Of a stretch of DNA of 64,000 bases, positions 1 through 64,000 are shown piece by piece. The position numbers and the translations under genes are program-made. The notes beneath the pieces are model-generated. The model was not told the origin of the DNA, searched no databases, and saw only the letters and a program-made list of their open reading frames with translations. Location: contig NZ_JAJJBU010000009.1 of NCBI RefSeq assembly GCF_020905375.1, forward strand, positions 1 to 64,000, in the 5' to 3' direction. Each line of letters begins with the position of its first letter. The stretch's first letter is position 1. The stretch comes from Arthrobacter cryoconiti (GTDB lineage Bacteria; Actinomycetota; Actinomycetes; Actinomycetales; Micrococcaceae).

Positions 1-31
1 GTTGCGGGCCGGACTTAGTCCGGCCCGCAAC
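1..31. terminator. Hairpin downstream of trxA
   Basis: A perfect inverted repeat with 14-base arms (GTTGCGGGCCGGAC and its complement) and a 3-base loop starts at the first base of the window. It lies 20 bases past the trxA stop. The symmetry suits termination of the trxBA transcript and possibly of a convergent gene beyond the window edge. No strong T-run can be judged on the left side because the window begins here. Confidence 0.75.
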
Positions 32-50
32 TATTTCTGAAAACGTCCGA

Positions 51-377
51 TTACTTCAGAACGTCTGCAAACTCCTTTTCAAAGTATTGCTTGGGACGGG
101 CCCCTATGACGGTTCCCTTGACTTCACCCTTGTCAAACAAATACACCGCAGGTATGGAAGTGATACCGTACTTCGCCGAGATGGCTGGGTTAGCATCGAC
201 GTCCACCTTGATGACAGTAACCTTGTCCGCGTATTCAACAGAGATCTCATCCAGAATGGGTCCCAGTTTGCGGCAGGGGCCACACCATTCTGCCCAGAAG
301 TCAACAATCACTGGCTTGTCTGACTTAAGGACGTCGGCATCGAAGCTTGCGTCGTTTGTGCTCTTTGCGTTGCTCAT
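51..377 (-). CDS. trxA: Thioredoxin
   Basis: Cytosolic protein-disulfide reductase of 108 residues, the normal length for thioredoxin 1. The redox motif WCGPC sits at residues 31-35 within FWAEWCGPCRKLGP, and the cis-proline loop reads SIPAV, with Ala after the Pro where Thr is usual. The ATG at 377 is preferred over an upstream in-frame start because the protein then begins at the conserved N-terminal strand and the upstream extension would run into trxB. It lies 14 bases downstream of trxB, so the two form a trxBA operon in which TrxB recycles TrxA with NADPH. Identification is secure; regulation probably follows the trxB promoter. Confidence 0.97.
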   Translation of the reverse strand: MSNAKSTNDASFDADVLKSDKPVIVDFWAEWCGPCRKLGPILDEISVEYADKVTVIKVDVDANPAISAKYGITSIPAVYLFDKGEVKGTVIGARPKQYFEKEFADVLK

Positions 378-391
378 AGCTATTTCCTTTT

Positions 392-1348
392 CTAGGATTC
401 CGACTCGGACAGGTAGTGCTCCACGTCCAGTGCAGCTACGCAACCGGATCCGGAAGCGGTGATTGCCTGGCGATAGGTGGGATCAATGACATCACCGGCG
501 GCGAAAACTCCGGCAATTGACGTCTTGGACGAGCGTCCCTGAACGGCGATGGTGCCTGCAGGAGTCAATTCCAGTACGTCCTTGACTAAATCAACACGAG
601 GATCGTTGCCTATGGCAACGAAAACGCCGGTGACTGGAAGCTCGCTTTTCTCGCCGGTTAGCAAATTACTAAGTGTGATGCCAGTTACTTTGTTCTCGCC
701 AGAAACGCTGGCAACTTCCGAGTTCCACACAAATGTAATCTTTGGGTGGTTCAAGGCGCGATCTGCCATGATCTTGGAGGCTCGTAGCGTGTCACGACGG
801 TGCACCACTGTGACTGACTCGGCAAACTTCGTCAAAAAGATGGCCTCCTCCATCGCGGAGTCACCGCCACCGACGACGGCAATATTCTGGCCCTTAAAGA
901 AGAAACCGTCGCACGTCGCGCAGGAACTGACGCCGTGGCCGACTAAGCGCCTTTCACCGTCCACACCCAGTTCCCTGTAGGCCGAGCCAGTGGAGACGAT
1001 GATTGCTCGTGCCTTGAACTGCTGGCCGTCGGCCAGTGTCACGATCTTGACGGCACCATCGAGTTCTAGTGAGGCGACGTCCTCGTACATGACTTCCGTG
1101 CCGAAACGCTCGGCCTGCTTGCCGAAGTTCTCCATCAGATCCGGACCCATGATGCCATCGGGGAAGCCCGGGTAGTTTTCCACGTCAGTGGTGTTCATCA
1201 GTTCTCCACCTGCGGTGACTGAACCGGCGATCATCAATGGAGAGAGATCTGCGCGAGCAGTGTAAATGGCGGCCGTGTATCCTGCCGGACCGGAACCGAC
1301 GATGATAACGTCGCGTACCTCATCGGCGGGGGTAACTTGCGTGCTCAC
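392..1348 (-). CDS. trxB: Thioredoxin reductase (NADPH)
   Basis: FAD enzyme of 318 residues that passes electrons from NADPH to thioredoxin. An FAD-binding [10 protein letters not shown] lies at about residues 18-27, the redox pair CATC at 143-146, and the NADPH-binding [10 protein letters not shown] at about 160. A GTG start at 1348 is chosen because GGAAGAGGAA precedes it by about 8 bases and the protein then starts just before the first beta strand. An upstream ATG at 1462 would add 38 residues unlike the family and would overlap the likely promoter. It is first gene of the trxBA operon, behind a SigR-like promoter. Confidence 0.96.
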
Positions 1349-1444
1349 AGGTACGGGTTCCTCTTCCTTCAGGGCGTGGTTGCCGACGGTAAGTCGACCA
1401 GCACGTGCGTTGCGCGCGTGCCACGCATGGCTTTCGATATTAGA

Positions 1445-1471
1445 CAACTGTAACGGGCACACAAATATTCC
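1445..1471 (-). promoter_or_regulatory. SigR/SigH-type promoter of trxBA
   Basis: On the minus strand GGAAT (1467-1471) is followed after 18 bases by GTTG (1445-1448). This matches the GGGAAT-N18-GTT pattern known for the disulfide-stress sigma factor SigR of Streptomyces and SigH of mycobacteria, whose classic target is trxBA. An overlapping housekeeping-like pair, TTGTGT (1459-1464) and TAATAT (1437-1442) with a 16-base spacer, is also visible. Both would start transcription about 80-95 bases before the GTG at 1348. Confidence 0.6.
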
Positions 1472-1514
1472 GTGCCAACATGCCGTGGTGACTAAAAAGC
1501 AGCCTCGGTTTGGA

Positions 1515-2867
1515 TTACTGAATGCTGATTTCAGCGATCTTTAGTCCATAAGGATAGGTTGCAAAAGGCTGCAGCTTAGGGAGCTGTGTGAAGTTGATGA
1601 TCACATACTGGGCCTTGACGCCGGCAGCAACTTTGAGCGTGAAGTCTGGGGCCGTGAAGGAACCACTGCCAATCTTCACCGCACCTTCAAGGGACGGCTT
1701 GCTGTTAGTTAGAATGTTGAATTGGCCACCGGAACCGGCGATCTGGTTGATGGTCACAGAGCTCACAGTTGATTCCTGGGCTAACTCCACGGCCAGGTCG
1801 ATGCTGGTAGTGACATGGGCAAACGCGTCATCAGTGAACTCAACAGTGGGCCAATACGTGCCCTTGTTGCCGTCGATGGCGTCTTTGAGACGCGGCATAA
1901 AAATGTCGTTGTAGTGCTGGGCGCCGGGAGCATAGGCCGTAATATCTGTTAGTCCCTTGATGACGGGAGCGACCACTGGAGCCGAGGAGGGTGTGGCTGT
2001 AGCCGGCTGTGCTTCTGTGGCAGCCTGCGAGGCGGAGGATGAGGTATTTCCACCGTCTGCCACAGGCGAGGCGTTGAATAGAGTACCAATGTGGGAGGCG
2101 GCGAAGATCAGCGCGCCAACTACCAGGACTCCTACGATGATTCCCGTCAGCCACCGGCCCCCTGTACGCGGAGCATTGCTGTCATCTTCATCCTCGAAGC
2201 GATCCTCTGCATTGTTGGAGTCCTCATAGCTGGCCAGCGCGCCACGGGCAGCACTTGAGAATGTGCCTGAACGACGTGCAGTGTCAGGGACGGCGTCGTC
2301 GTAATCATCATCGTTCCACAGCGTGACCTTTGAGTCCGTGTCGTCGAAAGCGCCTGAGGAAACGGGAGGCGTGGCAGGAACCGCAGCCGTTGGCGTGTGC
2401 TTCGACGCAGGCAGCGCGGAGGAGGGGTGCCCCGGTGTTAGGGGGCTGTTGTCTTCGTAAACGTAGGCGCCGGAGGATGGCGCCTGGTCGCGGGCTGACC
2501 CGAAAATCTCGGTGCCAAGGGTATCTGTGAAAAAGGGTTCTTGGTAGACGTCTTGGGCGTCTGTGGGAACAACCAGGTCAAGTAGATCAGCGGGGGTGGT
2601 GCGTGCGGCTATCAAATAAGTGACCCCGGCTTCGGACCCCAAGTCCAAAATTGAGACGGAAGAAGGGCGCTCCCCGGTGGCAATCTCACGGGAACTTTGC
2701 GTCAAGTTTGCGGAGTTTTCAGGGGCCGCTACCAAGATACTGACTGGTCGGTTCAAGACCTGATCTAGGCCATCCAAAATGACGTCGTCCTCGGCGGAGG
2801 CCAGGATACGACCGGTTACTTTGTAGCGGCCGCCGAGGATAGAGCCCACATCAATGGGTTGTGGCAC
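1515..2867 (-). CDS. Membrane protein with truncated kinase-like N-terminus, MurJ neighbour
   Basis: A 450-residue protein with three parts. Residues 8-100 resemble the N-lobe of a Ser/Thr kinase ([10 protein letters not shown] opening), but the catalytic lysine is not seen (the VAIK position reads SILVA) and no HRD or DFG motif follows. Residues 100-238 are acidic and Ser/Pro rich, hence probably disordered. One membrane span lies at about 239-260. The outside part (about 300-450) looks like a beta-sandwich of the discoidin type. In mycobacteria MviN/MurJ is fused to a pseudokinase that recruits the FHA protein FhaA; here the kinase-like piece is a separate gene next to murJ. A role in controlling peptidoglycan precursor export is inferred from that comparison. 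Confidence 0.65.
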
Positions 2868-2975
2868 CTAATCCTCCTTGTAAATGGGTTGATCCGGGCA
2901 TGATGAATAAGCCTAGACCACAGTTAAACTGATTCTATAGGACGAAGACGGGGCTTCCGCGGAAGCATGCGGAAT

Positions 2976-4748
2976 TTAAGCGCGACGCATGCGGATTCTG
3001 GAAATCAGTGGGGCAACTGCGTGGTCTAATTCCTTGACTTTCATTAGTTTGAGCATAGCTACGTAAACGATCGCCATCAGGGTCCCCACAACGGCAAGTG
3101 TTAGCACCGAAGCGGGGATTGACTGCCACATAAAGCCGTGAGTCCCCCGGCCGCCGAAAAGGGCCAGAACCGCCTCACCAGCCAGGCCAGAAACGAGCGC
3201 TGCGAACAGAAAGCGCATATGTGCCCGGAGAATTAGCCCGCCTCCGTAGTCGCCAAGCTTGGCTCGCAGGAAACGGTGGGCGATCAAAGGACCAATGACG
3301 TTGCTGATGGTGTACGTGCACGCGATGCCATAAATGATCAGTTCTCGAGGGAGTAAGGCCACGGAGAGCGCAGTACCTAAACTAATGGCGACCACGATGG
3401 ATTGCATGATAAAGGGTGTACGAGCGTCTTCCTGGGCATAAAAAACACGGTTCAAGATGAAGTTGATGCTGTAAAAAGGGGCACCGATGGCCAAAATGGT
3501 CAAAATGATGGCTATTTGTCGGGCTTGGGTCTCTTGATTTCCACCGAACAGCACGCCAAAGGGGCCGGAGAGAACTATTAGTGCAACCGCTGCAAACACC
3601 GTGGCCACACCCGTGGTCCGCAGTGCGCCGGATAGAGAATTGCGCAGGCCCGAAGTGTCCTTGACAGCAGCTGCCCGTGCCATGGCTGTGAACATTACGG
3701 TGGCAATCGATAACGCAATGATGGAGTGGGGCACGATGTAAAGCTCAACGGCCCGGTTCAACAAATAGACACCTGGTACGGCTGAACTGGCATTGATAGC
3801 CGAATCTGACATGCCGTCCGTCGGAATGCTTGCGATATGCAAAATGATAAGGAAGCTCAGATTGCCCACCACCATGGTGCCCATGGTCCAACCGGCGATT
3901 CTCGCCGTCGCACCAAGGCCCGTTCCCCGCAAGCCAAACTTAGGGCGTAACCCTAAGCCGAGCCGCTTGACAGGTATGAGGAGCACGAGCGATTGGACCA
4001 CGATGCCCAAGGTCGCGGTGCCGGCCAGCATCCAGCTCTGCCCGATGGTCCAGTTATCCACTGTGTGTTCAGTGGTGACCGAACTTCCAGCTACTCCAAT
4101 AAAGACAAGAAGCCCAGCGATGGCAACAACATTGTTGAGCACGGGGGCCCACGCGTACGCCTTGAACGAATTATGCGCGTTGAGCACCTGACCCAACAGT
4201 GAGTACAGGCCGTAGAAGAATATTTGAGGAAGCAAAAAGAGCCCGAAAGTGATGGCTAGTTCAAGTTGTTTGCCGTGGAGCCCGAGCACTAGGCCAGTGA
4301 TGGGTGCTACCAAAACCACCACCAAGACGGTCACGGCTAAAAGCCCGATTACCCCGACCGTAAGGAGTCGGGAGATGAAATCGGCGCCCTTGTCCGGGTT
4401 TTTGCTTGCCTTAACGATCTGCGGGATCAGCACGGCATTGAAGACGCCGCCTGCCACGAGCAGGAAGATCAGGTTAGGCAGGTAGTTGGAACTCTCGAAA
4501 ATATTGGATACCGCGACGCTGCCGACAATTGCAATGCCCAGCACAATGCCTTTGATAAAACCGAGGATGCGAGAGACCAACGTGCCAACCGCCATACTCA
4601 TGCTTGAGCGGGCAGTTTGCTCATGGGTAAGGGACATCTCATCGAGCTTCGGCAGTGCGCCCGTGGGCGGCCCGCTAGTTGCCACGGGAAAGTTCGACGG
4701 CGGCAAGCTGGGTTTGGGGGGGATTCGCACCCGATCTACGTTAGACAT
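2976..4748 (-). CDS. murJ: Lipid II flippase MurJ
   Basis: Polytopic inner-membrane protein of 590 residues that moves the peptidoglycan precursor lipid II across the membrane. It shows the MviN/MurJ pattern of about 14 hydrophobic spans beginning with an amphipathic RSSMSMAVGTLVSRILGF segment, which is typical of the family N-terminus. The ATG at 4748 is chosen because AGGGG lies just upstream; an in-frame TTG at 4787 would add 13 residues and abut the NUDIX gene. The cytoplasmic N-terminal tail of about 40 residues is Pro-rich. It is followed by the kinase-like membrane gene, an arrangement common near the origin in Micrococcaceae. Confidence 0.93.
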   Translation of the reverse strand: MSNVDRVRIPPKPSLPPSNFPVATSGPPTGALPKLDEMSLTHEQTARSSMSMAVGTLVSRILGFIKGIVLGIAIVGSVAVSNIFESSNYLPNLIFLLVAGGVFNAVLIPQIVKASKNPDKGADFISRLLTVGVIGLLAVTVLVVVLVAPITGLVLGLHGKQLELAITFGLFLLPQIFFYGLYSLLGQVLNAHNSFKAYAWAPVLNNVVAIAGLLVFIGVAGSSVTTEHTVDNWTIGQSWMLAGTATLGIVVQSLVLLIPVKRLGLGLRPKFGLRGTGLGATARIAGWTMGTMVVGNLSFLIILHIASIPTDGMSDSAINASSAVPGVYLLNRAVELYIVPHSIIALSIATVMFTAMARAAAVKDTSGLRNSLSGALRTTGVATVFAAVALIVLSGPFGVLFGGNQETQARQIAIILTILAIGAPFYSINFILNRVFYAQEDARTPFIMQSIVVAISLGTALSVALLPRELIIYGIACTYTISNVIGPLIAHRFLRAKLGDYGGGLILRAHMRFLFAALVSGLAGEAVLALFGGRGTHGFMWQSIPASVLTLAVVGTLMAIVYVAMLKLMKVKELDHAVAPLISRIRMRRA

Positions 4749-4793
4749 CGCCCCTATCATCTCATTGTGAACGGGGAGAGTCTTCAAGAATAC

Positions 4794-5333
4794 TTAGAAG
4801 TACTCTGGCAACAGCTCCCGTGCCAGGTCTGTAATACGGCGTTCATTGGGAAAGGACAACTTTCTGCCCAAGTCCTCGATTGGCACCCAGGCAACATCAA
4901 CGGCCTCATGATCTGGATCATTCTCAATGGTCAAGAATCCGCCTGTGGCACGCAACAAGAAGTGATGGACAGTCTTGTGTACTCGATGCCCACTGACCGT
5001 AAACCAGTAGTCAATGCTGCCCAGCGGAGCCAGGATGTCCCCGGCTATGCCGGTTTCTTCCTCGATTTCCCGAACAGCAGCCTCAGCGTAGCTCTCTTCC
5101 CCTTCGGGATGACCTTTGGGCAGGCACCACTCAAGGCGTCCACCTCGATTGATGCGGGCAATGATGGCAACCCGCAGACCGCCGTCAAAGTGTTCAATCA
5201 CCACGCCACCGGCGGAGATTTCCTCCACTGTAGGTAATTGGCTGCCTGAGACCTGTGTTGTAGGCGCAGCGAGGCTACCCGCTGCCGACGGCAGTGGGCT
5301 CCTCTTAGGCGCACGCGGCACAGGATGGACCAT
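4794..5333 (-). CDS. NUDIX hydrolase
   Basis: A 179-residue hydrolase of nucleoside-diphosphate-linked compounds. The NUDIX box G-x5-E-x7-REVxEExGU is complete at residues 74-96 (G74, then REIEEETGI). A Pro/Ser-rich N-terminal tail of about 35 residues precedes the domain. The ATG at 5333 has AGAGTGGA five bases upstream; a longer in-frame version reaching 5426 has no supporting signal. It is transcribed toward murJ, 45 bases before the murJ start, and diverges from cca. Conserved beside cca in Arthrobacter-like genomes; its substrate cannot be told from sequence. Confidence 0.88.
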   Translation of the reverse strand: MVHPVPRAPKRSPLPSAAGSLAAPTTQVSGSQLPTVEEISAGGVVIEHFDGGLRVAIIARINRGGRLEWCLPKGHPEGEESYAEAAVREIEEETGIAGDILAPLGSIDYWFTVSGHRVHKTVHHFLLRATGGFLTIENDPDHEAVDVAWVPIEDLGRKLSFPNERRITDLARELLPEYF

Positions 5334-5452
5334 AAAGTCCACTCTAGCTACCTTTGCCGCGTCTTGATGACAGGGCTCGACACGCTGTTTTGACGGCGAA
5401 GTCAGAGGGGTGCACGGTAGCCACACAAAAAGTCTGGCATTCTTAAGGGACT

Positions 5453-6967
5453 ATGGAAATGGCTCCAGATACCTCTAATTTAGACCCGGTGGTCCTTGAA
5501 TTGGGCCACCTCTTTGCCCTTGCTGGCTTTGAGCTGTCCCTGGTGGGTGGCCCCGTTCGTGACCTTTTCTTGGGCCGGGTATCACCTGACCTTGACTTCA
5601 CAACCAACGCCACACCGGATGAAATCCTCGCTGTGGCCAATGGCTGGGCGGACTCTCACTGGGAGATGGGACGGGCGTTTGGCACCATCGGCTTCCGCAA
5701 ACGCAACCGCAACAAGGAAATCCTTCTCCTTGAGGTGACCACCTACCGCGCCGAAGCGTACGACCCTGATTCGCGTAAACCTGCCGTTGCATTCGGCACG
5801 TCTCTAGAAGAGGATCTCTCCCGCCGCGACTTCACCACCAATGCGATGGCTCTGCGTCTGCCTACCTTGGAGCTGTTGGATCCGCACAACGGGGCAGCTG
5901 ACCTCGCAGCGGGTGTGTTGCGTACTCCTGGAACCCCGGAACAGTCGTTTTCCGACGATCCGTTGCGCATGATGCGCGCAGCCCGCTTTGCCTCCCAATT
6001 GGGCCTTACACTGCACCCCGAAGTAAGCCGGGCCATGACGGAAATGGCCGGGCGCATAGCCATTATCTCTGCCGAACGTGTGCGCGATGAGCTAGTCAAG
6101 CTCATTTGTGGCGCTCACCCCCGCGCTGGGATCGACATCCTGGTCGAGACCGGACTGGCCGATTTGGTATTGCCCGAGGTACCAGCCCTGAAGTTGGAAA
6201 CGGATGAGCATCACCGGCACAAGGATGTTTATGAGCACTCTCTTCAGGTCTTGGAGCAGGCTGTCGCCCTTGAAACCGGCCCCGACGGGCCCGTGCCAGG
6301 ACCAGACTTTGTTCTGCGGTTTGCCGCGTTGATGCACGACGTCGGCAAACCTAAGACCCGCCGTTTTGAACCCGGCGGCGCCGTCAGCTTCCGCCATCAC
6401 GACCTGGTGGGGGCCAAGCTGAGCTCAAAGCGCATGAAAACGCTGCGCTTTGATAATGAATCCATCAAAGCTGTCTCACGGCTCGTGGAATTGCATATGC
6501 GCTTTTACGGTTACGGAGACGCCGGGTGGAGCGATTCGGCAGTGCGCCGATATGTCACCGACGCCGGCCCCTATCTGGAACGACTACACCGCCTTACCCG
6601 CTCAGACGTCACGACGCGCAATCAGCGCAAGGCTGACAGGCTTTCTTTTGCCTACGACGACCTTCAGGCCCGCATCGACGTACTGGCACAAAATGAAGAG
6701 CTAAACTCCATCCGTCCAGACCTGGACGGAGGCGCCATCATGTCAATGCTGGGGCTCAAACCAGGTCCCGTGGTGGGCCGGGCCTACAGGTTCTTGCTTG
6801 AACTTCGAATGGAGGAAGGCCCGATAGAGCATGATGCTGCGGAAGCGGCACTGCGACTTTGGTGGGCTCAACAGCCTGAGGCACAAGCGAAAGAATCTGC
6901 GCCAGAAGAAGTTCAGCTAGGCGATTCACAACAGTTCCAGTCACAACAGAACAGGAATAACTCATGA
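5453..6967 (+). CDS. cca: CCA tRNA nucleotidyltransferase with HD domain
   Basis: A 504-residue enzyme that adds or repairs the 3' CCA end of tRNAs. The nucleotidyltransferase head has GGPVRDLFLG (residues 32-41) and the catalytic carboxylates in SPDLDFTT (Asp46, Asp48). A downstream RRDFTTNAMAL motif is typical of the class II family. A C-terminal HD phosphohydrolase domain shows HHRHKDVYEHS and HDVGKPKTRRF near residues 258 and 294. The last 40 residues are Gln/Ser rich and probably unstructured. AAGGGA lies just before the ATG at 5453; a second ATG at 5459 is possible. The gene overlaps the next one by four bases (ATGA), implying coupled translation. Confidence 0.95.
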   Translation: MEMAPDTSNLDPVVLELGHLFALAGFELSLVGGPVRDLFLGRVSPDLDFTTNATPDEILAVANGWADSHWEMGRAFGTIGFRKRNRNKEILLLEVTTYRAEAYDPDSRKPAVAFGTSLEEDLSRRDFTTNAMALRLPTLELLDPHNGAADLAAGVLRTPGTPEQSFSDDPLRMMRAARFASQLGLTLHPEVSRAMTEMAGRIAIISAERVRDELVKLICGAHPRAGIDILVETGLADLVLPEVPALKLETDEHHRHKDVYEHSLQVLEQAVALETGPDGPVPGPDFVLRFAALMHDVGKPKTRRFEPGGAVSFRHHDLVGAKLSSKRMKTLRFDNESIKAVSRLVELHMRFYGYGDAGWSDSAVRRYVTDAGPYLERLHRLTRSDVTTRNQRKADRLSFAYDDLQARIDVLAQNEELNSIRPDLDGGAIMSMLGLKPGPVVGRAYRFLLELRMEEGPIEHDAAEAALRLWWAQQPEAQAKESAPEEVQLGDSQQFQSQQNRNNS

Positions 6968-7599
6968 ACCACCCCGAAACGGCAGAGGGATCCACCCCAT
7001 TAAGCCATATTCCCGTTCCCGGCGGCCCCAAATTGTGGTTGCTGCGCCATGGTGAAACGGAGTGGTCGCGCAGCGGACAGTACACAGGCTTGACCGACCT
7101 GGCCTTGACACAAGACGGTGAAGATCAGGCCCGGGGGGCCCGTGCCGCCGTGGCGAATATCGATTTTGATCTGGTTCTGACCTCGCCCCTGCAACGCGCG
7201 CAGCGCACGGCCGAATTAGCAGGTTTCCCCGACGCAGAGGTGGAGCCGAACGCCGTTGAATGGGACTACGGAGATTACGAAGGGATCAACAGTGCCGTGG
7301 TACGAGCCGAGAACCCGGGTTACCTGATTTGGGATGATGGCGTTCCCAACGGAGAAACCATAGAGCAGGTAGCTGCCCGTGCCGACGCGATTGTTGAGCG
7401 CGTACGCGGTCCATTGGCGGACGGGAGCGTTCCCGCCAATGTACTGCTGGTGGCCCATGGACACTTCCTGCGGATCCTCACAGCCCGGTGGCTGGGACTA
7501 GATGCAGGCCAAGGCAGACACTTCCTGTTGGGCACGGCGAAAGTTTGCACACTCGGTTGGGACAAGAAGACACCCGCCGTCGAGCAATGGGGCCTTTAG
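6964..7599 (+). CDS. Histidine phosphatase (phosphoglycerate mutase superfamily)
   Basis: A 211-residue cytosolic phosphatase. The catalytic RHG motif is at residues 28-30 (LLRHGETEWSRSGQYTG), the acid/base glutamate is in VEWDYGDYEG, and the second histidine is in VAHGHFLRIL. The length and the WSRSGQYTGLTDL stretch fit the general acid phosphatase / PhoE-like branch, not cofactor-dependent glycolytic PGM. Its ATG overlaps the stop of cca, so the two are coupled. A housekeeping phosphatase is likely but the substrate is unknown. Confidence 0.9.
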   Translation: MNHPETAEGSTPLSHIPVPGGPKLWLLRHGETEWSRSGQYTGLTDLALTQDGEDQARGARAAVANIDFDLVLTSPLQRAQRTAELAGFPDAEVEPNAVEWDYGDYEGINSAVVRAENPGYLIWDDGVPNGETIEQVAARADAIVERVRGPLADGSVPANVLLVAHGHFLRILTARWLGLDAGQGRHFLLGTAKVCTLGWDKKTPAVEQWGL

Positions 7600-8231
7600 C
7601 AGGCGCACGGGCGAACCATGGAAGCAGCGGGGGGCATGGTTCGCTGTCGCTTTATTCCATCCCTACCCGCGCACTCGCCGTGACTGCGTGGGTGTTTTGT
7701 GCTTTCTTTGCCAGCAATTTATTGCTCACGGGAACAGCGGCAGCCATCTGGCACTTCTTGCCGTCGTTATTGGTGGCCGCCTGGGCCCTGTATGTACTGC
7801 TGTGGCGGCCACGATTGCTGGTAACAAATGACGGTCTCACGGTGGTGAACATACTGCGTGAGCACCGAATCCCGTTCTCAGCACTCAAATCCATCCGTGT
7901 GGGTCAAAACGTCGCCTTAGAGACCACCGACGGGCGTATCGGTAGCTGGGGAGCGCCCAGTGCCGGCAAGCTTGGTCCTCGCCGGGAAGCCGGTTCTAGA
8001 GGTATTCCAGGAACACCTGCCCTCTCGCCGACGCAGGCGGGTATTCAGCGGGCCTGGGATGCCTGGGAACAGCGCGAGGGAGATACCCTCAAGCCTGAGC
8101 TCACAGGCGTGTCTGGAGACGGTTCAGCCGTTGCCGGCCTCACTTTCGCGGTGGAGAGCCGCTGGAGTGTCGCCGTCGCCGTCGTCAGTCTGGTTCTGTT
8201 GCTACTTTGCGTTGCCAGCGCATTGACGTAA
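7587..8231 (+). CDS. PH-domain membrane protein
   Basis: A 214-residue protein with two hydrophobic spans near the N-terminus (about residues 27-47 and 53-70), then a bacterial PH-like beta domain (RPRLLVTNDGLTVVNILREHRIPFSALKSIRV), a charged linker, and a C-terminal hydrophobic helix (last 25 residues). This layout matches the PF10756-type bPH proteins of actinobacteria, whose role is unknown. The ATG at 7587 lies inside the end of the phosphatase gene (13-base overlap); a longer reading frame up to 7488 is possible but would overlap far more. Third gene of the cca operon. Confidence 0.75.
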   Translation: MGPLAGARANHGSSGGHGSLSLYSIPTRALAVTAWVFCAFFASNLLLTGTAAAIWHFLPSLLVAAWALYVLLWRPRLLVTNDGLTVVNILREHRIPFSALKSIRVGQNVALETTDGRIGSWGAPSAGKLGPRREAGSRGIPGTPALSPTQAGIQRAWDAWEQREGDTLKPELTGVSGDGSAVAGLTFAVESRWSVAVAVVSLVLLLLCVASALT

Positions 8232-8273
8232 CGCCGGTATTGGAGCAGGATCGGGCTCCTTGGCCAGTAAATA

Positions 8274-8310
8274 GGCTCCGGCCCCGCTCGTAGTGAGCGG
8301 GGCCGGAGCC
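8274..8310. terminator. Strong bidirectional hairpin terminator
   Basis: A 15-base perfect stem (GGCTCCGGCCCCGCT and its complement) with a 7-base loop sits between two convergent genes: the PH-domain gene ending at 8231 and the oligopeptide-binding protein gene ending at 8329. Position and symmetry fit termination from both sides, although no long T-run is seen. Confidence 0.8.
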
Positions 8311-8328
8311 TTCGGTGCAAGTGGGGCT

Positions 8329-10053
8329 TTAGGCTTTCCAGCCCACAGCTGTCCAGTCTACGGAGCGGAACTGAGCCGCGCCGTAGTTGACCAGACCATT
8401 CGTCACACCGTATGTGATGGGGGTTGGGGTTAGCGGGATAACGGGGACGTAGGAGAAGATTTCCTTGTCGATGTCATTTGCCATGACCAGGCGCTTGGCC
8501 GGGTCCAGCTCAGCGTTGGCCTTCTTCCACATGTCACCCAGCTTTTCGTCGGTGATACCGGTGAAGTTCTGACCAGAATCCACGGGGTAGAAAATCGATT
8601 CCGTGGAAGAGATCGGGAATGCCGTGCCGGACCAAGCGAAGCCGGTCATTTCGAAGTTTGACTTCAAAACATAGTCGGAGAAGAACTTATCAGCGGGAAC
8701 TGTATCGTTCTTCATCGAGATGCCGACAGCTTTGAGATTCGCTTGGAGCTGCTTGAATATTTGTTCTGAAACGGGATTGTTGGCGTCTAGCGTGTAGGTC
8801 AGCTCGAGGGCTTTGCCGTCTTTGGCGTACATGCCGTCGGAGCCTTTGGCGTAGCCGGCCTCCTCAAGAAGCGCGGCAGACTTAGCCACGTCGTAGCCGA
8901 TCGCTGCTGTGCCGTGATCTTCATAGCCCTTCTGGCCGGGCATGAAGATGTAGCTGTTCATGTTGGTCACCGGAGCGCCGATGGGGGCCAGACGGCTGGC
9001 GGTGATGGTGTCGCGATTGATGGCATGGGCAACGGCCTGACGTACCTTGACGTCCGCCAGCGGGCCCTTAGAGGCGTTGAGGGTCACATGGTTCCACGTC
9101 AAACCGCCGGACTGTTCGATGCCGCCATCCGCGCGCTTCTTTGCGGTGTCGTAGTTGTCCTTGTTGGTGCCGATGCTGATGGCATCGATCTCTTTGTTGG
9201 CATAGGCCTGAGCCAATTGATCACGGGAGACAACCTTCATGATAATTTTTTCCAGCTTGGGCTTTTGGCCCCACCACTTCGGGTTCGGCGTGAAGGTTAC
9301 GATCTTCCCAGTTGTGTCCACTGTCGAAGCAATATATGGTCCGTTGGAAGGCAGCGGCTTGGACTTATAGCCCTCATTGAAGGCTGTGGGATCGGAGGCT
9401 ATAGCCGCAGGCAGGAAGCTGGCAGTCGCTTGTCCGTTGGTGCTGCCGCCCAAGATGGACGGCCAGTCGGCGTTCTTATTTTTGAACGTGATTTTGAAGT
9501 TCTGATCGGTGTCCTCACGGGTGACCGATTCAATGTCCTTGTACACGTTGTCAGCGGCGATCTGAAAGGCTTTGTTGGTGCCGTTGTTCGCCTTCCACGT
9601 TGCTTCAAAGTCCTTGTACGTGATGGGGCTGCCATCTTCCCACACCGACTTTGTGTTCAGTTTGATTTCAACAACCTGGGGATCCTCGCTGACGAGCTTC
9701 ACTTCCGTGGCGTAGTCAGGGTTGATCTCCCATGTTCCATCGTCCTTGATCCGGACGGGCCCGCCTGTCGTTGGGTCCGTAATTTGGGTACCGGAAACAT
9801 TGGCACCGTCAGCCTGGAGAGTGTTCCAGTTGTCTGGCATCTGGTCAACCGCAAGAGTTAGCTGGCCGCCATCCTTGACCTTTGAGTAGTCAGCCAAGTT
9901 CCACGCCGTCGTGGGAAGCTGGCCTGTTTCACTGGCGCCCTTGCTACTGTCTACGGTTGCGTTGGTCCCGCCTCCTCCTCCGGCACTGCAACCGGTGATG
10001 GTCAGCGCCAGCGTAAGAGCTCCGGCCCCCATCATTTTTCTAATATTTCTCAT
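8329..10053 (-). CDS. Oligopeptide ABC transporter, binding lipoprotein
   Basis: A 574-residue family 5 solute-binding protein. The N-terminus is a lipoprotein signal (MRNIRKMMGAGALTLALTIT, then G-C), so it is anchored to the outer face of the membrane. A Gly/Ser linker follows, then the extended SBP_bac_5 fold with the hallmark KDGGQLTLAVDQ opening and the VRQAVAHAINRD helix. The ATG at 10053 has AAGGAGGAAATC immediately upstream; an in-frame start at 10080 lacks this. It is the last gene of a four-gene importer on the minus strand (permease, permease, double ATPase, binding protein). Peptide import is likely; the exact ligand is not readable. Confidence 0.9.
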   Translation of the reverse strand: MRNIRKMMGAGALTLALTITGCSAGGGGGTNATVDSSKGASETGQLPTTAWNLADYSKVKDGGQLTLAVDQMPDNWNTLQADGANVSGTQITDPTTGGPVRIKDDGTWEINPDYATEVKLVSEDPQVVEIKLNTKSVWEDGSPITYKDFEATWKANNGTNKAFQIAADNVYKDIESVTREDTDQNFKITFKNKNADWPSILGGSTNGQATASFLPAAIASDPTAFNEGYKSKPLPSNGPYIASTVDTTGKIVTFTPNPKWWGQKPKLEKIIMKVVSRDQLAQAYANKEIDAISIGTNKDNYDTAKKRADGGIEQSGGLTWNHVTLNASKGPLADVKVRQAVAHAINRDTITASRLAPIGAPVTNMNSYIFMPGQKGYEDHGTAAIGYDVAKSAALLEEAGYAKGSDGMYAKDGKALELTYTLDANNPVSEQIFKQLQANLKAVGISMKNDTVPADKFFSDYVLKSNFEMTGFAWSGTAFPISSTESIFYPVDSGQNFTGITDEKLGDMWKKANAELDPAKRLVMANDIDKEIFSYVPVIPLTPTPITYGVTNGLVNYGAAQFRSVDWTAVGWKA

Positions 10054-10106
10054 GATTTCCTCCTTGATACTTATCCCCATGTGGCCTGAACAGCCGTACT
10101 GGCGAG

Positions 10107-12251
10107 TTAGGGTCTTTGTGGTTGTTTGGTAGTTCCGGTCATACGGTCAATGTGTTCGGCATGGTGGCAGGCCACTTCACTGCTGTTAAGTGGGCGAGAA
10201 ACAGGATCCACCGTCCTGCACTTCTCTTGGCCGGCCGGGTCCATAAGTAGGTAGAGCGGGCACCGAGTGCGGAAATTGCACCCGCTGATCTCCTCCGTGG
10301 GACTGGGAAGATCGCCGTCCAAGATAATGCGCTGGCGGGTCCTCTCCACTGTCGGGTCAGGGACGGGGACCGCTGAGAGTAGTGCCCGCGTATAAGGGTG
10401 TTGGGGGTTGTCGAAAATGGCTTCCGCCGGTCCGCTTTCCACAATCCTGCCCAAATACATGACACTCACAGTGTCCGCAATCTGCCGGATCACAGCAAGG
10501 TCATGGGCAACAAACAGGTAGGAGAGTCCCAATTTCTCTTGCAGGTCCTCTAAGAGATTGATGACACCGGCTTGGATGGAGACATCCAGTGCCGAGACGG
10601 GTTCATCCAGTACTACGATCTTGGGATCAGTGACCAAAGCCCGGGCAATGCCGATGCGCTGACGTTGCCCACCGGAGAACTCGTGTGGATAGCGTGAAGC
10701 CATGGAAGGGTCCAAGCCCACTAGTTCAAGGACGTCCAAAACCTTTTTGAGGCGTTCCTTGGCTGGCACACCATGGACGGTAAGAGGTTCGGAAACGATG
10801 TCCTGGACGGGCAGACGCGGGTCCAAAGACGCCATGGGATCTTGAAAGACCACCTGAATGTCCCGGCGCAGCGCCTGTCTTTCTTTCTTGGACATAACGG
10901 CTACGTCCACGCCATTGATGGTTATCTGTCCTGCTTGGGGTTTAGCCAGCTCCAGGATCTCCATAATGGTGGTGGACTTTCCGCACCCAGATTCCCCCAC
11001 CAAACCCAACGTCTGGCCAGACTTGATATCAAAACTGACACCATCCACTGCCCGCACCGTGCCAATGGAATGTTTGAACACCGAACCCTTCGTGAGGGGG
11101 AAGTGGCGCACTAGTTTCTCCACGCGCAGCACGCTCTTTGAAAGCACCTCTGCCCGATCGGCAGGGGCAATGGGTTCTGGTACCGGATACAACTGTGAGC
11201 GGTCCAGCGCGCCGGAGGCAATTTCCGCCACACGCAGGCAAGCCGCCGAGTTTGCTGGGTCATTACCAAAAACTATTAGTGGTGGCTCAGTGGTTCGGCA
11301 GGCATCGATGGCCACGGGACAGCGCGGTGCAAAGGGGCAACCCGGTGCCAGGTTGGTCAAGAGCGGCGGACGGCCCTCCAGAGGTACCAAGCGCGTATGG
11401 CCGGCTGTCGCAAGGTTAGGCATGGACCGCAGCAGCCCTACGGTGTACGGCATGGAAGGCTCATGGAAGACCTGGTCCACTGTGCCGGTTTCCACAATGC
11501 GCCCGGCGTACATGACGGCGATCCTGTCCGCGTTACCCGCTACCACTCCTAGGTCGTGGGTGATGAGTACGACCGCGGCCCCGGTCATTTCCTTCGCCTT
11601 TTGCAGAACCTCTAGAATCTGGGCCTGGATGGTCACATCCAACGCCGTCGTAGGTTCGTCAGCGATGATCAGGCGCGGATTGTTTGCGATCGCGATGGCA
11701 ATCATGGCTCGCTGACGCATGCCGCCGGAGAACTCATGAGGAAACGCTTGGGCTCGACGCTCCGGGTTGGGGATGCCCACCACTTTTAGCAGTTCCACGG
11801 CGCGTGCGTTTGCGGCCAGCTTCGACAATGATTTGTCGTGAAGCAACAGGGCCTCGGCAATTTGTGTGCCGATCGTGTACACAGGGGTCAGCGCCGACAG
11901 TGGGTCCTGAAAGATGATGGAGATGCCTTCGCCACGCAGCTTGGACATTTCCTTATCGCTGCGGCCCAGCAGGGAGCGACCCTCGAAGAGGATATCTCCA
12001 CTCACCTGCGCGGATGAGGGCAAAAGGCCCATGACGGCCAGGGAAGAAACCGATTTTCCAGAACCGGATTCGCCCACAATGCCGAGAAATTCTCCTTGGT
12101 CAACGTGGTAATTGACGCCTCTCACAGCAGTGACGGAGCCGCTGGGTTGGGGGAACGTGACGGTGAGATCGCGGACTTCCAACAAATGATTCGACGGCGA
12201 GGCACCGCGTCGCCGGGCGAGAGAAAGGTCTGTGGTCAAATTTTCAGTCAC
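10107..12251 (-). CDS. Oligopeptide ABC transporter, fused double ATPase
   Basis: A 714-residue cytosolic protein made of two complete ABC ATPases in tandem, equivalent to OppD plus OppF. Domain one has GESGSGKS, FSGGMRQR and LIIADEPTTALD; domain two has GESGCGKST, FSGGQRQR and IVVLDEPVSALD. Each is followed by the oligopeptide-type C-terminal extension with paired cysteines (GCPFAPRCP and GCNFRTRCP), which bind an iron-sulfur cluster in related transporters. The start overlaps the end of the preceding permease gene by eight bases. Such fusions are common in actinobacteria. Confidence 0.93.
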   Translation of the reverse strand: MTENLTTDLSLARRRGASPSNHLLEVRDLTVTFPQPSGSVTAVRGVNYHVDQGEFLGIVGESGSGKSVSSLAVMGLLPSSAQVSGDILFEGRSLLGRSDKEMSKLRGEGISIIFQDPLSALTPVYTIGTQIAEALLLHDKSLSKLAANARAVELLKVVGIPNPERRAQAFPHEFSGGMRQRAMIAIAIANNPRLIIADEPTTALDVTIQAQILEVLQKAKEMTGAAVVLITHDLGVVAGNADRIAVMYAGRIVETGTVDQVFHEPSMPYTVGLLRSMPNLATAGHTRLVPLEGRPPLLTNLAPGCPFAPRCPVAIDACRTTEPPLIVFGNDPANSAACLRVAEIASGALDRSQLYPVPEPIAPADRAEVLSKSVLRVEKLVRHFPLTKGSVFKHSIGTVRAVDGVSFDIKSGQTLGLVGESGCGKSTTIMEILELAKPQAGQITINGVDVAVMSKKERQALRRDIQVVFQDPMASLDPRLPVQDIVSEPLTVHGVPAKERLKKVLDVLELVGLDPSMASRYPHEFSGGQRQRIGIARALVTDPKIVVLDEPVSALDVSIQAGVINLLEDLQEKLGLSYLFVAHDLAVIRQIADTVSVMYLGRIVESGPAEAIFDNPQHPYTRALLSAVPVPDPTVERTRQRIILDGDLPSPTEEISGCNFRTRCPLYLLMDPAGQEKCRTVDPVSRPLNSSEVACHHAEHIDRMTGTTKQPQRP

Positions 12252-13170
12252 GGTTGACTCCAGAGGTTGGGTCCACGGCGTCGCGCAGGGCGTCGCCGAC
12301 CAAGCTGGCGGAGAGGACCGTAAATACGAGGATGGCGGCGGGGAAGATAAAGAGCCAGGGACGCGTCACAGCGGCTCCTTGCCCGGAGGCTAGCAGGGTT
12401 CCCAATGACACATCGGGTGCCTGGATGCCAAAGCCGAAGAAGCTCAGGGTGGTTTCACTCAAGATAGCCCCACCCACGCCCAGCGTGGCGTCGATGATCA
12501 GCAACGAGGAAACATTGGGCAAAACGTGCCGCCGAATGATGGTCCAGGTGTCCACACCCATGAAGCGTGCTGCCTTGATGAAGTCCCGCTCACGCAGTGA
12601 CATTGTTTGCGCCCGGATCACCCTGGCCATGATCATCCAACCGAAGCCTGCCAAAAGGAAGATCAACGCCACCCACGAGAGCGACTTGAAAATGGGGCTG
12701 AGCAAGATAAACAGAAACAGGCTCGGGAGCACAAGCAACAGATCGATGAACCAGATAATGGTTCGATCCCACCAGCCGCCGAGGTAGCCGGCCACCGCAC
12801 CGACGATGCCGGCGATGATGGCCGCAATGGGCCCTACCAACAATCCGATGACTAGGGATTTACGCAGGCCCACAATGGTTTGGGCGTAAATGTCCTCGCC
12901 AATGTCGCTGGTACCGAACCAGTGCACCGAGTTGGGACTTGAACCCATGCTGTAGACGTCTAGATCGGTGTAATTCCACTGATTGGGAATCAGACCAAAT
13001 GCTGCCCACAAGATCACTGCACCAAGACCAATGACACCCACCCAAAAGCGTGGTGTGCTGCGCAGCCGGGACAGTACTAGTCTCATCCGGGATACAGGCT
13101 TGCTCGCCTGGGCTATTTCTGGTTCCGGAACACCGTTGTTGGATACCGGAATTTCTTCAAGCATTGACAT
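12244..13170 (-). CDS. Oligopeptide ABC transporter permease (OppC/DppC type)
   Basis: A 308-residue inner-membrane permease with an N-terminal hydrophilic tail, a first span at about 40-60, and five more spans after a short outside loop with FGTSDIGEDIYAQ (residues 94-106), which is the family signature. The EAA loop that contacts the ATPase is seen in RDFIKAARFMGVDTWTIIRRHVLPN. It starts two bases after the stop of the first permease and overlaps the ATPase gene. Together they make the membrane pore of the peptide importer. Confidence 0.92.
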   Translation of the reverse strand: MSMLEEIPVSNNGVPEPEIAQASKPVSRMRLVLSRLRSTPRFWVGVIGLGAVILWAAFGLIPNQWNYTDLDVYSMGSSPNSVHWFGTSDIGEDIYAQTIVGLRKSLVIGLLVGPIAAIIAGIVGAVAGYLGGWWDRTIIWFIDLLLVLPSLFLFILLSPIFKSLSWVALIFLLAGFGWMIMARVIRAQTMSLRERDFIKAARFMGVDTWTIIRRHVLPNVSSLLIIDATLGVGGAILSETTLSFFGFGIQAPDVSLGTLLASGQGAAVTRPWLFIFPAAILVFTVLSASLVGDALRDAVDPTSGVNRD

Positions 13171-13172
13171 CT

Positions 13173-14156
13173 TTATACCCGCACTCTCGGGTCGAGGGCG
13201 GCGTACACAACGTCGGAGAGAGTTCCGGCAATGAGCACCAGGATGGCATTGAACAGCACAGCACCGGTAAACGCGTTAATGTCACTTTGCTGGATGGCCT
13301 GAAAGAGGAACTCGCCCATGCCGTGCCAGCTGAACACCAATTCCGTCACTGCCGCCCCTGCCAACACGGTGGCGAAGGAGTAGGCGAAATATGTGGACAT
13401 GGGGATCAACGCCACACGTACGCCATGGCGGACCAAGGCAGAACCACGGGTGCGGCCCTTGGAACGGGCGGTCCGAATGTAATCGGCAGAGAGCACATCC
13501 AACATGGCACTGCGCTGGTACCGCGAGTAGCCAGCCGCACCCATGAGAGCCAAAGAGATCGTGGGTAACAACAGGTGGGCGGCTCGGTCCCAGAAGTGGA
13601 CCCACAGGCCGCCGTCGAGCCCTGCAGTGTATTCACCCGTGAAGCTGATGAGCTGAACGCCCAAGAATCCGTTGAGAGCTGTTGCGGCGATCATCAATAA
13701 GATGCCCAGCACAAACGACGGCGTCGCCAAGATCGCGAACGAGCCGTAGGAGATTGCCTGATCACTGAACTTGTACTGGCGTACCGCACCCCAGACGCCC
13801 AAGATGACGCCAAAGACAGCGGCAATGATGGTACCCAGTATCAATAAACGCAAACTCGTACCGGCCCGTGCCGCCATCTCACTGATGACTGATGTGTTGT
13901 GAATGGTTTCACCCAAGGAACCTTGGGTCACCAAATTCACTGCCCAATTCCACAGCCGCTCGATCACAGGAGTGTTGGGGTTGACACCCAGTCCGTCCAG
14001 GATGGTGTTTATGGTCGCATCAGAGGGGCGTGGGTTGCGGCCAAGGTAGCGACCCGCTGGATTGAGAATCATGCTTGCTAGAACATAGGCGCTCAAAGTG
14101 GCGATCGCGGAGAGTATGGCGTAATTGATGAAGCGTTTGACGATGAAGCCAATCAT
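13173..14156 (-). CDS. Oligopeptide ABC transporter permease (OppB/DppB type)
   Basis: A 327-residue inner-membrane permease, first gene of the importer operon. It has the OppB N-terminus (FIVKRFINYAIL), a long periplasmic-side loop holding DGLGVNPNTPVIERLWNW and GSLGETIH, and the EAA loop SADYIRTARSKGRTRGSALVRHGVRVALIP. GGGAGG lies just before its ATG at 14156. The promoter should lie between 14157 and about 14400 on the minus strand but no clear hexamer pair could be assigned. Confidence 0.92.
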   Translation of the reverse strand: MIGFIVKRFINYAILSAIATLSAYVLASMILNPAGRYLGRNPRPSDATINTILDGLGVNPNTPVIERLWNWAVNLVTQGSLGETIHNTSVISEMAARAGTSLRLLILGTIIAAVFGVILGVWGAVRQYKFSDQAISYGSFAILATPSFVLGILLMIAATALNGFLGVQLISFTGEYTAGLDGGLWVHFWDRAAHLLLPTISLALMGAAGYSRYQRSAMLDVLSADYIRTARSKGRTRGSALVRHGVRVALIPMSTYFAYSFATVLAGAAVTELVFSWHGMGEFLFQAIQQSDINAFTGAVLFNAILVLIAGTLSDVVYAALDPRVRV

Positions 14157-14622
14157 GTGATTGGCCTCCCGTGTGCAGTACGGTGCGCGTCATCGCTAAG
14201 ATGCGCCATCCGCCGCGTGGGTGGGTGCAGTGGCAAAAGATCATCCTTTAAGCTGGTCCGCCGAGATGGCCGCTGGTGGTGGCCGCGTCACAGCGGACGG
14301 GTTTTAAGTCCCATGGCAGCAAGAGGAATGTGTTCCCCTTCACACCATTACGGAGCTAACTTACCCCCGGTTGCCCAGAGGGTGGGCTGCACTCGCCGAT
14401 GAAAGAAGATATTTCTCTTTTTGATGGGCACTACCCCCCCGTGAGTCGGGAGGCGGCGTCCGCTGAACGCTTCATGGATACCTTCAGCACTCTGCCGGGG
14501 AAGACGCGATTTGTATTTTTTCTTCGCTTATTCACTACGATGCCTTTTAATGATGTAGGTTATAAATTGGTCTCAATGAATTCCCTTGAGATGTCCGCAC
14601 GCACGGCGATAAGGAGGCCACG
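14157..14622. other. Gene-poor stretch upstream of the peptide importer
   Basis: No recognisable protein is encoded here. The left part (14157-14300) probably holds the promoter of the importer operon on the minus strand. From about 14500 the DNA becomes richer in A and T than its surroundings. An open frame at 14399-14671 on the plus strand lacks a convincing ribosome-binding site and resembles nothing known to me. A TATAAA at 14561-14566 could be the -10 element for the short peptide that starts at 14623, but no partner -35 is clear. Confidence 0.4.
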
Positions 14623-14697
14623 ATGTTTAGAATCATCAACTTTGGAATTATTGGATCTGGCTGGGCCTTGACCGTGCATGCTCTTAAGGCGTCGTAA
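14623..14697 (+). CDS. Possible 24-residue peptide, or remnant of an oxidoreductase gene
   Basis: An ATG preceded by an excellent ribosome-binding site (AAGGAGG, six bases before) opens a 24-codon frame: MFRIINFGIIGSGWALTVHA, then LKAS and stop. Two readings are possible. It may be a real short hydrophobic peptide. Alternatively GIIGSGWA followed by HALKAS looks like the Rossmann N-terminus of Gfo/Idh/MocA oxidoreductases, which would make this the stub of a decayed gene; the same frame continues after the TAA without clear similarity. The surrounding AT-rich DNA fits either acquired or decaying sequence. I do not assign a function. Confidence 0.35.
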   Translation: MFRIINFGIIGSGWALTVHALKAS

Positions 14698-14944
14698 CCA
14701 CTTTTTTTGGTTTCGTACGCATCCGGGACGTTGCAGTTGGGGCGTCGCCGAGACCGGCCAGTGCGCCTGAAAATCCTTAGAATTATCGCTGAAGCCACCA
14801 TCATGGTCGGCATCGATTGCGAACTGACAGGATTTTGCTCCTGGCTACCCGTCGGCTAACGCCGGCATTAATGCACAAAATCAATTCGCGTATTTTTGTG
14901 TTCTCATAATGCTCTTTTTCGGGTGGAAATTGAGGCATTATTTG

Positions 14945-14972
14945 TTGCGCCAAAATGGGAATTCACTATTAT
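14945..14972 (+). promoter_or_regulatory. Candidate promoter of the 43-residue protein gene
   Basis: TTGCGC (14945-14950) and TATTAT (14967-14972) are separated by 16 bases, a reasonable sigma-70-type pair. Transcription would begin near 14980, about 20 bases before the ATG at 15001, just leaving room for the AAGGGGGTG ribosome-binding site. Confidence 0.4.
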
Positions 14973-15000
14973 TTTCTTCGAATACAAAGGGGGTGAAACA

Positions 15001-15132
15001 ATGAGTCCGAAACCTACGTTTTCATCCATTAAAAGGGTGTTCTTTACGCCTGTGGATGACCGGAAGTTCAAGGAGATGCGGGACCTTCAGGAACAACGGA
15101 TCCTACGGGTTGACCTGTTCAACATTCGCTAA
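15001..15132 (+). CDS. Small unknown protein, 43 residues
   Basis: A 43-codon frame starting with ATG, preceded by AAGGGGGTGAAACA, a strong ribosome-binding site at good spacing. The product starts MSPKPTFSSIKRVFFTPVDD and ends LRVDLFNIR; it is basic, with a charged middle (DDRKFKEMRDLQEQR) that could form a helix, and has no cysteine, no signal peptide and no membrane span. I recognise no family. A promoter-like pair lies just upstream and a strong hairpin terminator downstream (15238-15267), so the gene looks like its own short transcription unit. A longer in-frame start at 14896 is less likely because it lacks a ribosome-binding site. Confidence 0.5.
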   Translation: MSPKPTFSSIKRVFFTPVDDRKFKEMRDLQEQRILRVDLFNIR

Positions 15133-15237
15133 GCAGCCGACCACGCTGGAGGAGGAGGCCCTGCGATGAGCCTGGCATATCCGTTTCTCGAGAGTCACCC
15201 CTGTTTGCGGTTGACGTGCCAAACCGAGCGATTCATG

Positions 15238-15267
15238 AACAGCCCGCGCTGCCCAGCGCGGGCTGTT
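15238..15267 (+). terminator. Rho-independent terminator
   Basis: A 13-base perfect stem (AACAGCCCGCGCT and its complement) around a 4-base loop, ending in GTTTGTG. It ends the transcript carrying the 43-residue protein and separates it from the glycosyltransferase-like gene that starts at 15314. Confidence 0.75.
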
Positions 15268-15313
15268 TGTGCTCTCATATAAGATGCCAGCTCCACCCGG
15301 TAGGCTCATATCC

Positions 15314-16756
15314 ATGCAGGAGCAACACGGCGAAAAACGCCATAGCCCGTCAGCAATTGTTGTGCCGTCCCGGAGCGATCCGCTGCTGCGCACCATGACC
15401 GAGCCAGTGGGTGGCCCCCTGGGACGTCGCGCCGCGCCCGGACTAAACAGTCCAGGATTCTTCACGGTGGAACGGGTTCTGGTTCTGATGGCCGGCATAT
15501 CTGCCTTGTTTGCAGTGGTGAGTAAGTCCCACTGCCGGATGTCCGGCTGGCACACGCCCGACCAGTTCTCAACTGTGTGCTGGTCTCAGTTTCCTGCAAC
15601 GCTTGTCCAGTCCTTTGGCTTGGCCGAATCCGGACCCGATACTGGAACTAGTCAGGCGCCATTGGTTGGGGTAGTTATCCGATTCACGGCATGGCTGTCC
15701 CGGGGAGATGGGAGCTCGAGTGCCAGCCAGCTCGCGTTCTTTGACATCAATGCTGCACTTATTGCGGTGGTGTGGCTGTTCACCGTGGTCGTCCTTGCCC
15801 GCACTGCAGGCCGGCGCCCTTGGGACGCTGCTGTTTTGGCTGCCAGCCCGCTACTTTGGCTAAGCGCTTACGTCAGCTGGGACTTCTGGGCAGTGGCTCT
15901 GGCGACCCTCGGCATCTACCTATTTGCCCGACGTCGAACTCTGTGGGCAGGGTTTGTCTTGGGGCTTGCGGTGATGGCCGCACCCTACGCGCTGCTGATC
16001 TTGTTGGCGATAATCGTCTTGGGTGTGCGGAACCGGCAGGGTACCCAAACGCTCGAGTTCCTGGCGGCGGGTTTAGTGGGCTGGCTAGTGGTCCTGGCGC
16101 CAGTCATTGCTTTCGATCCCTCGGGTTGGGGCGCGTATCTGGGTGGGTTTATCACCCGGGCAGCCTCGGAATCGTCCGTCTACGGTGGCTGGAACTTGAT
16201 GGCCGAACGCCTGGGACTGCCCCTGCTGGATGCAAATGCGGTGAACACTCTGGTGGTAGTTCTAGTGGTTCTAGTGGTGGCCGCGGTTGCGGCCGTGGGC
16301 CGCTATGCTCCGCAGAGACCGCGATTGGCACAGCTAGCCGCCCTTGCCGTGGGCGGGTTCATAATTGTGAACAAATTTACGGAGCCTTGGCACGCAGTCT
16401 GGCTGCTGCCACTGCTGGCGCTTGCCATACCCCGCTGGCGTCCTTTGCTCTTGTGGCAGGCGGCACTGCTCACGCACTTCATCGCATTGATGCTGTTCCA
16501 AAGCAAAGTCTTTGGCGACATTAACGCCCAACATGCTATCGACATGCCCTACTTTCTGATGGCCTCAGTGCTTGCCGGTGCGGCCACGTGCGTAATACTT
16601 GGGTTGATCGCCCGTGATGTATGGCGACCGCGCCACGATGTGATCCGGCGTGGGAGTGTGGATGATCCCCAAGGCGGAGTTTTACTAAATGCCAGCGTCG
16701 GGGAGATCCACGAAGCTTCGGGGCGCCATGCGTGTGCGGATCCAGCCCGTGGTTGA
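15314..16756 (+). CDS. Polytopic membrane glycosyltransferase-like protein (GT87/DUF2029 type)
   Basis: A 480-residue protein with an N-terminal cytosolic tail of about 55 residues, then around ten hydrophobic spans, one outside loop near residues 65-120 containing several cysteines, and a short charged C-terminal tail. The pattern, with SWDFWAVALATLGIYLFARRR and FVLGLAVMAAPYALLILLA, fits the actinobacterial GT-C group (GT87/DUF2029) that uses polyprenyl-phosphate mannose to decorate cell-wall glycans. The catalytic aspartate pattern could not be pinned with certainty. ATG 15314 is chosen over 15269 because it follows GGTAGG and lies clear of the terminator. It overlaps the next gene. Confidence 0.6.
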   Translation: MQEQHGEKRHSPSAIVVPSRSDPLLRTMTEPVGGPLGRRAAPGLNSPGFFTVERVLVLMAGISALFAVVSKSHCRMSGWHTPDQFSTVCWSQFPATLVQSFGLAESGPDTGTSQAPLVGVVIRFTAWLSRGDGSSSASQLAFFDINAALIAVVWLFTVVVLARTAGRRPWDAAVLAASPLLWLSAYVSWDFWAVALATLGIYLFARRRTLWAGFVLGLAVMAAPYALLILLAIIVLGVRNRQGTQTLEFLAAGLVGWLVVLAPVIAFDPSGWGAYLGGFITRAASESSVYGGWNLMAERLGLPLLDANAVNTLVVVLVVLVVAAVAAVGRYAPQRPRLAQLAALAVGGFIIVNKFTEPWHAVWLLPLLALAIPRWRPLLLWQAALLTHFIALMLFQSKVFGDINAQHAIDMPYFLMASVLAGAATCVILGLIARDVWRPRHDVIRRGSVDDPQGGVLLNASVGEIHEASGRHACADPARG

Positions 16757-18200
16757 CGTTGCAGTCATCGGTGCTGGCCCTAACGGCCTTGCCGCCGCGG
16801 TGACCATGGCGCGGGCGGGTCTGTCCGTCACGGTCTATGAGGCCGCGGCGACTGTGGGAGGGGGAACCCGGACGGCGGAACTCACGCTCCCCGGATTCCG
16901 CCACGATGTTTGTTCGGCGGTGCATCCCATGGCCTTGGCTTCCCCGTTCTTTCGCGCGTTCGGGCTGACTCAGCGCATTGAACTCATCGTGCCCGAGATT
17001 TCCTACGGGCATCCCCTCGACGGCGGTGAAGCTGGCATCGCCTACCGTGATTTAGAGCGGACGGTAGAGGCCTTGGGTCCAGATGGACAGCCTTGGCGCT
17101 CTCTCATGGAACCCTTGGTGCGGCGCTTGGATGGAGTCTTGGACTTCACACTGAACAATTTGCTGAGGGTCCCGCGCGAGCCACTGGCCGCTGTCGGCTA
17201 TGGTCTGCGAGTACTTGAACAAGGAACACCGGCATGGGGTCGCAGATTTCACGGCGAGGTAGCGCCGGCCATGCTCGCCGGTCTCGGGGCCCATGCCATT
17301 GCTCGGCTTCCTAGCTTGGCTACTGCAGGGGCCGGACTGATGCTTGGCGCGTTGGCTCACGCGGGCGGCTGGCCAGTTCCACGCGGTGGCTCGCAGGCAA
17401 TCGCAGACTCGATGGTGGCTGATCTTTTGGCTCATGGGGGGCATGTTGTGACGAATTTTGCTGTGGAGAGTGTTGCGCAGCTCCGCTGCGATACGCAGGC
17501 TAAGGCCATTATTTGCGACCTCACACCACGAGGATTGCTGGCATTGGCGCGAGACGAGTTGCCACCTCGGTATATACGCCAGCTGGAATCTTTCAAATAT
17601 GGCGCAGGAGTATGCAAAGTCGATTTTGCCCTCTCCGGTCCAGTTCCGTGGGCCAACGAAGACTTGCGCAAAGCACCCACAGTGCATCTCGGTGGACCAA
17701 GGGTGGCCATTGCCCGGGCAGAGCGACACGTCTTGGACGGCGGGTTCCCCACTGATCCCTATGTTCTCCTCGCCCAGCCCGGAACGCTCGACTCCACGCG
17801 CGCGCCGGAGGGGAAACACACCTTGTGGGCGTACACGCACGTGCCAGCAGGCTCTATGGCGGACCGGAGCGATGTCATTATTGCCCAGGTGGAGCGGTTC
17901 GCCCCAGGATTTCGCGAGCTCATCTTAGCGAAGCACACGTCTACAGCGCAGGACTTGCAGTCTCACAACGCCAACTACATAGGCGGGGACATCGGCTCTG
18001 GCGCCGTGACGATGCTTCAGTTGCTTCGGCGCCCTGTCATAGCCCCCGAACCGTGGCGCACTCCGGTGTCTGGACTTTATTTGGGATCGGCTTCCACTCC
18101 ACCGGGTCCAGCTGTGCACGGCATGGGAGGCTGGCTGGCTGCACGGTCCGCCCTGCGCCACACGTTCAAGATGCCGGAACCGGACTTATCCCCTGCCTGA
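16728..18200 (+). CDS. FAD-dependent oxidoreductase, phytoene-dehydrogenase-like
   Basis: A flavoprotein of 490 residues. The FAD-binding Rossmann motif is at the N-terminus (VIGAGPNGLAAAVTMARAG, then YEAAATVGGGTRT), followed by LPGFRHDVCSAVHPMALASP, typical of the CrtI/NAD(P)-binding_8 family of carotenoid-like dehydrogenases. The C-terminus has the closing FAD motif LYLGSASTPPGPAVHGMGGWLAA. No carotenoid synthesis genes lie nearby, so the substrate is unknown. ATG 16728 is taken; 16689 would overlap the preceding gene by 68 bases in place of 29. Transcribed with the upstream membrane protein. Confidence 0.8.
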   Translation: MRVRIQPVVDVAVIGAGPNGLAAAVTMARAGLSVTVYEAAATVGGGTRTAELTLPGFRHDVCSAVHPMALASPFFRAFGLTQRIELIVPEISYGHPLDGGEAGIAYRDLERTVEALGPDGQPWRSLMEPLVRRLDGVLDFTLNNLLRVPREPLAAVGYGLRVLEQGTPAWGRRFHGEVAPAMLAGLGAHAIARLPSLATAGAGLMLGALAHAGGWPVPRGGSQAIADSMVADLLAHGGHVVTNFAVESVAQLRCDTQAKAIICDLTPRGLLALARDELPPRYIRQLESFKYGAGVCKVDFALSGPVPWANEDLRKAPTVHLGGPRVAIARAERHVLDGGFPTDPYVLLAQPGTLDSTRAPEGKHTLWAYTHVPAGSMADRSDVIIAQVERFAPGFRELILAKHTSTAQDLQSHNANYIGGDIGSGAVTMLQLLRRPVIAPEPWRTPVSGLYLGSASTPPGPAVHGMGGWLAARSALRHTFKMPEPDLSPA

Positions 18201-18227
18201 AAAACTGGCCCGCAGTTGGGATTAGGG

Positions 18228-18611
18228 TTAGCCCCGGCGCTGAAGGGTTCCGATCTTGGCGCCCTGTTCGTTGGTCAGCGTCAAGGTGTTGCCATCAATG
18301 CTTCCGCCGGTTGCTTTCGACAGCCACGTGTCAACGCCGTCGCAGGCCATCGACGTTCCGCCTAGTTTCGGGAAAGTAAGCTCCCCACTTTGGAACGCCC
18401 ACTGTCCCACGACGCGATTGCAGCCGTCACTGCCAGTGATGTAGCCGGCTGTGTCGCCTTTTTGCTCGGCACCGAGTGAGAGCTCCAAGTACGCTTGCTT
18501 GTTGGTGTTATAGCCGTTACCCCACGTTCCCACGGGACCGGTCGCTGCACCGCAAGCGGACATTGTGAAGGCGAGGGCTAGGCCGAAGGCAAGACCAAGG
18601 AGGCGTTTCAT
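18228..18611 (-). CDS. META-domain (HslJ-like) lipoprotein
   Basis: A 127-residue lipoprotein. Residues 1-19 form a signal with lipobox SAC at Cys20. The rest is a META domain: a W-G opening, then GSDGCNRVVGQWAF and the second conserved cluster GGTSMACDGVDTWL, matching HslJ, a heat-inducible protein linked to novobiocin tolerance in E. coli. The ATG at 18611 is chosen because it begins the signal peptide; a 16-residue extension upstream is not needed. It converges on the flavoprotein gene with 27 bases between stops. Confidence 0.85.
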   Translation of the reverse strand: MKRLLGLAFGLALAFTMSACGAATGPVGTWGNGYNTNKQAYLELSLGAEQKGDTAGYITGSDGCNRVVGQWAFQSGELTFPKLGGTSMACDGVDTWLSKATGGSIDGNTLTLTNEQGAKIGTLQRRG

Positions 18612-18705
18612 GAAAAGGGGGCTCCGTTTCGGGTGGCGTAATAATGCAGTTTCCTCCATGGTATTGCATGGATTGTCAAAGATCCCCGTTGTGCCAGGTG
18701 GCCGG

Positions 18706-19425
18706 CTACCGAACCTCTAATAGCTCGGACGCAGGCACCGGGGCGCTCAGGAGGCCATCGCGCATAGTTGCCACGGCATCGGTGAGCGGCACAAACTCCG
18801 TGTCATGAGTGACCATGACGGTAGCCACGTTGAACTCATCAGTCACCTGGCGCAGTAAACGTACGATCGATTCGCTGCGGTGGTGGTCCAAAGCCGCAGT
18901 AGGTTCATCCACCAACAATACGGACGGTGAACCCATCAATGCGCGTGCAATGTTCACGCGCTGACGCTGGCCACCTGAGAGCTGATGGGGACGCTTTTTC
19001 CCGCAGTCGGCCAGCCCCACGATTTCCAGTAATTCCGCGGCTCGTCCTGCGGCCGCACGGAGGGACTTTCCCCGCAGGTGATCTCCGATGATGAGCTGTT
19101 CAGAAGCCGTCAAGGACGCCAGCAGATTCGGTTGCTGGAAAATGATGCCGACTTTCTCCCGGCGCAGCGCTGCCAGCTGCTTCTCCGGAAGGGAGTGGAC
19201 GTCTGTGCCGTCGATGCTAACCAGACCCGAGGTTGGGCTCACCAGTGTGGCAGCGACGGCCAGCAGGCTCGACTTGCCGGATCCTGACGGGCCGACGAGT
19301 GAGATGAACTCACCGGCACGAACTGAGAGGTTGACAGATGCTAACGCAATGACGGTGCCTTCCCCATCGGGATATTCCAGCGTGAGGTTGGTGAGGGACA
19401 ATGCGGGGGTATTGATTTGGGACAT
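18706..19425 (-). CDS. ABC exporter ATPase, MacB/LolD type
   Basis: A 239-residue ATPase with GPSGSGKSS (Walker A), LSGGQRQRVNIARAL (signature), and LLVDEPTAALD (Walker B), followed by the H-loop VTHDTEF. The LTLEYPDGEGTVIAL opening and length match the MacB/LolD/FtsE group that drives FtsX-like permeases. The ATG at 19425 is chosen since the open frame upstream to 19779 is arginine-rich read-through over the permease gene. It lies 53 bases downstream of the permease and opposite a two-component system that may control it. Confidence 0.9.
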   Translation of the reverse strand: MSQINTPALSLTNLTLEYPDGEGTVIALASVNLSVRAGEFISLVGPSGSGKSSLLAVAATLVSPTSGLVSIDGTDVHSLPEKQLAALRREKVGIIFQQPNLLASLTASEQLIIGDHLRGKSLRAAAGRAAELLEIVGLADCGKKRPHQLSGGQRQRVNIARALMGSPSVLLVDEPTAALDHHRSESIVRLLRQVTDEFNVATVMVTHDTEFVPLTDAVATMRDGLLSAPVPASELLEVR

Positions 19426-19478
19426 GATAACTCCGGTTCTTGGATGTAAGTGGGTCGGTGATGGATCCTGGCGGAAGG

Positions 19479-20594
19479 TCAGTTCCCGCCTAGGGCGATG
19501 AGCGCATCGACGCGGGTGACCTTGCGGACAGCCAAGGCGGCTCCGGCCAGGCCCAGGGCCACGATGCCAATCACCGGCAGCAGCGTGGTGGCTGGAGAGA
19601 CGATGAATGGTGCGGCCTTGGCGGCAAAGAATCCGCCGGCGACTCCGACCAATCCGCCCAGAGCGGCACCCGCTAGCAGGACGATTGCCGCTTGCGTCAG
19701 GGCGTCTTTCAACAAGTAGCCCGAAGAGGCGCCCATGGCCTTTAGTACGGCGATGTCGCGGGTGCGCTGAACGGTCCACACGGTCAAGAACGCCACGATT
19801 ACCAGAGCCGAGATGCCGTAGAGGAATGCCTGCATCATCATCAAAGAGCCATTTTCGCTTTTGTAGCCACCGAGTCCCTGAAAGGATCCACTGCGTGAGG
19901 TGCTGATGGTCCCTGCCGCAGCGTTGGCCGATTCAACGTCAACTTGCATTCCAGCCTTGTACGTCACGGCCACGACGGTGGCCAACTGCGTTGGATCGCT
20001 GAGGTGGGACATCGCTGTCCACGTCGGCAGCGTTGTCCACACCACTGAGGTATGTGAGTACCATTGCTCGGGTACCACGGCGGATATCTTCAGCGTGGTG
20101 CCGCCTAGTGAGGCTTCATCGCCAACTCCCAAGTGCAGTTCCTTGGCGACGTTCTCGCCAATGACAACACCTGAATCGCTCAGGGCCGACGGCGCGATCC
20201 CGGCCTCTGTGCCACCGGCACCGACGCCGAAGACAGCGACGTTAGTTGTTCCCTTAGTATCCCCGGCACCTTGGAAACGAGTTTGACTGATGCCAAGGGG
20301 TACCGCGGAGGCGACATTGGGTTGCTCACTCCACGCTGATACTTGGTTCTTCGTCACCTGACTTTCAGTGAAGGAAACTTTAGGATCATTGGCCCCAGGG
20401 GCGCCAAAGGCCAACTGATCGACAGGTGCTTGGGTCGACTTGCCGAGATCGGCGATTGCGGAAGTGGACTGATTGCCCAGCCCTGCTGTGAGACCGGAGA
20501 GTAGAACTAGGAGCAAGCTGATGAGCGCCACGACGGCGCCCATCAAGGCAAAGCGCCCTTTAGCAAATCGGATGTCGCGGATCGCAAGGAACAT
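19479..20594 (-). CDS. ABC exporter permease, FtsX/MacB type
   Basis: A 371-residue permease with the MacB_PCD-FtsX plan: one span at residues 18-40 (ALMGAVVALISLLLVLLSGL), a large outside domain to about 245, then three spans in the C-terminal third with the FtsX-like TRDIAVLKAMGASSGYLLKDAL loop. ATG 20594 is preferred over 20612 because AAAGAAG precedes it. This class exports lipids, peptides or antibiotics, or acts as a mechanical transducer; which is true here cannot be told. Divergent from the histidine kinase gene. Confidence 0.88.
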   Translation of the reverse strand: MFLAIRDIRFAKGRFALMGAVVALISLLLVLLSGLTAGLGNQSTSAIADLGKSTQAPVDQLAFGAPGANDPKVSFTESQVTKNQVSAWSEQPNVASAVPLGISQTRFQGAGDTKGTTNVAVFGVGAGGTEAGIAPSALSDSGVVIGENVAKELHLGVGDEASLGGTTLKISAVVPEQWYSHTSVVWTTLPTWTAMSHLSDPTQLATVVAVTYKAGMQVDVESANAAAGTISTSRSGSFQGLGGYKSENGSLMMMQAFLYGISALVIVAFLTVWTVQRTRDIAVLKAMGASSGYLLKDALTQAAIVLLAGAALGGLVGVAGGFFAAKAAPFIVSPATTLLPVIGIVALGLAGAALAVRKVTRVDALIALGGN

Positions 20595-20699
20595 AGTTGG
20601 CTTCTTTCGCAAATGGCGGTTTTCGCAGCCGCCGGAGGACTAGGACTTCTTCTCTTGCTTTCAACTCTGCCGTTTACGGCTCCCGCATCCATCGCCGGG

Positions 20700-20749
20700 T
20701 TGGATGAATCCCCGGGGCCCGAAGGTTGGTCCTTGACTCATCCAAATGG
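20700..20749. promoter_or_regulatory. Inverted repeat, likely response-regulator operator
   Basis: TTGGATGA (20700-20707) and TCATCCAA (20738-20745) form a perfect inverted repeat with 30 bases between, located between the divergent exporter and two-component genes. The right arm lies in TTGACTCATCCAAATGG (20733-20749), which matches 15 of 17 bases with TTGAGTCATCCAAAGGG upstream of the second exporter locus (25988-26004). This suggests a binding site of the NarL-type response regulators encoded beside each exporter. Confidence 0.5.
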
Positions 20750-20787
20750 TTGATCCGGGTGACCGCACCAGCGCCTAAGCTGGTGGC

Positions 20788-22053
20788 ATGTCTGCCGTGG
20801 ATGCACCGACCGTCTCCAGTGAAGCGATCCTGAAATTTCTGCGAGTCACCTTGCATGTTGGCTTTGCGGGGTTGCTCGCTGTGGCCGTCGTGCGCCTTCT
20901 GAGCACCCCTCATGATGGCCCACAGCGCTATTTTTTTGTTGGCTTATCCGTGGTGCTGGCCACCGTGTATTTATTGGGTACCGTGGCGGAAAATCGTTTC
21001 TCCGCCGGGGTCTCCAAGCAGAACCCGCGGCGCTATACCTACTTGTGGCTTGGGATCGTCACGGCCGTCTGGGCTTCGCTGATGGTGGGATCAGCGGATT
21101 TTTCCTGGCTGGCGTTCCCACTTTTCTTTCTGCACCTACATTTGCTGCCACGCTGGGCGGGTATCGCGGCCGTGGTGGCGATGACGATTGGGGTCATCGT
21201 GGCTCAGTGGCTGGCGTCTGGGGTGCCAACGCTGCCGGCGCCCGTAGTCCTAGGCCCTGTATTTGGAGCAGGCTTCGCCATTGTCACGTCAAAGGCCTAC
21301 CGAATGCTTTATGCGGATGGACAGAATCAGCGTCGGGTAGCTGATGAGTTGCGCCGCACGCGTGCGGCGCTGTCCGCCACTCAGCATGAGTCCGGGGTGC
21401 TGGCGGAACGGGCCAGGCTTGCCCGGGAAATCCACGACACTTTGGCTCAAGGATTTTCCTCCATCATTTTGGTCGCCAGGGCGGCTGGGAAGTCTCTTGA
21501 CAGCGGAGATCTCGATTCCGCGCGGGAGAGCATCAGCATGGTTGTCGCGACGGCTTCAGAGAACCTGTCCGAGGCCCGGAACTTTGTCCGGGGGCTCTCC
21601 TCACCCGCACTTGAAGGCGCGTCTCTGGCAGAGTCCCTGGCACGGTTATGCGAGAAGACACAGCAAGAAGCCGCTGCGCGTGGGCTGAAACTCGCTTGCA
21701 ATTTCCGGGTGGACGGGGACCCCGTAGATTTGCCCCAGCCCTATCAAGTGACGCTCTTGCGCGCGGCCCAGGCCAGCTTGGCGAATGTATGGCGGCACGC
21801 CCAGGCCAGCACCGCAGTGGTCTCTTTGGCCTATCTCGAGACTGAGGTGAATCTTGACGTGTACGACGACGGCCTTGGTTTTGTCCCGGCGTCGGTGGCG
21901 AAATTGCGTAGTAGTCCCGGACGAGCGGATGGAAGCGGCTTCGGGCTGACGTCTCTGCGGCAACGAGTTGACGCTCAAAACGGGAGACTGGAAATTGAGT
22001 CCGCTCCCGGCGAAGGAACAGTGGTGGCTGTGCGGTTGCCGCTTGGACAGTGA
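20788..22053 (+). CDS. Sensor histidine kinase (HisKA_3 type)
   Basis: A 421-residue membrane kinase. The N-terminal 170 residues hold about five spans with little outside sequence, as in DesK/LiaS-like intramembrane sensors. A dimerisation helix follows, with the phospho-accepting His216 in REIHDTLAQGFSS, then a HATPase_c domain with the N-box region (RAAQASLANVWRHAQA), G1 box (VYDDGLGFVP) and G2 box (GFGLTSLRQRV). The start at 20788 gives MSAVDAP. It heads a two-gene operon with the response regulator and points away from an MacB-type exporter, its probable target or sensory partner. Confidence 0.92.
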   Translation: MSAVDAPTVSSEAILKFLRVTLHVGFAGLLAVAVVRLLSTPHDGPQRYFFVGLSVVLATVYLLGTVAENRFSAGVSKQNPRRYTYLWLGIVTAVWASLMVGSADFSWLAFPLFFLHLHLLPRWAGIAAVVAMTIGVIVAQWLASGVPTLPAPVVLGPVFGAGFAIVTSKAYRMLYADGQNQRRVADELRRTRAALSATQHESGVLAERARLAREIHDTLAQGFSSIILVARAAGKSLDSGDLDSARESISMVVATASENLSEARNFVRGLSSPALEGASLAESLARLCEKTQQEAAARGLKLACNFRVDGDPVDLPQPYQVTLLRAAQASLANVWRHAQASTAVVSLAYLETEVNLDVYDDGLGFVPASVAKLRSSPGRADGSGFGLTSLRQRVDAQNGRLEIESAPGEGTVVAVRLPLGQ

Positions 22054-22150
22054 CGCAGGGCCATGGAAACCGCGGATATTCACGGGCAATAATGTGGGAA
22101 AGAGCGCAGAAAGTATGGTCGAATTCAACGTTGGGACGCCAGGAGAGCGC

Positions 22151-22801
22151 ATGAGTGAGATACGGATATTGTTGGTGGATGATCATCCCGTGGTGCGGGC
22201 CGGGCTGCGGGCTATGCTCACAGGTTTTGAGGGTTTCACTGTGGTGGCTGAGGCGCCAGAAGGCGGGGCCGCGCTGGAGGCGATCGAGCGGTTGCAGACT
22301 CTGGGAGAACCCCTTGACGTAGTGCTTATGGATCTGCAAATGGGAGCCGGCATGGACGGTGTCAGCGCCACGCGTGCCATCAAGGCTCTTCCCAAAGGCC
22401 CTCCCGTGCTGATCCTGACTACTTATGACACCGATGCTGACATTTTGGCGGCGGTGGAGGCTGGTGCCAGTGGATACATGCTCAAGGATGCCCCGCCGGA
22501 ACAGATCCGCGCCGCGGTGCAGTCTGCCGCAGCGGGACAAACGGCGCTGGCTCCGGAAGTGGCTGCCCGTCTGATGGGACGTATTCGTAACCCCGTTCCC
22601 GCACTTTCGGCTCGCGAGGTGGAATTGTTGGAATTACTGGCCACTGGTATGAGCAACAAGGCCATGGCTAAAGAACTATTTATTTCCGAAGCCACCGTCA
22701 AAACACATTTGGTCCACATTTACGACAAACTCGGTGTGGATAACCGCACAGCCGCCATCTCCGTGGCCGTGCAACGGCGGATCATCCGCGCTGGCGGTTA
22801 G
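22151..22801 (+). CDS. Response regulator, NarL/LuxR type
   Basis: A 216-residue DNA-binding regulator. The receiver domain has the acidic pair Asp10-Asp11, phosphorylation site Asp61 (VVLMDLQM) and Lys in YMLKDAPPE. A GerE/LuxR helix-turn-helix is at the C-terminus (LSAREVELLELLATGMSNKAMAKELFISEATVKTH). The ATG at 22151 follows AGGAGA, so the longer frame from 21968 is rejected. It is the partner of the kinase that ends 97 bases earlier. A candidate binding site lies at 20700-20749. Confidence 0.94.
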   Translation: MSEIRILLVDDHPVVRAGLRAMLTGFEGFTVVAEAPEGGAALEAIERLQTLGEPLDVVLMDLQMGAGMDGVSATRAIKALPKGPPVLILTTYDTDADILAAVEAGASGYMLKDAPPEQIRAAVQSAAAGQTALAPEVAARLMGRIRNPVPALSAREVELLELLATGMSNKAMAKELFISEATVKTHLVHIYDKLGVDNRTAAISVAVQRRIIRAGG

Positions 22802-22896
22802 ATCCGCTGGGTTCTAAAACCGGAAGACATCACCGATCCAGGAAAAGCAAAAAGCACCGTTGAACGATGCTGAGCCGGAGATGGGAAGATTAGACG

Positions 22897-24579
22897 GTGG
22901 GACACATTGACGTTGCAAACATTGACTATTTTCTCTCCGACGGCCGCCAGCTGCTCAACGGGGTGAACTTCCGTGTCTCCGATGGCACCAAGACGGCTCT
23001 GATCGGCCCGAACGGCACGGGCAAGACCACGCTGCTGCGCATTATCTGCCAAGACGTCAAAGCGGACGAAGGCGTGGTCTCGCGATCGGGAACCATGGGG
23101 GTCATGCGCCAATTTGTGGGCCAAGTCCGGGACGAAAGTACCGTCCGGGACCTGCTTCTCTCTGTGGCGTCAGCGACTATTGCCAAGGCTGGAAAAGCTG
23201 TTGACACAGCTGAAGAGGCGATGTTGGTTCACGATGACGAACCGTCTCAGATGGCGTACGCCCAGGCGATCGCTGACTGGGGGGACGTGGGGGGTTATGA
23301 GATGGAGACCACCTGGGATGAGGTCACCATGGCAGCCATGGGCCTGGACTTTTATAGCGCTCAGTACCGCAGGGCATCCTCTCTAAGCGGAGGCGAGCAA
23401 AAACGGCTGGTGCTTGAAGCCCTCTTCTCTGGCCCCGATGAGGTCTTGCTGTTGGACGAACCGGATAACTACCTAGACGTCCCCGGTAAGCGCTGGCTTG
23501 AAGCCAAGATGGCGGAGTCGGAGAAGTCAGTGCTGTTCGTCAGTCACGATCGTGAGCTGCTTGCCAACGCCGCAGACAGGATTGTGACACTGGAACCGGG
23601 TATCAATGGTGCTTCGAGCTGGACGCATGGCGGAGGGTTTGAGTCCTATGTGAGTGCCCGGGCTGACCGTAATGCCCGTTTTGAGGAATTGCGTAAACGC
23701 TGGGATGAGGAACACATCAAGCTCAAAGAGCTGGTGAATATGTACAAGAACAAGGCCGCGTTCCGTTCCGACATGGCCAATCGCTACCAAGCAGCTCAGA
23801 CCCGATTGGCGAAGTTCCTTGAAGCTGGCCCGCCGGAGGCCCTGCCTGTTGAACAAAACGTGAAGATGCGTTTGAAGGGCGGGCGCACTGCCAAGCGGGC
23901 GATCGTGGCAACCAAGCTTGAACTCACCGGGCTGATGAAGCCGTTCAATGCCGAGATCTGGTTTGGCGACCGCGTGGGAGTGTTGGGTTCCAACGGTTCC
24001 GGTAAAAGTCATTTCCTGCGGTTACTGGCCGCGGGAGGCTCCGATCCGGATAAGGAACATGAACCGGTCTCCGATGTCGAGATCGCGCACGTTCCCCACT
24101 CCGGTTCCGTGAAGCTTGGCGCCCGGATTCGGCCCGGGTTCTTTGCCCAGACACATGCAAGGGACGATCTTTTGCAGCGCAGTCTGCTCGATATTTTGCA
24201 TCGCGGCGACGAGCACCGTTCGGGTTTGGGCCGGGAAGCTGCCGCTGGCGCCTTGGACCGCTATGGACTGGCCGCCAGTTCGGAGCAGAAGTATGACTCG
24301 CTCTCCGGCGGACAGCAAGCCAGATTCCAGATCCTGCTACTGGAGCTTTCCGGAGCCACGCTGCTGCTGCTGGATGAGCCTACCGACAACCTCGATCTGC
24401 ACTCCGCAGAAGCGCTGGAAAAGGCCATCGATGCGTTTGAGGGCACGGTTCTTGCCGTGACCCACGACCGCTGGTTCGCCCGCTCCTTCGACCGTTTTTT
24501 GGTGTTCGGCGCTGATGGCAAGGTCTATGAGTCGAAGGAGCCCGTCTGGGGCGAGAAGCGCGTGGAACGGGTTCGATAA
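22897..24579 (+). CDS. ABC-F family ATPase
   Basis: A 560-residue soluble protein with two ABC ATPase domains and no membrane span, so a ribosome-associated ABC-F factor is likely. Domain one has GPNGTGKTT, LSGGEQKRL and LLLDEPDNYLD; domain two has GSNGSGKSH, LSGGQQARF and LLLLDEPTDNLD. The charged linker between them (about residues 245-320, rich in Lys, Arg and Glu) would reach the peptidyl-transferase centre. The start is GTG at 22897, with a weak GGGAAG upstream. Members act in translation control or antibiotic protection; the sequence alone does not decide. Transcribed alone. Confidence 0.9.
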   Translation: MGHIDVANIDYFLSDGRQLLNGVNFRVSDGTKTALIGPNGTGKTTLLRIICQDVKADEGVVSRSGTMGVMRQFVGQVRDESTVRDLLLSVASATIAKAGKAVDTAEEAMLVHDDEPSQMAYAQAIADWGDVGGYEMETTWDEVTMAAMGLDFYSAQYRRASSLSGGEQKRLVLEALFSGPDEVLLLDEPDNYLDVPGKRWLEAKMAESEKSVLFVSHDRELLANAADRIVTLEPGINGASSWTHGGGFESYVSARADRNARFEELRKRWDEEHIKLKELVNMYKNKAAFRSDMANRYQAAQTRLAKFLEAGPPEALPVEQNVKMRLKGGRTAKRAIVATKLELTGLMKPFNAEIWFGDRVGVLGSNGSGKSHFLRLLAAGGSDPDKEHEPVSDVEIAHVPHSGSVKLGARIRPGFFAQTHARDDLLQRSLLDILHRGDEHRSGLGREAAAGALDRYGLAASSEQKYDSLSGGQQARFQILLLELSGATLLLLDEPTDNLDLHSAEALEKAIDAFEGTVLAVTHDRWFARSFDRFLVFGADGKVYESKEPVWGEKRVERVR

Positions 24580-24668
24580 GAGCGCCTCTCTCAGAGCCAA
24601 AGTGATCGGAGCTGTCCCCGACTAGAGTGGGATTACCGTTTTCACAGTGTCAGGAAGACCATCCCATC

Positions 24669-25877
24669 ATGAATCAGCAGGCGGTCCGCCGCGCGACTAG
24701 TGCCACCTTTGTCATTTTTGCCCTCAATGGTTTCGTCTTTGCCAGCTGGGCTGCCCGGATCCCCGCCGTCACAAGGGTATTGGAGCTGACGGCGGGAGAG
24801 ATGGGATTGCTTTTGCTGACTATCGCCGCGGGCTCTGTCATTGCGCTGCCCATGGCAGGTTCGGTGGTGGCACGCGTAGGCATAGCGTCCACGATCAGGC
24901 TGGGAGGCTTTATCAGCGCTTTTGGCGGACTGATTGTTGCCGCTGGCTTGTCCTTGGGGGCAGTACCGTTGACGGGCGCAGGGCTATTCTTCTTTGGCGT
25001 AGGTATTGGGTTGTGGGACGTGGCCCAAAACGTTGAAGGTGCCTCGGTGGAACGTCATTTGGGCCGGACCATCATGCCTCGTTTTCACGCTGGCTTCAGC
25101 GGCGGCGCTTTTGTCGGGGCAGTGCTTGGTGCCGGGCTCTCAGCTATGCACGTGAGTATGTCGGAGCATTTAGTGGCCATTGTGGTCTTGGTTTGCGTGG
25201 CTATGGTGGTGGTGCCCCGGTACTTTTTGCCAGCAGCAGCTCAAGGGGATGTGAAGTCTCTGGATCCCACGACGGCTGTTCCCGTGCGCTCCACGCCCCG
25301 AAGCGCATGGACTGAGGGCCGGACCCTCATGGTGGGACTCGTGGTTCTTGGCGCAGCGCTCACAGAAGGGGCAGCCAACGATTGGATTGCCAAGGCCACA
25401 GTTGACGGCATGGGAGCCACCGAATCCGGTGGCGCGGTGATGTTCGCCGTTTTCGTGGCGTCCATGACCTTGTGTAGGTTCTTTGGCGGAGCGTTCGTTG
25501 ACGCGTACGGACGTGTGATTGTGCTCTACGCCAGTTTGGGTGCGGCACTGGCGGGACTAGTGGTGTTTGTGCTGGCCCCAAATATTTGGCTGGCCGCACT
25601 GGGTGCCGTGCTCTGGGGTGCCGGGGCGGCCATGGGCTTCCCGTTGGGAATGTCGGCAGCCGCCGACGACCCCGCCCGCGCCGCTTCCCGCGTGTCAGTG
25701 GTATCCACCATTGGTTATCTGGCTTTCCTGGCCGGTCCACCACTTTTGGGGTTTCTTGGTGACCACGTCAGCATCCGGTGGGCATTGTTGGCGATCGCCG
25801 TGGCAATCATCGCTTCCATCTTGACTGTGCCGGCTGCCAAGCCGCTCCCACGGTCAGCATTGGAAGATGCCCGCTGA
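24669..25877 (+). CDS. MFS transporter
   Basis: A 402-residue major facilitator protein with twelve hydrophobic segments in two halves. The N-terminal motif FVFASWAARIPAVTRVL and the NVEGASVERHLGRTIMPRFHAGFSGGAF segment recall the FucP/YbjJ-like branch often annotated as sugar or drug exporters. The ATG at 24669 is chosen because AGGAAG lies upstream and the 14-residue extension from 24627 lacks support. It follows the ABC-F gene by 89 bases but no shared role is visible. Substrate unknown. Confidence 0.85.
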   Translation: MNQQAVRRATSATFVIFALNGFVFASWAARIPAVTRVLELTAGEMGLLLLTIAAGSVIALPMAGSVVARVGIASTIRLGGFISAFGGLIVAAGLSLGAVPLTGAGLFFFGVGIGLWDVAQNVEGASVERHLGRTIMPRFHAGFSGGAFVGAVLGAGLSAMHVSMSEHLVAIVVLVCVAMVVVPRYFLPAAAQGDVKSLDPTTAVPVRSTPRSAWTEGRTLMVGLVVLGAALTEGAANDWIAKATVDGMGATESGGAVMFAVFVASMTLCRFFGGAFVDAYGRVIVLYASLGAALAGLVVFVLAPNIWLAALGAVLWGAGAAMGFPLGMSAAADDPARAASRVSVVSTIGYLAFLAGPPLLGFLGDHVSIRWALLAIAVAIIASILTVPAAKPLPRSALEDAR

Positions 25878-25987
25878 TCCACATCCACAATCTCCCTAGC
25901 GTGATGGCTGTTGGCACCAGGGCAGCTTCGGTGACGGATGAGTAAGGCTAAGAACAATGCCACTGGGAAGAAGGCATTTGTCCATTC

Positions 25988-26032
25988 TTGAGTCATCCAA
26001 AGGGACGACCCTGAAGTGACCCTGATTCATCC
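25988..26032 (+). promoter_or_regulatory. Candidate response-regulator operator upstream of exporter
   Basis: TTGAGTCATCCAAAGGG (25988-26004) matches 15 of 17 bases with the motif before the other exporter/kinase locus, and a second TCATCC follows at 26027-26032. A GGATGAGT at 25936-25943 gives a distant inverted half-site. The site lies about 130 bases before the exporter ATPase gene, a normal place for an activator site. Confidence 0.45.
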
Positions 26033-26133
26033 CTGAGACAGACGAAATGGACGCTGGCGTTGAGTACGGTTAGAAACAAGCGGGGATCACCCCACAGTTT
26101 CTTATCCATCAAACGCCCGAAGGGGACACACGC

Positions 26134-27084
26134 ATGATTGAGGCAGTAAACCTCGCCAAACATTATGGCGCGAAGACAGCGGTTGGCGGTGTCACCTTCA
26201 CCGTAAAGCCTGGCATGGTGACCGGCTTCTTGGGCCCCAACGGTGCCGGGAAGTCCACCACGATGCGGATGATCGTGGGGCTAGATAAGCCCACCAGCGG
26301 GACCGTGACCGTCAATGGCAAGCGTTACGTTGACCACCATGACCCGCTCCACCAGGTGGGTGCCCTGCTCGACGCCAAGGCCGTGCACACTTCGCGCAGC
26401 GCCTACAACCACCTTCTTGCCATGGCCGCAACGCACAATATTCCCACCAAGCGCGTCAACGAGGTCATTGAAATGACCGGGTTGACTTCCGTCGCCAAGA
26501 AAAGGGCTGGCGGATTCTCACTGGGCATGGGGCAGCGCCTGGGTATTGCCTCAGCGCTCTTAGGGGACCCGCAGACACTGATCTTGGATGAGCCGGTTAA
26601 TGGCTTGGACCCCGAGGGCGTGTTGTGGGTGCGTAACCTCGCCAAACATCTAGCAGGTCTGGGTAAGACGGTCTTCTTGTCCTCACACCTCATGAGTGAA
26701 ATGGCCCAAACCGCTGACCACCTGATAGTGATCGGGCGTGGACAAATCATCGCCGACGCCCCGATTGCGCAAATCCTCGCCGGAACGCAGCAGGCGAAGG
26801 TGCGGGTCAGAACCCCCGATGTCACTCGTTTGAGCCAGCTCTTGAGCGGTGAAGGTGTGCTGGTGGGCAGCAGCGAAAACGAGACCTTGGAGGTCTCGGG
26901 CGTCAATACGCATCAGATTGCCAGGATTGCCTTGGAGAACAGCGTGCTGGTATACGAACTCACGCCGCTGACCACCACTTTGGAGGAGGCATATTTCGAT
27001 CTCACCAAGGATGCCGTGGAGTACCACTCGCAAGAATTCAACAACGCCGCCGCCGCGCCGGTCGCTGCACTGAAAGGACGCTGA
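26134..27084 (+). CDS. ABC-2 type exporter ATPase
   Basis: A 316-residue ATPase: GPNGAGKST (Walker A), FSLGMGQRLGIASALLG (signature with the drug-exporter LGMxQR form), LILDEPVNGLDPEGVLW (Walker B), and the H-loop in LSSHLMSEM. The last 80 residues form the extra C-terminal domain seen in BcrA/DrrA-like ATPases, which serve peptide-antibiotic export or self-protection. GAAGGGG lies upstream of the ATG. It precedes the permease by two bases; the kinase and regulator genes follow, so all four may act together. Confidence 0.92.
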   Translation: MIEAVNLAKHYGAKTAVGGVTFTVKPGMVTGFLGPNGAGKSTTMRMIVGLDKPTSGTVTVNGKRYVDHHDPLHQVGALLDAKAVHTSRSAYNHLLAMAATHNIPTKRVNEVIEMTGLTSVAKKRAGGFSLGMGQRLGIASALLGDPQTLILDEPVNGLDPEGVLWVRNLAKHLAGLGKTVFLSSHLMSEMAQTADHLIVIGRGQIIADAPIAQILAGTQQAKVRVRTPDVTRLSQLLSGEGVLVGSSENETLEVSGVNTHQIARIALENSVLVYELTPLTTTLEEAYFDLTKDAVEYHSQEFNNAAAAPVAALKGR

Positions 27085-27086
27085 CC

Positions 27087-27995
27087 ATGAGCACGACGAC
27101 GATTAACGCACCATCCGCCTCCGGTGGGACAGGGCTATCCTTTGCAGGCGTTCTGCGCAGCGAATGGATCAAGTTCCGTTCCCTGCGTTCCACCCAGTTG
27201 CTGCTGGGCTTCACCTTCTTGGCCGTAGTAGGCGTTGGCGTGTTGGCCGCCTGGCTGCGCAGCACTGTTGTCCAGCAGATGGTGGAGTTTGGTGCTTCCG
27301 GTCCTACCGGACCTGGATCAGTTGGAGGCGCTTCCAAACTGACAGTCGCCCAAGCTGTGGAGGCAGCGAACGGGACGGCGCTGAATATTTATGGCGCCCC
27401 GATCGCTGGACTTCAGCTGGGTGTCCTGATACTTGGCGCGCTGTCAGTCTTACTGATTTCCTCTGAGTTCGGTACTGGCATGATCCGCTCCACCATGACT
27501 GCCGTGCCCAAGCGTCTTCCGGCGTTCTTTGCCAAAGCAGTGGTTCTGGTAGTGGTCTCCTACGTGGTGACCCTGGCGGCAGCATTCGTCACGTTCTTGA
27601 TCTCCATGCCGATCATGCACGCCTATGGGATTGACTTAAGTCTGGGCATGGACGGTGTTTTGTACAGCATCTTCATGGCCGGGGTCTACGTGGCAGGTGT
27701 AGCGCTCGCTGGCCTTTCACTGGGTACGCTGCTGCGCAGTTCAGCTGGTGGCATCATTGTGCTGGTTGCCCTGTTCTTCCTGCTGGAAATCGCTACGCAA
27801 CTCCTTGGCTTGGTCCCAGGTGACTTCTGGAAGTACGTGAGCCAGTACACGCCCAGCGTGGCCGGTGGCCGAATGCTGGAGATCGGCGACAAAGATGCCT
27901 TCATCACCCCGCTGGCAGGGGGATTCATCTTCCTTGGTTGGATCGTGGCGCTGATGGTACCGGCGGTTATCTCGCTGAAGACGCGCGACGTCTAG
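27087..27995 (+). CDS. ABC-2 type exporter permease
   Basis: A 302-residue membrane permease with six predicted spans: residues 32-52, 105-130, 150-180, 186-210, 215-235 and 275-296. The ISSEFGTGMIRSTMTAVPKRLPAF segment between spans two and three is typical of ABC-2 subunits of the BcrB-like group. It begins two bases after the ATPase stop, so the two are co-translated. The segment of about 50 residues between spans one and two, containing GPTGPGSVGGASK, faces outside. Confidence 0.9.
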   Translation: MSTTTINAPSASGGTGLSFAGVLRSEWIKFRSLRSTQLLLGFTFLAVVGVGVLAAWLRSTVVQQMVEFGASGPTGPGSVGGASKLTVAQAVEAANGTALNIYGAPIAGLQLGVLILGALSVLLISSEFGTGMIRSTMTAVPKRLPAFFAKAVVLVVVSYVVTLAAAFVTFLISMPIMHAYGIDLSLGMDGVLYSIFMAGVYVAGVALAGLSLGTLLRSSAGGIIVLVALFFLLEIATQLLGLVPGDFWKYVSQYTPSVAGGRMLEIGDKDAFITPLAGGFIFLGWIVALMVPAVISLKTRDV

Positions 27996-28034
27996 GACAG
28001 TCCGGGAGCCCATGGATCAACCGGGCTCCTAGAC
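27990..28034 (+). terminator. Hairpin between exporter and two-component genes
   Basis: GTCTAGGA (27990-27997) can pair with TCCTAGAC (28027-28034), and inside it GGAGCCC (28005-28011) can pair with GGGCTCC (28023-28029). The structure covers the permease stop codon and ends ten bases before the kinase start. There is no T-run, so it may weaken read-through and not stop it fully. Confidence 0.4.
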
Positions 28035-28043
28035 TTAAGACTT

Positions 28044-29330
28044 ATGCGCACCTATAACCAGGCGGGGGCCGCGGAACGAACGGCCGCAGCTCCCGCCGAA
28101 ACACCCTCCGCCGCGCGGCGGGCCGATGAATTTTCGGCCAGCCGGCGCGGCGTAGTTCGCAAGTACCTCTACGATCACCCCCGGGTCATGGACCTGGTGG
28201 TGATCCTGGTGTACCTGCTCATGAGCGCCGCTACTTTCCAAAGCTCCGCTTTCATCACCAACGCGGCCGTGAACATTGCGCTGGTTTTGGTTTCTTGTGT
28301 GGTGCTGATATTCCGCAGGGACAAGCCTCTTGTGGTGCTGGCTTTGCTCCTTGCCCTAGAGATCGTCAATGTGATCTTGGTGCATAACACTGCCAATCTG
28401 GGCGTAGGTCTGTGGTTTGCACTGTATGTTGTGGCGTTGAACTACTCTCGCGTGTTCAGTTTCTCCATGGCAGCGGCGGTGTCGGCTCCGCTGGCTGTTT
28501 ATACCCTCTTCTTCTACCAAATCCCCAAGGAATTTTTGGGCGATAACGGTGTTGGTGCAACGGAGAGTAACGTCATCACAGTTATTGTGATGCTGCTGTT
28601 CAACATCATTGCCGCGGGTGCCGGAACGTCGGTGCGCCTTGGCCGGGCGCATGAGGAAGAACTGCGACAGTGGGCAGTCCGCAACGCTCAACTGGCCTCA
28701 GTTGCCGAACGGAACCGGATCGCTCGAGAGATGCACGATATTGTGGCGCACTCTCTCACTGTCATGGTGGCGCTCTCCGACGGGGCCGCCGTGGTCGTTA
28801 GCCGCAACCCTGAACAGGCTGCAGGAGTCCTGAGCCAGTTATCGCAAACGGGACGAACAGCCCTGTCCGACATGCGCCGGGTTCTGGGAGTGTTGCGTGA
28901 GGACGATTCGGATAGAGAACGCACCCCTCAGCCAGCGAGTGCCGATCTGGGTGCACTGATTGAGGGGTTCAGGCAGGCCGGGATGCCGCTGAACTTGACC
29001 TTTGCAGGTCCATCGCTACCGGCTGACCCTGCCCTGCAATTGACGGTCTACCGGATAGTGCAGGAGTCTCTTACCAACGTATTACGTTATGGAACCGACG
29101 TCTCGTGGGTCCGGGTACGCATTGAGAATGATCCCGCACAGGATGTACTGCGCGTGACGGTTGCCGACGACGGGCATGGATCCGTTGATGCCCCGCTGGG
29201 CACAGGCCAGGGCATTGTGGGCATGCGCGAACGCGCCAGGATTTACGCTGGAACTGTGCACGCTGGCAAAGCCATTGCCGGGGGCTGGGCAGTGGACGTG
29301 ACATTGCGCCCACGGGAGGGCCGTCCGTGA
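28044..29330 (+). CDS. Sensor histidine kinase (HisKA_3 type)
   Basis: A 428-residue membrane kinase. About 45 cytosolic residues, rich in Ala and Arg, precede roughly five spans between residues 48 and 195. The phospho-accepting His231 is in IAREMHDIVAHSLTVMV, followed by HATPase_c with YRIVQESLTNVLRYG (N box), VADDGHG (G1) and GQGIVGMRERA (G2). It lies 48 bases after the exporter permease and before its regulator. By analogy with BceS/LiaS-type systems it may sense membrane-active compounds handled by the exporter; this is inference. Confidence 0.9.
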   Translation: MRTYNQAGAAERTAAAPAETPSAARRADEFSASRRGVVRKYLYDHPRVMDLVVILVYLLMSAATFQSSAFITNAAVNIALVLVSCVVLIFRRDKPLVVLALLLALEIVNVILVHNTANLGVGLWFALYVVALNYSRVFSFSMAAAVSAPLAVYTLFFYQIPKEFLGDNGVGATESNVITVIVMLLFNIIAAGAGTSVRLGRAHEEELRQWAVRNAQLASVAERNRIAREMHDIVAHSLTVMVALSDGAAVVVSRNPEQAAGVLSQLSQTGRTALSDMRRVLGVLREDDSDRERTPQPASADLGALIEGFRQAGMPLNLTFAGPSLPADPALQLTVYRIVQESLTNVLRYGTDVSWVRVRIENDPAQDVLRVTVADDGHGSVDAPLGTGQGIVGMRERARIYAGTVHAGKAIAGGWAVDVTLRPREGRP

Positions 29331-29424
29331 GCTTTTGCGGCAAAGAATTTCGGTGCCCCAATACTGTGAAGCAACCCAGGAGAAATGATTGCCAATGGAG
29401 TTCCCCACGTCCATGGAGAGTCGA

Positions 29425-30108
29425 ATGAATCAAGAAGCAGTGAAGGTCCTGCTGGTGGATGATCAACCCCTGCTGCGCATGGGGTTTCGGCTCATCCTCG
29501 AAGGCGAGGACGATCTCTGCGTGGTCGCGGAAGCATCCAACGGTATCGAGGCTCTGGCTGCCGTGGAAAAATTTGACCCTGACGTGGTGCTCATGGATGT
29601 GCGCATGCCGTTCATGGATGGTATCGCCGCCACCCTTAAAATCACGGATTCTCGCTCTGACGCCCGGGTAATCATCTTGACCACCTTTGACCTGGACGAA
29701 TATGCGTTTGCCGGGCTTAAGGCTGGCGCCTCGGCGTTCCTTTTGAAGGATGTGGCACCGGCAGAGTTGATAAATGCTGTGCGTCTTGTTGCCAGTGGAG
29801 ACGCTGTTGTGGCACCGAGGGTGACTCAGCGGCTGCTCGAAGACTTTGTGCGCTCGCAGCCGGCCCGCGTGCCGCTGCCCCAAGACCCGCTCCTGGATGG
29901 CCTGACCCCGCGCGAGCGCGAGGTGGCGCTCGCCATTGCTCAAGGCCTTTCCAATGCCGAAATTGCGCACCAACTCTTTCTTTCGGAAGCAACGGTCAAA
30001 ACACATGTACGCCGGATTTTGACGAAACTGCATCTGCGCGACAGGGTTCAGGTGGTGGTCTATGCCTACGAAACGGGCATGGTAACCCCGAGTAACCCAG
30101 ACTATTGA
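29425..30108 (+). CDS. Response regulator, NarL/LuxR type
   Basis: A 227-residue regulator, partner of the kinase just upstream. The receiver domain has Asp12-Asp13, phosphorylation site Asp58 (VVLMDVRMPFMDG) and Lys in FLLKDVAP. The C-terminal helix-turn-helix is LTPREREVALAIAQGLSNAEIAHQLFLSEATVKTH. ATG 29425 follows GGAGAG at short spacing; starts at 29389 and 29413 are possible. The helix-turn-helix is similar to that of the regulator at 22151-22801, which fits the shared TCATCC motif at both loci. Confidence 0.93.
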   Translation: MNQEAVKVLLVDDQPLLRMGFRLILEGEDDLCVVAEASNGIEALAAVEKFDPDVVLMDVRMPFMDGIAATLKITDSRSDARVIILTTFDLDEYAFAGLKAGASAFLLKDVAPAELINAVRLVASGDAVVAPRVTQRLLEDFVRSQPARVPLPQDPLLDGLTPREREVALAIAQGLSNAEIAHQLFLSEATVKTHVRRILTKLHLRDRVQVVVYAYETGMVTPSNPDY

Positions 30109-30149
30109 GCCAGTGCAGCGTTCGTGAGCCGGGGACGCTTAGCGGACGT

Positions 30150-30163
30150 GATTGAATTCAATC
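30150..30163. promoter_or_regulatory. 14-base palindrome abutting a start codon
   Basis: GATTGAATTCAATC is a perfect palindrome that ends one base before the ATG of the aminopeptidase gene. It could be an operator that blocks initiation, or occur by chance. It covers the place where a ribosome-binding site would be expected, and no GGAGG is present. Confidence 0.3.
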
Positions 30164-31438
30164 ATGACTTCTGTACAGCACATCTTGGACCTTCGAGACT
30201 TCATTGAGGCCTCGCCGTCGAGCTTTCATGCCGCCCATGAGGTAGGCCGCAGGCTAGAGACTGCGGGATTCACGCAGTTGGATGAGGCTGAGCCTTGGCC
30301 CGCTCGTGGAAAAAACTTTGTGATCCGTGACGGTGCGGTGATCGCTTGGGTTGCCCCGGAAGACGCCGTGGCCACCACGGGGTTTAACATCATGGGTTCG
30401 CACACCGATTCACCGTCCTTCAAACTTAAGCCCAAGCCCACCACGGGGAGGTTTGGCTGGTTGCAGGCCGGGGTGGAGGTCTACGGCGGCCCGCTACTGA
30501 ACTCTTGGCTGGATCGCGAATTACAATTCGCTGGCCGTTTGGTGGACCTCGATGGCACCCAAACGTTGGTGGCCACAGGTCCGCTGCTGCGTTTCCCTCA
30601 GCTGGCGATCCACCTGGACCGTGGCGTCAATGACGGCTTGAAACTGGATAAACAGACGCATATGAACCCGATTTGGGGACAGGGGCACCCTGGCAAAGAG
30701 GACCTGCTAGGACTCATTGCCGCGCGGGCTGGCGTGAATGCCTCAACTATTGGCGGCTACGACATCGTGGTGGCGGATACCCAGCCAGGCCAGGTCTTCG
30801 GTGCCAACAATGAGTTCTTCGCCTCCGGACGCATGGATAATCTCACGTCCGTCCACGCAGGGGTGACGGCCCTGATCAACGCGGCCGACGCCGGTGATGG
30901 TTCCGTCATTCCCGTCCTGGCCGCCTTTGATCATGAGGAGATCGGATCAGGCTCACGTTCCGGGGCTTGCGGACCATTCCTTGAGGACATTCTGACCCGC
31001 GTTTGCGATGGTCTGGGAGCCAGTGCGAGCGAGCGGTTGCGTGCGTTTGCCAACTCCTTCTGTGTGTCGGCAGACGCCGGCCACGCCGTCCACCCCAACT
31101 ATTCCGAACGTCATGACCCGGCTAATGTGCCTGTCCTCAACGGCGGGCCACTGCTGAAGATCAACGCGAATCAGCGCTATGCCACCGACGCCATGGGCGC
31201 CGCTATCTGGGCGAACCTGTGCCAACGGACCGGGGCCCCTTATCAGGAATTTGTTTCCAACAACGGGCTCCCGTGTGGCTCCACGATTGGCCCGTTGACG
31301 GCGACGCGATTGGGAATCCGCACAGTGGATGTTGGTACACCATTGCTGTCAATGCATTCGGCCCGGGAACTGTGCGGCGTGGATGATCCTTTCCATCTCT
31401 CGCGTATTACGGAGACGTTCTTCAGCACTGCCGTATAG
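30164..31438 (+). CDS. M18 family aspartyl aminopeptidase
   Basis: A 424-residue zinc metallopeptidase that removes acidic residues from peptide N-termini. Metal-binding and catalytic signatures are visible: GSHTDSPSFKLKP near residue 87, NEFFASGRMDNLTSVHAG, AFDHEEIGSGSRSGACG, SADAGHAVHPNYSERHD, and MHSARELCG near the C-terminus, all in the order of the M18 (DNPEP/ApeB) family. ATG 30164 is chosen; an in-frame TTG at 30152 would add four residues. No clear Shine-Dalgarno sequence is present. Monocistronic and convergent with the DUF1345 gene. Confidence 0.94.
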   Translation: MTSVQHILDLRDFIEASPSSFHAAHEVGRRLETAGFTQLDEAEPWPARGKNFVIRDGAVIAWVAPEDAVATTGFNIMGSHTDSPSFKLKPKPTTGRFGWLQAGVEVYGGPLLNSWLDRELQFAGRLVDLDGTQTLVATGPLLRFPQLAIHLDRGVNDGLKLDKQTHMNPIWGQGHPGKEDLLGLIAARAGVNASTIGGYDIVVADTQPGQVFGANNEFFASGRMDNLTSVHAGVTALINAADAGDGSVIPVLAAFDHEEIGSGSRSGACGPFLEDILTRVCDGLGASASERLRAFANSFCVSADAGHAVHPNYSERHDPANVPVLNGGPLLKINANQRYATDAMGAAIWANLCQRTGAPYQEFVSNNGLPCGSTIGPLTATRLGIRTVDVGTPLLSMHSARELCGVDDPFHLSRITETFFSTAV

Positions 31439-31447
31439 GGGAGGCTC

Positions 31448-32098
31448 CTAGGCGGCCAGGCTCACCACCAAGTTGATGGTGGTGGCCAGGATGCCTGTGC
31501 CGAATACGAATGCCAGCAGACTATGCCGGAGTGCGGCGGAGCGCATGGCCCGTGTGGTGATGTTGGTATCCGAGACCTGATAGGTCATGCCGACGCTGAA
31601 AGCCATGTACGCGATGTCCGTGTACTGCGGAGGCTCATCTTGGTTGAAGCTGATACCGCCCGGCTGGCCAGCATAGTAAATCTCCGCATAGCGCAGGGTA
31701 AACAAGGTGTGCACCAGCAGCCACGACATCGCCGTACACGTCAGGGCCAGCAGGGCTAGCAGGAATCGGCCGCTGCCTGTTACGTCCTTGCTACCCACCA
31801 TGACCAGTACGACGGCGGCCAGCGAGCCCAGCGCGGCCAGCAAGATCAGCAGATCTGAAGTATTGCGTCCGGGATCCTCCTCCTGCGCATGGGCGGCGGT
31901 ACGCACATGGTCCATGGGCGCGATGGTCAGCCACACCCAGAGGTTGTACATCAGCGCGGCCACGGTCCATGCGGCGGCTGGGGCGTAGACCCAGGCGCCA
32001 AAAACTCCTGTGATTGCGCCAGCCGCGACGCCAAAGACGACCATGCCGAGCAGCCGCAGCTGGCGATGTCTGGCGCGCGGACTCGAAGTGCTTTCCAT
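31448..32098 (-). CDS. DUF1345 membrane protein
   Basis: A 216-residue protein with five hydrophobic segments (about 17-35, 42-60, 85-103, 112-132, 190-212). The signature of DUF1345 is clear: LLVHTLFTLRYAEIYY, then PPQYTDIAYMAFSVGMTYQVSDTNI. The function of the family is unknown. The gene is separate from neighbours: 9 bases from the convergent aminopeptidase stop and 55 from the fic stop. Confidence 0.85.
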   Translation of the reverse strand: MESTSSPRARHRQLRLLGMVVFGVAAGAITGVFGAWVYAPAAAWTVAALMYNLWVWLTIAPMDHVRTAAHAQEEDPGRNTSDLLILLAALGSLAAVVLVMVGSKDVTGSGRFLLALLALTCTAMSWLLVHTLFTLRYAEIYYAGQPGGISFNQDEPPQYTDIAYMAFSVGMTYQVSDTNITTRAMRSAALRHSLLAFVFGTGILATTINLVVSLAA

Positions 32099-32153
32099 GA
32101 AGCGATCATGCCACGAATGCTGCCCGTTCTAGCCCAACCGGGCAGTGCATCTC

Positions 32154-32741
32154 CTACGCCGGAAAAGACGTCAGTGCGGGGGAGATCAGCTTGGCGAGTA
32201 ATCCGGGATCCCCCGCGGCTGCGGCCATGCGTGCTTCCTTGATCCAGTCAGGATCCAACGCTTTCCAGTTGACGTTCCAGCCGGCCTGGGTTGCCATCTG
32301 GTCCAGCAGTACAGCTTGGCTGCAAATGTTCCCGTGACGGAACGGATCCAAGGCGGCTAATGCACCCCAATGACGGGCCAAAGCCGGGGCGAAGCTCGCC
32401 TGATCCAGGCCAGTCAGGAAGTTCTCAGCTTCCAGCGCCGCAAAGACATCATCAGCAGCGGATTCAAGGAACTCGGGGCGGACGTGCATCCGGCTGCTTC
32501 CGCGGGCAGCCTTGTCAGTTTCACGCAAAGTTCCGGCCCATTCATAGAGTTCAGAAAAAAGTCGGCGGTGAATCGCTTTGAGGTGCTCAAGGCGGAATGT
32601 GGGAGCCTCAGGCTTGCGCAAAAGATCTGCCAGCGCTAGCTCTACGAGACCGTGTTCTAGTCGGTCAAGGCTGCTCTGGTCAACAACGTTGAGCTTGTTG
32701 CGCAGCACCGGCGAGTTCGGGTACGTGTATCTGTCAGCCAC
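32154..32741 (-). CDS. Fic-domain protein with degenerate active-site motif
   Basis: A 195-residue protein of the VbhT/Fic AMP-transferase fold: LKAIHRRLFSELYEWAGTLRETDKAARGSSRMHVRPEFL (residues 54-92) is the classic Fic beta-flap region. The active-site loop should read HPFx(D/E)GN(G/K)RxxR but here is DPFRHGNICSQA at 132-143: catalytic His is Asp132, the acidic metal ligand is His136, and both arginines are replaced (Cys140, Ala143). Known Fic AMPylation needs the His and the arginines, so this protein is either inactive or chemically different. It lies five bases after a VbhA-like antitoxin gene and is probably translated by coupling. Confidence 0.82.
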   Translation of the reverse strand: MADRYTYPNSPVLRNKLNVVDQSSLDRLEHGLVELALADLLRKPEAPTFRLEHLKAIHRRLFSELYEWAGTLRETDKAARGSSRMHVRPEFLESAADDVFAALEAENFLTGLDQASFAPALARHWGALAALDPFRHGNICSQAVLLDQMATQAGWNVNWKALDPDWIKEARMAAAAGDPGLLAKLISPALTSFPA

Positions 32742-32746
32742 TGTTG

Positions 32747-32974
32747 CTACCGTTCCTGCGCCAGAGTGGCGTCAAGATAGCGGCCCACTGCCGATTTGGG
32801 CGTGGAGGTGCCGCGCAGAACTCGCCGCGCTAAACGCCGCGCTCGATCATCGGGGGCACCGCCCGCCAGAGCCAGAATACCCTCCGCACGCGTTAGGGCT
32901 TCTTGCACGTTGGCGTCACTGAAACCGTTGGGGTTCTCGCTGGCGCACTTGCTGGGGTTCGGCGCTTCGGACAT
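32747..32974 (-). CDS. VbhA-like small antitoxin partner of Fic
   Basis: A 75-residue protein. The part from residue 37 on (AGGAPDDRARRLARRVLRGT) lines up without gaps, from memory, with the VbhA region that runs from its inhibitory EG to the second helix. At the place of the inhibitory glutamate there is Ala37, and the Ser/Thr four residues earlier is Ile33, so the (S/T)xxxE(G/N) motif is not intact; an EG pair at 31-32 sits six residues early and also lacks the Ser/Thr. The ATG at 32974 has AGAGGAG upstream. It precedes fic in the usual antitoxin-toxin order. Confidence 0.65.
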   Translation of the reverse strand: MSEAPNPSKCASENPNGFSDANVQEALTRAEGILALAGGAPDDRARRLARRVLRGTSTPKSAVGRYLDATLAQER

Positions 32975-33075
32975 ACCGGGCTCCTCTGGACGTGACGGGT
33001 TACACCAAAGCCACTCTATGCGCGTTGGGCGTTTGGGTGGGTGGGCGCTGTGGTGAGGCTTACTCGCGGAGGTGA

Positions 33076-33103
33076 TTGTTCGGCGTCGTGCATCCTGTAA
33101 GCT
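33076..33103 (+). promoter_or_regulatory. Promoter of the rpsF operon
   Basis: TTGTTC (33076-33081) and TAAGCT (33098-33103) with a 16-base spacer fit an actinobacterial housekeeping promoter. Transcription would begin near 33110, exactly where the structured leader of rpsF begins. Confidence 0.6.
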
Positions 33104-33109
33104 AGATAA

Positions 33110-33228
33110 GTCTGCGCTGGCACCGAGCCCACCTCCATGGTGTGGCCTATGGGTCCGCAGACACCGCAAATGAACCTCCTGTTACGGAAAGACCGTAGCC
33201 GCCTAGACCAAAGGAGGTGGGTTCACAT
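33110..33228 (+). promoter_or_regulatory. Structured rpsF mRNA leader
   Basis: A leader of about 115 bases. GTCTGCG (33110-33116) can pair with CGCAGAC (33156-33162), and TACGG/CCGTA (33183-33187 and 33193-33197) forms a small stem followed at once by GCCGCC. In many bacteria a conserved leader element with a bulged CCG trinucleotide binds the S6:S18 complex to shut off the operon; the second hairpin with its adjacent CCG is the best candidate here. The strong ribosome-binding site AAAGGAGGTGGG ends the leader. Confidence 0.5.
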
Positions 33229-33534
33229 ATGCGTCCTTACGAACTGATGGTAATCATCGACCCCGATGTTGATGAGCGTACCGTTGAGCCGTTGCTTCAG
33301 AAGTTCCTAAATGTCATTACCACCGATGGTGGAACCATCGAAAAGGTTGACATCTGGGGCCGTCGTCGCTTGGCTTACGAAATCCAGAAGAAGTCTGAAG
33401 GTATCTACGCCGTGGTGAACTTCACCGCAGCTCCTGCTACCTCTCAAGAACTTGACCGCCTGCTGAGTCTCAATGAGTCCATCTTGCGCACCAAGATCAC
33501 CCGTCCGGAAGAGCAGAAAGTTGTAGCCGAGTAA
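33229..33534 (+). CDS. rpsF: Ribosomal protein S6
   Basis: A 101-residue small-subunit protein that pairs with S18 on 16S rRNA. The start [16 protein letters not shown], the [20 protein letters not shown] core and the closing IRTKITR-like segment ([11 protein letters not shown]) are diagnostic. ATG 33229 is set by AAAGGAGGTGGG; an in-frame GTG at 33217 is rejected because it lies in this site. First gene of rpsF-ssb-rpsR-rplI. Confidence 0.98.
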
Positions 33535-33596
33535 TTTCGGTTATTTCTTTTTAGTTTTTCTTTGTAGGAAATCACTCAAGCAGGAAGCAGGAGCAG

Positions 33597-34199
33597 ATGG
33601 CAGGCGAAACCACTATTACGGTCATTGGTAATCTCACCAGCGACCCAGAACTACGGTTTACACCGAGCGGTTCAGCAGTAGCGAACTTCACCATTGCGTC
33701 GACTCCGCGGACCTTGGACCGCCAGTCCAACGAGTGGAAGGACGGCGAAACGCTGTTCCTCCGCGCGTCGATCTGGCGTGAAGCGGCCGAGAACGTTGCC
33801 GAGTCCCTGACAAAGGGCACCCGCGTCATCGTTTCCGGCCGGCTGAAGTCGCGGACCTACGACACCAAAGAAGGCGAAAAGCGCACCGTCATGGAGCTTG
33901 AGGTCGACGAGATCGGCCCCTCGCTGCGCTACGCCAATGCCAAAGTCAACCGCACCCAACGCTCCGGCGGTCAGGGTGGGGGCAACTTTGGTGGTGGCAA
34001 CAGCAACAGCAATGGCAACTTCGGCGGCGGCAACGCTGGCGGAGGCCAAGGCGGATACGGTGGCGGCAATTCCGGCGGAGGCAACTTCGGCGGCAATGGC
34101 GGTCAACAAGCTGCTCCGGCGGCCGATCCCTGGGCCACGCCCGGTGGCGGTTCCTCCGGTTGGGGTGCGGGTCCGGATAACTCCGAGCCCCCGTTCTAA
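33597..34199 (+). CDS. ssb: Single-stranded DNA-binding protein
   Basis: A 200-residue protein that coats single-stranded DNA during replication and repair. The OB fold occupies residues 1-115 ([21 protein letters not shown], then [13 protein letters not shown]). It is followed by a Gly/Asn/Gln-rich flexible tail of about 60 residues, and the acidic tip ends in DNSEPPF, the partner-protein docking site; DDDIPF is the usual form, so Pro replaces Ile. AGGAGC lies before the ATG. Part of the rpsF operon, as usual in actinobacteria. Confidence 0.97.
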
Positions 34200-34297
34200 A
34201 CAAACCTTCTGCATCAAAAACAGTGTGGCAACCGCCGCACGCAAACCATCCCGCGGATTAATATCCACGGGCTCCACGAATATTAAGGAGCTCCACG

Positions 34298-34537
34298 ATG
34301 GCTAAGGCTGAACTCCGTAAGCCCAAACCAAAGTCCAATCCCTTGAAGGCTGCTGACGTCACCGTCATCGACTACAAGGACGTAGCATTGCTGCGCAAGT
34401 TCATCTCTGATCGCGGAAAGATCCGTGCGCGTCGCGTCACGGGTGTTACCGTCCAGGAGCAGCGCAAAATCGCCCAGGCAATCAAGAATGCCCGCGAAGT
34501 TGCATTGCTGCCCTACTCCGGCGCTGGCCGCGGTTAA
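34298..34537 (+). CDS. rpsR: Ribosomal protein S18, cysteine-free form
   Basis: A 79-residue small-subunit protein that binds beside S6. The [20 protein letters not shown] core and the [12 protein letters not shown] end are diagnostic. It contains no cysteine at all, so it is the zinc-independent C- paralogue type; the zinc-binding CxxC...C form seen in some actinobacteria is absent here. AAGGAGC lies just upstream. Its position between ssb and rplI is the standard locus. Confidence 0.98.
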
Positions 34538-34553
34538 GGGAGATAAATAAAAT

Positions 34554-35006
34554 ATGGCAAAGCTCATTTTGACCCATGAAGTACCCGGTCTTGGTACCGC
34601 AGGTGACGTCGTCGAGGTGAAGAACGGTTACGCACGTAACTACCTTCTCCCGCGCGGCTTCGCCATGGCCTGGTCCAAGGGCGTCCAGAAGCAGTCTGAT
34701 TCCATCAAAGCTGCCCGTGCCGCGCACGAGCACGCTTCGGTTGAAGCTGCTCAGGCTCAGGCGCACGAACTCTCTGCCAAGCCGGTCACACTGACCGTCA
34801 AGGCCGGCGAGGCCGGACGCCTGTTCGGCACTGTCAAGACCGACGACGTTGCAAAGGCTGTTGCCGCTGCAGGTCTGGGAAACATTGACAAGCGCAAGGT
34901 TGAACTGCCCACCCACATCAAGTCGGTTGGCACGTACAAGGCAACTGTTCGTCTCTACGAAGATGTCTCAGCTGTTATCACCTTGAATGTTGTAGCAAGC
35001 AAGTAA
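34554..35006 (+). CDS. rplI: Ribosomal protein L9
   Basis: A 150-residue large-subunit protein. The N-terminal domain [20 protein letters not shown] with [16 protein letters not shown] (residues 22-37) is the L9 signature; a long helix (about 45-75) joins it to the C-terminal domain with [14 protein letters not shown]. Last gene of the operon, 16 bases after rpsR, followed by a strong terminator. Confidence 0.98.
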
Positions 35007-35024
35007 ACTGCCTGCAGCTTCATC

Positions 35025-35061
35025 AAAAGAGTCCGGATCCCTTGCGGGTCCGGACTCTTTT
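35025..35061 (+). terminator. Rho-independent terminator of the rpsF operon
   Basis: AAAAGAGTCCGGA (35025-35037) pairs with TCCGGACTCTTTT (35049-35061). The stem is 13 bases or more and the right arm ends in a T-run. It lies 19 bases after the rplI stop. Confidence 0.9.
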
Positions 35062-35179
35062 GCTTTAACGCCGTTGCGCCGCCGTTTGGCCGCCGTTGCG
35101 CCGCTCCGGGGCGTGCTTTTAGCCACCCGGAACAAATATTCGTTTTGCGGCATGCTCGCCACGACGGGTAAGTGAGCGA

Positions 35180-35411
35180 TTATTCACAGATACGTATATT
35201 TCTGTGGATATCTTGGGCATATACCCCATACTCGGGCCTGTCAACAGGCTCTTTTGCTAAGAAAATTTCTTTCGAAATTCCTTTCATCCACAGGACATTT
35301 TGAACGTTCGTGCAGTTCAGAGCGTATTTATTGACTTCGAAAAATACTTGTCCACACTCTTATCCCCATCCTGTGCACAAGCTGAGCCGGTTAATGCACA
35401 AGTTATCCACA
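35180..35411. other. Cluster of DnaA-box-like sites between rplI and dnaB
   Basis: Seven nonamers close to the DnaA-box consensus lie within 232 bases of AT-richer DNA: TTATTCACA (35180), TGTGGATAT (35203, reverse of ATATCCACA), TCATCCACA (35284), TTGTCCACA (35348, the actinobacterial consensus), TTATCCCCA (35360), TGTGCACAA (35372, reverse of TTGTGCACA) and TTATCCACA (35403, the perfect consensus). The intergenic gap of 583 bases is otherwise free of genes. A DnaA-binding regulatory or titration region, or an initiation-related site next to the helicase gene, is likely; which one is not shown. Confidence 0.65.
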
Positions 35412-35477
35412 GGTGTCGTGTTTAGCGGGGTTGGAAGTTCTCCAAAGAGCGTCTACGGTTGCACTGAATCCCCTCTG

Positions 35478-35500
35478 CTAACAGCCATAATTGCTGTTAG
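35478..35500 (+). promoter_or_regulatory. Hairpin in the dnaB upstream region
   Basis: CTAACAGC and GCTGTTAG form an 8-base perfect stem around a 7-base AT-rich loop, extended by CCCT/AGGG-like flanks. It lies 90 bases before dnaB and could be a leader structure or an operator. Confidence 0.35.
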
Positions 35501-35589
35501 GGGCCACAGCACTGGAATCTGGCAAATGCGCAGAAAACAGCTGCTTAAGCGTTTAATTTGGTCAGCAGGGAAGAAAGCGGGAACCACAC

Positions 35590-36972
35590 ATGTCAGCGCC
35601 AGCAATGGACTCCACCAAGACGTCCCGGGAGTCGGACTTTGCCCGGACTCCTCCACAGGATCTAGTCGCTGAGCAAAGCGTCCTTGGCGGCATGATGCTC
35701 TCCAAGGACGCAATTGCCGACGTCGTAGAGGTTTTACGCGGCAACGATTTCTACCGGCCGTCCCATGAGAGCATTTACGAATCCATCATTGACCTCTACG
35801 GCCGTGGTGAACCGGCGGATGCAGTGACGGTAGCTGACGAGCTCACGAAACGTGGTGAGATTGCCAAGGCCGGTGGCGCAGCTTACCTTCACCAGCTCAT
35901 CCAGTCCGTGCCGACAGCAGCCAATGCCGGCTTCTATGCCGAAATCGTAGCCGAGCGCGCAGTGCTGCGAAGGTTGGTCACGGCCGGAACCAAGATCGTG
36001 CAGATGGGCTACGCGCAGGACGGCGAGGTTGAGGACGTCGTCAATGCCGCCCAGGCAGAGATCTTTGCTGTCGCTGAACGACGCGCCACTGAGGACTACG
36101 TGATCCTCAAGGACGTCATGGAATCCACGGTCGATGAAATCGAGGCCTCCGGTCACAAGGGCGAGGGCATGACCGGCGTGCCCACGGGCTTCTACGAATT
36201 GGACGAACTAACCAACGGCCTTCACCCGGGGCAGATGATCGTCATCGCGGCCCGACCAGCTGTTGGTAAGTCAACTTTTGCCCTTGATTGGGCTCGCTCA
36301 GCTGCCATCACTCACAACATGGCGACGGTGGTCTTCTCCTTGGAGATGGGCCGCAACGAGTTGGCGATGCGTCTCCTCGCGGCAGAAGCAACCATCAGCC
36401 TCCAAGACCTTCGCAAGGGCACCGTCAAGGACGATCAGTGGTCCAAAATCGCCACCACCATGGGCAAGATGAATGACGCCCCGCTGTTCATTGACGACTC
36501 TCCTAATATGTCGCTGATGGAAATTCGGGCAAAGTGCCGGCGTCTAAAACAACAACATGACCTCAAGCTCGTGATCTTGGACTACCTTCAGCTGATGTCT
36601 TCCGGCAAACGGGTTGAGTCGCGCCAGCAGGAAGTCTCCGAATTCTCCCGTGCGCTGAAGCTGCTGGCCAAGGAACTTCAAGTCCCCGTTGTGGCGCTCT
36701 CACAGTTGAACCGTGGCTCAGAGCAGCGCACGGATAAGCGGCCCATGGTCTCAGATCTGCGAGAATCCGGCTCGATCGAGCAGGACGCTGACATGGTCAT
36801 CCTTTTGCACCGCGAGGATATCTACGACAAAGAGTCGGCACGTGCCGGCGAGGCCGACGTCATTGTCGCCAAGCACCGCAACGGGCCCACCAAGACCATT
36901 GTGGTGGGCTTCCAGGGCCACTACTCGCGGTTCGCGAACATGGCCAACGACGGCGGTGGGAGCGGCTACTAG
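35590..36972 (+). CDS. dnaB: Replicative DNA helicase DnaB
   Basis: A 460-residue hexameric helicase. The N-terminal domain (residues 20-125) opens with PPQDLVAEQSVLGGMMLSKDAI; a linker follows; the RecA-like C-terminal domain has Walker A in ARPAVGKST (221-229), Walker B in LVILDYLQLM, and SQLNRGSEQRTDKRP with the arginine finger region. The protein is uninterrupted, with no intein, unlike in many actinobacteria. The start ATG at 35590 is the only good N-terminal choice. Preceded by the DnaA-box cluster and followed by a long palindrome. Confidence 0.97.
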   Translation: MSAPAMDSTKTSRESDFARTPPQDLVAEQSVLGGMMLSKDAIADVVEVLRGNDFYRPSHESIYESIIDLYGRGEPADAVTVADELTKRGEIAKAGGAAYLHQLIQSVPTAANAGFYAEIVAERAVLRRLVTAGTKIVQMGYAQDGEVEDVVNAAQAEIFAVAERRATEDYVILKDVMESTVDEIEASGHKGEGMTGVPTGFYELDELTNGLHPGQMIVIAARPAVGKSTFALDWARSAAITHNMATVVFSLEMGRNELAMRLLAAEATISLQDLRKGTVKDDQWSKIATTMGKMNDAPLFIDDSPNMSLMEIRAKCRRLKQQHDLKLVILDYLQLMSSGKRVESRQQEVSEFSRALKLLAKELQVPVVALSQLNRGSEQRTDKRPMVSDLRESGSIEQDADMVILLHREDIYDKESARAGEADVIVAKHRNGPTKTIVVGFQGHYSRFANMANDGGGSGY

Positions 36973-36990
36973 CCCTGTTTTCGCGTCGAG

Positions 36991-37050
36991 GGCGTGCCAT
37001 ACTGGCGACGGCGTGTGAAAGTTCACGCCACCCCGCCAGTACGGCACGCC
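36991..37050. repeat. Long palindromic repeat, copy 1
   Basis: GGCGTGCC (36991-36998) and ACTGGCG pair with CGCCAGT and GGCACGCC (37043-37050); inside, GGCGTG and CACGCC flank TGAAAGTT. The element lies 18 bases after dnaB and may terminate it. Its right half is close to copy 3 at 62171-62236 and its inner core is shared with copy 2 at 60991-61060. Confidence 0.75.
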
Positions 37051-37110
37051 GTCGCCGCCTAGAGAGCAGCCCGAATGCCAGGATTGGTGCCGCGCCGATA
37101 CGCTAGGGGA

Positions 37111-38511
37111 ATGCCCACACAAGCGCCGGCGGCGTCCGAACCGCAATCCGGCCAATCCACCTCGCGAGTGATCCTGCATCTGGCGGTCCCCGCTCTTGGT
37201 GCACTGATCGCGGAGCCATTGTTTTTGCTGGCGGACTCGGCCATTGTGGGGCACTTGGGTGTGGCCGAGCTGGCCGGAGTTGGCCTGGCCTCAACTGTTC
37301 TTCAAACTGTTGTAGGGCTCATGGTGTTCTTGGCATACTCCACCACACCTGCTGTTGCGCGCCTGCTGGGCGCCGGTAGACGTGCGCAGGCACTCGCTGT
37401 GGGGCGAGATGGAATCTGGCTTGCCGCAGGGCTTGGACTAGCACTCGCTGGCGCCGGGTGGCTCGGTGGAGGCCCGCTGCTATCAGTCATGGGTGCCAGC
37501 GGGCAGGTTCTGGAATTTGCACACGATTACCTTGTGGTGAGCATGGCAGGCGTCCCCGCCATGCTACTGGTCTTGGCTGCCATGGGTGTGCTGCGTGGCC
37601 TTCAAGACACCCGGACGCCGCTGCTGGTGGCCGGGATTGGGTTCGCCGTAAATATCGTCCTGAACTTCATCCTGGTCTACGGCTTGCATCTCTCCGTTGC
37701 AGGATCAGCGCTGGGAACTGTACTGGCGCAATGGGGCATGGCAGCTATCTACCTGGCGATTGTGATCCGTGCTGCCCGCGCCGCTGGTGTGGGGCTGCGT
37801 CCAGATTGGGCCGGTGTGCGTACGGTCTCCCAAGTGGGTGGCTGGCTCATGGTGCGGACGTTGTCATTGCGCGTGTCAATACTTGCCACCGTGTTGGTCG
37901 TGACGGCGCAGGGCCCCATCAACTTAGCTGCGCACCAATTGGCCATGACGTTGTTCACGTTCTTAGCCTTTGCTCTGGATGCCCTTGCCATTGCCGCCCA
38001 GGCTCTCATCGGCAAGGAACTGGGAGCCGGGAATGTGCGTTCGGTGCGGTCTTTGACCACCACTATGACCCGTTGGGGGCTGGGATTCGGTGTTCTCACC
38101 GGTCTAATTCTGTGGGCTTCCTCTGCGGGCGTGGGATGGTTGTTCACGAACGACGTCGGCGTGCACCATGCGCTGTCTATGGCCCTGCTGCTTATGGCCG
38201 TGGGGCAGCCGTTGGCCGGTTACGTATTCGTACTGGACGGCGTGCTGATTGGAGCCGGCGACGCCCGCTATTTGGCGCTCGTGGGACTAGCCAACCTGGT
38301 GGTGTACTTGCCACTGCTGTGGTGGATCAACACGGCCGCTCTGGGCGACACCCCGGGGGCCCTCGGTTGGTTATGGGCCGCCTTCAGTTTGGGCTACATG
38401 GCAGCCCGGGCGGTGAGCCTTGGCCTGCGGGCGCGGACGGATCGTTGGATGCGCCTCGGGGTTCTTGCCCGGGAAGAAGGGGAGGCCACCCCGGCTAGAC
38501 TTGAAGGGTGA
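37111..38511 (+). CDS. MATE family efflux protein (DinF type)
   Basis: A 466-residue exporter with twelve spans. The N-terminal PALGALIAEPLFLLADSAIVGHLG is the DinF-branch signature, and FALDALAIAAQALIGKELGAG marks the second half. MATE proteins expel cationic compounds in exchange for protons or sodium. ATG 37111 follows AGGGGA; the 12-residue extension from 37075 is unsupported. It overlaps the next gene by four bases. Confidence 0.9.
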   Translation: MPTQAPAASEPQSGQSTSRVILHLAVPALGALIAEPLFLLADSAIVGHLGVAELAGVGLASTVLQTVVGLMVFLAYSTTPAVARLLGAGRRAQALAVGRDGIWLAAGLGLALAGAGWLGGGPLLSVMGASGQVLEFAHDYLVVSMAGVPAMLLVLAAMGVLRGLQDTRTPLLVAGIGFAVNIVLNFILVYGLHLSVAGSALGTVLAQWGMAAIYLAIVIRAARAAGVGLRPDWAGVRTVSQVGGWLMVRTLSLRVSILATVLVVTAQGPINLAAHQLAMTLFTFLAFALDALAIAAQALIGKELGAGNVRSVRSLTTTMTRWGLGFGVLTGLILWASSAGVGWLFTNDVGVHHALSMALLLMAVGQPLAGYVFVLDGVLIGAGDARYLALVGLANLVVYLPLLWWINTAALGDTPGALGWLWAAFSLGYMAARAVSLGLRARTDRWMRLGVLAREEGEATPARLEG

Positions 38512-39113
38512 GTGAAACCGTAATGCCCTCAAATATCAATGCCGCCGTGAACGGAACGTCGTCGTTTCGCCTGTGGCAGCCAGTACTTTTCCGCTCCATG
38601 GTCACGCTGCTTTTTGGCATCGTTACTGTATTTTGGGGTGCTCCGGACGTCTTGGGGTTGTGCCTGCACTTTGGCTGGTACTTCCTGGTCATTGCTGCCG
38701 GGCAGTATTGGTTCGTCCGCCGTTTGGCGTTGCCCCAACAGGATGTGCGTCGGCTAGTGCTCTTGGCGGCTGCAGCGCTGATGGCCGTATCAGGCGTCGT
38801 AATTTTCGTGGCGATCAACACCGCGCTCGCTGCCTGGCTGGGAGGCGCCGCCCTGGTGGCGTTGGGTGCCGCTGAGCTCTTTGCGGCGTTGCATAATCGG
38901 AACGTCACGGCCAAGAAATCCGCCTTGCGCAGCGATTGGCTGATCTCCGGGATCCTCGGAGTGGGCACCGGTCTGCTCCTTCCCTTCTTCGTCAATGCGG
39001 GGCCCCATGCACTGCTGGGTGTTAGTGGTGGGGGGGCTCTGATGGTGGGGGCGTTGTGGCTCCTGTCCTCGCTCACTTTGCGCCATGATGCCCGAACGCG
39101 GAAAGACACGTAA
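38508..39113 (+). CDS. Small polytopic membrane protein (HdeD/DUF308-like)
   Basis: A 201-residue protein with six short hydrophobic segments arranged in pairs, as in the HdeD/DUF308 family, with VVIFVAINTALAAWLGGAALVALGAAELFAAL in the middle. The start is a GTG whose bases overlap the MATE stop (GTGA), so translation is coupled; ATG 38523 is an alternative. The role is unknown. Confidence 0.65.
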   Translation: MSETVMPSNINAAVNGTSSFRLWQPVLFRSMVTLLFGIVTVFWGAPDVLGLCLHFGWYFLVIAAGQYWFVRRLALPQQDVRRLVLLAAAALMAVSGVVIFVAINTALAAWLGGAALVALGAAELFAALHNRNVTAKKSALRSDWLISGILGVGTGLLLPFFVNAGPHALLGVSGGGALMVGALWLLSSLTLRHDARTRKDT

Positions 39114-39123
39114 ACTGGACAAT

Positions 39124-39142
39124 GTTCTACTTCGCGTAGAAC
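39124..39142 (+). terminator. Short hairpin between membrane-protein genes
   Basis: GTTCTAC and GTAGAAC form a 7-base perfect stem around TTCGC, ten bases after the preceding stop. No T-run follows, so it is a weak terminator or a leader element of the next gene. Confidence 0.35.
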
Positions 39143-39211
39143 GATAGCGTGGGAAGATGCACGCACATCGCGGCGCCAGGAGCCGGGAACAATCGATCTA
39201 AGGACCAAACC

Positions 39212-39628
39212 GTGGGCAATGCAGAGCCGCACAAATCCTCGTCGGGCAACTCCATAAGGTTCCCCCTCAGCTTCTCCTTTGCCATGGGGGCCGTGGCGGG
39301 GCTGGTGACCCTCGTATCCTCCGCCGGAGGCACCATACACGGCCTTCGTTGGGACCTGGGCGGGATCGCCTTTGGGATCGCGTTTATTGCTTCACTTCTA
39401 ATTTCCTCCTTGCTGGTCATGGGCCACAAGGAGAACCCTGATTATCTCAGCGAGGGCTCAGGTGTGAACCGAAAGTCGTCGGATCGCCTTGACGCCGCAC
39501 GCCAGAGTAGAGAGAACGCTGAGCGAGCGGCTCGTCAAAAGGCTGCGCAGGCGAGCGACGAAGCGGACCGCGCCAAAGCGGACAATGAAGGCGAACCAGG
39601 CGAGGAAAGTCACCCAGACCAAAGCTGA
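39212..39628 (+). CDS. Small membrane protein with charged C-terminal helix
   Basis: A 138-residue protein with two hydrophobic spans (about 17-39 and 47-66) and a strongly charged tail of about 70 residues, rich in Ala, Arg, Glu and Asp (SDRLDAARQSRENAERAARQ), likely to form a long helix. A GTG at 39212 is taken as start because AAGGA precedes it by seven bases; an ATG at 39149 is possible but lacks a good site. I recognise no family. It converges with the kinase gene, with 10 bases between. Confidence 0.5.
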   Translation: MGNAEPHKSSSGNSIRFPLSFSFAMGAVAGLVTLVSSAGGTIHGLRWDLGGIAFGIAFIASLLISSLLVMGHKENPDYLSEGSGVNRKSSDRLDAARQSRENAERAARQKAAQASDEADRAKADNEGEPGEESHPDQS

Positions 39629-39638
39629 GCGGCCCGGC

Positions 39639-40625
39639 TCAGCCCCGCAGTGTCGCCAAACTGGCGGAAATCGCTGCGAAGACCTCTGCATCCACAACTT
39701 CACCAGCGCGTTTCAAAGCCAGCACCGCAGCTCCGGCAACCCCATCACCTACCGTGACCGGCTCCATGACGGTTGCCCGGGTCTCTTGTTGCAAGGCAGC
39801 CACCACGGCGGCTGTCATCGCATGACCTTTGGTCAAGACGCTTCCGCCGAAGACCATGGGCCCTGATAGCTCAGGCTCCATGACGGCACCCAGAGTTTGT
39901 GCCAGTAGGGCCGCTGCCCGGTCCAGAATGTCACGAGCGGTCTCATCGTTTCCGGCCGCAAACGCCAAGGGCGCAAAACGGGATAGCTCGATAGGGTCAA
40001 GGGCGTACGCTTTGACGATGAGTTGCTGCTGTGCTCTGACCCGACCCTGACGGCGTGAGCCGCCATCCCACTGGATGTCCAAGTCAGCCAGCACCATATC
40101 GGTGAGCACGGTAAATGATCCCCGCCCGTCCAAGGCCGCGGAAACTGCCCGCAAGACTTCCCGGCCAAGCCAGAATCCTGAACCATTGTCCCCGAGTAGC
40201 CACCCAGTTCCATCTGCCACCGCTGCTAATTTTGCGCTCGAGACCCGGGCAGCCACGGCACCGGTCCCGGCTATCAACGCGTATCCCTCATCATGACGTG
40301 TTCCGGAATAAAACGCACCCAATAAATCAGATTCGATCATGAGTGATCCGACCAACCCCAGGGGTGCGAAGCGTTGGTGGAACAAATGCGTCGGTATTTC
40401 AAGGGATGCACCAGCCATGCACACCGTGGCCGAAGCGAAGGATTTATCGGTGCCACCCAGGGCAGCCAAGGAGGCTTGGATGAGTGCGCCTGAAGCCCCC
40501 TCAATTCCCCGAGAAACCGGGTTTCCTCCTCCTGAAACGCCATAGCCATGACACTGTCCATCGGCGGAAAAAAACACCGCCCGAGTGGACGTTCCACCAG
40601 CATCAATTGCGAGGTAATTGCGCAT
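39639..40625 (-). CDS. N-acetylglucosamine kinase-like protein (BadF/BadG/BcrA/BcrD family)
   Basis: A 328-residue ASKHA-fold kinase. The phosphate-1 motif AIDAGGTSTRAVFF is at residues 5-18, phosphate-2 lies in ALIAGTGAVAARVS, and WLLGDNGSGFWLGREVLRAV (near residue 140) is typical of N-acetylglucosamine kinases of this family. The ATG at 40625 starts just before the first strand. It is divergent from the RpiR gene, with SIS and NgcEFG-like genes following, so it probably phosphorylates the amino sugar brought in by that transporter. Confidence 0.85.
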   Translation of the reverse strand: MRNYLAIDAGGTSTRAVFFSADGQCHGYGVSGGGNPVSRGIEGASGALIQASLAALGGTDKSFASATVCMAGASLEIPTHLFHQRFAPLGLVGSLMIESDLLGAFYSGTRHDEGYALIAGTGAVAARVSSAKLAAVADGTGWLLGDNGSGFWLGREVLRAVSAALDGRGSFTVLTDMVLADLDIQWDGGSRRQGRVRAQQQLIVKAYALDPIELSRFAPLAFAAGNDETARDILDRAAALLAQTLGAVMEPELSGPMVFGGSVLTKGHAMTAAVVAALQQETRATVMEPVTVGDGVAGAAVLALKRAGEVVDAEVFAAISASLATLRG

Positions 40626-40718
40626 CGTTACCAATCTGTGTCGTAGGTGTGACTTGACTTACATGAGCAGTGATAATAGTTTTCAATTAGTACTCGTCAA
40701 TAAGAAACGGATTTTCAC

Positions 40719-41690
40719 ATGTCGCAATTCACGTCCCCCGTTGCAGTGCTGAACGCTGCCGGTGTCGTGAACCGCATTCAGGCCAAACTACCTGACATGC
40801 CGGCGGCCATGGCAAAAATTGGGGCGTTCTTGCTGGAACATCCGCACGCCCCTTTGGAACTTTCCATTTTGGAACTCGCCGGGCAAACTAAGACCTCCCC
40901 TGCCACTGTTACCCGGTTCTGCCGACTACTGGGCTACGCCGGATACGTCCCGTTCCGTGTGAGTGTTGCTTCCGACGCTGGCCGAAGTGACGCCCGCGAG
41001 TCTTGGAAGGTAGATATTGGCCGAGCATTTGGCCCAGACGACTCCGCTCGGGATGTTCTGAGCACTCTAGTGAACGCTCACACCCGCTCCTTAGAGGAGA
41101 CAGCAGCAGTCATGGACTTGGCGCTCATGGACAAGATTGCACGCCGGATCGCCATGTCAACGCACGTAGATATCTACGGCATTGGTGGCAGCGCTGTCAT
41201 GGCCAAGGAACTTCAATCGCGCCTGTACCGCATCGGCATCAACGCCCATCATTGGTCTGAGGTCCATGCGGGCCTGACGAGTGCGGCAATCCAGGACGCG
41301 AACTCCGTCGCCATCGGTATTTCCAATACAGGGCGTACCGAGGAGACCATTCAAATGCTGCGAGAGGCTGGGGAGGCGGGTGCCTTGACCGTGGCGCTGA
41401 GCAACAATCCTGGCTCACCACTTGCAGAGAGTGCCGACGCTGCGATCATAACTTCCGTCCATGAACAGTTTCTTCAGCCTGACGATCTGTCCGCCAAACA
41501 CGTTCAACTATTGGTTCTTGACATGATCTATCTGTTAGTCGCTCAGGTTAATTTTTCCCAGACCACCTCAAAGCTGGCCGCCTCCGCGATTGCGGTCTCG
41601 CCCCACCGGCGGCCCACTCGCGCAGCGCGTCTGGAACTGGCAAACCACCGTGGTGGGCGCAACGCGGGAACGGGCCAATCACATGTCTGA
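40719..41690 (+). CDS. RpiR-family transcriptional regulator
   Basis: A 323-residue regulator with an N-terminal HTH_6 domain (ILELAGQTKTSPATVTRFCRLLGYAGY, about residues 49-75) and a SIS sugar-phosphate binding domain (VDIYGIGGSAVMAKEL and SVAIGISNTGRTEET). The C-terminal 35 residues are basic and beyond the fold. It is likely a sensor of an amino sugar phosphate that controls the divergent kinase and the downstream importer. Its end overlaps the SIS gene by eight bases. Confidence 0.92.
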   Translation: MSQFTSPVAVLNAAGVVNRIQAKLPDMPAAMAKIGAFLLEHPHAPLELSILELAGQTKTSPATVTRFCRLLGYAGYVPFRVSVASDAGRSDARESWKVDIGRAFGPDDSARDVLSTLVNAHTRSLEETAAVMDLALMDKIARRIAMSTHVDIYGIGGSAVMAKELQSRLYRIGINAHHWSEVHAGLTSAAIQDANSVAIGISNTGRTEETIQMLREAGEAGALTVALSNNPGSPLAESADAAIITSVHEQFLQPDDLSAKHVQLLVLDMIYLLVAQVNFSQTTSKLAASAIAVSPHRRPTRAARLELANHRGGRNAGTGQSHV

Positions 41691-42447
41691 GACCATACGC
41701 GCGTTCAGTCTGGAAGTTTCCACTCGTCTGGATTTGCTGACCCAGTGGGCCCTGGATGGCGGGTTAGAAGAGGCATCCGGTGCCTTGGCTGATGCGTTGG
41801 GGGCTGGCGGTGTCATCCAGACATTTGGTACCGGCCACTCGGAGGCCTTTGCGATGGAAATCGCTGGCCGGGCTGGCGGGCTAATCCCCACCAGCAAGAT
41901 CGCTTTGCGGGACTTGGTGTTGCACGGCACCCGGGCGGCCGCCTCGCTTGACACCTTGGAGGGCTCGATCCTGGAACGGGAAAGTAGCGTGGCCGAGGAA
42001 CTCTTCGCTCTTTCTCCCGTGGACCCACGGGACATCTTCGTCATTGCTTCCCATTCCGGTGTCAACGGATCAGTTGTTGGTCTGGCTCTGGTGGCCAAGG
42101 CGCACGGGCACAAAGTGATTGCTGTGACGAGTGTGGAACATAGCAATGCCGTTGATCCCAAACATCCCAGTGGAATGCGTTTGAGTGATATCGCCGACAT
42201 TGTTATCGATAACAGGGCTCCCTATGGGGATACGACCCTAGAAGTTTCCGGCGGAGGGGGTGTTGGGGCAGTGTCATCCATAACTGGGGCGTACATCGCG
42301 CAGTTATTGACCCTAGAGACTGTTCAACACCTAATCCGTGCGGGGAAGAAGCCGCCCATTTATATTTCCTCAAATATTCCAGGCGGCGACGAACACAACA
42401 ACGCGCTGGTAGGCCAGTATGCTGGCCGGCTCAGGCGGGAGGCGTGA
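41683..42447 (+). CDS. SIS-domain sugar-phosphate protein (UPF0309 type)
   Basis: A 254-residue phosphosugar-binding protein. A SIS fold is seen with GGVIQTFGTGHSEAFAMEIAGRAGG near the N-terminus and VIASHSGVNGSVVGLALVAKAHGHKVIAVT in the middle, plus HPSGMRLSDIADIVIDN. This pattern fits UPF0309, annotated as sugar isomerase-like; it is not a MurQ etherase by motif. ATG 41683 overlaps the regulator stop, so translation is coupled. It may isomerise or deaminate the phosphorylated amino sugar; not proven. Confidence 0.8.
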   Translation: MSETIRAFSLEVSTRLDLLTQWALDGGLEEASGALADALGAGGVIQTFGTGHSEAFAMEIAGRAGGLIPTSKIALRDLVLHGTRAAASLDTLEGSILERESSVAEELFALSPVDPRDIFVIASHSGVNGSVVGLALVAKAHGHKVIAVTSVEHSNAVDPKHPSGMRLSDIADIVIDNRAPYGDTTLEVSGGGGVGAVSSITGAYIAQLLTLETVQHLIRAGKKPPIYISSNIPGGDEHNNALVGQYAGRLRREA

Positions 42448-42515
42448 AGCTCGATGGATAAAAAGTTGACGTCTTGCGCGGCACGCGTGAAGTCAGCCGC
42501 ATGGCAAGAAATACC

Positions 42516-42530
42516 TGTACGAATTGTACA
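42516..42530. promoter_or_regulatory. Palindrome and GTAC array upstream of ngcE
   Basis: TGTAC-GAATT-GTACA is a perfect 15-base inverted repeat 48 bases before the binding-protein ATG. Three more GTAC tetramers follow (42536, 42552, 42571). This is the best candidate operator for the RpiR or another sugar-responsive regulator. No DasR-type site was seen. Confidence 0.45.
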
Positions 42531-42577
42531 AAGCAGTACCTTCTAGCGTTCGTACCATCTATGAAAGGCAGTACACA

Positions 42578-43990
42578 ATGAGTGTTTTGAACAAGCCGCT
42601 ACAGCGTCGTGGATTCCTTCGCGGTGCTCTGGCCACTGCTGTTCTTCTCCCCCTCGGTGGGGCCCTGGCCTCCTGCGCCGGTGGCGGCGGAACTACTTCC
42701 TCCGCCGCAGCTGGTGGCGAAGTCACCGACACCAACCCGTTCGGTGTAGCCAAGACCGGTAACCTTGACGCGGTCATCTTTAAAGGTGGTTACGGGATCG
42801 ACTACGTCGACTTCGCCGGCGCTATCCTCTCCAAGAACTTCCCGGACGTCAAGGTAAAGATCAACCCGTCCACGGACATCGCGCAGGAACTGCAGCCACG
42901 CTTCGTCGGTGGCAACCCGCCGGACTTGATCGATAACTCCGGTGAGAAGGCCATTGGTTTCAGCACTATTTTGGACCAGCTGGAGGACTTGAAGTCCGTC
43001 ACTGAGGCTAACAACCTCGAGGGCAAAAAGATTGCCGATACTTTGTACGACGGTGTTCTGGCACCGGGCACCTTTGGCGGCAAGGTTGCCGCCATCAACT
43101 ACGTGCTTACGGTGTACGCAATGTGGTACTCCAAGAGCCTGTTCGATGCCAACAGCTGGAAGGTTCCCACCACGTGGGACGAGGCCATGGCGCTTGGGGC
43201 TGAGGCGAAGAAGATGGATAAGTACCTCTTCGTGTGGGGCAAGGAAGCCGCAACGTACTACCAAGAAATGGCCATTGCCTCTGCCATTAAGGAAGGTGGG
43301 GATCAGGTTCGTCTGGACTTGGAGAACCTCAAGCCCAACGCCTGGTCCGCCCCGGCACTGCAGAGTGTCTTCGGAGCCTTGGAAAAGATTGTCGCTGCCG
43401 GTTACATAAAGCCAGGCGGTTCTGGTACCAAGTTCACTGCCGCCCAGGCTCAGTGGTCCAACAACCAGGACGGCCTGCTGTACCCCTCTGGTTCCTGGAT
43501 CGAGAACGAGATGAAGGACCAGACGAAGGCTGATTTCAAAATGACTGGTGCAGCGGTGCCTGTCGTCTCGGCCAGCCCGAAGATCGCTCAGACTGGTCTG
43601 CACTCGGCGGCCGGTGAGCCCTTCATTATCCCTTCCAAGGGTGCGAATGTTGCAGCAGGTAAGGAATTGCTGCGGACTATGCTCTCCAAGGAAGCTGCAA
43701 CCAACTTCGCGAAAACGAAGCTGGCCCCGACGGTGGTCAAGGGCACCGTTCCTGCTGACGGATTCGGTTCCACGGCGCTGGTCTCGCAGACCACATTGCT
43801 TGACAATGCCAAGAAGGACATCTTCACTTGGAACTTCATTGATCTCTACGGAATGAATGGCGACATGTTGGTTCCGTGGAACTCCTTCCTGGACGGCAAG
43901 CTTGACACCGCTGGCCTGACGAAGGCACTCCAGGCGATTACTGACAAGGTAGCCGCTGATAGCTCGGTCAAAAAGATTGAAGTGAAGTGA
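42578..43990 (+). CDS. ngcE: Sugar ABC transporter binding lipoprotein, NgcE-like
   Basis: A 470-residue family 1 solute-binding protein. The N-terminus carries a twin-arginine signal (LQRRGFLRG at residues 8-16) and a lipobox with Cys33 (LASC), so it is exported folded and lipid-anchored. The mature part has the two-lobed fold with FVGGNPPDLIDNSGEKAIGF. Similarity in layout and neighbours to NgcE of Streptomyces, which binds GlcNAc and chitobiose, supports the name. AAAGGCAG lies before the ATG at 42578. First gene of ngcEFG; no ATPase gene is present. Confidence 0.78.
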   Translation: MSVLNKPLQRRGFLRGALATAVLLPLGGALASCAGGGGTTSSAAAGGEVTDTNPFGVAKTGNLDAVIFKGGYGIDYVDFAGAILSKNFPDVKVKINPSTDIAQELQPRFVGGNPPDLIDNSGEKAIGFSTILDQLEDLKSVTEANNLEGKKIADTLYDGVLAPGTFGGKVAAINYVLTVYAMWYSKSLFDANSWKVPTTWDEAMALGAEAKKMDKYLFVWGKEAATYYQEMAIASAIKEGGDQVRLDLENLKPNAWSAPALQSVFGALEKIVAAGYIKPGGSGTKFTAAQAQWSNNQDGLLYPSGSWIENEMKDQTKADFKMTGAAVPVVSASPKIAQTGLHSAAGEPFIIPSKGANVAAGKELLRTMLSKEAATNFAKTKLAPTVVKGTVPADGFGSTALVSQTTLLDNAKKDIFTWNFIDLYGMNGDMLVPWNSFLDGKLDTAGLTKALQAITDKVAADSSVKKIEVK

Positions 43991-44982
43991 CACAAGCAAC
44001 AACTCATGTGCAGTCGGACAGCGGCGTTCGCGTCGCTGTCCGGCGGCGCCGGAAAAAACTGACATTCGATAAGGTCAGCTTCATGGCAGTCTTTCTTGGA
44101 CTGCCGTTGGTGATCTATCTGGTCTTTGTAATCTCGCCGTTCGTTCAGGCAATATATTACTCGATGACCAGCTGGAGCGGCTTCGATAACAGCATGCCGT
44201 TTGTGGGCCTGGATAATTATGTGAAGCTCTTCAATGACAGCATCTTCATGATCTCCGTGCGTAACAGCATCGTCTTGGCGATCTTCCTACCGGTGGTCAC
44301 TGTCATTCTGGCCTTGGTGCTGGCTACATTAGTCACCATTGGTGGTAGTAGCCGTGGTCAGATTAAGGGACTGAAGGGCGCCGGTTTCTATCGGATCGTC
44401 TCCTTTTTCCCTTATGTGATCCCCGCAGTCGTCATCGGTATCATCTGGTCACAGATCTACGATCCCAGTTCCGGATTGCTGAACGGCTTTCTGACAGGAA
44501 TAGGTTTGGGCGGCTTTGAGTCCTTCCCCTGGCTTGGTGATGCGCGTACGGCGATGATCGCTTCCATGGTGGTCATTGTGTGGGGTTTTGTGGGCTTCTA
44601 CATGATCTTGTTCATTGCTGCCATCAAGGGCATTCCAGCGGAAACCTTTGAGGCTGCTCGGATCGACGGCGCTGGACGCTTCCGTACGGCCACCACGATC
44701 ACGATTCCGTTGATCCGCGACAACATTCAAACGGCGTACGTTTACATGGGCATTTTGGCCCTGGACGCGTTTGTGTACATGTCAGTCCTGAACTCGGGCG
44801 GCGGACCGGAAAATTCAACGTTGGTCATGTCGCAGAAGCTCTTCACCACAGCGTTCTCCAAGGGTCAGTTTGGTTTGGCCTGTGCCATGGGCGTGGTCCT
44901 GGCAGCAATTACCTTGATCTTCTCGGCACTGGTATTTCTGGTGAACCGGATCACCGGCGGCAGTCAGGATGTGTCTGAATAA
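43987..44982 (+). CDS. ngcF: Sugar ABC transporter permease, NgcF-like
   Basis: A 331-residue MalF-type permease with six spans. The N-terminal FMAVFLGLPLVIYLVFVISPFVQAIYYS and the EAA loop IPAETFEAARIDGAGRFRTATTITIP are typical. The start is a GTG at 43987 that overlaps the stop of the binding-protein gene (GTGA), so the two are coupled. Works with the next gene as the membrane pore; energy probably comes from an ATPase such as MsiK encoded elsewhere. Confidence 0.85.
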   Translation: MTQATTHVQSDSGVRVAVRRRRKKLTFDKVSFMAVFLGLPLVIYLVFVISPFVQAIYYSMTSWSGFDNSMPFVGLDNYVKLFNDSIFMISVRNSIVLAIFLPVVTVILALVLATLVTIGGSSRGQIKGLKGAGFYRIVSFFPYVIPAVVIGIIWSQIYDPSSGLLNGFLTGIGLGGFESFPWLGDARTAMIASMVVIVWGFVGFYMILFIAAIKGIPAETFEAARIDGAGRFRTATTITIPLIRDNIQTAYVYMGILALDAFVYMSVLNSGGGPENSTLVMSQKLFTTAFSKGQFGLACAMGVVLAAITLIFSALVFLVNRITGGSQDVSE

Positions 44983-45878
44983 TGTCTATCAACCTCAAAA
45001 ATAGGGCCCCTGCTGCAGGGGATAGCTATACGCGCAAGGCCACGGAGCCCCGCGGTGACAGGATTGTGGCGGGAGTTTCCCACACCATGCTTGGACTATG
45101 GTCCGTCATGGTCCTTGTCCCCTTGGCGTGGACAGTGATGTCGTCCTTCAAGACGACCAAGGAAATTTTTGCTTCTCCGTTCTCGCTGCCAAAAGTGTGG
45201 CAGTTTCAAAACTATGCCAACGCCTGGAGCACGGCCGGCATAGGCAACTATTTCCTCAACACGGTGATCGTGGTTGGCTGCGCGCTAATCATTGTGATGG
45301 TGCTCGGAGCCATGTGTGCCTATGTGCTGGCGCGCTATGTTTTCCCAGGCCACCGAGTGGTCTATTATCTGATGCTTGCCGGCCTCACATTCCCGATCTT
45401 TCTAGCTATCGTCCCGCTGTTCTTCATCTTGAAAAACATGGGGTTGCTAAATACCCTTCCCGGGTTGATCATCGTCTACGTGGCGTTTGCGTTGCCTTTC
45501 ACGGTGTTCTTCCTTTTCGCGTTTTTCAAGGCGCTCCCAGGAGAAATTGGCGAAGCCGCCCAGATTGACGGTGCCGGGGAATGGCGAACGTTCTTTCAGG
45601 TGATGCTGCCAATGGCCAAGCCGGGTCTTGCCTCTGTAGCTATTTTCAACTTCTTGGGCTTGTGGAATCAGTATCTGATCCCGGTTGCGATCAACACCGA
45701 GACGCATAACTGGGTTCTTTCGCAGGGCATTGTGGCCTTCGCCGGTCAGCAGGGCTACGCAGTGGACTTTGGCCAGCTGTTTGCCGGAGCCGTGATTGTG
45801 GTGGTGCCGGTCATGATCGCGTACATCGTCTTCCAGCGTCAATTGCAGGGGTCGGTGTCGGCAGGAACCATGAAGTAG
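44982..45878 (+). CDS. ngcG: Sugar ABC transporter permease, NgcG-like
   Basis: A 298-residue MalG-type permease with six spans. The EAA loop is ALPGEIGEAAQIDGAGEWRTFFQVMLPMAKPG, and VPLAWTVMSSFKTTKEIF opens the protein, as usual in MalG relatives. It starts in the TAATG overlap with the preceding permease gene. It is convergent with the CGNR gene, 16 bases between stops, with no clear terminator. Confidence 0.85.
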   Translation: MSINLKNRAPAAGDSYTRKATEPRGDRIVAGVSHTMLGLWSVMVLVPLAWTVMSSFKTTKEIFASPFSLPKVWQFQNYANAWSTAGIGNYFLNTVIVVGCALIIVMVLGAMCAYVLARYVFPGHRVVYYLMLAGLTFPIFLAIVPLFFILKNMGLLNTLPGLIIVYVAFALPFTVFFLFAFFKALPGEIGEAAQIDGAGEWRTFFQVMLPMAKPGLASVAIFNFLGLWNQYLIPVAINTETHNWVLSQGIVAFAGQQGYAVDFGQLFAGAVIVVVPVMIAYIVFQRQLQGSVSAGTMK

Positions 45879-45894
45879 AGGTTTTACTCAGGTT

Positions 45895-46467
45895 TTAGTG
45901 TTCGGTTAACTTTCGACGCCGGTAGGCGGCGACGTGGGCGCGGTTGCCGCAGTTGCCGGTGTCGCAATAGCGGCGTGAACGGTTCTTTGACAAGTCGATC
46001 AGAACTGCCTGGCAGTCTTCCGCAGCGCATACCCGGAGCCTGCTAAGTTCCTTGCCTCGGATGACGTCCACCAAAGCCATGGCGGCCTCCACCCCCATGC
46101 GCCGCGCCAGCGGCGCAGCGGGGGCCGTTGCATGCAGATGCCAGTCCCACTGGTCGTGTTTGACGAGCTGGGGCAACGCACCTGCTTGGGCGAGCAAAGC
46201 GTTGACCATGGTCACTGCAGTTTCCTCCGCGGCTGTCCAGATGGTGCGCAGTTCGGTGCGCATGGCGCGGACGTCGGCAAGCTCTGAGCCGGTGTGCTCC
46301 CGAGAACCGGTGAATTGTTCGGCGATGACGAACTCATCCAGTTCGACCAAGGTTGAGAGCGCGTCGATACTGGCGAGCGTCGCTGCGGATGCCGCATGGG
46401 TGGGGGCAGTGTTGATCAAGTTGGCCGCGGAGACCAAGGCTACTTCCGTGTCATTGCTAAAGACCAT
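45895..46467 (-). CDS. CGNR zinc-finger regulator
   Basis: A 190-residue protein. The N-terminal part is the ABATE domain and the C-terminal 45 residues hold a CGNR zinc finger: RVCAAEDCQAVLIDLSKNRSRRYCDTGNCGNRAHVAAYRRR, with four cysteines and the CGNR tetrad. Such proteins are presumed transcription factors. ATG 46467 is chosen; 46482 is an in-frame alternative. It is divergent from an EamA transporter gene, with about 60 bases between, which it probably controls. Confidence 0.88.
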   Translation of the reverse strand: MVFSNDTEVALVSAANLINTAPTHAASAATLASIDALSTLVELDEFVIAEQFTGSREHTGSELADVRAMRTELRTIWTAAEETAVTMVNALLAQAGALPQLVKHDQWDWHLHATAPAAPLARRMGVEAAMALVDVIRGKELSRLRVCAAEDCQAVLIDLSKNRSRRYCDTGNCGNRAHVAAYRRRKLTEH

Positions 46468-46528
46468 GTTGACTCCTGACATTTGACGGGCGTAATGTCA
46501 TGAGTCTAACTCTCTTGACTGCTGACAT

Positions 46529-47638
46529 ATGGACACGCCCATGACTTCTTCCAAATACTCACTGCGCTTTGTCCGCTCGGGACGTTTTGTGCGCTCGGGC
46601 GACCCGGCTGGTTCGCGTGCACCCCTAGCCTCTCCGGCGCTGCTCTTTGCGTTTGCCTCTGCTGCGACATTCGCCTTGTCAGGGTCGTTCGCCAAGTCAC
46701 TTTTCGAGGCTGGATGGTCTCCCGGCGCAGCCGTGGCGGCACGCATTGGAGGTGCCGCCGTCGTACTTTTGGTGCCGGTCATCCTCACCTTGGTGCGGCA
46801 ATGGGCGCAGGTGAAGGGATCATTGGCGCGTATCGCCATCTACGGGATTGTGCCGATCGCACTGTGCCAGCTTTTCTACTTCAACGCCGTTTCCCACTTG
46901 TCGGTGGGCGTGGCACTGCTGCTGGAATACCTCTCACCAGTGCTGCTGGTGGGCTGGGCCTGGCTCTCCACCCGGACCAGCCCACGCTTGCTAACTATCG
47001 CCGGGGCCATTTGTGCCATGTCCGGATTGGTTCTGGTACTGGATCTGGCCGGAAGTACCCAGGTCAGCGTTGAGGGAATTCTTTGGGGTCTCGCCGCGGC
47101 GGTGTGTTCGGCGGTCTTCTTCATTATGTCCTCTCGCAGCAATGACAATGTTCCCCCCATCCTCATGGCCGGTGGCGGCATGATGGTGGGGGCCGTACTG
47201 ATCCTTGGCTTGGGGGCCAGCGGCGTCATGCCCATGACATTCAATGTGGGCAACGTTGTCTTTGCCGGGCATCGGCTCTCATGGTTGGTGCCGGTGCTGG
47301 GCCTAGTGCTGATCACGACGGTGTTTGCCTACGTGGCCGGTATTGTTGCCACGCGAGGCCTTGGCTCCAAAGTCGCGTCATTCGTGGCGCTCTTTGAGGT
47401 TCTTTTCGCGGTGCTGTGGGCATGGGTTCTTCTGGGGGAGATGCCACGGTTCATCCAGCTAATGGGCGGGCTGTGCATCATGGGCGGGGTGGTGATGGTC
47501 CGCTTGGATGAACTGCGTGGAAGCCCCCTTCGTGGTGCCACCTACCCGGTTGACCTGGACCTACCTCACCCGGACCCTACTCACCCGGACCCGGCTCACC
47601 TGGACCCGGTGAAGCTCGACGCCGGTCATCAAACGTGA
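46529..47638 (+). CDS. EamA-family exporter (RhtA-like)
   Basis: A 369-residue transporter with ten spans in two EamA repeats, ending in VLLGEMPRFIQLMGGLCIMGGVVMVRL. The nearest type is RhtA, which exports homoserine and threonine. The N-terminal 28 residues contain two nearly identical stretches (LRFVRSGRFVRSG). The C-terminus carries a short Pro/Asp/His-rich tail with repeated HPDP/HLDP units. ATG 46529 is taken; 46541 is possible. Divergent from the CGNR regulator. Confidence 0.85.
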   Translation: MDTPMTSSKYSLRFVRSGRFVRSGDPAGSRAPLASPALLFAFASAATFALSGSFAKSLFEAGWSPGAAVAARIGGAAVVLLVPVILTLVRQWAQVKGSLARIAIYGIVPIALCQLFYFNAVSHLSVGVALLLEYLSPVLLVGWAWLSTRTSPRLLTIAGAICAMSGLVLVLDLAGSTQVSVEGILWGLAAAVCSAVFFIMSSRSNDNVPPILMAGGGMMVGAVLILGLGASGVMPMTFNVGNVVFAGHRLSWLVPVLGLVLITTVFAYVAGIVATRGLGSKVASFVALFEVLFAVLWAWVLLGEMPRFIQLMGGLCIMGGVVMVRLDELRGSPLRGATYPVDLDLPHPDPTHPDPAHLDPVKLDAGHQT

Positions 47639-47719
47639 GCGGCACTAGCCAAATAGGGAGAGATTTAGCCTTTCCCGGATTGAGTATTTGCCTTGGCCCT
47701 TGGTGCAGGGGGAGTCACG

Positions 47720-48322
47720 CTAAGGGGACGTCTGGAGCAGGACGCCTGAGATGAGGTTCTGCACGAGCCTGTCTGCATCGTAGTTGGGGTCTGTGGCTGC
47801 GCCAACGCAGAGGTTTCCGATGCCTTTAAGCACGCTGTAGGCATTGATTGTAGAGCTATTCTGGGACTGAGCGAGAGCGGCGTGGAGAAGTGCTTCGCAG
47901 GCCGGTACGAGGCGGTCAACGAAGTAGGCGTGTAGGGCGTCGGATCCGGCGTTGTCGCCATGGAGAGCGCTGGCAAGTCCGTGCTTGGTGACCAAGAAAT
48001 TCACAAACAAGGCTACCCACGCACGGAGGGCGGCTTCGGGCGTATCGCTTTCGCGCAGGAGCCTAGGCCCAGCTTCGGCGCACGCCTCTACCTGGTGTCG
48101 GTAGACGGCCACCACTAAGTCCGACCGGGTAGGAAAGTGGCGGTAGATCGTCCCCATCCCAACCCCAGCCTTCGCCGCAATCTCTCGCACCGGCGCGTCG
48201 ACCCCGGACTTGGTGAATACGGCCGCGGCTGCGTCTAAAAGGGACTGTTTGTTTCGCCTTGCATCAATACGTTTTGGGCGCTCCTGAAGTTGTGGAACCT
48301 CGTCTGCCGTGGTCTCAGCCAC
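47720..48322 (-). CDS. TetR-family repressor
   Basis: A 200-residue repressor. The N-terminal helix-turn-helix is KQSLLDAAAAVFTKSGVDAPVREIAAKAGVGMGTIYRHFPTRSDLV (about residues 25-70); the C-terminal ligand domain belongs to the TetR_C group often marked SCO1712-like. It is divergent from a hydrolase gene, and the gap between holds three palindromic half-sites, so self-regulation and control of the hydrolase are likely. Confidence 0.93.
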   Translation of the reverse strand: MAETTADEVPQLQERPKRIDARRNKQSLLDAAAAVFTKSGVDAPVREIAAKAGVGMGTIYRHFPTRSDLVVAVYRHQVEACAEAGPRLLRESDTPEAALRAWVALFVNFLVTKHGLASALHGDNAGSDALHAYFVDRLVPACEALLHAALAQSQNSSTINAYSVLKGIGNLCVGAATDPNYDADRLVQNLISGVLLQTSP

Positions 48323-48362
48323 TTCATGCCTCTTCTCGGGTGATGGCGCTTAACTTGTTTTC

Positions 48363-48390
48363 CGGAACGCTGTTCCGTATAGTTCGGAAC
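48363..48390. promoter_or_regulatory. TetR operator, three half-sites
   Basis: CGGAAC (48363-48368), GTTCCG (48372-48377) and CGGAAC (48385-48390) form two overlapping inverted repeats with 3- and 7-base spacers. The position between the divergent repressor and hydrolase genes marks it as their shared operator. Confidence 0.65.
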
Positions 48391-48440
48391 ATCGCTCCGC
48401 TTCTAAGTATGACAGAGCGCCATCCCGAAAGGAACATGTT

Positions 48441-49385
48441 TTGAAATCAATAATCGTTGACACCCTAGATGGAATCGTCGGTGTTGGTAGCCCAGTTGTG
48501 TCCGTCGCTCCCGTCCAACTATCTGCGCCGGATCGGGTGATCCCGCTGGAAGTACGGGTCTCAGCTCCCGTGAACGGCACCAACCTACCGGTAGTGCTGT
48601 TCTCGCACGGCAACGGGTGGAACCTCGACGGGTACGCACCCTTGGCGGCGTTCTGGGCATCCCGTGGGTTCGTTGTCATCCAGCCCACCCATTTAGACTC
48701 CCGCCGCAATATGATCGATTTCGAAGACCCCCGATTCCCGACGATCTGGACCGAACGGATCGCTGACCTCACCCGCATCCTGGATCAACTCGACACTGTC
48801 GAAGAGTCCGTTCCGGGACTTGCCGGTCGCATCGACCGCAGCCGCATCGCTGCGGCTGGGCACTCCTGGGGCGGACAAACTGTCCAGTCAATCCTCGGTG
48901 CGCGGGTCTTCGACGCGGATGGACTGGCAGGTACGGACATGTCCGATAACCGCGTCACCGCTGGAATGCTCTTTGCAGCAACCGGACTCGGCGGCGATGA
49001 CCTCCATCCCTTCGCCAAGGCGAACTTCCCGTTCATGCGTCCGTCCTTTGCGGAAATGAATACGCCAACCCTCGTTGTTGCTGGCGATCTGGATCAGTCA
49101 AAAATGTCCAGTCGTGGCCCCGACTGGTTCACCGATGCGTACACCCAGGGCCCGGGAGCGACTGACCTGATCACCCTCTATGCCGCCGAGCACGGACTCG
49201 GTGGCATCGTCGGATACGAGGTCGCAGAAACCACGGACGAGAACCCTGAACGAGTTGCCGTCCTGCAGCGGATGAGCACCGCTTACCTTCGCACCGCACT
49301 CCATGTGGATGAAAATAGCTGGCCCCAAAGCCGCGCCGCCCTAAACGACAGCGCCGAGCCCATCGGCCGCGTCGATACCAAATAG
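48441..49385 (+). CDS. Alpha/beta hydrolase (dienelactone hydrolase/chlorophyllase-like)
   Basis: A 314-residue soluble hydrolase. The oxyanion region is VVLFSHGNGWNLDGY, the nucleophile elbow is AAAGHSWGGQT (Ser about 138), an acidic residue lies in VVAGDLDQS, and His is likely in YAAEHGLGG. This is the PET-hydrolase/chlorophyllase-like fold, with no signal peptide. The start is TTG at 48441, supported by AAAGGAA eight bases before; the nearby ATG opens only two codons. Under control of the divergent TetR gene. Substrate unknown. Confidence 0.85.
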   Translation: MKSIIVDTLDGIVGVGSPVVSVAPVQLSAPDRVIPLEVRVSAPVNGTNLPVVLFSHGNGWNLDGYAPLAAFWASRGFVVIQPTHLDSRRNMIDFEDPRFPTIWTERIADLTRILDQLDTVEESVPGLAGRIDRSRIAAAGHSWGGQTVQSILGARVFDADGLAGTDMSDNRVTAGMLFAATGLGGDDLHPFAKANFPFMRPSFAEMNTPTLVVAGDLDQSKMSSRGPDWFTDAYTQGPGATDLITLYAAEHGLGGIVGYEVAETTDENPERVAVLQRMSTAYLRTALHVDENSWPQSRAALNDSAEPIGRVDTK

Positions 49386-49661
49386 CTCCTGCGCGACGGA
49401 CACCTTGCCCAAAAAGTGGACATTGAGTTGAGGCTGCGGGTGGCAACTTCCGTCCGCAGCCAGCGCTGGTACCGGTCGCGGCCCACGAGCAGGACTCCGA
49501 CGTAAAACAGGAGTCTTGACTATCGCAAACGGCCTTGCTTGTACAGGACGTGAAGGATCCACTCGCCAAAGTTGAGAACGTCCACGGCTAGAGGCTGAAC
49601 GTTTGGGCCCGGTTGCCCAGGACCCGGCCCGCTCGACGCCGGAACTTCCTGGGACCATGGC

Positions 49662-51998
49662 CTAGCTGGCGAAGCGGCGCAGTCGCAAGGAGTTGGCGAC
49701 CACCAGCACGGAACTGGCAGCCATGGCGGCCCCTGCGATCATGGGGTTCAAAAGTCCCAGAGCAGCTACCGGGATACCAATCGCGTTGTAAAAGAATGCC
49801 CAGAACAGGTTCGTTTTGATCGTGCCCAGTGTTTTGCGAGCCAGTGCGATGGCGGTGACCACCTGGCCCAGGTCGTTACCCATCACCGTGAGGTCTGCGG
49901 CTTCGATTGCAACGTCGGTGCCAGAACCCATGGCGATACCCAAATCTGCTTGAGCGAGCGCTGGGGCGTCATTGACGCCGTCGCCGGCCATAGCTACGGT
50001 GGCACCCTCTGCTTGGAGCTTCCTGACGGCCTCCACCTTGCCTTCGGGAAGTACATCCGCGAAAACATCCGCTGGATCGATTCCCACTGCGGCGGCCACC
50101 TCAGCGGCAACCGAGGCGTTGTCTCCGGTGAGCAAGATGGGTCGCAGTCCCATCTCTTTTAGATTTGCGATGGCGGAGCCGGACCCTGCTTTGATGGTGT
50201 CTCGCAGCGCGATCAGCCCAGCGGCCCTGCCATCTATGGCAACCCAGATCGCTGTTGTGCCGCGTTGTTGCTGTGCGAGTAGAGCCGCATGGTCCGGGGC
50301 GGAGATTTCCACATCGTTTTCCTCGAGCCAAGCAGCCCGGCCGGCCAGTACTGTGTGGCCCTCAATGCGGGCTCGCACACCACCCCCGGGGGACGATGAG
50401 AAATCTTCCGCTGATGGTAGAGCGGACTGTGCGCGGGCGTACTCTACGATGGCCTGGGCAATCGGGTGCTCGCTGTACGATTCCACGGACCCGGCAAAAC
50501 GCAAAACGTCCGCGTCCGATACCTGGGCCAGCGCTATGACGTCCAAGACGGAGAGCTTACCCTCCGTAACGGTCCCTGTTTTGTCCAAGACGATGGTGTC
50601 CACCGTGCGGGTGTCTTCAAGAACTTGTGGTCCTTTGATGAGGATACCTAGTTGGGCGGCACGACCAGTTCCGGTGAGGAGACCGACCGGGGTGGCAAGG
50701 CCCAAAGCGCAGGGGCAGGCAATGATCAAAACCGCCACCGCAGCGGTGAAAGCGGATTGAAGGTCGCCGTTAAAGACCATCCACAAGACGAAGGTGAGAA
50801 CGGCAATGACCAGCACAATCGGCACAAATACGGCGCTGATTCGATCCGCGAGCCGTGCAATAGGAGCCTTGCCGGCCTGCGCTGCGCTGACGAGTTTGCC
50901 CATTTGAGCCAGAGTAGTCTCGGCACCCACCCGCGTTGCCCGCACTAACAGCCGGCCAGAGGTGTTAATAGTCGCACCGGTGACGGGATCGCCCACAGTA
51001 ACGTCCACGGGGAGGGACTCGCCCGTGAGCAGTGAGGTATCCACACTGGAGCTGCCATCGCTGACAACCCCGTCCGTTGCAATTTTCTCGCCCGGGCGGA
51101 CCACGAAGATTTCATCCACCGCTAGTTCGGCTGCCGGGATTTTGACCTCAACGCCGTCGCGGAGCACGCTTGCCTCCTTGGCGCCTAAGCTCAGCAGGGC
51201 CTTGAGGGCGTCACCGGCCTTCGACTTTGCCTTCGCTTCTAGATAGCGTCCCAGCAGCAGAAATGTGACGACGACGGCTGAGACTTCGAAGTACAGAGGA
51301 GCGTGCCCCTCCATGGCGGAACCGTGAGCGGTCATGGTGGGATCCCGAAAAATCTCAACAGCGGAGAACAGAAACGCCGCACTGACTCCGATCGAGACCA
51401 GTGTGTCCATGGTGGAGGCAAAATGGCGAGCATTGACGGCGGCAGCCCGATGGAAGGGCCACGCCGACCAAGTCACCACCGGCAGTGCCAGGATGCCCGC
51501 CACCCAGCCCCAGTGCGGAAACTGGAGCGCCGGGAACATGGAGATTAGAAAGACGGGGACCGTGAGGACGGCGGCAACAATGAGCCGGGGGCGCAGCGCG
51601 GCCGCGGTGCCACCATGGTTCATGTGCCCCTTGTCTGTGCGAGCGGTGTCTGTGTGCTCTTCGTCTGTGTGTCCGTTGTCCGGGTGAGCGGCGCTCGGGT
51701 CGGCGGCGGCTGTGTCTGGTGACCCGTAGTCTTGCCCACGATGAGGTGAGGTCTTGACGCTCGCCCGGTAACCGGTGGCCTTCACCGTGTCAATGATTTG
51801 TTGCTCGCTCATGCCTGCCGGAACGGTGACGGTAGCTGATTCCAGCGGCAGATTCACGGAGGCGCTGACACCTTCAAGCTTGCCCAACTTGCGTTCTACT
51901 CGGCTAACGCACGACGCGCAGGTCATACCTTCGATGTCGAGCTCGATAATGCGTGGACTAGGCGTGGTTGGGTTGGAGAGAGTACTTGAGGCGCTCAT
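49662..51998 (-). CDS. copA: Copper-exporting P1B-type ATPase
   Basis: A 778-residue pump that expels Cu(I). An N-terminal heavy-metal domain holds MTCASC (residues 25-30). Residues 104-130 are rich in His and Asp. Core motifs follow: TGES (325-328), the metal-binding CPC (428-430) in the membrane, the phosphorylated Asp in DKTGT (472-476), the HP motif in YSEHPIAQ, and [12 protein letters not shown]. Eight spans fit the P1B-1 group. Last gene of csoR-copZ-copA. Confidence 0.95.
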
Positions 51999-52024
51999 GG
52001 CGCTCCTTAGAAAGTTTGTTTCGG

Positions 52025-52249
52025 TTAGGCGTTATTGGCGACGACCGTGTAGCCGGCCTCCGCGACGGCTTCGCTAACTTCCGCCGGATCCAGCGTCAGG
52101 GTTGAGGTGATGGTGACCTCTGAGGTGCCTCCGGTATTGAGGTTGACGCTGACGCTTTGTACACCTTTGAGATCGGTTAATTCCTCGGTGACGGAGTTGA
52201 CGCAATGTCCGCAGGTCATGCCTGAAACGTTGATAGTTGTGGTGTTCAT
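52025..52249 (-). CDS. copZ: Copper chaperone
   Basis: A 74-residue heavy-metal-associated protein with MTCGHC at residues 11-16 and the usual beta-alpha-beta-beta-alpha-beta length. It carries Cu(I) to CopA. It lies 3 bases after csoR and 26 bases before copA, in one operon. Confidence 0.94.
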
Positions 52250-52252
52250 CTT

Positions 52253-52576
52253 TTAGCTCCTCAGAAGTCGGGAAATGGCGGCGGTGGCTTCGGCAACCTT
52301 GGCTGCGACGATCTCCGGGTTGCCGCTCTCTTGGGACTCCTGAGCGGCGTTCACCACGCAGTGCGCAATGTGATCTTCAAGCAGGCCGATGCTCACCGCG
52401 TGCAGCGCTTTGTTGACGGCTGCCATTTGAGTGAGGATGTCGATGCAGTACTTGTCTTCCTCGATCATCCGTGCGATTCCCCGAACCTGCCCCTCGGCCC
52501 GCTTTAGACGCCGCAGATATGCCTGTTTTTCTTCGCTATATCCGTAAGGACCAGCAGGAGTTTCGGTGATTGTCAT
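52253..52576 (-). CDS. csoR: Copper-sensing repressor
   Basis: A 107-residue all-helical repressor. The Cu(I) ligands Cys44, His69 and Cys73 have the same spacing (25 and 4) as Cys36-His61-Cys65 of M. tuberculosis CsoR. EGQVRGIARMIEEDKYCIDIL is the family signature. It is first in the copper operon, and its operators lie directly upstream. Confidence 0.95.
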   Translation of the reverse strand: MTITETPAGPYGYSEEKQAYLRRLKRAEGQVRGIARMIEEDKYCIDILTQMAAVNKALHAVSIGLLEDHIAHCVVNAAQESQESGNPEIVAAKVAEATAAISRLLRS

Positions 52577-52583
52577 GACTTCA

Positions 52584-52627
52584 ACATATACCCCTATAGG
52601 GTATATGTCAATTACCCCTAGGGGGTA
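52584..52627. promoter_or_regulatory. Two CsoR operators
   Basis: ACATATACC...GGTATATGT (52584-52608) and TACCCCTAGGGGGTA (52613-52627) are near-perfect palindromes with the G/C-tract core TACCCCTAxxGGGTA known for CsoR. They lie 8 bases before the csoR start, and the first overlaps the expected promoter. Confidence 0.85.
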
Positions 52628-52724
52628 TGTATTGTGAGGGTCTGTCTCATCGCGAAACGGACACTAGACAGGGATCGGCCACAAACCCTTGCCGGGCAGG
52701 GCGTTGAGTGATCGAATGTAACGC

Positions 52725-53834
52725 ATGACACACGGTGAAGATTCAACTGGAAACTATTTATTGGCGGTAGGGACCAAGAAGGGTCTCTGGCTTGGTACCA
52801 GTCGGGACCGAGCGAACTACACATTTACTGGCCCGCACTTTTTGATGCACGAGATCCCTAGCATCGGCATCGACACCCGCGGCGGACGCACGCGTATTCT
52901 GGCAGGATTACGCAGCGAGCACTGGGGACCCACTGTGGCGCGTTCGGATGACCTTGGTGATACTTGGCAGGAACCGGAGAACGGGGCCATTACATTTCCT
53001 GAAGACACGGGTGCGTCACTGGAGCGGGTCTGGCAGATTCAGCCTGACACGGCCGAGCGGGCTGGAGTTGTGTGGGCTGGTTGCGAACCGATTTCCGTTT
53101 GGAAATCGACCGACGGTGGCGAGCACTTTGAACTCAATCGCGGCCTGTGGGACCATCCTCATCGCACGGAATGGGGTGCAGGCTATGGCGGAGCGGCGGC
53201 CCACACTGTCCTACCGAGCCCCTCGGACCCGAACACCGTCCACGTTGCTATCAGTGCTGGAGGTGTTTACCGCAGTTCCGACGCCGGTCAGTCATGGGAA
53301 GCGCGGAATCAGGGGATTTCGGCGTATTTCATGCCCAACCCGTTGCCTGAGTTTGGCCAATGCGTGCACAAGGTAGCGCGTGATCCCAACAATCCCAACA
53401 TCATGTACGCGCAAAATCATCACGGTGTTTACCGCACGGATGACAACGCAGATACCTGGCTCTCCATTGCCGAGGGGCTGCCGGCCGACTTTGGCTTCAC
53501 GATGCTCACGCATCCGCGCCGCTCCGGGACCGCGTGGGTCATTCCCGTGAAGGCCGACGGCGAGCGGATCCCACCCGATGCGCGCCTGGCGGTGCATAGG
53601 ACCGACGACGCCGGCCAGTCATGGCGAGCTTTGACGGACGGGCTGGTTCAACCCGAGTACAACGTGGTGTTGCGCGACGCCGCAACTGTGGACAGTGCCG
53701 AGCCGGCCGGACTGTTCTTTGGCACTCGAGGAGGCACCGTGTATGCCAGCGCTGATGAAGGTGAACACTTCACCGAAGTCCTGAGCAATTTGCCGGATGT
53801 TTTGTGTGTCCGAGCGGCCGTACTTGAAGCCTGA
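52725..53834 (+). CDS. BNR/sialidase-like beta-propeller protein
   Basis: A 369-residue cytosolic protein of the exo-alpha-sialidase/glycosyl-hydrolase-like superfamily. Several Asp-box repeats are present: VARSDDLGDTWQE, VWKSTDGGEHFE, VYRSSDAGQSWEA, VYRTDDNADTWLS, VHRTDDAGQSWRA and VYASADEGEHFTE. There is no signal peptide. The next gene, 10 bases on, encodes a ThiS/MoaD-like protein; this pair recurs in actinobacteria and proteobacteria, but its job is unknown to me. Confidence 0.82.
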   Translation: MTHGEDSTGNYLLAVGTKKGLWLGTSRDRANYTFTGPHFLMHEIPSIGIDTRGGRTRILAGLRSEHWGPTVARSDDLGDTWQEPENGAITFPEDTGASLERVWQIQPDTAERAGVVWAGCEPISVWKSTDGGEHFELNRGLWDHPHRTEWGAGYGGAAAHTVLPSPSDPNTVHVAISAGGVYRSSDAGQSWEARNQGISAYFMPNPLPEFGQCVHKVARDPNNPNIMYAQNHHGVYRTDDNADTWLSIAEGLPADFGFTMLTHPRRSGTAWVIPVKADGERIPPDARLAVHRTDDAGQSWRALTDGLVQPEYNVVLRDAATVDSAEPAGLFFGTRGGTVYASADEGEHFTEVLSNLPDVLCVRAAVLEA

Positions 53835-53844
53835 GGGGGAGACC

Positions 53845-54132
53845 GTGGGTGAAGTGAATGTGCTAGTTCCCCGACTGCTCCAGTCATTGGTAGGCGGGAA
53901 GGCGGAGCTCCGTCTGGAAGTAGGGGAAGGGGCCGGCGTGGGTGAACTTCTGGATGTGATCGGGTCACAGTTTCCGGTCTTTGGACGCCGGCTGCGTGAG
54001 GAAACCGGTGAACTGCGCAGATATGTGAACATCTACCTGGACGGTGAAGATGTCCGCAGGATGTCCGGGCTTCAAACGCAGGCAACCGCCGGCCAGGAAC
54101 TGATGGTTGTTCAGTCCATAGCTGGCGGCTAA
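53845..54132 (+). CDS. ThiS/MoaD-like sulfur-carrier protein
   Basis: A 95-residue beta-grasp protein ending in the Gly-Gly tail (VVQSIAGG) needed for adenylation and thiocarboxylation in MoaD and ThiS. The start is a GTG at 53845 with GAGGGGGAG upstream. No moeB/thiF partner is nearby. It is adjacent to the BNR protein, suggesting a shared function, and the partner activating enzyme must be elsewhere. Confidence 0.8.
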   Translation: MGEVNVLVPRLLQSLVGGKAELRLEVGEGAGVGELLDVIGSQFPVFGRRLREETGELRRYVNIYLDGEDVRRMSGLQTQATAGQELMVVQSIAGG

Positions 54133-54151
54133 TTGCCAGCTCGTTTCCGAC

Positions 54152-55183
54152 TTATTCGACGTCGGGGTGCACCATCGCTTTCAAGGCTCCCGGGTATGAA
54201 CCTGCCGTCAGTGCCGACTCCACGTCCATAAGTCCGTGGACGGAGGTGACCAGGCCGTCTAAGTCAACCCGTCCGGAGGCAGCTAGGGCAATGGCCGTTG
54301 GCCATGTATTCGCGTAGCGGAATGTTCCGGTAATCATGAGTTCGCGACCCTGAATAAGAGGTACGGGCAATGCTATGGTGTCAGCGCCCATGCCCACAAG
54401 AACGCAACGCCCGCGAGGAGCCAGCCGGCAAATGCCGTCCAGTATGGCGGCTTCTGCGCCACTGGCATCGATGAAGACGTCAAATTCCGGCTCTACGGGT
54501 GGCGCCGCCGCGGTGACGAAAGTATGTTCAACGCCGTACCTTTTGCCGGCAGTCAACCGTTCTGCTCTAACGTCGGTCAGGGTGACGGTGGCACCCGCCA
54601 GCTGGGCAACTTGTGAAATGAGCAGTCCGATCGGGCCGGCTCCTGCCACCAGCACTTTCTCTCCGATCTGAATCTTGGCCGCCTGCCGTGCGGCGAGGGC
54701 TACGCTGAGCGGCTCAAGCAGGGCAGCGGCGTCGTCGGACAATGAATCGGGCACCGGGTGGGCGAACACGGCCGGGTGGAGCGCGTACTCGGAGAAAACC
54801 CCATCGATGGGTGGGGTGGCGAAGAACCGGACACCTGGATCTAAGTTGTAACATCCAGCCAATGACTGCGCGGATAGCGGGTCCGGTATGCCAGGTTCTA
54901 GAGAGACGCGCTGTCCCACGGACCGGTTGATAACGCCCTCACCCAAACTGACAATTATGCCCGCAGGCTCATGGCCCAGTACCAAGGGGGAATCGATTAC
55001 GTGCGGACCGATCCTGCCCTCCAAGAAATAGTGGGTGTCCGAGCCGCACACGCCAACGGAGGTGATGCGTACGAGCACTTCACCGGGTCCTGGTGTGGGA
55101 ACGGGACGCCGTTGCGTACACAGTTCCCTTGGGCGCACCAGCACCGAGACGGTCATGGTGTCAGGTATCTGAGCGGGGAGCAT
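54152..55183 (-). CDS. Zinc-dependent alcohol dehydrogenase, sorbitol/xylitol dehydrogenase type
   Basis: A 343-residue medium-chain dehydrogenase. Catalytic zinc ligands are Cys46, His71 and Glu72 (GVCGSDTHYF, LGHEPAG), and the NAD site is VLVAGAGPIGLLISQVAQ. The structural zinc region, usually with four cysteines, here reads SAQSLAGCYNLDPG, so that zinc is probably absent, as in animal sorbitol dehydrogenases. The start at 55183 directly follows the permease stop. It likely oxidises the imported polyol to a ketose. Confidence 0.88.
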   Translation of the reverse strand: MLPAQIPDTMTVSVLVRPRELCTQRRPVPTPGPGEVLVRITSVGVCGSDTHYFLEGRIGPHVIDSPLVLGHEPAGIIVSLGEGVINRSVGQRVSLEPGIPDPLSAQSLAGCYNLDPGVRFFATPPIDGVFSEYALHPAVFAHPVPDSLSDDAAALLEPLSVALAARQAAKIQIGEKVLVAGAGPIGLLISQVAQLAGATVTLTDVRAERLTAGKRYGVEHTFVTAAAPPVEPEFDVFIDASGAEAAILDGICRLAPRGRCVLVGMGADTIALPVPLIQGRELMITGTFRYANTWPTAIALAASGRVDLDGLVTSVHGLMDVESALTAGSYPGALKAMVHPDVE

Positions 55184-56056
55184 CTATTTCACCGCGCCCA
55201 TGGAGAGGCCGCGAACCAACTGCTTCTGAGCCACCCAGCCGGCGATCACCACCGGCAGAGATGCCAGCACCGAAGCAGCGGAGAGCTTGGCTAAGAACAG
55301 GCCCTCACTTGTCATTTGGGAGACCAAAAAGACAGGTACCGTGGCGGCGTTGGCGGCTGTGAGGTTCAATGCGAAGAAGAATTCATTCCACGCGAAGATG
55401 ACACAAATCAGTGCCGTGGCTGCAAGACCCGGGGTGACCATGGGTATCAAAATGGTCCGCAGCGTCTTGACCAGGCCTGCTCCGTCCATGGCTGCAGCTT
55501 CTAGAACTTCTGCGGGCACCTCCTGGAAGAAGGAGCGCATCATCCACACGGCAATGGGCAGGTTCATGGCCGTATACAAAATAATGAGTGTGCCGATGTT
55601 ATCCAGCACCTTGAGTTGTCCGGCAATCACGTAGATGGGCATGATGACGGCCACCACAGGAAGCATTTTGGTGGAAATGAAGAAGAACAGCACGTCCTGG
55701 GTCTTTTCCACCGGACGTATGCTCACTGCATAGGCGGCAGGGACGGCCAAGAGGACCACCAGGATAGTGGAGACTCCCGTGGCAATAAGGGAGTTCAAGA
55801 AGTAAGCCCCGGCCCCATTGGCTAAGACCGCCTCAAACTGTTCAAAGGTGGGAGCGAAAAAGAATACGGGGGGATTGGACGCGGCAGCCGATTCAGGCTT
55901 AAACGCGGTCATGACGAGCCAGATCACCGGGGCGAAGAAAATGAACGCGAGCAGCCACGTAACCGTGGTGATGGCGGATCCGGTGAACCGCCGTCGCGCT
56001 TGAACGCTCTTGCGCTCTTGGGAAACGGTAGCGGGTTCAGTGATGGTGGTAGTCAC
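55184..56056 (-). CDS. Polyol ABC transporter permease, MalG type
   Basis: A 290-residue permease with six spans. The EAA loop is VPAEVLEAAAMDGAGLVKTLRTILIPMVTPG, and FAPVIWLVMTAFKPESAAASNPP opens the protein. It lies between the other permease (3 bases) and the dehydrogenase gene (stop and start adjacent). Part of a sorbitol/mannitol-type importer. No ATPase gene is present in the cluster. Confidence 0.9.
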   Translation of the reverse strand: MTTTITEPATVSQERKSVQARRRFTGSAITTVTWLLAFIFFAPVIWLVMTAFKPESAAASNPPVFFFAPTFEQFEAVLANGAGAYFLNSLIATGVSTILVVLLAVPAAYAVSIRPVEKTQDVLFFFISTKMLPVVAVIMPIYVIAGQLKVLDNIGTLIILYTAMNLPIAVWMMRSFFQEVPAEVLEAAAMDGAGLVKTLRTILIPMVTPGLAATALICVIFAWNEFFFALNLTAANAATVPVFLVSQMTSEGLFLAKLSAASVLASLPVVIAGWVAQKQLVRGLSMGAVK

Positions 56057-56059
56057 GGC

Positions 56060-57001
56060 TTAGTCCTTTGCGTCAAAGCTGCGGAAGATCAGGCGGAGGG
56101 CGAATGATGCGATGACGATGGTGGCGATAACCACCACGACACCCATCGCTGCCGCCTGACCAATGTCGAAGCCCAGGAAGGCCCGTTGGTAGATGTAGAA
56201 CGGCAGGTTGGCGCTGGCGGTACCGGGCCCGCCAGCCGTCATGAGATAGATCTGGTCAAAGGTGTTGACAACGTAAATGGTGCCCAGCAATACGCCCAGT
56301 TCAATGTAGCGGCGTAGTTGGGGAAGTGTGACCCAGAGGAACGTCTTGGCCCAGCTGGCACCGTCAATCTGTGCTGCTTCCAGCACATCCTTGGGTTGGG
56401 ATTGCAGGCCGGCAAGCACCAACAACATGGTGAACGGGGTCCACTGCCACACCAGCGCCATGAGGATGGAGATGATGGGATGCTGCGCCGTCCAGTCGAC
56501 CGGGGGGATGCCCACCAAGGAAATAACCCAGTTCACCAAGCCGAAGCTTGGGTTGAGCATGGAAATGCTCCACAGGGTGGCACCCGCCACCGGCATGATC
56601 AAAAACGGTGTGATGAGCATGGTGCGCACCACACCCTGACCCCTAAATTTGCGGTCCAAGAGGAGCGCAAAAATGATGCCGAGGATCATGGCCAAAAAAA
56701 CGCAGCCAAGGGTGATGACGATGCTATTCAGTGCTGAGCTGCGGAAGGTGGAGTCCATGAAGATGTCCACATAGTTTTGTAATCCGGTGAATTGGTTTCC
56801 GTCGGGGCGCAGCAGGTTCCAGTTGCGCAGCGAGTACCAAATGGTGACAAGGAAGGGTAATTGTGTGATGACGATCGTGAAGATCAGGGCCGGCAGGAGC
56901 GGACCACGGCGTCGCCAGCCTTCGGCTTTGGAGATCTTATTTTTCGTCCGCAGTTCATGCGCCTTGAGGTTGTGTCGATCAACCAGGGTGGTGGCCATCA
57001 C
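56060..57001 (-). CDS. Polyol ABC transporter permease, MalF type
   Basis: A 313-residue permease with six spans: LLPALIFTIVITQLPFLVTIWYSLRNWNL opens it, and the EAA loop is PKDVLEAAQIDGASWAKTFLWVTLPQL. The start overlaps the binding-protein stop by four bases. With its MalG-type partner it forms the pore. Confidence 0.9.
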   Translation of the reverse strand: MMATTLVDRHNLKAHELRTKNKISKAEGWRRRGPLLPALIFTIVITQLPFLVTIWYSLRNWNLLRPDGNQFTGLQNYVDIFMDSTFRSSALNSIVITLGCVFLAMILGIIFALLLDRKFRGQGVVRTMLITPFLIMPVAGATLWSISMLNPSFGLVNWVISLVGIPPVDWTAQHPIISILMALVWQWTPFTMLLVLAGLQSQPKDVLEAAQIDGASWAKTFLWVTLPQLRRYIELGVLLGTIYVVNTFDQIYLMTAGGPGTASANLPFYIYQRAFLGFDIGQAAAMGVVVVIATIVIASFALRLIFRSFDAKD

Positions 57002-58362
57002 TTCCCTCCTTCTTTGTAGGACTGAGCAATGGGTTCTGCGTAGAGCTGTGCCTGCTTGAGGGCTTCGTCCACGGACTTCTGTCCGGCAATAGCGGCCGAG
57101 ATCTGTTGACTGACCCGGGTGCCCAGGTCTTGGAACTCGGGGATGCCCACAAATTGCAGTCCGGGGTAAGGGACAGGGTTGACCATGCTGGTTGATTGCT
57201 TGGCGCCGTACATGGCATCCAGCGTAGGTTTGGCGTAGGCCTTTGCGACGGCTGCATACTCGGGAATCTCATACGTGGACTGGCGGCTACCCGGGGGGAC
57301 CCGCTCCCAGCCGATCTTGTTGCCCACCAGCTTGATGTAGTCCTTATCGGTCATCCAAGAAATAAAGTCCCACGCTGCGCTCTTGTGCTTGCTGGTGGAG
57401 GGGATGGCCAATGACCAGCTGTAGAGCCAACCTGCTGACTTGGTGTTCTGAACAGGAGCTGGGGCATACGCCGACTTTCCGGCGACCAATGACGATGCGG
57501 GGTCTTCAATGCTGGAAACCATGGCCGTGGCGTCGTACCACATTGCCGCTTTCCCTTGGCTGTAGCGGTTAATGCAGTCCCCATATCCACTTGTTGCCGC
57601 GCCGGGCTGGCCGGCGTCGTGCAGCAGATTCACATAGTCCGTGACGGCGGATTTTACCTGTGGGGAGTCAAGCTTTGCGTTCCAATCTTTGTCAAACCAC
57701 TGACCGCCATAGGTGTTGATGACAGTATCCAGTGGGGCCATGACTTCTCCCCAGCCAGCCAGCCCACGCAGGCAAATGCCGGCAAAGTCCTTCGACGGAT
57801 CATTGAGCTTGCGAGCGATCTCCCCCACCTGCGCCCACGTGGGGTGCTCTGGCATGGTGATTCCGGCCTGCTTGAACAGGTCCTCGCGGTAGACCAAAAA
57901 CGATGACTCACCATAGAAGGGAACGGAGTAGACGTCCCCTTTGTAGCTCAGCGCGTCCTTGATGGTGGGGATGAAGTCAGCGGTGTCATAGCCCGGTGTG
58001 GCATCGGCTAAGGGCTGGAGGTTATCGATCCAACCGTTCGCCGCCCACATCTCGGTTTCATAATTGGAAATCATGACGACGTCGAACTCACCGCCCCCGG
58101 TAGCAACCGACGCCGTGATTTTGGCGCGGGCCTCATTCTCTGGCAACGTCACGAACTTGACGTTGACGTCGGGATGTTTCGCTTTGAAATCGTCTTGAAG
58201 TGAGACGGCATCCTTCATCTGAGGATTGGCCACGATAGCTACCACGATGGTCTCTTTCGCGTTGTTGGCTGCGGGAGAACAACTAGTCATCGCCAGTGCG
58301 GCGACGGCGGCAATAGCTAGGAACTTTCGTGCCTTGGGCAAGTGCAAGGGTGGGAACTTCAT
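56998..58362 (-). CDS. Polyol ABC transporter binding lipoprotein
   Basis: A 454-residue family 1 solute-binding protein with a lipoprotein signal (lipobox MTSC, Cys28). The sequence has YSVPFYGESSFLVYREDLFKQAG and the GKAAMWYDATAMV stretch, as in SmoE/MtlE-like polyol-binding proteins. It is first in an operon with two permeases and a dehydrogenase. GCTCA/TGAGC operators precede it. Ligand likely a sugar alcohol, by neighbours. Confidence 0.87.
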   Translation of the reverse strand: MKFPPLHLPKARKFLAIAAVAALAMTSCSPAANNAKETIVVAIVANPQMKDAVSLQDDFKAKHPDVNVKFVTLPENEARAKITASVATGGGEFDVVMISNYETEMWAANGWIDNLQPLADATPGYDTADFIPTIKDALSYKGDVYSVPFYGESSFLVYREDLFKQAGITMPEHPTWAQVGEIARKLNDPSKDFAGICLRGLAGWGEVMAPLDTVINTYGGQWFDKDWNAKLDSPQVKSAVTDYVNLLHDAGQPGAATSGYGDCINRYSQGKAAMWYDATAMVSSIEDPASSLVAGKSAYAPAPVQNTKSAGWLYSWSLAIPSTSKHKSAAWDFISWMTDKDYIKLVGNKIGWERVPPGSRQSTYEIPEYAAVAKAYAKPTLDAMYGAKQSTSMVNPVPYPGLQFVGIPEFQDLGTRVSQQISAAIAGQKSVDEALKQAQLYAEPIAQSYKEGGK

Positions 58363-58382
58363 TGCTCACTCTCAATCTCGTT

Positions 58383-58447
58383 GCTCATTTGAGAAGATCT
58401 TTACGCTCATTTGTTAAGTGAGCTTAGTCATATATACTCATTTGAGC
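58383..58447. promoter_or_regulatory. Operator array between importer and SorC genes
   Basis: Three sites share GCTCA/TGAGC arms: GCTCATTTGAG (58383-58393), GCTCA...TGAGC with 9 bases between (58405-58423) and ACTCATTTGAGC (58436-58447). They lie between the divergent binding-protein and regulator genes. The same motif occurs before the polyol dehydrogenase gene (63773-63806), marking a local regulon. Confidence 0.7.
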
Positions 58448-58487
58448 AAGAGGTGAGGCTCAAGTGTTTTCAGAAGGAGGGTTTGCG

Positions 58488-59444
58488 ATGTCCGATGGAA
58501 CGCATGAGGAACTGCTCGCAGACATTGGCCGGGCGTATTACTTGGACAATCGCTCCAAGGTCGAGATAGCCACCGAGTATGGCATTTCACGATTTCAGGT
58601 AGCCCGTTTTCTGGACGAAGCCCGCGCCGAAGGTATAGTTCGCATCGAAATTCGCCATCCTAGCCGTGATGTTGGGGTCGACGCCGGGGCATTGGCGGAC
58701 GCTCTTGGCATTAGCAAAGTGGTGGTCGTGAAGTCATTAAGTGACGACTTTGAGCAGCGCGACTTGCTGGCCCGCTCGGTGGCCGAAGAGCTCATGAGCC
58801 AGGTGCAAGCAGGCATGACCGTCGGAATTTCGTGGTCGCGCACCATGGACTTGGCCGCCCGCCACGTGGGGGCGCTGCCTAAGTGCAACATAGTCCAACT
58901 TGCCGGAGCACTTCCTGTTCCCGGGGGTGGTAATCCCCTGGAATTGGTACAGAGACTGGGGCGGCTTGGAGGCGGCACGACGTGGCCGATGTGGGCCCCG
59001 CTGGTAGTGGACAGTGCAGCCACCGCCAACGGCCTGCGCCGGCAACCGGAAATTGCCGACGCCGTGCGGAAGGCTGACTCTTTGGATCTAGCCGTTGTGG
59101 CGATTGGTGCCTGGGCGCCGAACTTGTCTACAGTCTGGGAGCGGGTGGATAACACCGTTCGCCAAGACGGCCTGGACAAAGGTGCGGTGGCAGAATGCTC
59201 CGGGCGCCTTCTCGCATTTGACGGTTCACCGGTGGTGTCTGACTTAGACGAACGCATTCTCTCCGTCACCCTAGGCCAGTTGCGCCGGACACCCACGGTG
59301 CTCGCTGTTGCGCAGGGAGCGTCTCGAGCTGCAGCGGTCAAGGCCTGCATTGCCGCCGGGATTGTTCAGACACTAGTGGTGGATGAATCCTTGGCGCTCT
59401 CGCTGCAAGGATCCACCGACGCGCTGAAAGAGGCCGCAGAATGA
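58488..59444 (+). CDS. SorC/DeoR-type sugar-responsive regulator
   Basis: A 318-residue regulator with an N-terminal helix-turn-helix (SKVEIATEYGISRFQVARFLDE, about residues 23-44) and a C-terminal sugar-binding domain of the SorC family. ATG 58488 follows AGAAGGAGGG; a start at 58464 is less likely. It should bind the GCTCA/TGAGC sites and respond to a phosphorylated sugar. It overlaps xylB by four bases. Confidence 0.9.
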   Translation: MSDGTHEELLADIGRAYYLDNRSKVEIATEYGISRFQVARFLDEARAEGIVRIEIRHPSRDVGVDAGALADALGISKVVVVKSLSDDFEQRDLLARSVAEELMSQVQAGMTVGISWSRTMDLAARHVGALPKCNIVQLAGALPVPGGGNPLELVQRLGRLGGGTTWPMWAPLVVDSAATANGLRRQPEIADAVRKADSLDLAVVAIGAWAPNLSTVWERVDNTVRQDGLDKGAVAECSGRLLAFDGSPVVSDLDERILSVTLGQLRRTPTVLAVAQGASRAAAVKACIAAGIVQTLVVDESLALSLQGSTDALKEAAE

Positions 59445-60853
59445 GGCAGGCGCTCCGTGAGATCGTCGTGGGGATCGATTCCTCAACGCAGTCCTGCAAG
59501 GTGCTCGCCGTCAGCGCCGCCACGGGAGAAATGCTGGCTTCAGGATCCTCCCCGCACCCCGATGGAACCTGCGTGGACCCGAACGTGTGGACCCAGGCAC
59601 TCGCCAATGCTTGGGAATCTGCCGGTATTGCCGACTTGGATGGGCGTCTGATCGGTGCCGCCGTCGCCGCCCAGCAGCACGGTATGGTCGCTGTGGACTC
59701 AGACGATGTACCCGTCCACGACGCTCTTTTGTGGAATGACGTTCGGAGCGCTGGACAAGCCGCCTCCATGGTGGATGAAATCGGGGCCAAGGCCTGGGTT
59801 GACGCCGTCAACGTTGTGCCTGTGGCATCCTTCACTTTGGCCAAACTGGCCTGGCTGGCCCAAAATTACCCGAGCGACGCAGCACGAGTGGCAACCGTGG
59901 GACTGCCCCACGACTGGCTCAACCTCCAATTGACCGGCCAATGGGGAACCGACCGCAGTGACGCCACCGGAACCGCGTACTTTGATCCGGTCTCCAATAC
60001 ATACCGCCCAGATTTACTCGAGCGTTTCTTCGGCTCCGGGGTGCAGTTGCCGCCCGTTCTGACACCCGAGGCAAGCGCTGGGACTCTGTTGCCGCGCTGG
60101 GGCTCAAGCGCCGCCGTCGTTGGCGCCGGAATGGGGGACAACGCCGGAGCCGCCCTGGGGCTGGAATTGGTACCTGGGGAAATCGTCGTCTCCGTAGGCA
60201 CCTCCGGAACGGTGTTTGCCGTGTCCGAAACGCCGGTGCGCGACGTCGGTGGAGGTGTCGCTGGATTTGCCGACGCAACGGGCGCGCATCTGCCGCTGTT
60301 GGCAATGATCAACTCTGCCCGCGTTCTGGCTGCCGGAGCTGCGATGCTCAATGTGGACCTGCCCGAATTCGATCGGCTGGCGCGCGCCGGAGACCCTGAC
60401 GCTGGAGGGCTGACTTTACTGCCCTACCTCGACGGCGAACGCACACCAAATCTGCCCGATGCCACCGGGACTCTAGTGGGGCTGACCCGGAGCAATATGA
60501 CACCGGAAAATTTGGCACGGGCGGCAGTTCTGGGCGTGCTGAATTCGCTCGCGGACGCGCTTGAAACAATGACGTCTTTGGGTGTTCCCGTTCGGCGCGT
60601 ATTGCTCATTGGCGGCGGTTCCAAGTCCCTGGCGCTGCGCGAAGGTGCTGCCACCGTGTTTGGTGTACCAGTTGAGATTCCAGAAGCCCGTGAATATGTG
60701 GCTCTCGGCGCCGCGCGGCAGGCTGCCTGGGCCGCCACCGGAGAGCTCCCCAAGTGGGGGCGCCGGATCGAGGCATCGTATGAGCCTTCTGGAGAGTGGG
60801 GCCCGGTTGTGAGGGAACGGTATGTTGCTGCGCGCAAGGCCCTCTACGGCTGA
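59441..60853 (+). CDS. xylB: Xylulokinase (FGGY family)
   Basis: A 470-residue sugar kinase. The FGGY motifs are visible: VVGIDSSTQSCKVLAV at the N-terminus, VAAQQHGMVAVD, the NDVRS sugar-binding stretch, GAGMGDNAGAALGLELVPGEIVVSVGTSGTVF, and RRVLLIGGGSKSLALREGAA near the C-terminus. Length and motifs fit XylB, which makes xylulose 5-phosphate. The start overlaps the regulator stop (ATGA). Its 3' end has been duplicated in tandem (60837-60907). Confidence 0.9.
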   Translation: MRQALREIVVGIDSSTQSCKVLAVSAATGEMLASGSSPHPDGTCVDPNVWTQALANAWESAGIADLDGRLIGAAVAAQQHGMVAVDSDDVPVHDALLWNDVRSAGQAASMVDEIGAKAWVDAVNVVPVASFTLAKLAWLAQNYPSDAARVATVGLPHDWLNLQLTGQWGTDRSDATGTAYFDPVSNTYRPDLLERFFGSGVQLPPVLTPEASAGTLLPRWGSSAAVVGAGMGDNAGAALGLELVPGEIVVSVGTSGTVFAVSETPVRDVGGGVAGFADATGAHLPLLAMINSARVLAAGAAMLNVDLPEFDRLARAGDPDAGGLTLLPYLDGERTPNLPDATGTLVGLTRSNMTPENLARAAVLGVLNSLADALETMTSLGVPVRRVLLIGGGSKSLALREGAATVFGVPVEIPEAREYVALGAARQAAWAATGELPKWGRRIEASYEPSGEWGPVVRERYVAARKALYG

Positions 60854-60907
60854 GCTGGCGTGATTCGTCCAGGCCCTCTACGGCTGAGCTGGCGTGATTC
60901 GTCCAGG
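60837..60907 (+). repeat. 34-base tandem duplication of the xylB 3' end
   Basis: The unit from A60837 to C60870 is repeated exactly at 60871-60904, followed by the first three bases of a third copy. The first unit holds the last five codons and stop of xylB. It looks like a recent replication-slippage event; the second copy is non-coding. Confidence 0.9.
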
Positions 60908-60990
60908 CGGGGCCTAGTCGGTCCGGCGGCGGTGAGACCGACGGCGACGAGAGGGCCACGGCGACGGCGTGGGCGGCGGCGACGGCGTGG

Positions 60991-61060
60991 GTGAGGGCGT
61001 GCCAAAGTGTTCACGGCGTGTGAAAGTCCACACGCCGTGAACACTTTGGCACGCCCTCAC
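60991..61060. repeat. Long palindromic repeat, copy 2 (32-base perfect stem)
   Basis: A perfect inverted repeat of 32 bases per arm around a 6-base loop (AAAGTC). The left arm starts GTGAGGGCGTGCCAAAGTGT and the right arm mirrors it. The inner core GGCGTGTG...CACACGCC is shared with copies 1 and 3. The region from 60908 to 60990 is GC-rich with repeated GGCGACGGCGTGG units and holds no gene. The element lies about 100 bases before the AbiEi-like gene. Confidence 0.9.
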
Positions 61061-61158
61061 CGCCAGCTTCAAGGTGGAGGCGTTGAACCCGCGGCAGGTT
61101 ATCCACAGTTGGGGTGTCGGCCATTGAAATGGGCGTCTACACAGCCAACGCTTGAGAG

Positions 61159-62133
61159 ATGGACAAACGTCAACTGGGCCAGAAAATCGAACGGGATTGG
61201 CCCCCCGCATGCACGGTGGTGACTACCGCTCAGTTATCGAATGCCGGTCTCAGCCCACGTCTCCTTGCGGCAGCCGTCAAATATGGGCTGCTCCATGACA
61301 TTCGGCACGGAGCTTACGTACGAAGTGAGGAATGGCAGAGTAAATATCGTTCCGAAAAGGACTTGCTGCGGATCAGTGCTCATTTTCAGGCTACCCACGG
61401 GCACGCCGTGTACAGCCACATCAGTGCTGCGTGGCTACTGCGGCTTGCCGTCTGGAATGCTGCGCCAGGCATCCATGTCACCACTCATTCCCCGGTTTCA
61501 GCTATGAGTTCGGTTGATGGCGTTCTGGTGCATCGAAGGGCGCCCGGCGCCTGTACTGTCCAACGGATTCAGCATTCAGAGCTGGGACTGGTCACTGTCA
61601 CCAGCTTGGAACAAACCATCGTGGACTGCGCGCGGACTGAACCTTTCGTCACAGCGGTCGTCATTGGCGACTCGGGCCTACATAAGGGTGCCGATGTGGC
61701 AGCAATGCAAGAACTATTGGCGAAAATTCCTGGGCGTCGTGGGGTGCGTGGCGCTCGCCGTGTATTGGAGGCTCTTAATAGGGGCTCAGAATCCGCAGGA
61801 GAGACGCGGCTGCGGCTTGCGATTGCGGGGATGGATGTTCCCCAGCCGGAGTATCAAGTGCAACTTCACGCCGCTGGCAATGAATATCGTGTGGATGGAG
61901 CCTGGCGGGAGCTCAAACTTGCCTTGGAATTTGATGGCAAGACGAAGTATTTCAACTATTCGCGGACCGATGCGGTCATTTACGAGGAACGCAGGCGGGA
62001 ACGCGAGCTGATGGAAATCGGTTGGAGCTTCATTCGATTCGAGTGGAAGGACCTTGGCAGCCCGGAGATGATGAGGACCCGGATTTTGGTGGCCATTGGT
62101 AACGCCCGTCGACGCGCTGCATCTGCTCGCTGA
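61159..62133 (+). CDS. AbiEi-like protein with PD-(D/E)XK C-terminal domain
   Basis: A 324-residue protein. The N-terminal 60 residues form an AbiEi-type winged helix (TTAQLSNAGLSPRLLAAAVKYGLLHDIRHGAYV). The C-terminal part has GSESAGETRLRLAIAGMDVPQPEYQV, then YRVDGAW and ALEFDGKTKY, matching the Vsr/DUF559-like nuclease fold with E, D and ExDGxxKY. Such proteins are common in multiple copies in actinobacteria and are annotated as type IV antitoxin-like. No AbiEii toxin gene is next to it. Flanked by two long palindromes, and inserted in a polyol locus. Confidence 0.8.
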   Translation: MDKRQLGQKIERDWPPACTVVTTAQLSNAGLSPRLLAAAVKYGLLHDIRHGAYVRSEEWQSKYRSEKDLLRISAHFQATHGHAVYSHISAAWLLRLAVWNAAPGIHVTTHSPVSAMSSVDGVLVHRRAPGACTVQRIQHSELGLVTVTSLEQTIVDCARTEPFVTAVVIGDSGLHKGADVAAMQELLAKIPGRRGVRGARRVLEALNRGSESAGETRLRLAIAGMDVPQPEYQVQLHAAGNEYRVDGAWRELKLALEFDGKTKYFNYSRTDAVIYEERRRERELMEIGWSFIRFEWKDLGSPEMMRTRILVAIGNARRRAASAR

Positions 62134-62170
62134 GTCGGTTTGCTGACTCGGGTTGCTGTCCGCGGACCGT

Positions 62171-62236
62171 GACGGCGTGCCAAGCTATCCACGGCGTGTG
62201 GAAGTTCATGCCACCCCGACGGTTTGGCACGCCGTC
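62171..62236. repeat. Long palindromic repeat, copy 3
   Basis: GACGGCGTGCCAA (62171-62183) pairs with TTGGCACGCCGTC (62224-62236). The interior (GGCGTGTGGAAGTTCATGCC) differs from the copy 1 core at two bases, and the stretch GCCACCCCG...GGCACGCCGTCGCC is nearly the same in both. It lies between the convergent AbiEi-like and mannitol dehydrogenase-like genes. Confidence 0.75.
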
Positions 62237-62251
62237 GCCGGACGGGAGAGC

Positions 62252-63733
<1,482 letters not shown>

Positions 63734-63755
63734 GGCATGCTCCTTCGGGAAGTTA

Positions 63756-63814
63756 TGTTAGTAACATCATATCAAATGAGCAAATTGATCACGCTCATGT
63801 GAGCGTAACGTTAT
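63756..63814. promoter_or_regulatory. Operator region before the polyol dehydrogenase gene
   Basis: ATGTTA-G-TAACAT (63756-63768) is a perfect palindrome; TCAAATGAGC (63773-63782) and CGCTCATGTGAGCG (63793-63806) carry the GCTCA/TGAGC arms of the sites at 58383-58447; TAACGTTA follows at 63807-63814. The region is shared by the divergent dehydrogenase and pyruvate oxidase-like genes. Confidence 0.6.
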
Positions 63815-63892
63815 GAGTGAAAATTTGTGCGTCGCTCGGGACTATATTGGCTTCTAAGTGAACGCCGGATCAAGCTACGTCAGGGAGCCACC

Positions 63893-64000
63893 ATGGCCAG
63901 AGAACTTGCCACACAGCTGATTGAACAACTGCAAGCAGCCGGAGTGCGGCGCATCTACGGAATAGTGGGAGATAGTCTAAATCCGTTGGTGGATGCCGTA
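63893..64000 (+). CDS. poxB: Pyruvate oxidase/dehydrogenase (quinone)-like protein, 5' part only
   Basis: The first 36 codons of a thiamine-diphosphate enzyme: MARELATQLIEQLQAAGVRR, then IYGIVGDSLNPLVDAV, which is the classic N-terminus of PoxB with the GDSLNP motif. CAGGGAG lies just before the ATG. The gene runs off the window, so its length and state are not known. Confidence 0.82.
   Translation, partial: MARELATQLIEQLQAAGVRRIYGIVGDSLNPLVDAV

Follow-up and report, generated by a model that had tools for sequence, protein, structure and literature searches.

Among the closest described counterparts of the DnaA-box cluster analysed here are those of mycobacteria. In the accessible part of the report concerned, DnaA of M. 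tuberculosis binds five regions, which include oriC, rpmH-dnaA, Rv0010c-Rv0011c and Rv0057 upstream of dnaB, and binding of mycobacterial DnaA upstream of dnaB is documented both in vitro and in vivo, with DnaA of M. smegmatis found at the corresponding region in the cell (PMC7738170). According to the same partial source, the M. tuberculosis DnaA variant I282T binds less at the dnaB promoter and dnaB is under-expressed (PMC7738170), which we take to favor activation. Caulobacter belongs to another phylum and resembles our locus in having predicted boxes upstream of dnaB, and there the gene is a member of the DnaA regulon that responds to DnaA, as far as the accessible text of that study goes (PMC8203912). 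On these excerpts DnaA is already known as a regulator of dnaB in Caulobacter (PMC8203912) and is indicated as one in mycobacteria (PMC7738170).

We examined a 64-kb stretch of Arthrobacter cryoconiti DNA (the window, to which positions without a contig or locus name refer). It carries a cluster of DnaA boxes at 35180-35411, between rplI and dnaB, that the original prediction had tentatively read as a datA- or DARS-like site, a DnaA-controlled dnaB promoter or an auxiliary origin. Our analysis favors the second of these readings and speaks against the third: to judge from the sequence, the cluster is probably a DnaA-controlled dnaB promoter module and not an origin or a datA/DARS-type site. 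A motif scan of the window finds exactly seven nonamers in these 232 bp with at most one mismatch to TTRTCCACA, so that the count of seven in the original prediction holds, whereas the matches with two changes that it had allowed for are not among them. The whole window has 35 such sites against 20.7 (sd 4.3) when shuffled, seven of the 35 falling inside the 232 bp. Its two perfect boxes and its AT-richer DNA (53% in the box region vs 41% in the window) are likewise borne out.

The upstream neighbor, rplI, encodes ribosomal protein L9 (34554-35006, plus strand; an open reading frame with Pfam domains Ribosomal_L9_N and _C). Between it and the array sits a 17-nt inverted repeat, 94% complementary (35024-35062), which is probably a terminator-like end of the rplI transcript, and a 14-nt GC-rich direct repeat is present in three copies, 11 nt apart, at 35069-35104. 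The array opens on the plus strand with TTATTCACA (35180-35188; aligned box in 14/24 genomes), followed by ATATCCACA, which is inverted relative to it (35203-35211, minus strand; 23/24). The upstream box of a composite module, TCATCCACA (35284-35292, plus; 16/24), precedes by 19 nt the sequence GCAGTTCAG (35312-35320, plus; column identity 0.97 in 24 genomes), which differs at one position from an element, GCAGGTCAG, that is not a DnaA box. Then come the perfect box TTGTCCACA (35348-35356, plus; 24/24), TTATCCCCA (35360-35368, plus; 19/24), TTGTGCACA (35372-35380, minus; 23/24) and the window's most promoter-proximal box, the perfect TTATCCACA (35403-35411, plus; 24/24). The predicted dnaB promoter (35431-35459) begins 19 nt past this last box, with the −35 hexamer TTGGAA at 35431-35436 and, after a 17-nt spacer, the −10 hexamer TACGGT at 35454-35459 (column identity 0.97), both on the plus strand. 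The presumed target, the replicative helicase gene dnaB, occupies 35590-36972 on the same strand (open reading frame; Pfam DnaB and DnaB_C).

Two further observations concern the gene and its leader. The predicted leader contains a hairpin at 35478-35500 (CTAACAGC and GCTGTTAG, 7 nt apart) that is not conserved among relatives in the genus alignment. The window's own dnaB is unsplit, and in seven of the 23 genus genomes (G002, G004, G005, G008, G012, G021 and G022) the dnaB matches are interrupted within open frames of 837-1250 aa, a pattern that inteins would produce.

The boxes keep their place upstream of dnaB across the genus and much of the class. Counting nonamers with at most one mismatch, the dnaB-upstream regions of 23 genus genomes hold a mean of 8.22 boxes (reversed motif 0.17, shuffled sequence 0.37), with at least three in 23/23. 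The original prediction had asked whether the boxes are conserved in sister species, and they are, in all 23 of these genomes. Aligned with one sister genus (24 genomes in total), boxes, element and −10 form conserved islands with column identities of 0.81-1.0, against 0.85 for the −35, 0.66 for the leader and neighboring stretches that are 48-52% identical. Among other Actinomycetes, sampled across the class, we could score 108 of 117 genomes, those with dnaB at a contig edge or fragmented being left out, as was L151, a second dnaB-like locus of G093. Here the mean is 3.12 boxes (shuffled 0.15), with at least two in 88/108 and at least three in 68/108, and the reversed motif gives a mean of 0.30, with two in 3/108 and three in 0/108. 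The 20/108 with fewer than two boxes count against a dnaB-promoter function. In both groups the boxes peak at −500 to −100 from dnaB and other bins hold 0.0-0.2 per 100 bp, except for +400 to +600 within dnaB, where the genus alone has 0.26-0.35 per 100 bp. In G040, a genome of family f21, the boxes lie 350-600 bp from dnaB and 1.5 kb from rplI; that they keep company with dnaB despite a distant rplI supports the dnaB-promoter reading. Outside the class, where dnaB starts are approximate, at least two boxes occur in 7/40 genomes (mean 0.68).

The mycobacterial relatives share part of this plan. Among the best 80 matches to DnaB of a Mycobacterium-like genome (one with PPE genes), which are from Mycobacteriales or close relatives, at least two boxes precede dnaB in 74/80 loci, against 5/80 for the reversed motif. 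The M. tuberculosis Rv0057/dnaB region and its M. smegmatis homologue match our locus in gene, position and clustered boxes, and DnaA binding is reported for them (PMC7738170). With 2-3 boxes upstream of dnaB, however, the mycobacterial relatives have fewer than are found here, and GCAGGTCAG was not found in register in any of the 80 loci. DnaA binding has been demonstrated in Mycobacteriales where the in-register element is absent, so the element is not needed for binding. The accessible part of the mycobacterial description mentions no module, phasing or class-wide conservation (PMC7738170). In the Mycobacterium-like family f6 (G104, G088, G071, G025, G053 and G129), alignment of the rplI-dnaB interval shows that the place of GCAGGTCAG is taken by two conserved sequences, CAACACGCCCG ... 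CGACACGCCG, which precede the boxes.

Many families have the boxes arranged in a rigid module that runs from a box through 19 nt, the element GCAGGTCAG, about 31 nt and further boxes to a promoter. Of 131 upstream regions, 44 contain an exact copy of GCAGGTCAG in the sense of dnaB, and these represent 15 of the 36 families, against four regions with it in the opposite orientation and none for the reversed motif; with one mismatch allowed these counts become 71, 13 and 10. Of 46 dnaB modules, 36 have a gap of 19 nt between the element and the box before it, and 39 have 31-32 nt between the element and the box after it, counts that are partly circular in that the modules were picked for an in-register box on at least one side, which does not apply to distances to the −35. 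Nowhere in the 516 kb surveyed in this genome, apart from the window site, is the element flanked on both sides by box sequence in register. Genome-wide, the pattern of a box, 19 or 20 nt and GCAGGTCAG is found in 108/394 class genomes and the reversed pattern, by hand count, in 56/394, which means that many of the matches are chance. At the window site the element carries one mismatch and two promoter-proximal boxes are degenerate, which weighs against the dnaB-promoter reading.

The arrangement also ends at a conserved promoter. We derived the predicted dnaB promoter from the genus alignment, a generic promoter scan of the region having returned a minus-strand site only. The form TTGNNN-16/18-TANNNT lies beside the last box in 23/23 genus genomes (3.4% of shuffles) and in 37/88 others (1.8% of shuffles), and that no promoter of this tested form was found in 51/88 non-genus genomes and 18/46 dnaB modules counts against the dnaB-promoter reading. 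Within the genus, the last box lies 5 nt before the −35 in 12/23, inside the promoter spacer in 7/23 and 19 nt off in 4/23, including the window; in 18 of the 37 non-genus promoters the gap to the −35 is 4-5 nt, and seven genomes of family f21 follow the same plan (box, 5 nt, TTGGCT-17-TANNNT). Boxes that sit next to a predicted promoter, in an arrangement conserved among relatives, are what a DnaA-regulated promoter should display.

The distance from the element to the −35, measured in 28 of the 46 dnaB modules and in 19/19 modules with exact GCAGGTCA that precede the RNA described below, is always 119-121, 130-132, 142 or 151-153 bp, and 119 bp in the window. Over the 26 combinations of family, locus type and distance that differ from one another, a period of 10.7 bp fits best, with an R of 0.92 that 0 of 5000 uniform draws reached; taking only the smallest value from each of 15 families leaves 119-121 and 130-132, with R 0.91 and again 0/5000. 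Loci added later, with one element mismatch allowed, gave 132, 141, 141, 141, 142, 143, 151 and 152; at one further locus the element stands out of register, at 23. In sequence terms, the distance between element and promoter is thus one of whole helical turns. Such phasing would be needed by a bound complex that contacts RNA polymerase from a single side of the DNA, and neither titration nor an origin would need it. Together, boxes that stay with dnaB, that end at a conserved promoter and that belong to a module phased to it support the idea, put forward originally, of a DnaA-controlled dnaB promoter.

In part of the class a similar module also precedes a predicted small RNA. Of 30 listed loci with a box, 19 or 20 nt and GCAGGTCAG, nine are with dnaB, eight combine the module and a near-consensus promoter with a long hairpin, one (L360) was matched later by the RNA model and 12 have neither dnaB nor the hairpin RNA. 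The RNA is predicted to be a single hairpin of about 80 nt with a near-invariant loop, GCAAGGGGAAGGC (loci L364-L393 and L334; for example L364:1501-1580, plus strand). The first eight hairpins measure 74-84 nt and start 7-8 nt past the −10, and at the one RNA locus inspected, genes for a YgjP-like metallopeptidase and an enoyl-CoA hydratase adjoin. Base pairing of the hairpin is supported by 96.4% of cells being paired and 12 of 19 pairs having changed on both sides, with 0/500 shuffles as high, although relatedness of the sequences can inflate this statistic. Rfam 15, searched with the box region, the full window and the sequences of 22 RNA loci, returned no above-threshold match, and two sub-threshold matches were of the kind expected by chance.

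Of 296 class genomes, 98 have a match to a model built from the eight loci. Among its 30 best-scoring additional RNA loci, TTGAC-17/18-TANNNT stands at the same place in 30/30, boxes occur within 260 bp upstream in 26/30 (reversed motif 0) and an element with no more than one mismatch is present in 23/30, in 16 cases at −167 to −170. Selection via the motif accounts for seven of the 30, and the remaining 23 have boxes in 19 and the element in 16. Twenty further loci have the promoter in 20/20, boxes in 10/20 and the element in 9/20, eight of them in register. Over all RNA loci examined, the near-consensus promoter is present in 50/50 and DnaA boxes lie upstream in 36/50. That the module also stands before a second predicted promoter supports the promoter-control reading. 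In family f28, with genomes of 1.3-2.2 Mb, 11/11 RNA loci are without the in-register module, and the persistence of the RNA there argues against a universal link between the two. The f28 loci, 176-251 kb from dnaA, had been considered as origin-distant modules and were dropped, as they comprise RNA and promoter with no module. The RNA model finds nothing in the window's own genome, and in 39 chosen genomes, including the window's genus, Mycobacterium-like genomes and f21, it gives six weak, shortened matches (E 0.004-0.08) that we did not count.

Rv3843c-RVnc0040, which completes the five regions bound by DnaA in M. tuberculosis, takes its name in part from a non-coding RNA (PMC7738170). MTS2975, between Rv3843c and Rv3844, is an RNA confirmed by Northern blot and lower in stationary phase, according to a second source available in part (PMC3207917). 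RVnc0040, which may or may not be the RNA described as MTS2975, offers a parallel to the hairpin RNA, and the hairpin model has no match in six genomes of that family.

The window site is not the only place where boxes gather in this genome. We surveyed 516 kb of it (14%), made up of the window, contig C56 and a further 20 segments, each of 20 kb, picked partly to contain pairs of perfect boxes; in the other 86% perfect boxes only were counted. The 516 kb hold 232 boxes, or 0.45 per kb and about 0.11 per 250 bp (reversed motif 92), and at least three boxes per 250 bp are found elsewhere only on C56, at 25795-26159 (9 and 4 boxes), 42522-42680 (6) and 40690-40888 (5). The whole genome has 90 perfect boxes against 21 for the backward pattern, an excess far beyond the few clusters. 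dnaA itself lies on C56, a different contig from the window. The cluster at 40690-40888 is upstream of dnaA, between it and a dnaN-like open reading frame that we take, by eye, to be dnaN, and oriC usually lies between these two genes. The cluster at 42522-42680 is on the opposite flank of dnaA, where we would expect rpmH.

The remaining array, at C56:25795-26159 (L004 5795-6159), is denser than the window cluster, which ranks second within the 516 kb, and is adjoined by flavin-reductase-like, rhomboid and cyclophilin-type isomerase (ppiA) genes. At least 10 boxes at near-fixed spacing make up this ppiA-side array in 22/22 genus loci, from 22 of 23 genomes, that were located via the rhomboid protein. 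Beyond the family, the rhomboid gene is directly followed by 3-4 boxes in 3/3 order-level genomes tested, and three mycobacterial genomes and an f21 genome show no such cluster of at least three boxes. In M. tuberculosis ppiA adjoins Rv0010c, and the array may correspond to the Rv0010c-Rv0011c site. The window cluster and the three on C56 resemble four of the five DnaA-bound regions listed for M. tuberculosis in the accessible part of that report (PMC7738170).

Among the other readings, the one that survives best is that the cluster titrates DnaA near the origin and so delays re-initiation, with dnaB adjoining it incidentally; we consider this unlikely. The high density of boxes relative to the 516-kb background would suit it, and any cluster that binds DnaA must titrate to some degree. 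Extra-oriC clusters near the origin of S. coelicolor, D78, H24 and H69, are reportedly known for titration and not for promoter control, and titration is said to have been proposed for such clusters in Streptomyces; like the window site, they are actinomycete clusters outside oriC. Position fits as well, dense boxes near the origin being what titration predicts: dnaA and dnaB are 48-83 kb apart in the nine genus genomes with both on one contig and 22-94 kb apart in 35/35 Actinomycetes measured. A search for Actinomycetes with dnaB far from dnaA found none among these 35, so that linkage to the gene and linkage to the origin are confounded within the class. Outside it, boxes are absent in six genomes with dnaB 224-890 kb from dnaA, as titration would have it, but where dnaB is near dnaA boxes are mostly missing too (at least two in 1/8 genomes). 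Titration moreover requires no promoter in fixed register, no helical phasing and no conserved non-DnaA element, and G085 has, at 1.37 Mb from dnaA, an RNA locus that combines two boxes with an element bearing one mismatch and placed 141 bp from the −35, a single case which suggests that the module need not lie near the origin. Titration may instead be a side effect of the dnaB control region.

A datA- or DARS-like site that alters the nucleotide state of DnaA is, in our view, improbable. Partial descriptions of E. coli datA and DARS show ordered DnaA boxes outside oriC, as here, and the fixed order and spacing, together with a conserved element that possibly binds a partner protein, would be in keeping with such a site. 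datA and DARS carry binding sites for IHF or Fis and act on the nucleotide state of DnaA, and promoter phasing is not known to be part of their description, whereas the site studied here is fixed in position and phased next to a gene promoter. Still less can be said for an auxiliary replication origin, which we regard as very improbable: boxes are clustered in AT-rich DNA, but the GC skew check advised in the original prediction shows no change of sign at the site (0.036 and 0.044 on its two sides), another cluster occupies the usual place of oriC, from the dnaN-like frame to dnaA, and a similar module precedes the RNA promoter. A chance cluster of nonamers as common as these (232 in 516 kb) can practically be dismissed, the Poisson probability of at least seven per 250 bp on the 516-kb background being 4e-11 and six of the seven being matched in the alignment by a box in 16 or more of the 24 genomes amid DNA that is 48-52% identical.

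Taken as a promoter module for dnaB, the control region most likely lets DnaA set the supply of helicase. We envision a scenario in which DnaA binds the boxes around a second protein at GCAGGTCAG, and in which this complex, always facing the same side of the DNA as seen from the −35, would contact RNA polymerase and thereby couple helicase supply to the level of the initiator. Boxes, element, promoter match, spacing, phasing and conservation can be read from the DNA itself; that DnaA binds in this organism, that a second protein occupies GCAGGTCAG and that the net effect at ordinary DnaA levels is activation are what we infer from them. Activation would suit boxes that end 4-5 nt before the −35, and a box inside the promoter, as in 7/23 genus genomes, suits repression. 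Activation at ordinary levels of DnaA and repression at high levels would fit both observations, the direction of control being the weakest step of the proposal.

The module architecture, the element, the phasing and the RNA appear to be new. We found no report of a class-wide module, of the phasing or of this RNA in a search of open-access papers that did not use the letters of the element and left subscription papers mostly outside. In the papers seen, little appears to be known of the way in which Actinomycetes match the supply of replisome components to initiation. The module predicts that DnaA has a partner, which would bind at GCAGGTCAG, and it connects DnaA with a small RNA that is conserved. 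It also suggests that the mycobacterial extra-oriC DnaA sites belong to an older shared set and are not a peculiarity of that lineage. Tentatively, and as a proposal that could well prove right or wrong, the DnaA regulon of Actinomycetes may use one enhancer-like module, with boxes in rigid register with a factor at GCAGGTCAG and an action on RNA polymerase from a constant side of the helix, at dnaB in many families and at the ~80-nt RNA in part of the class. If so, initiator activity would be read out as helicase supply and as a regulatory RNA.
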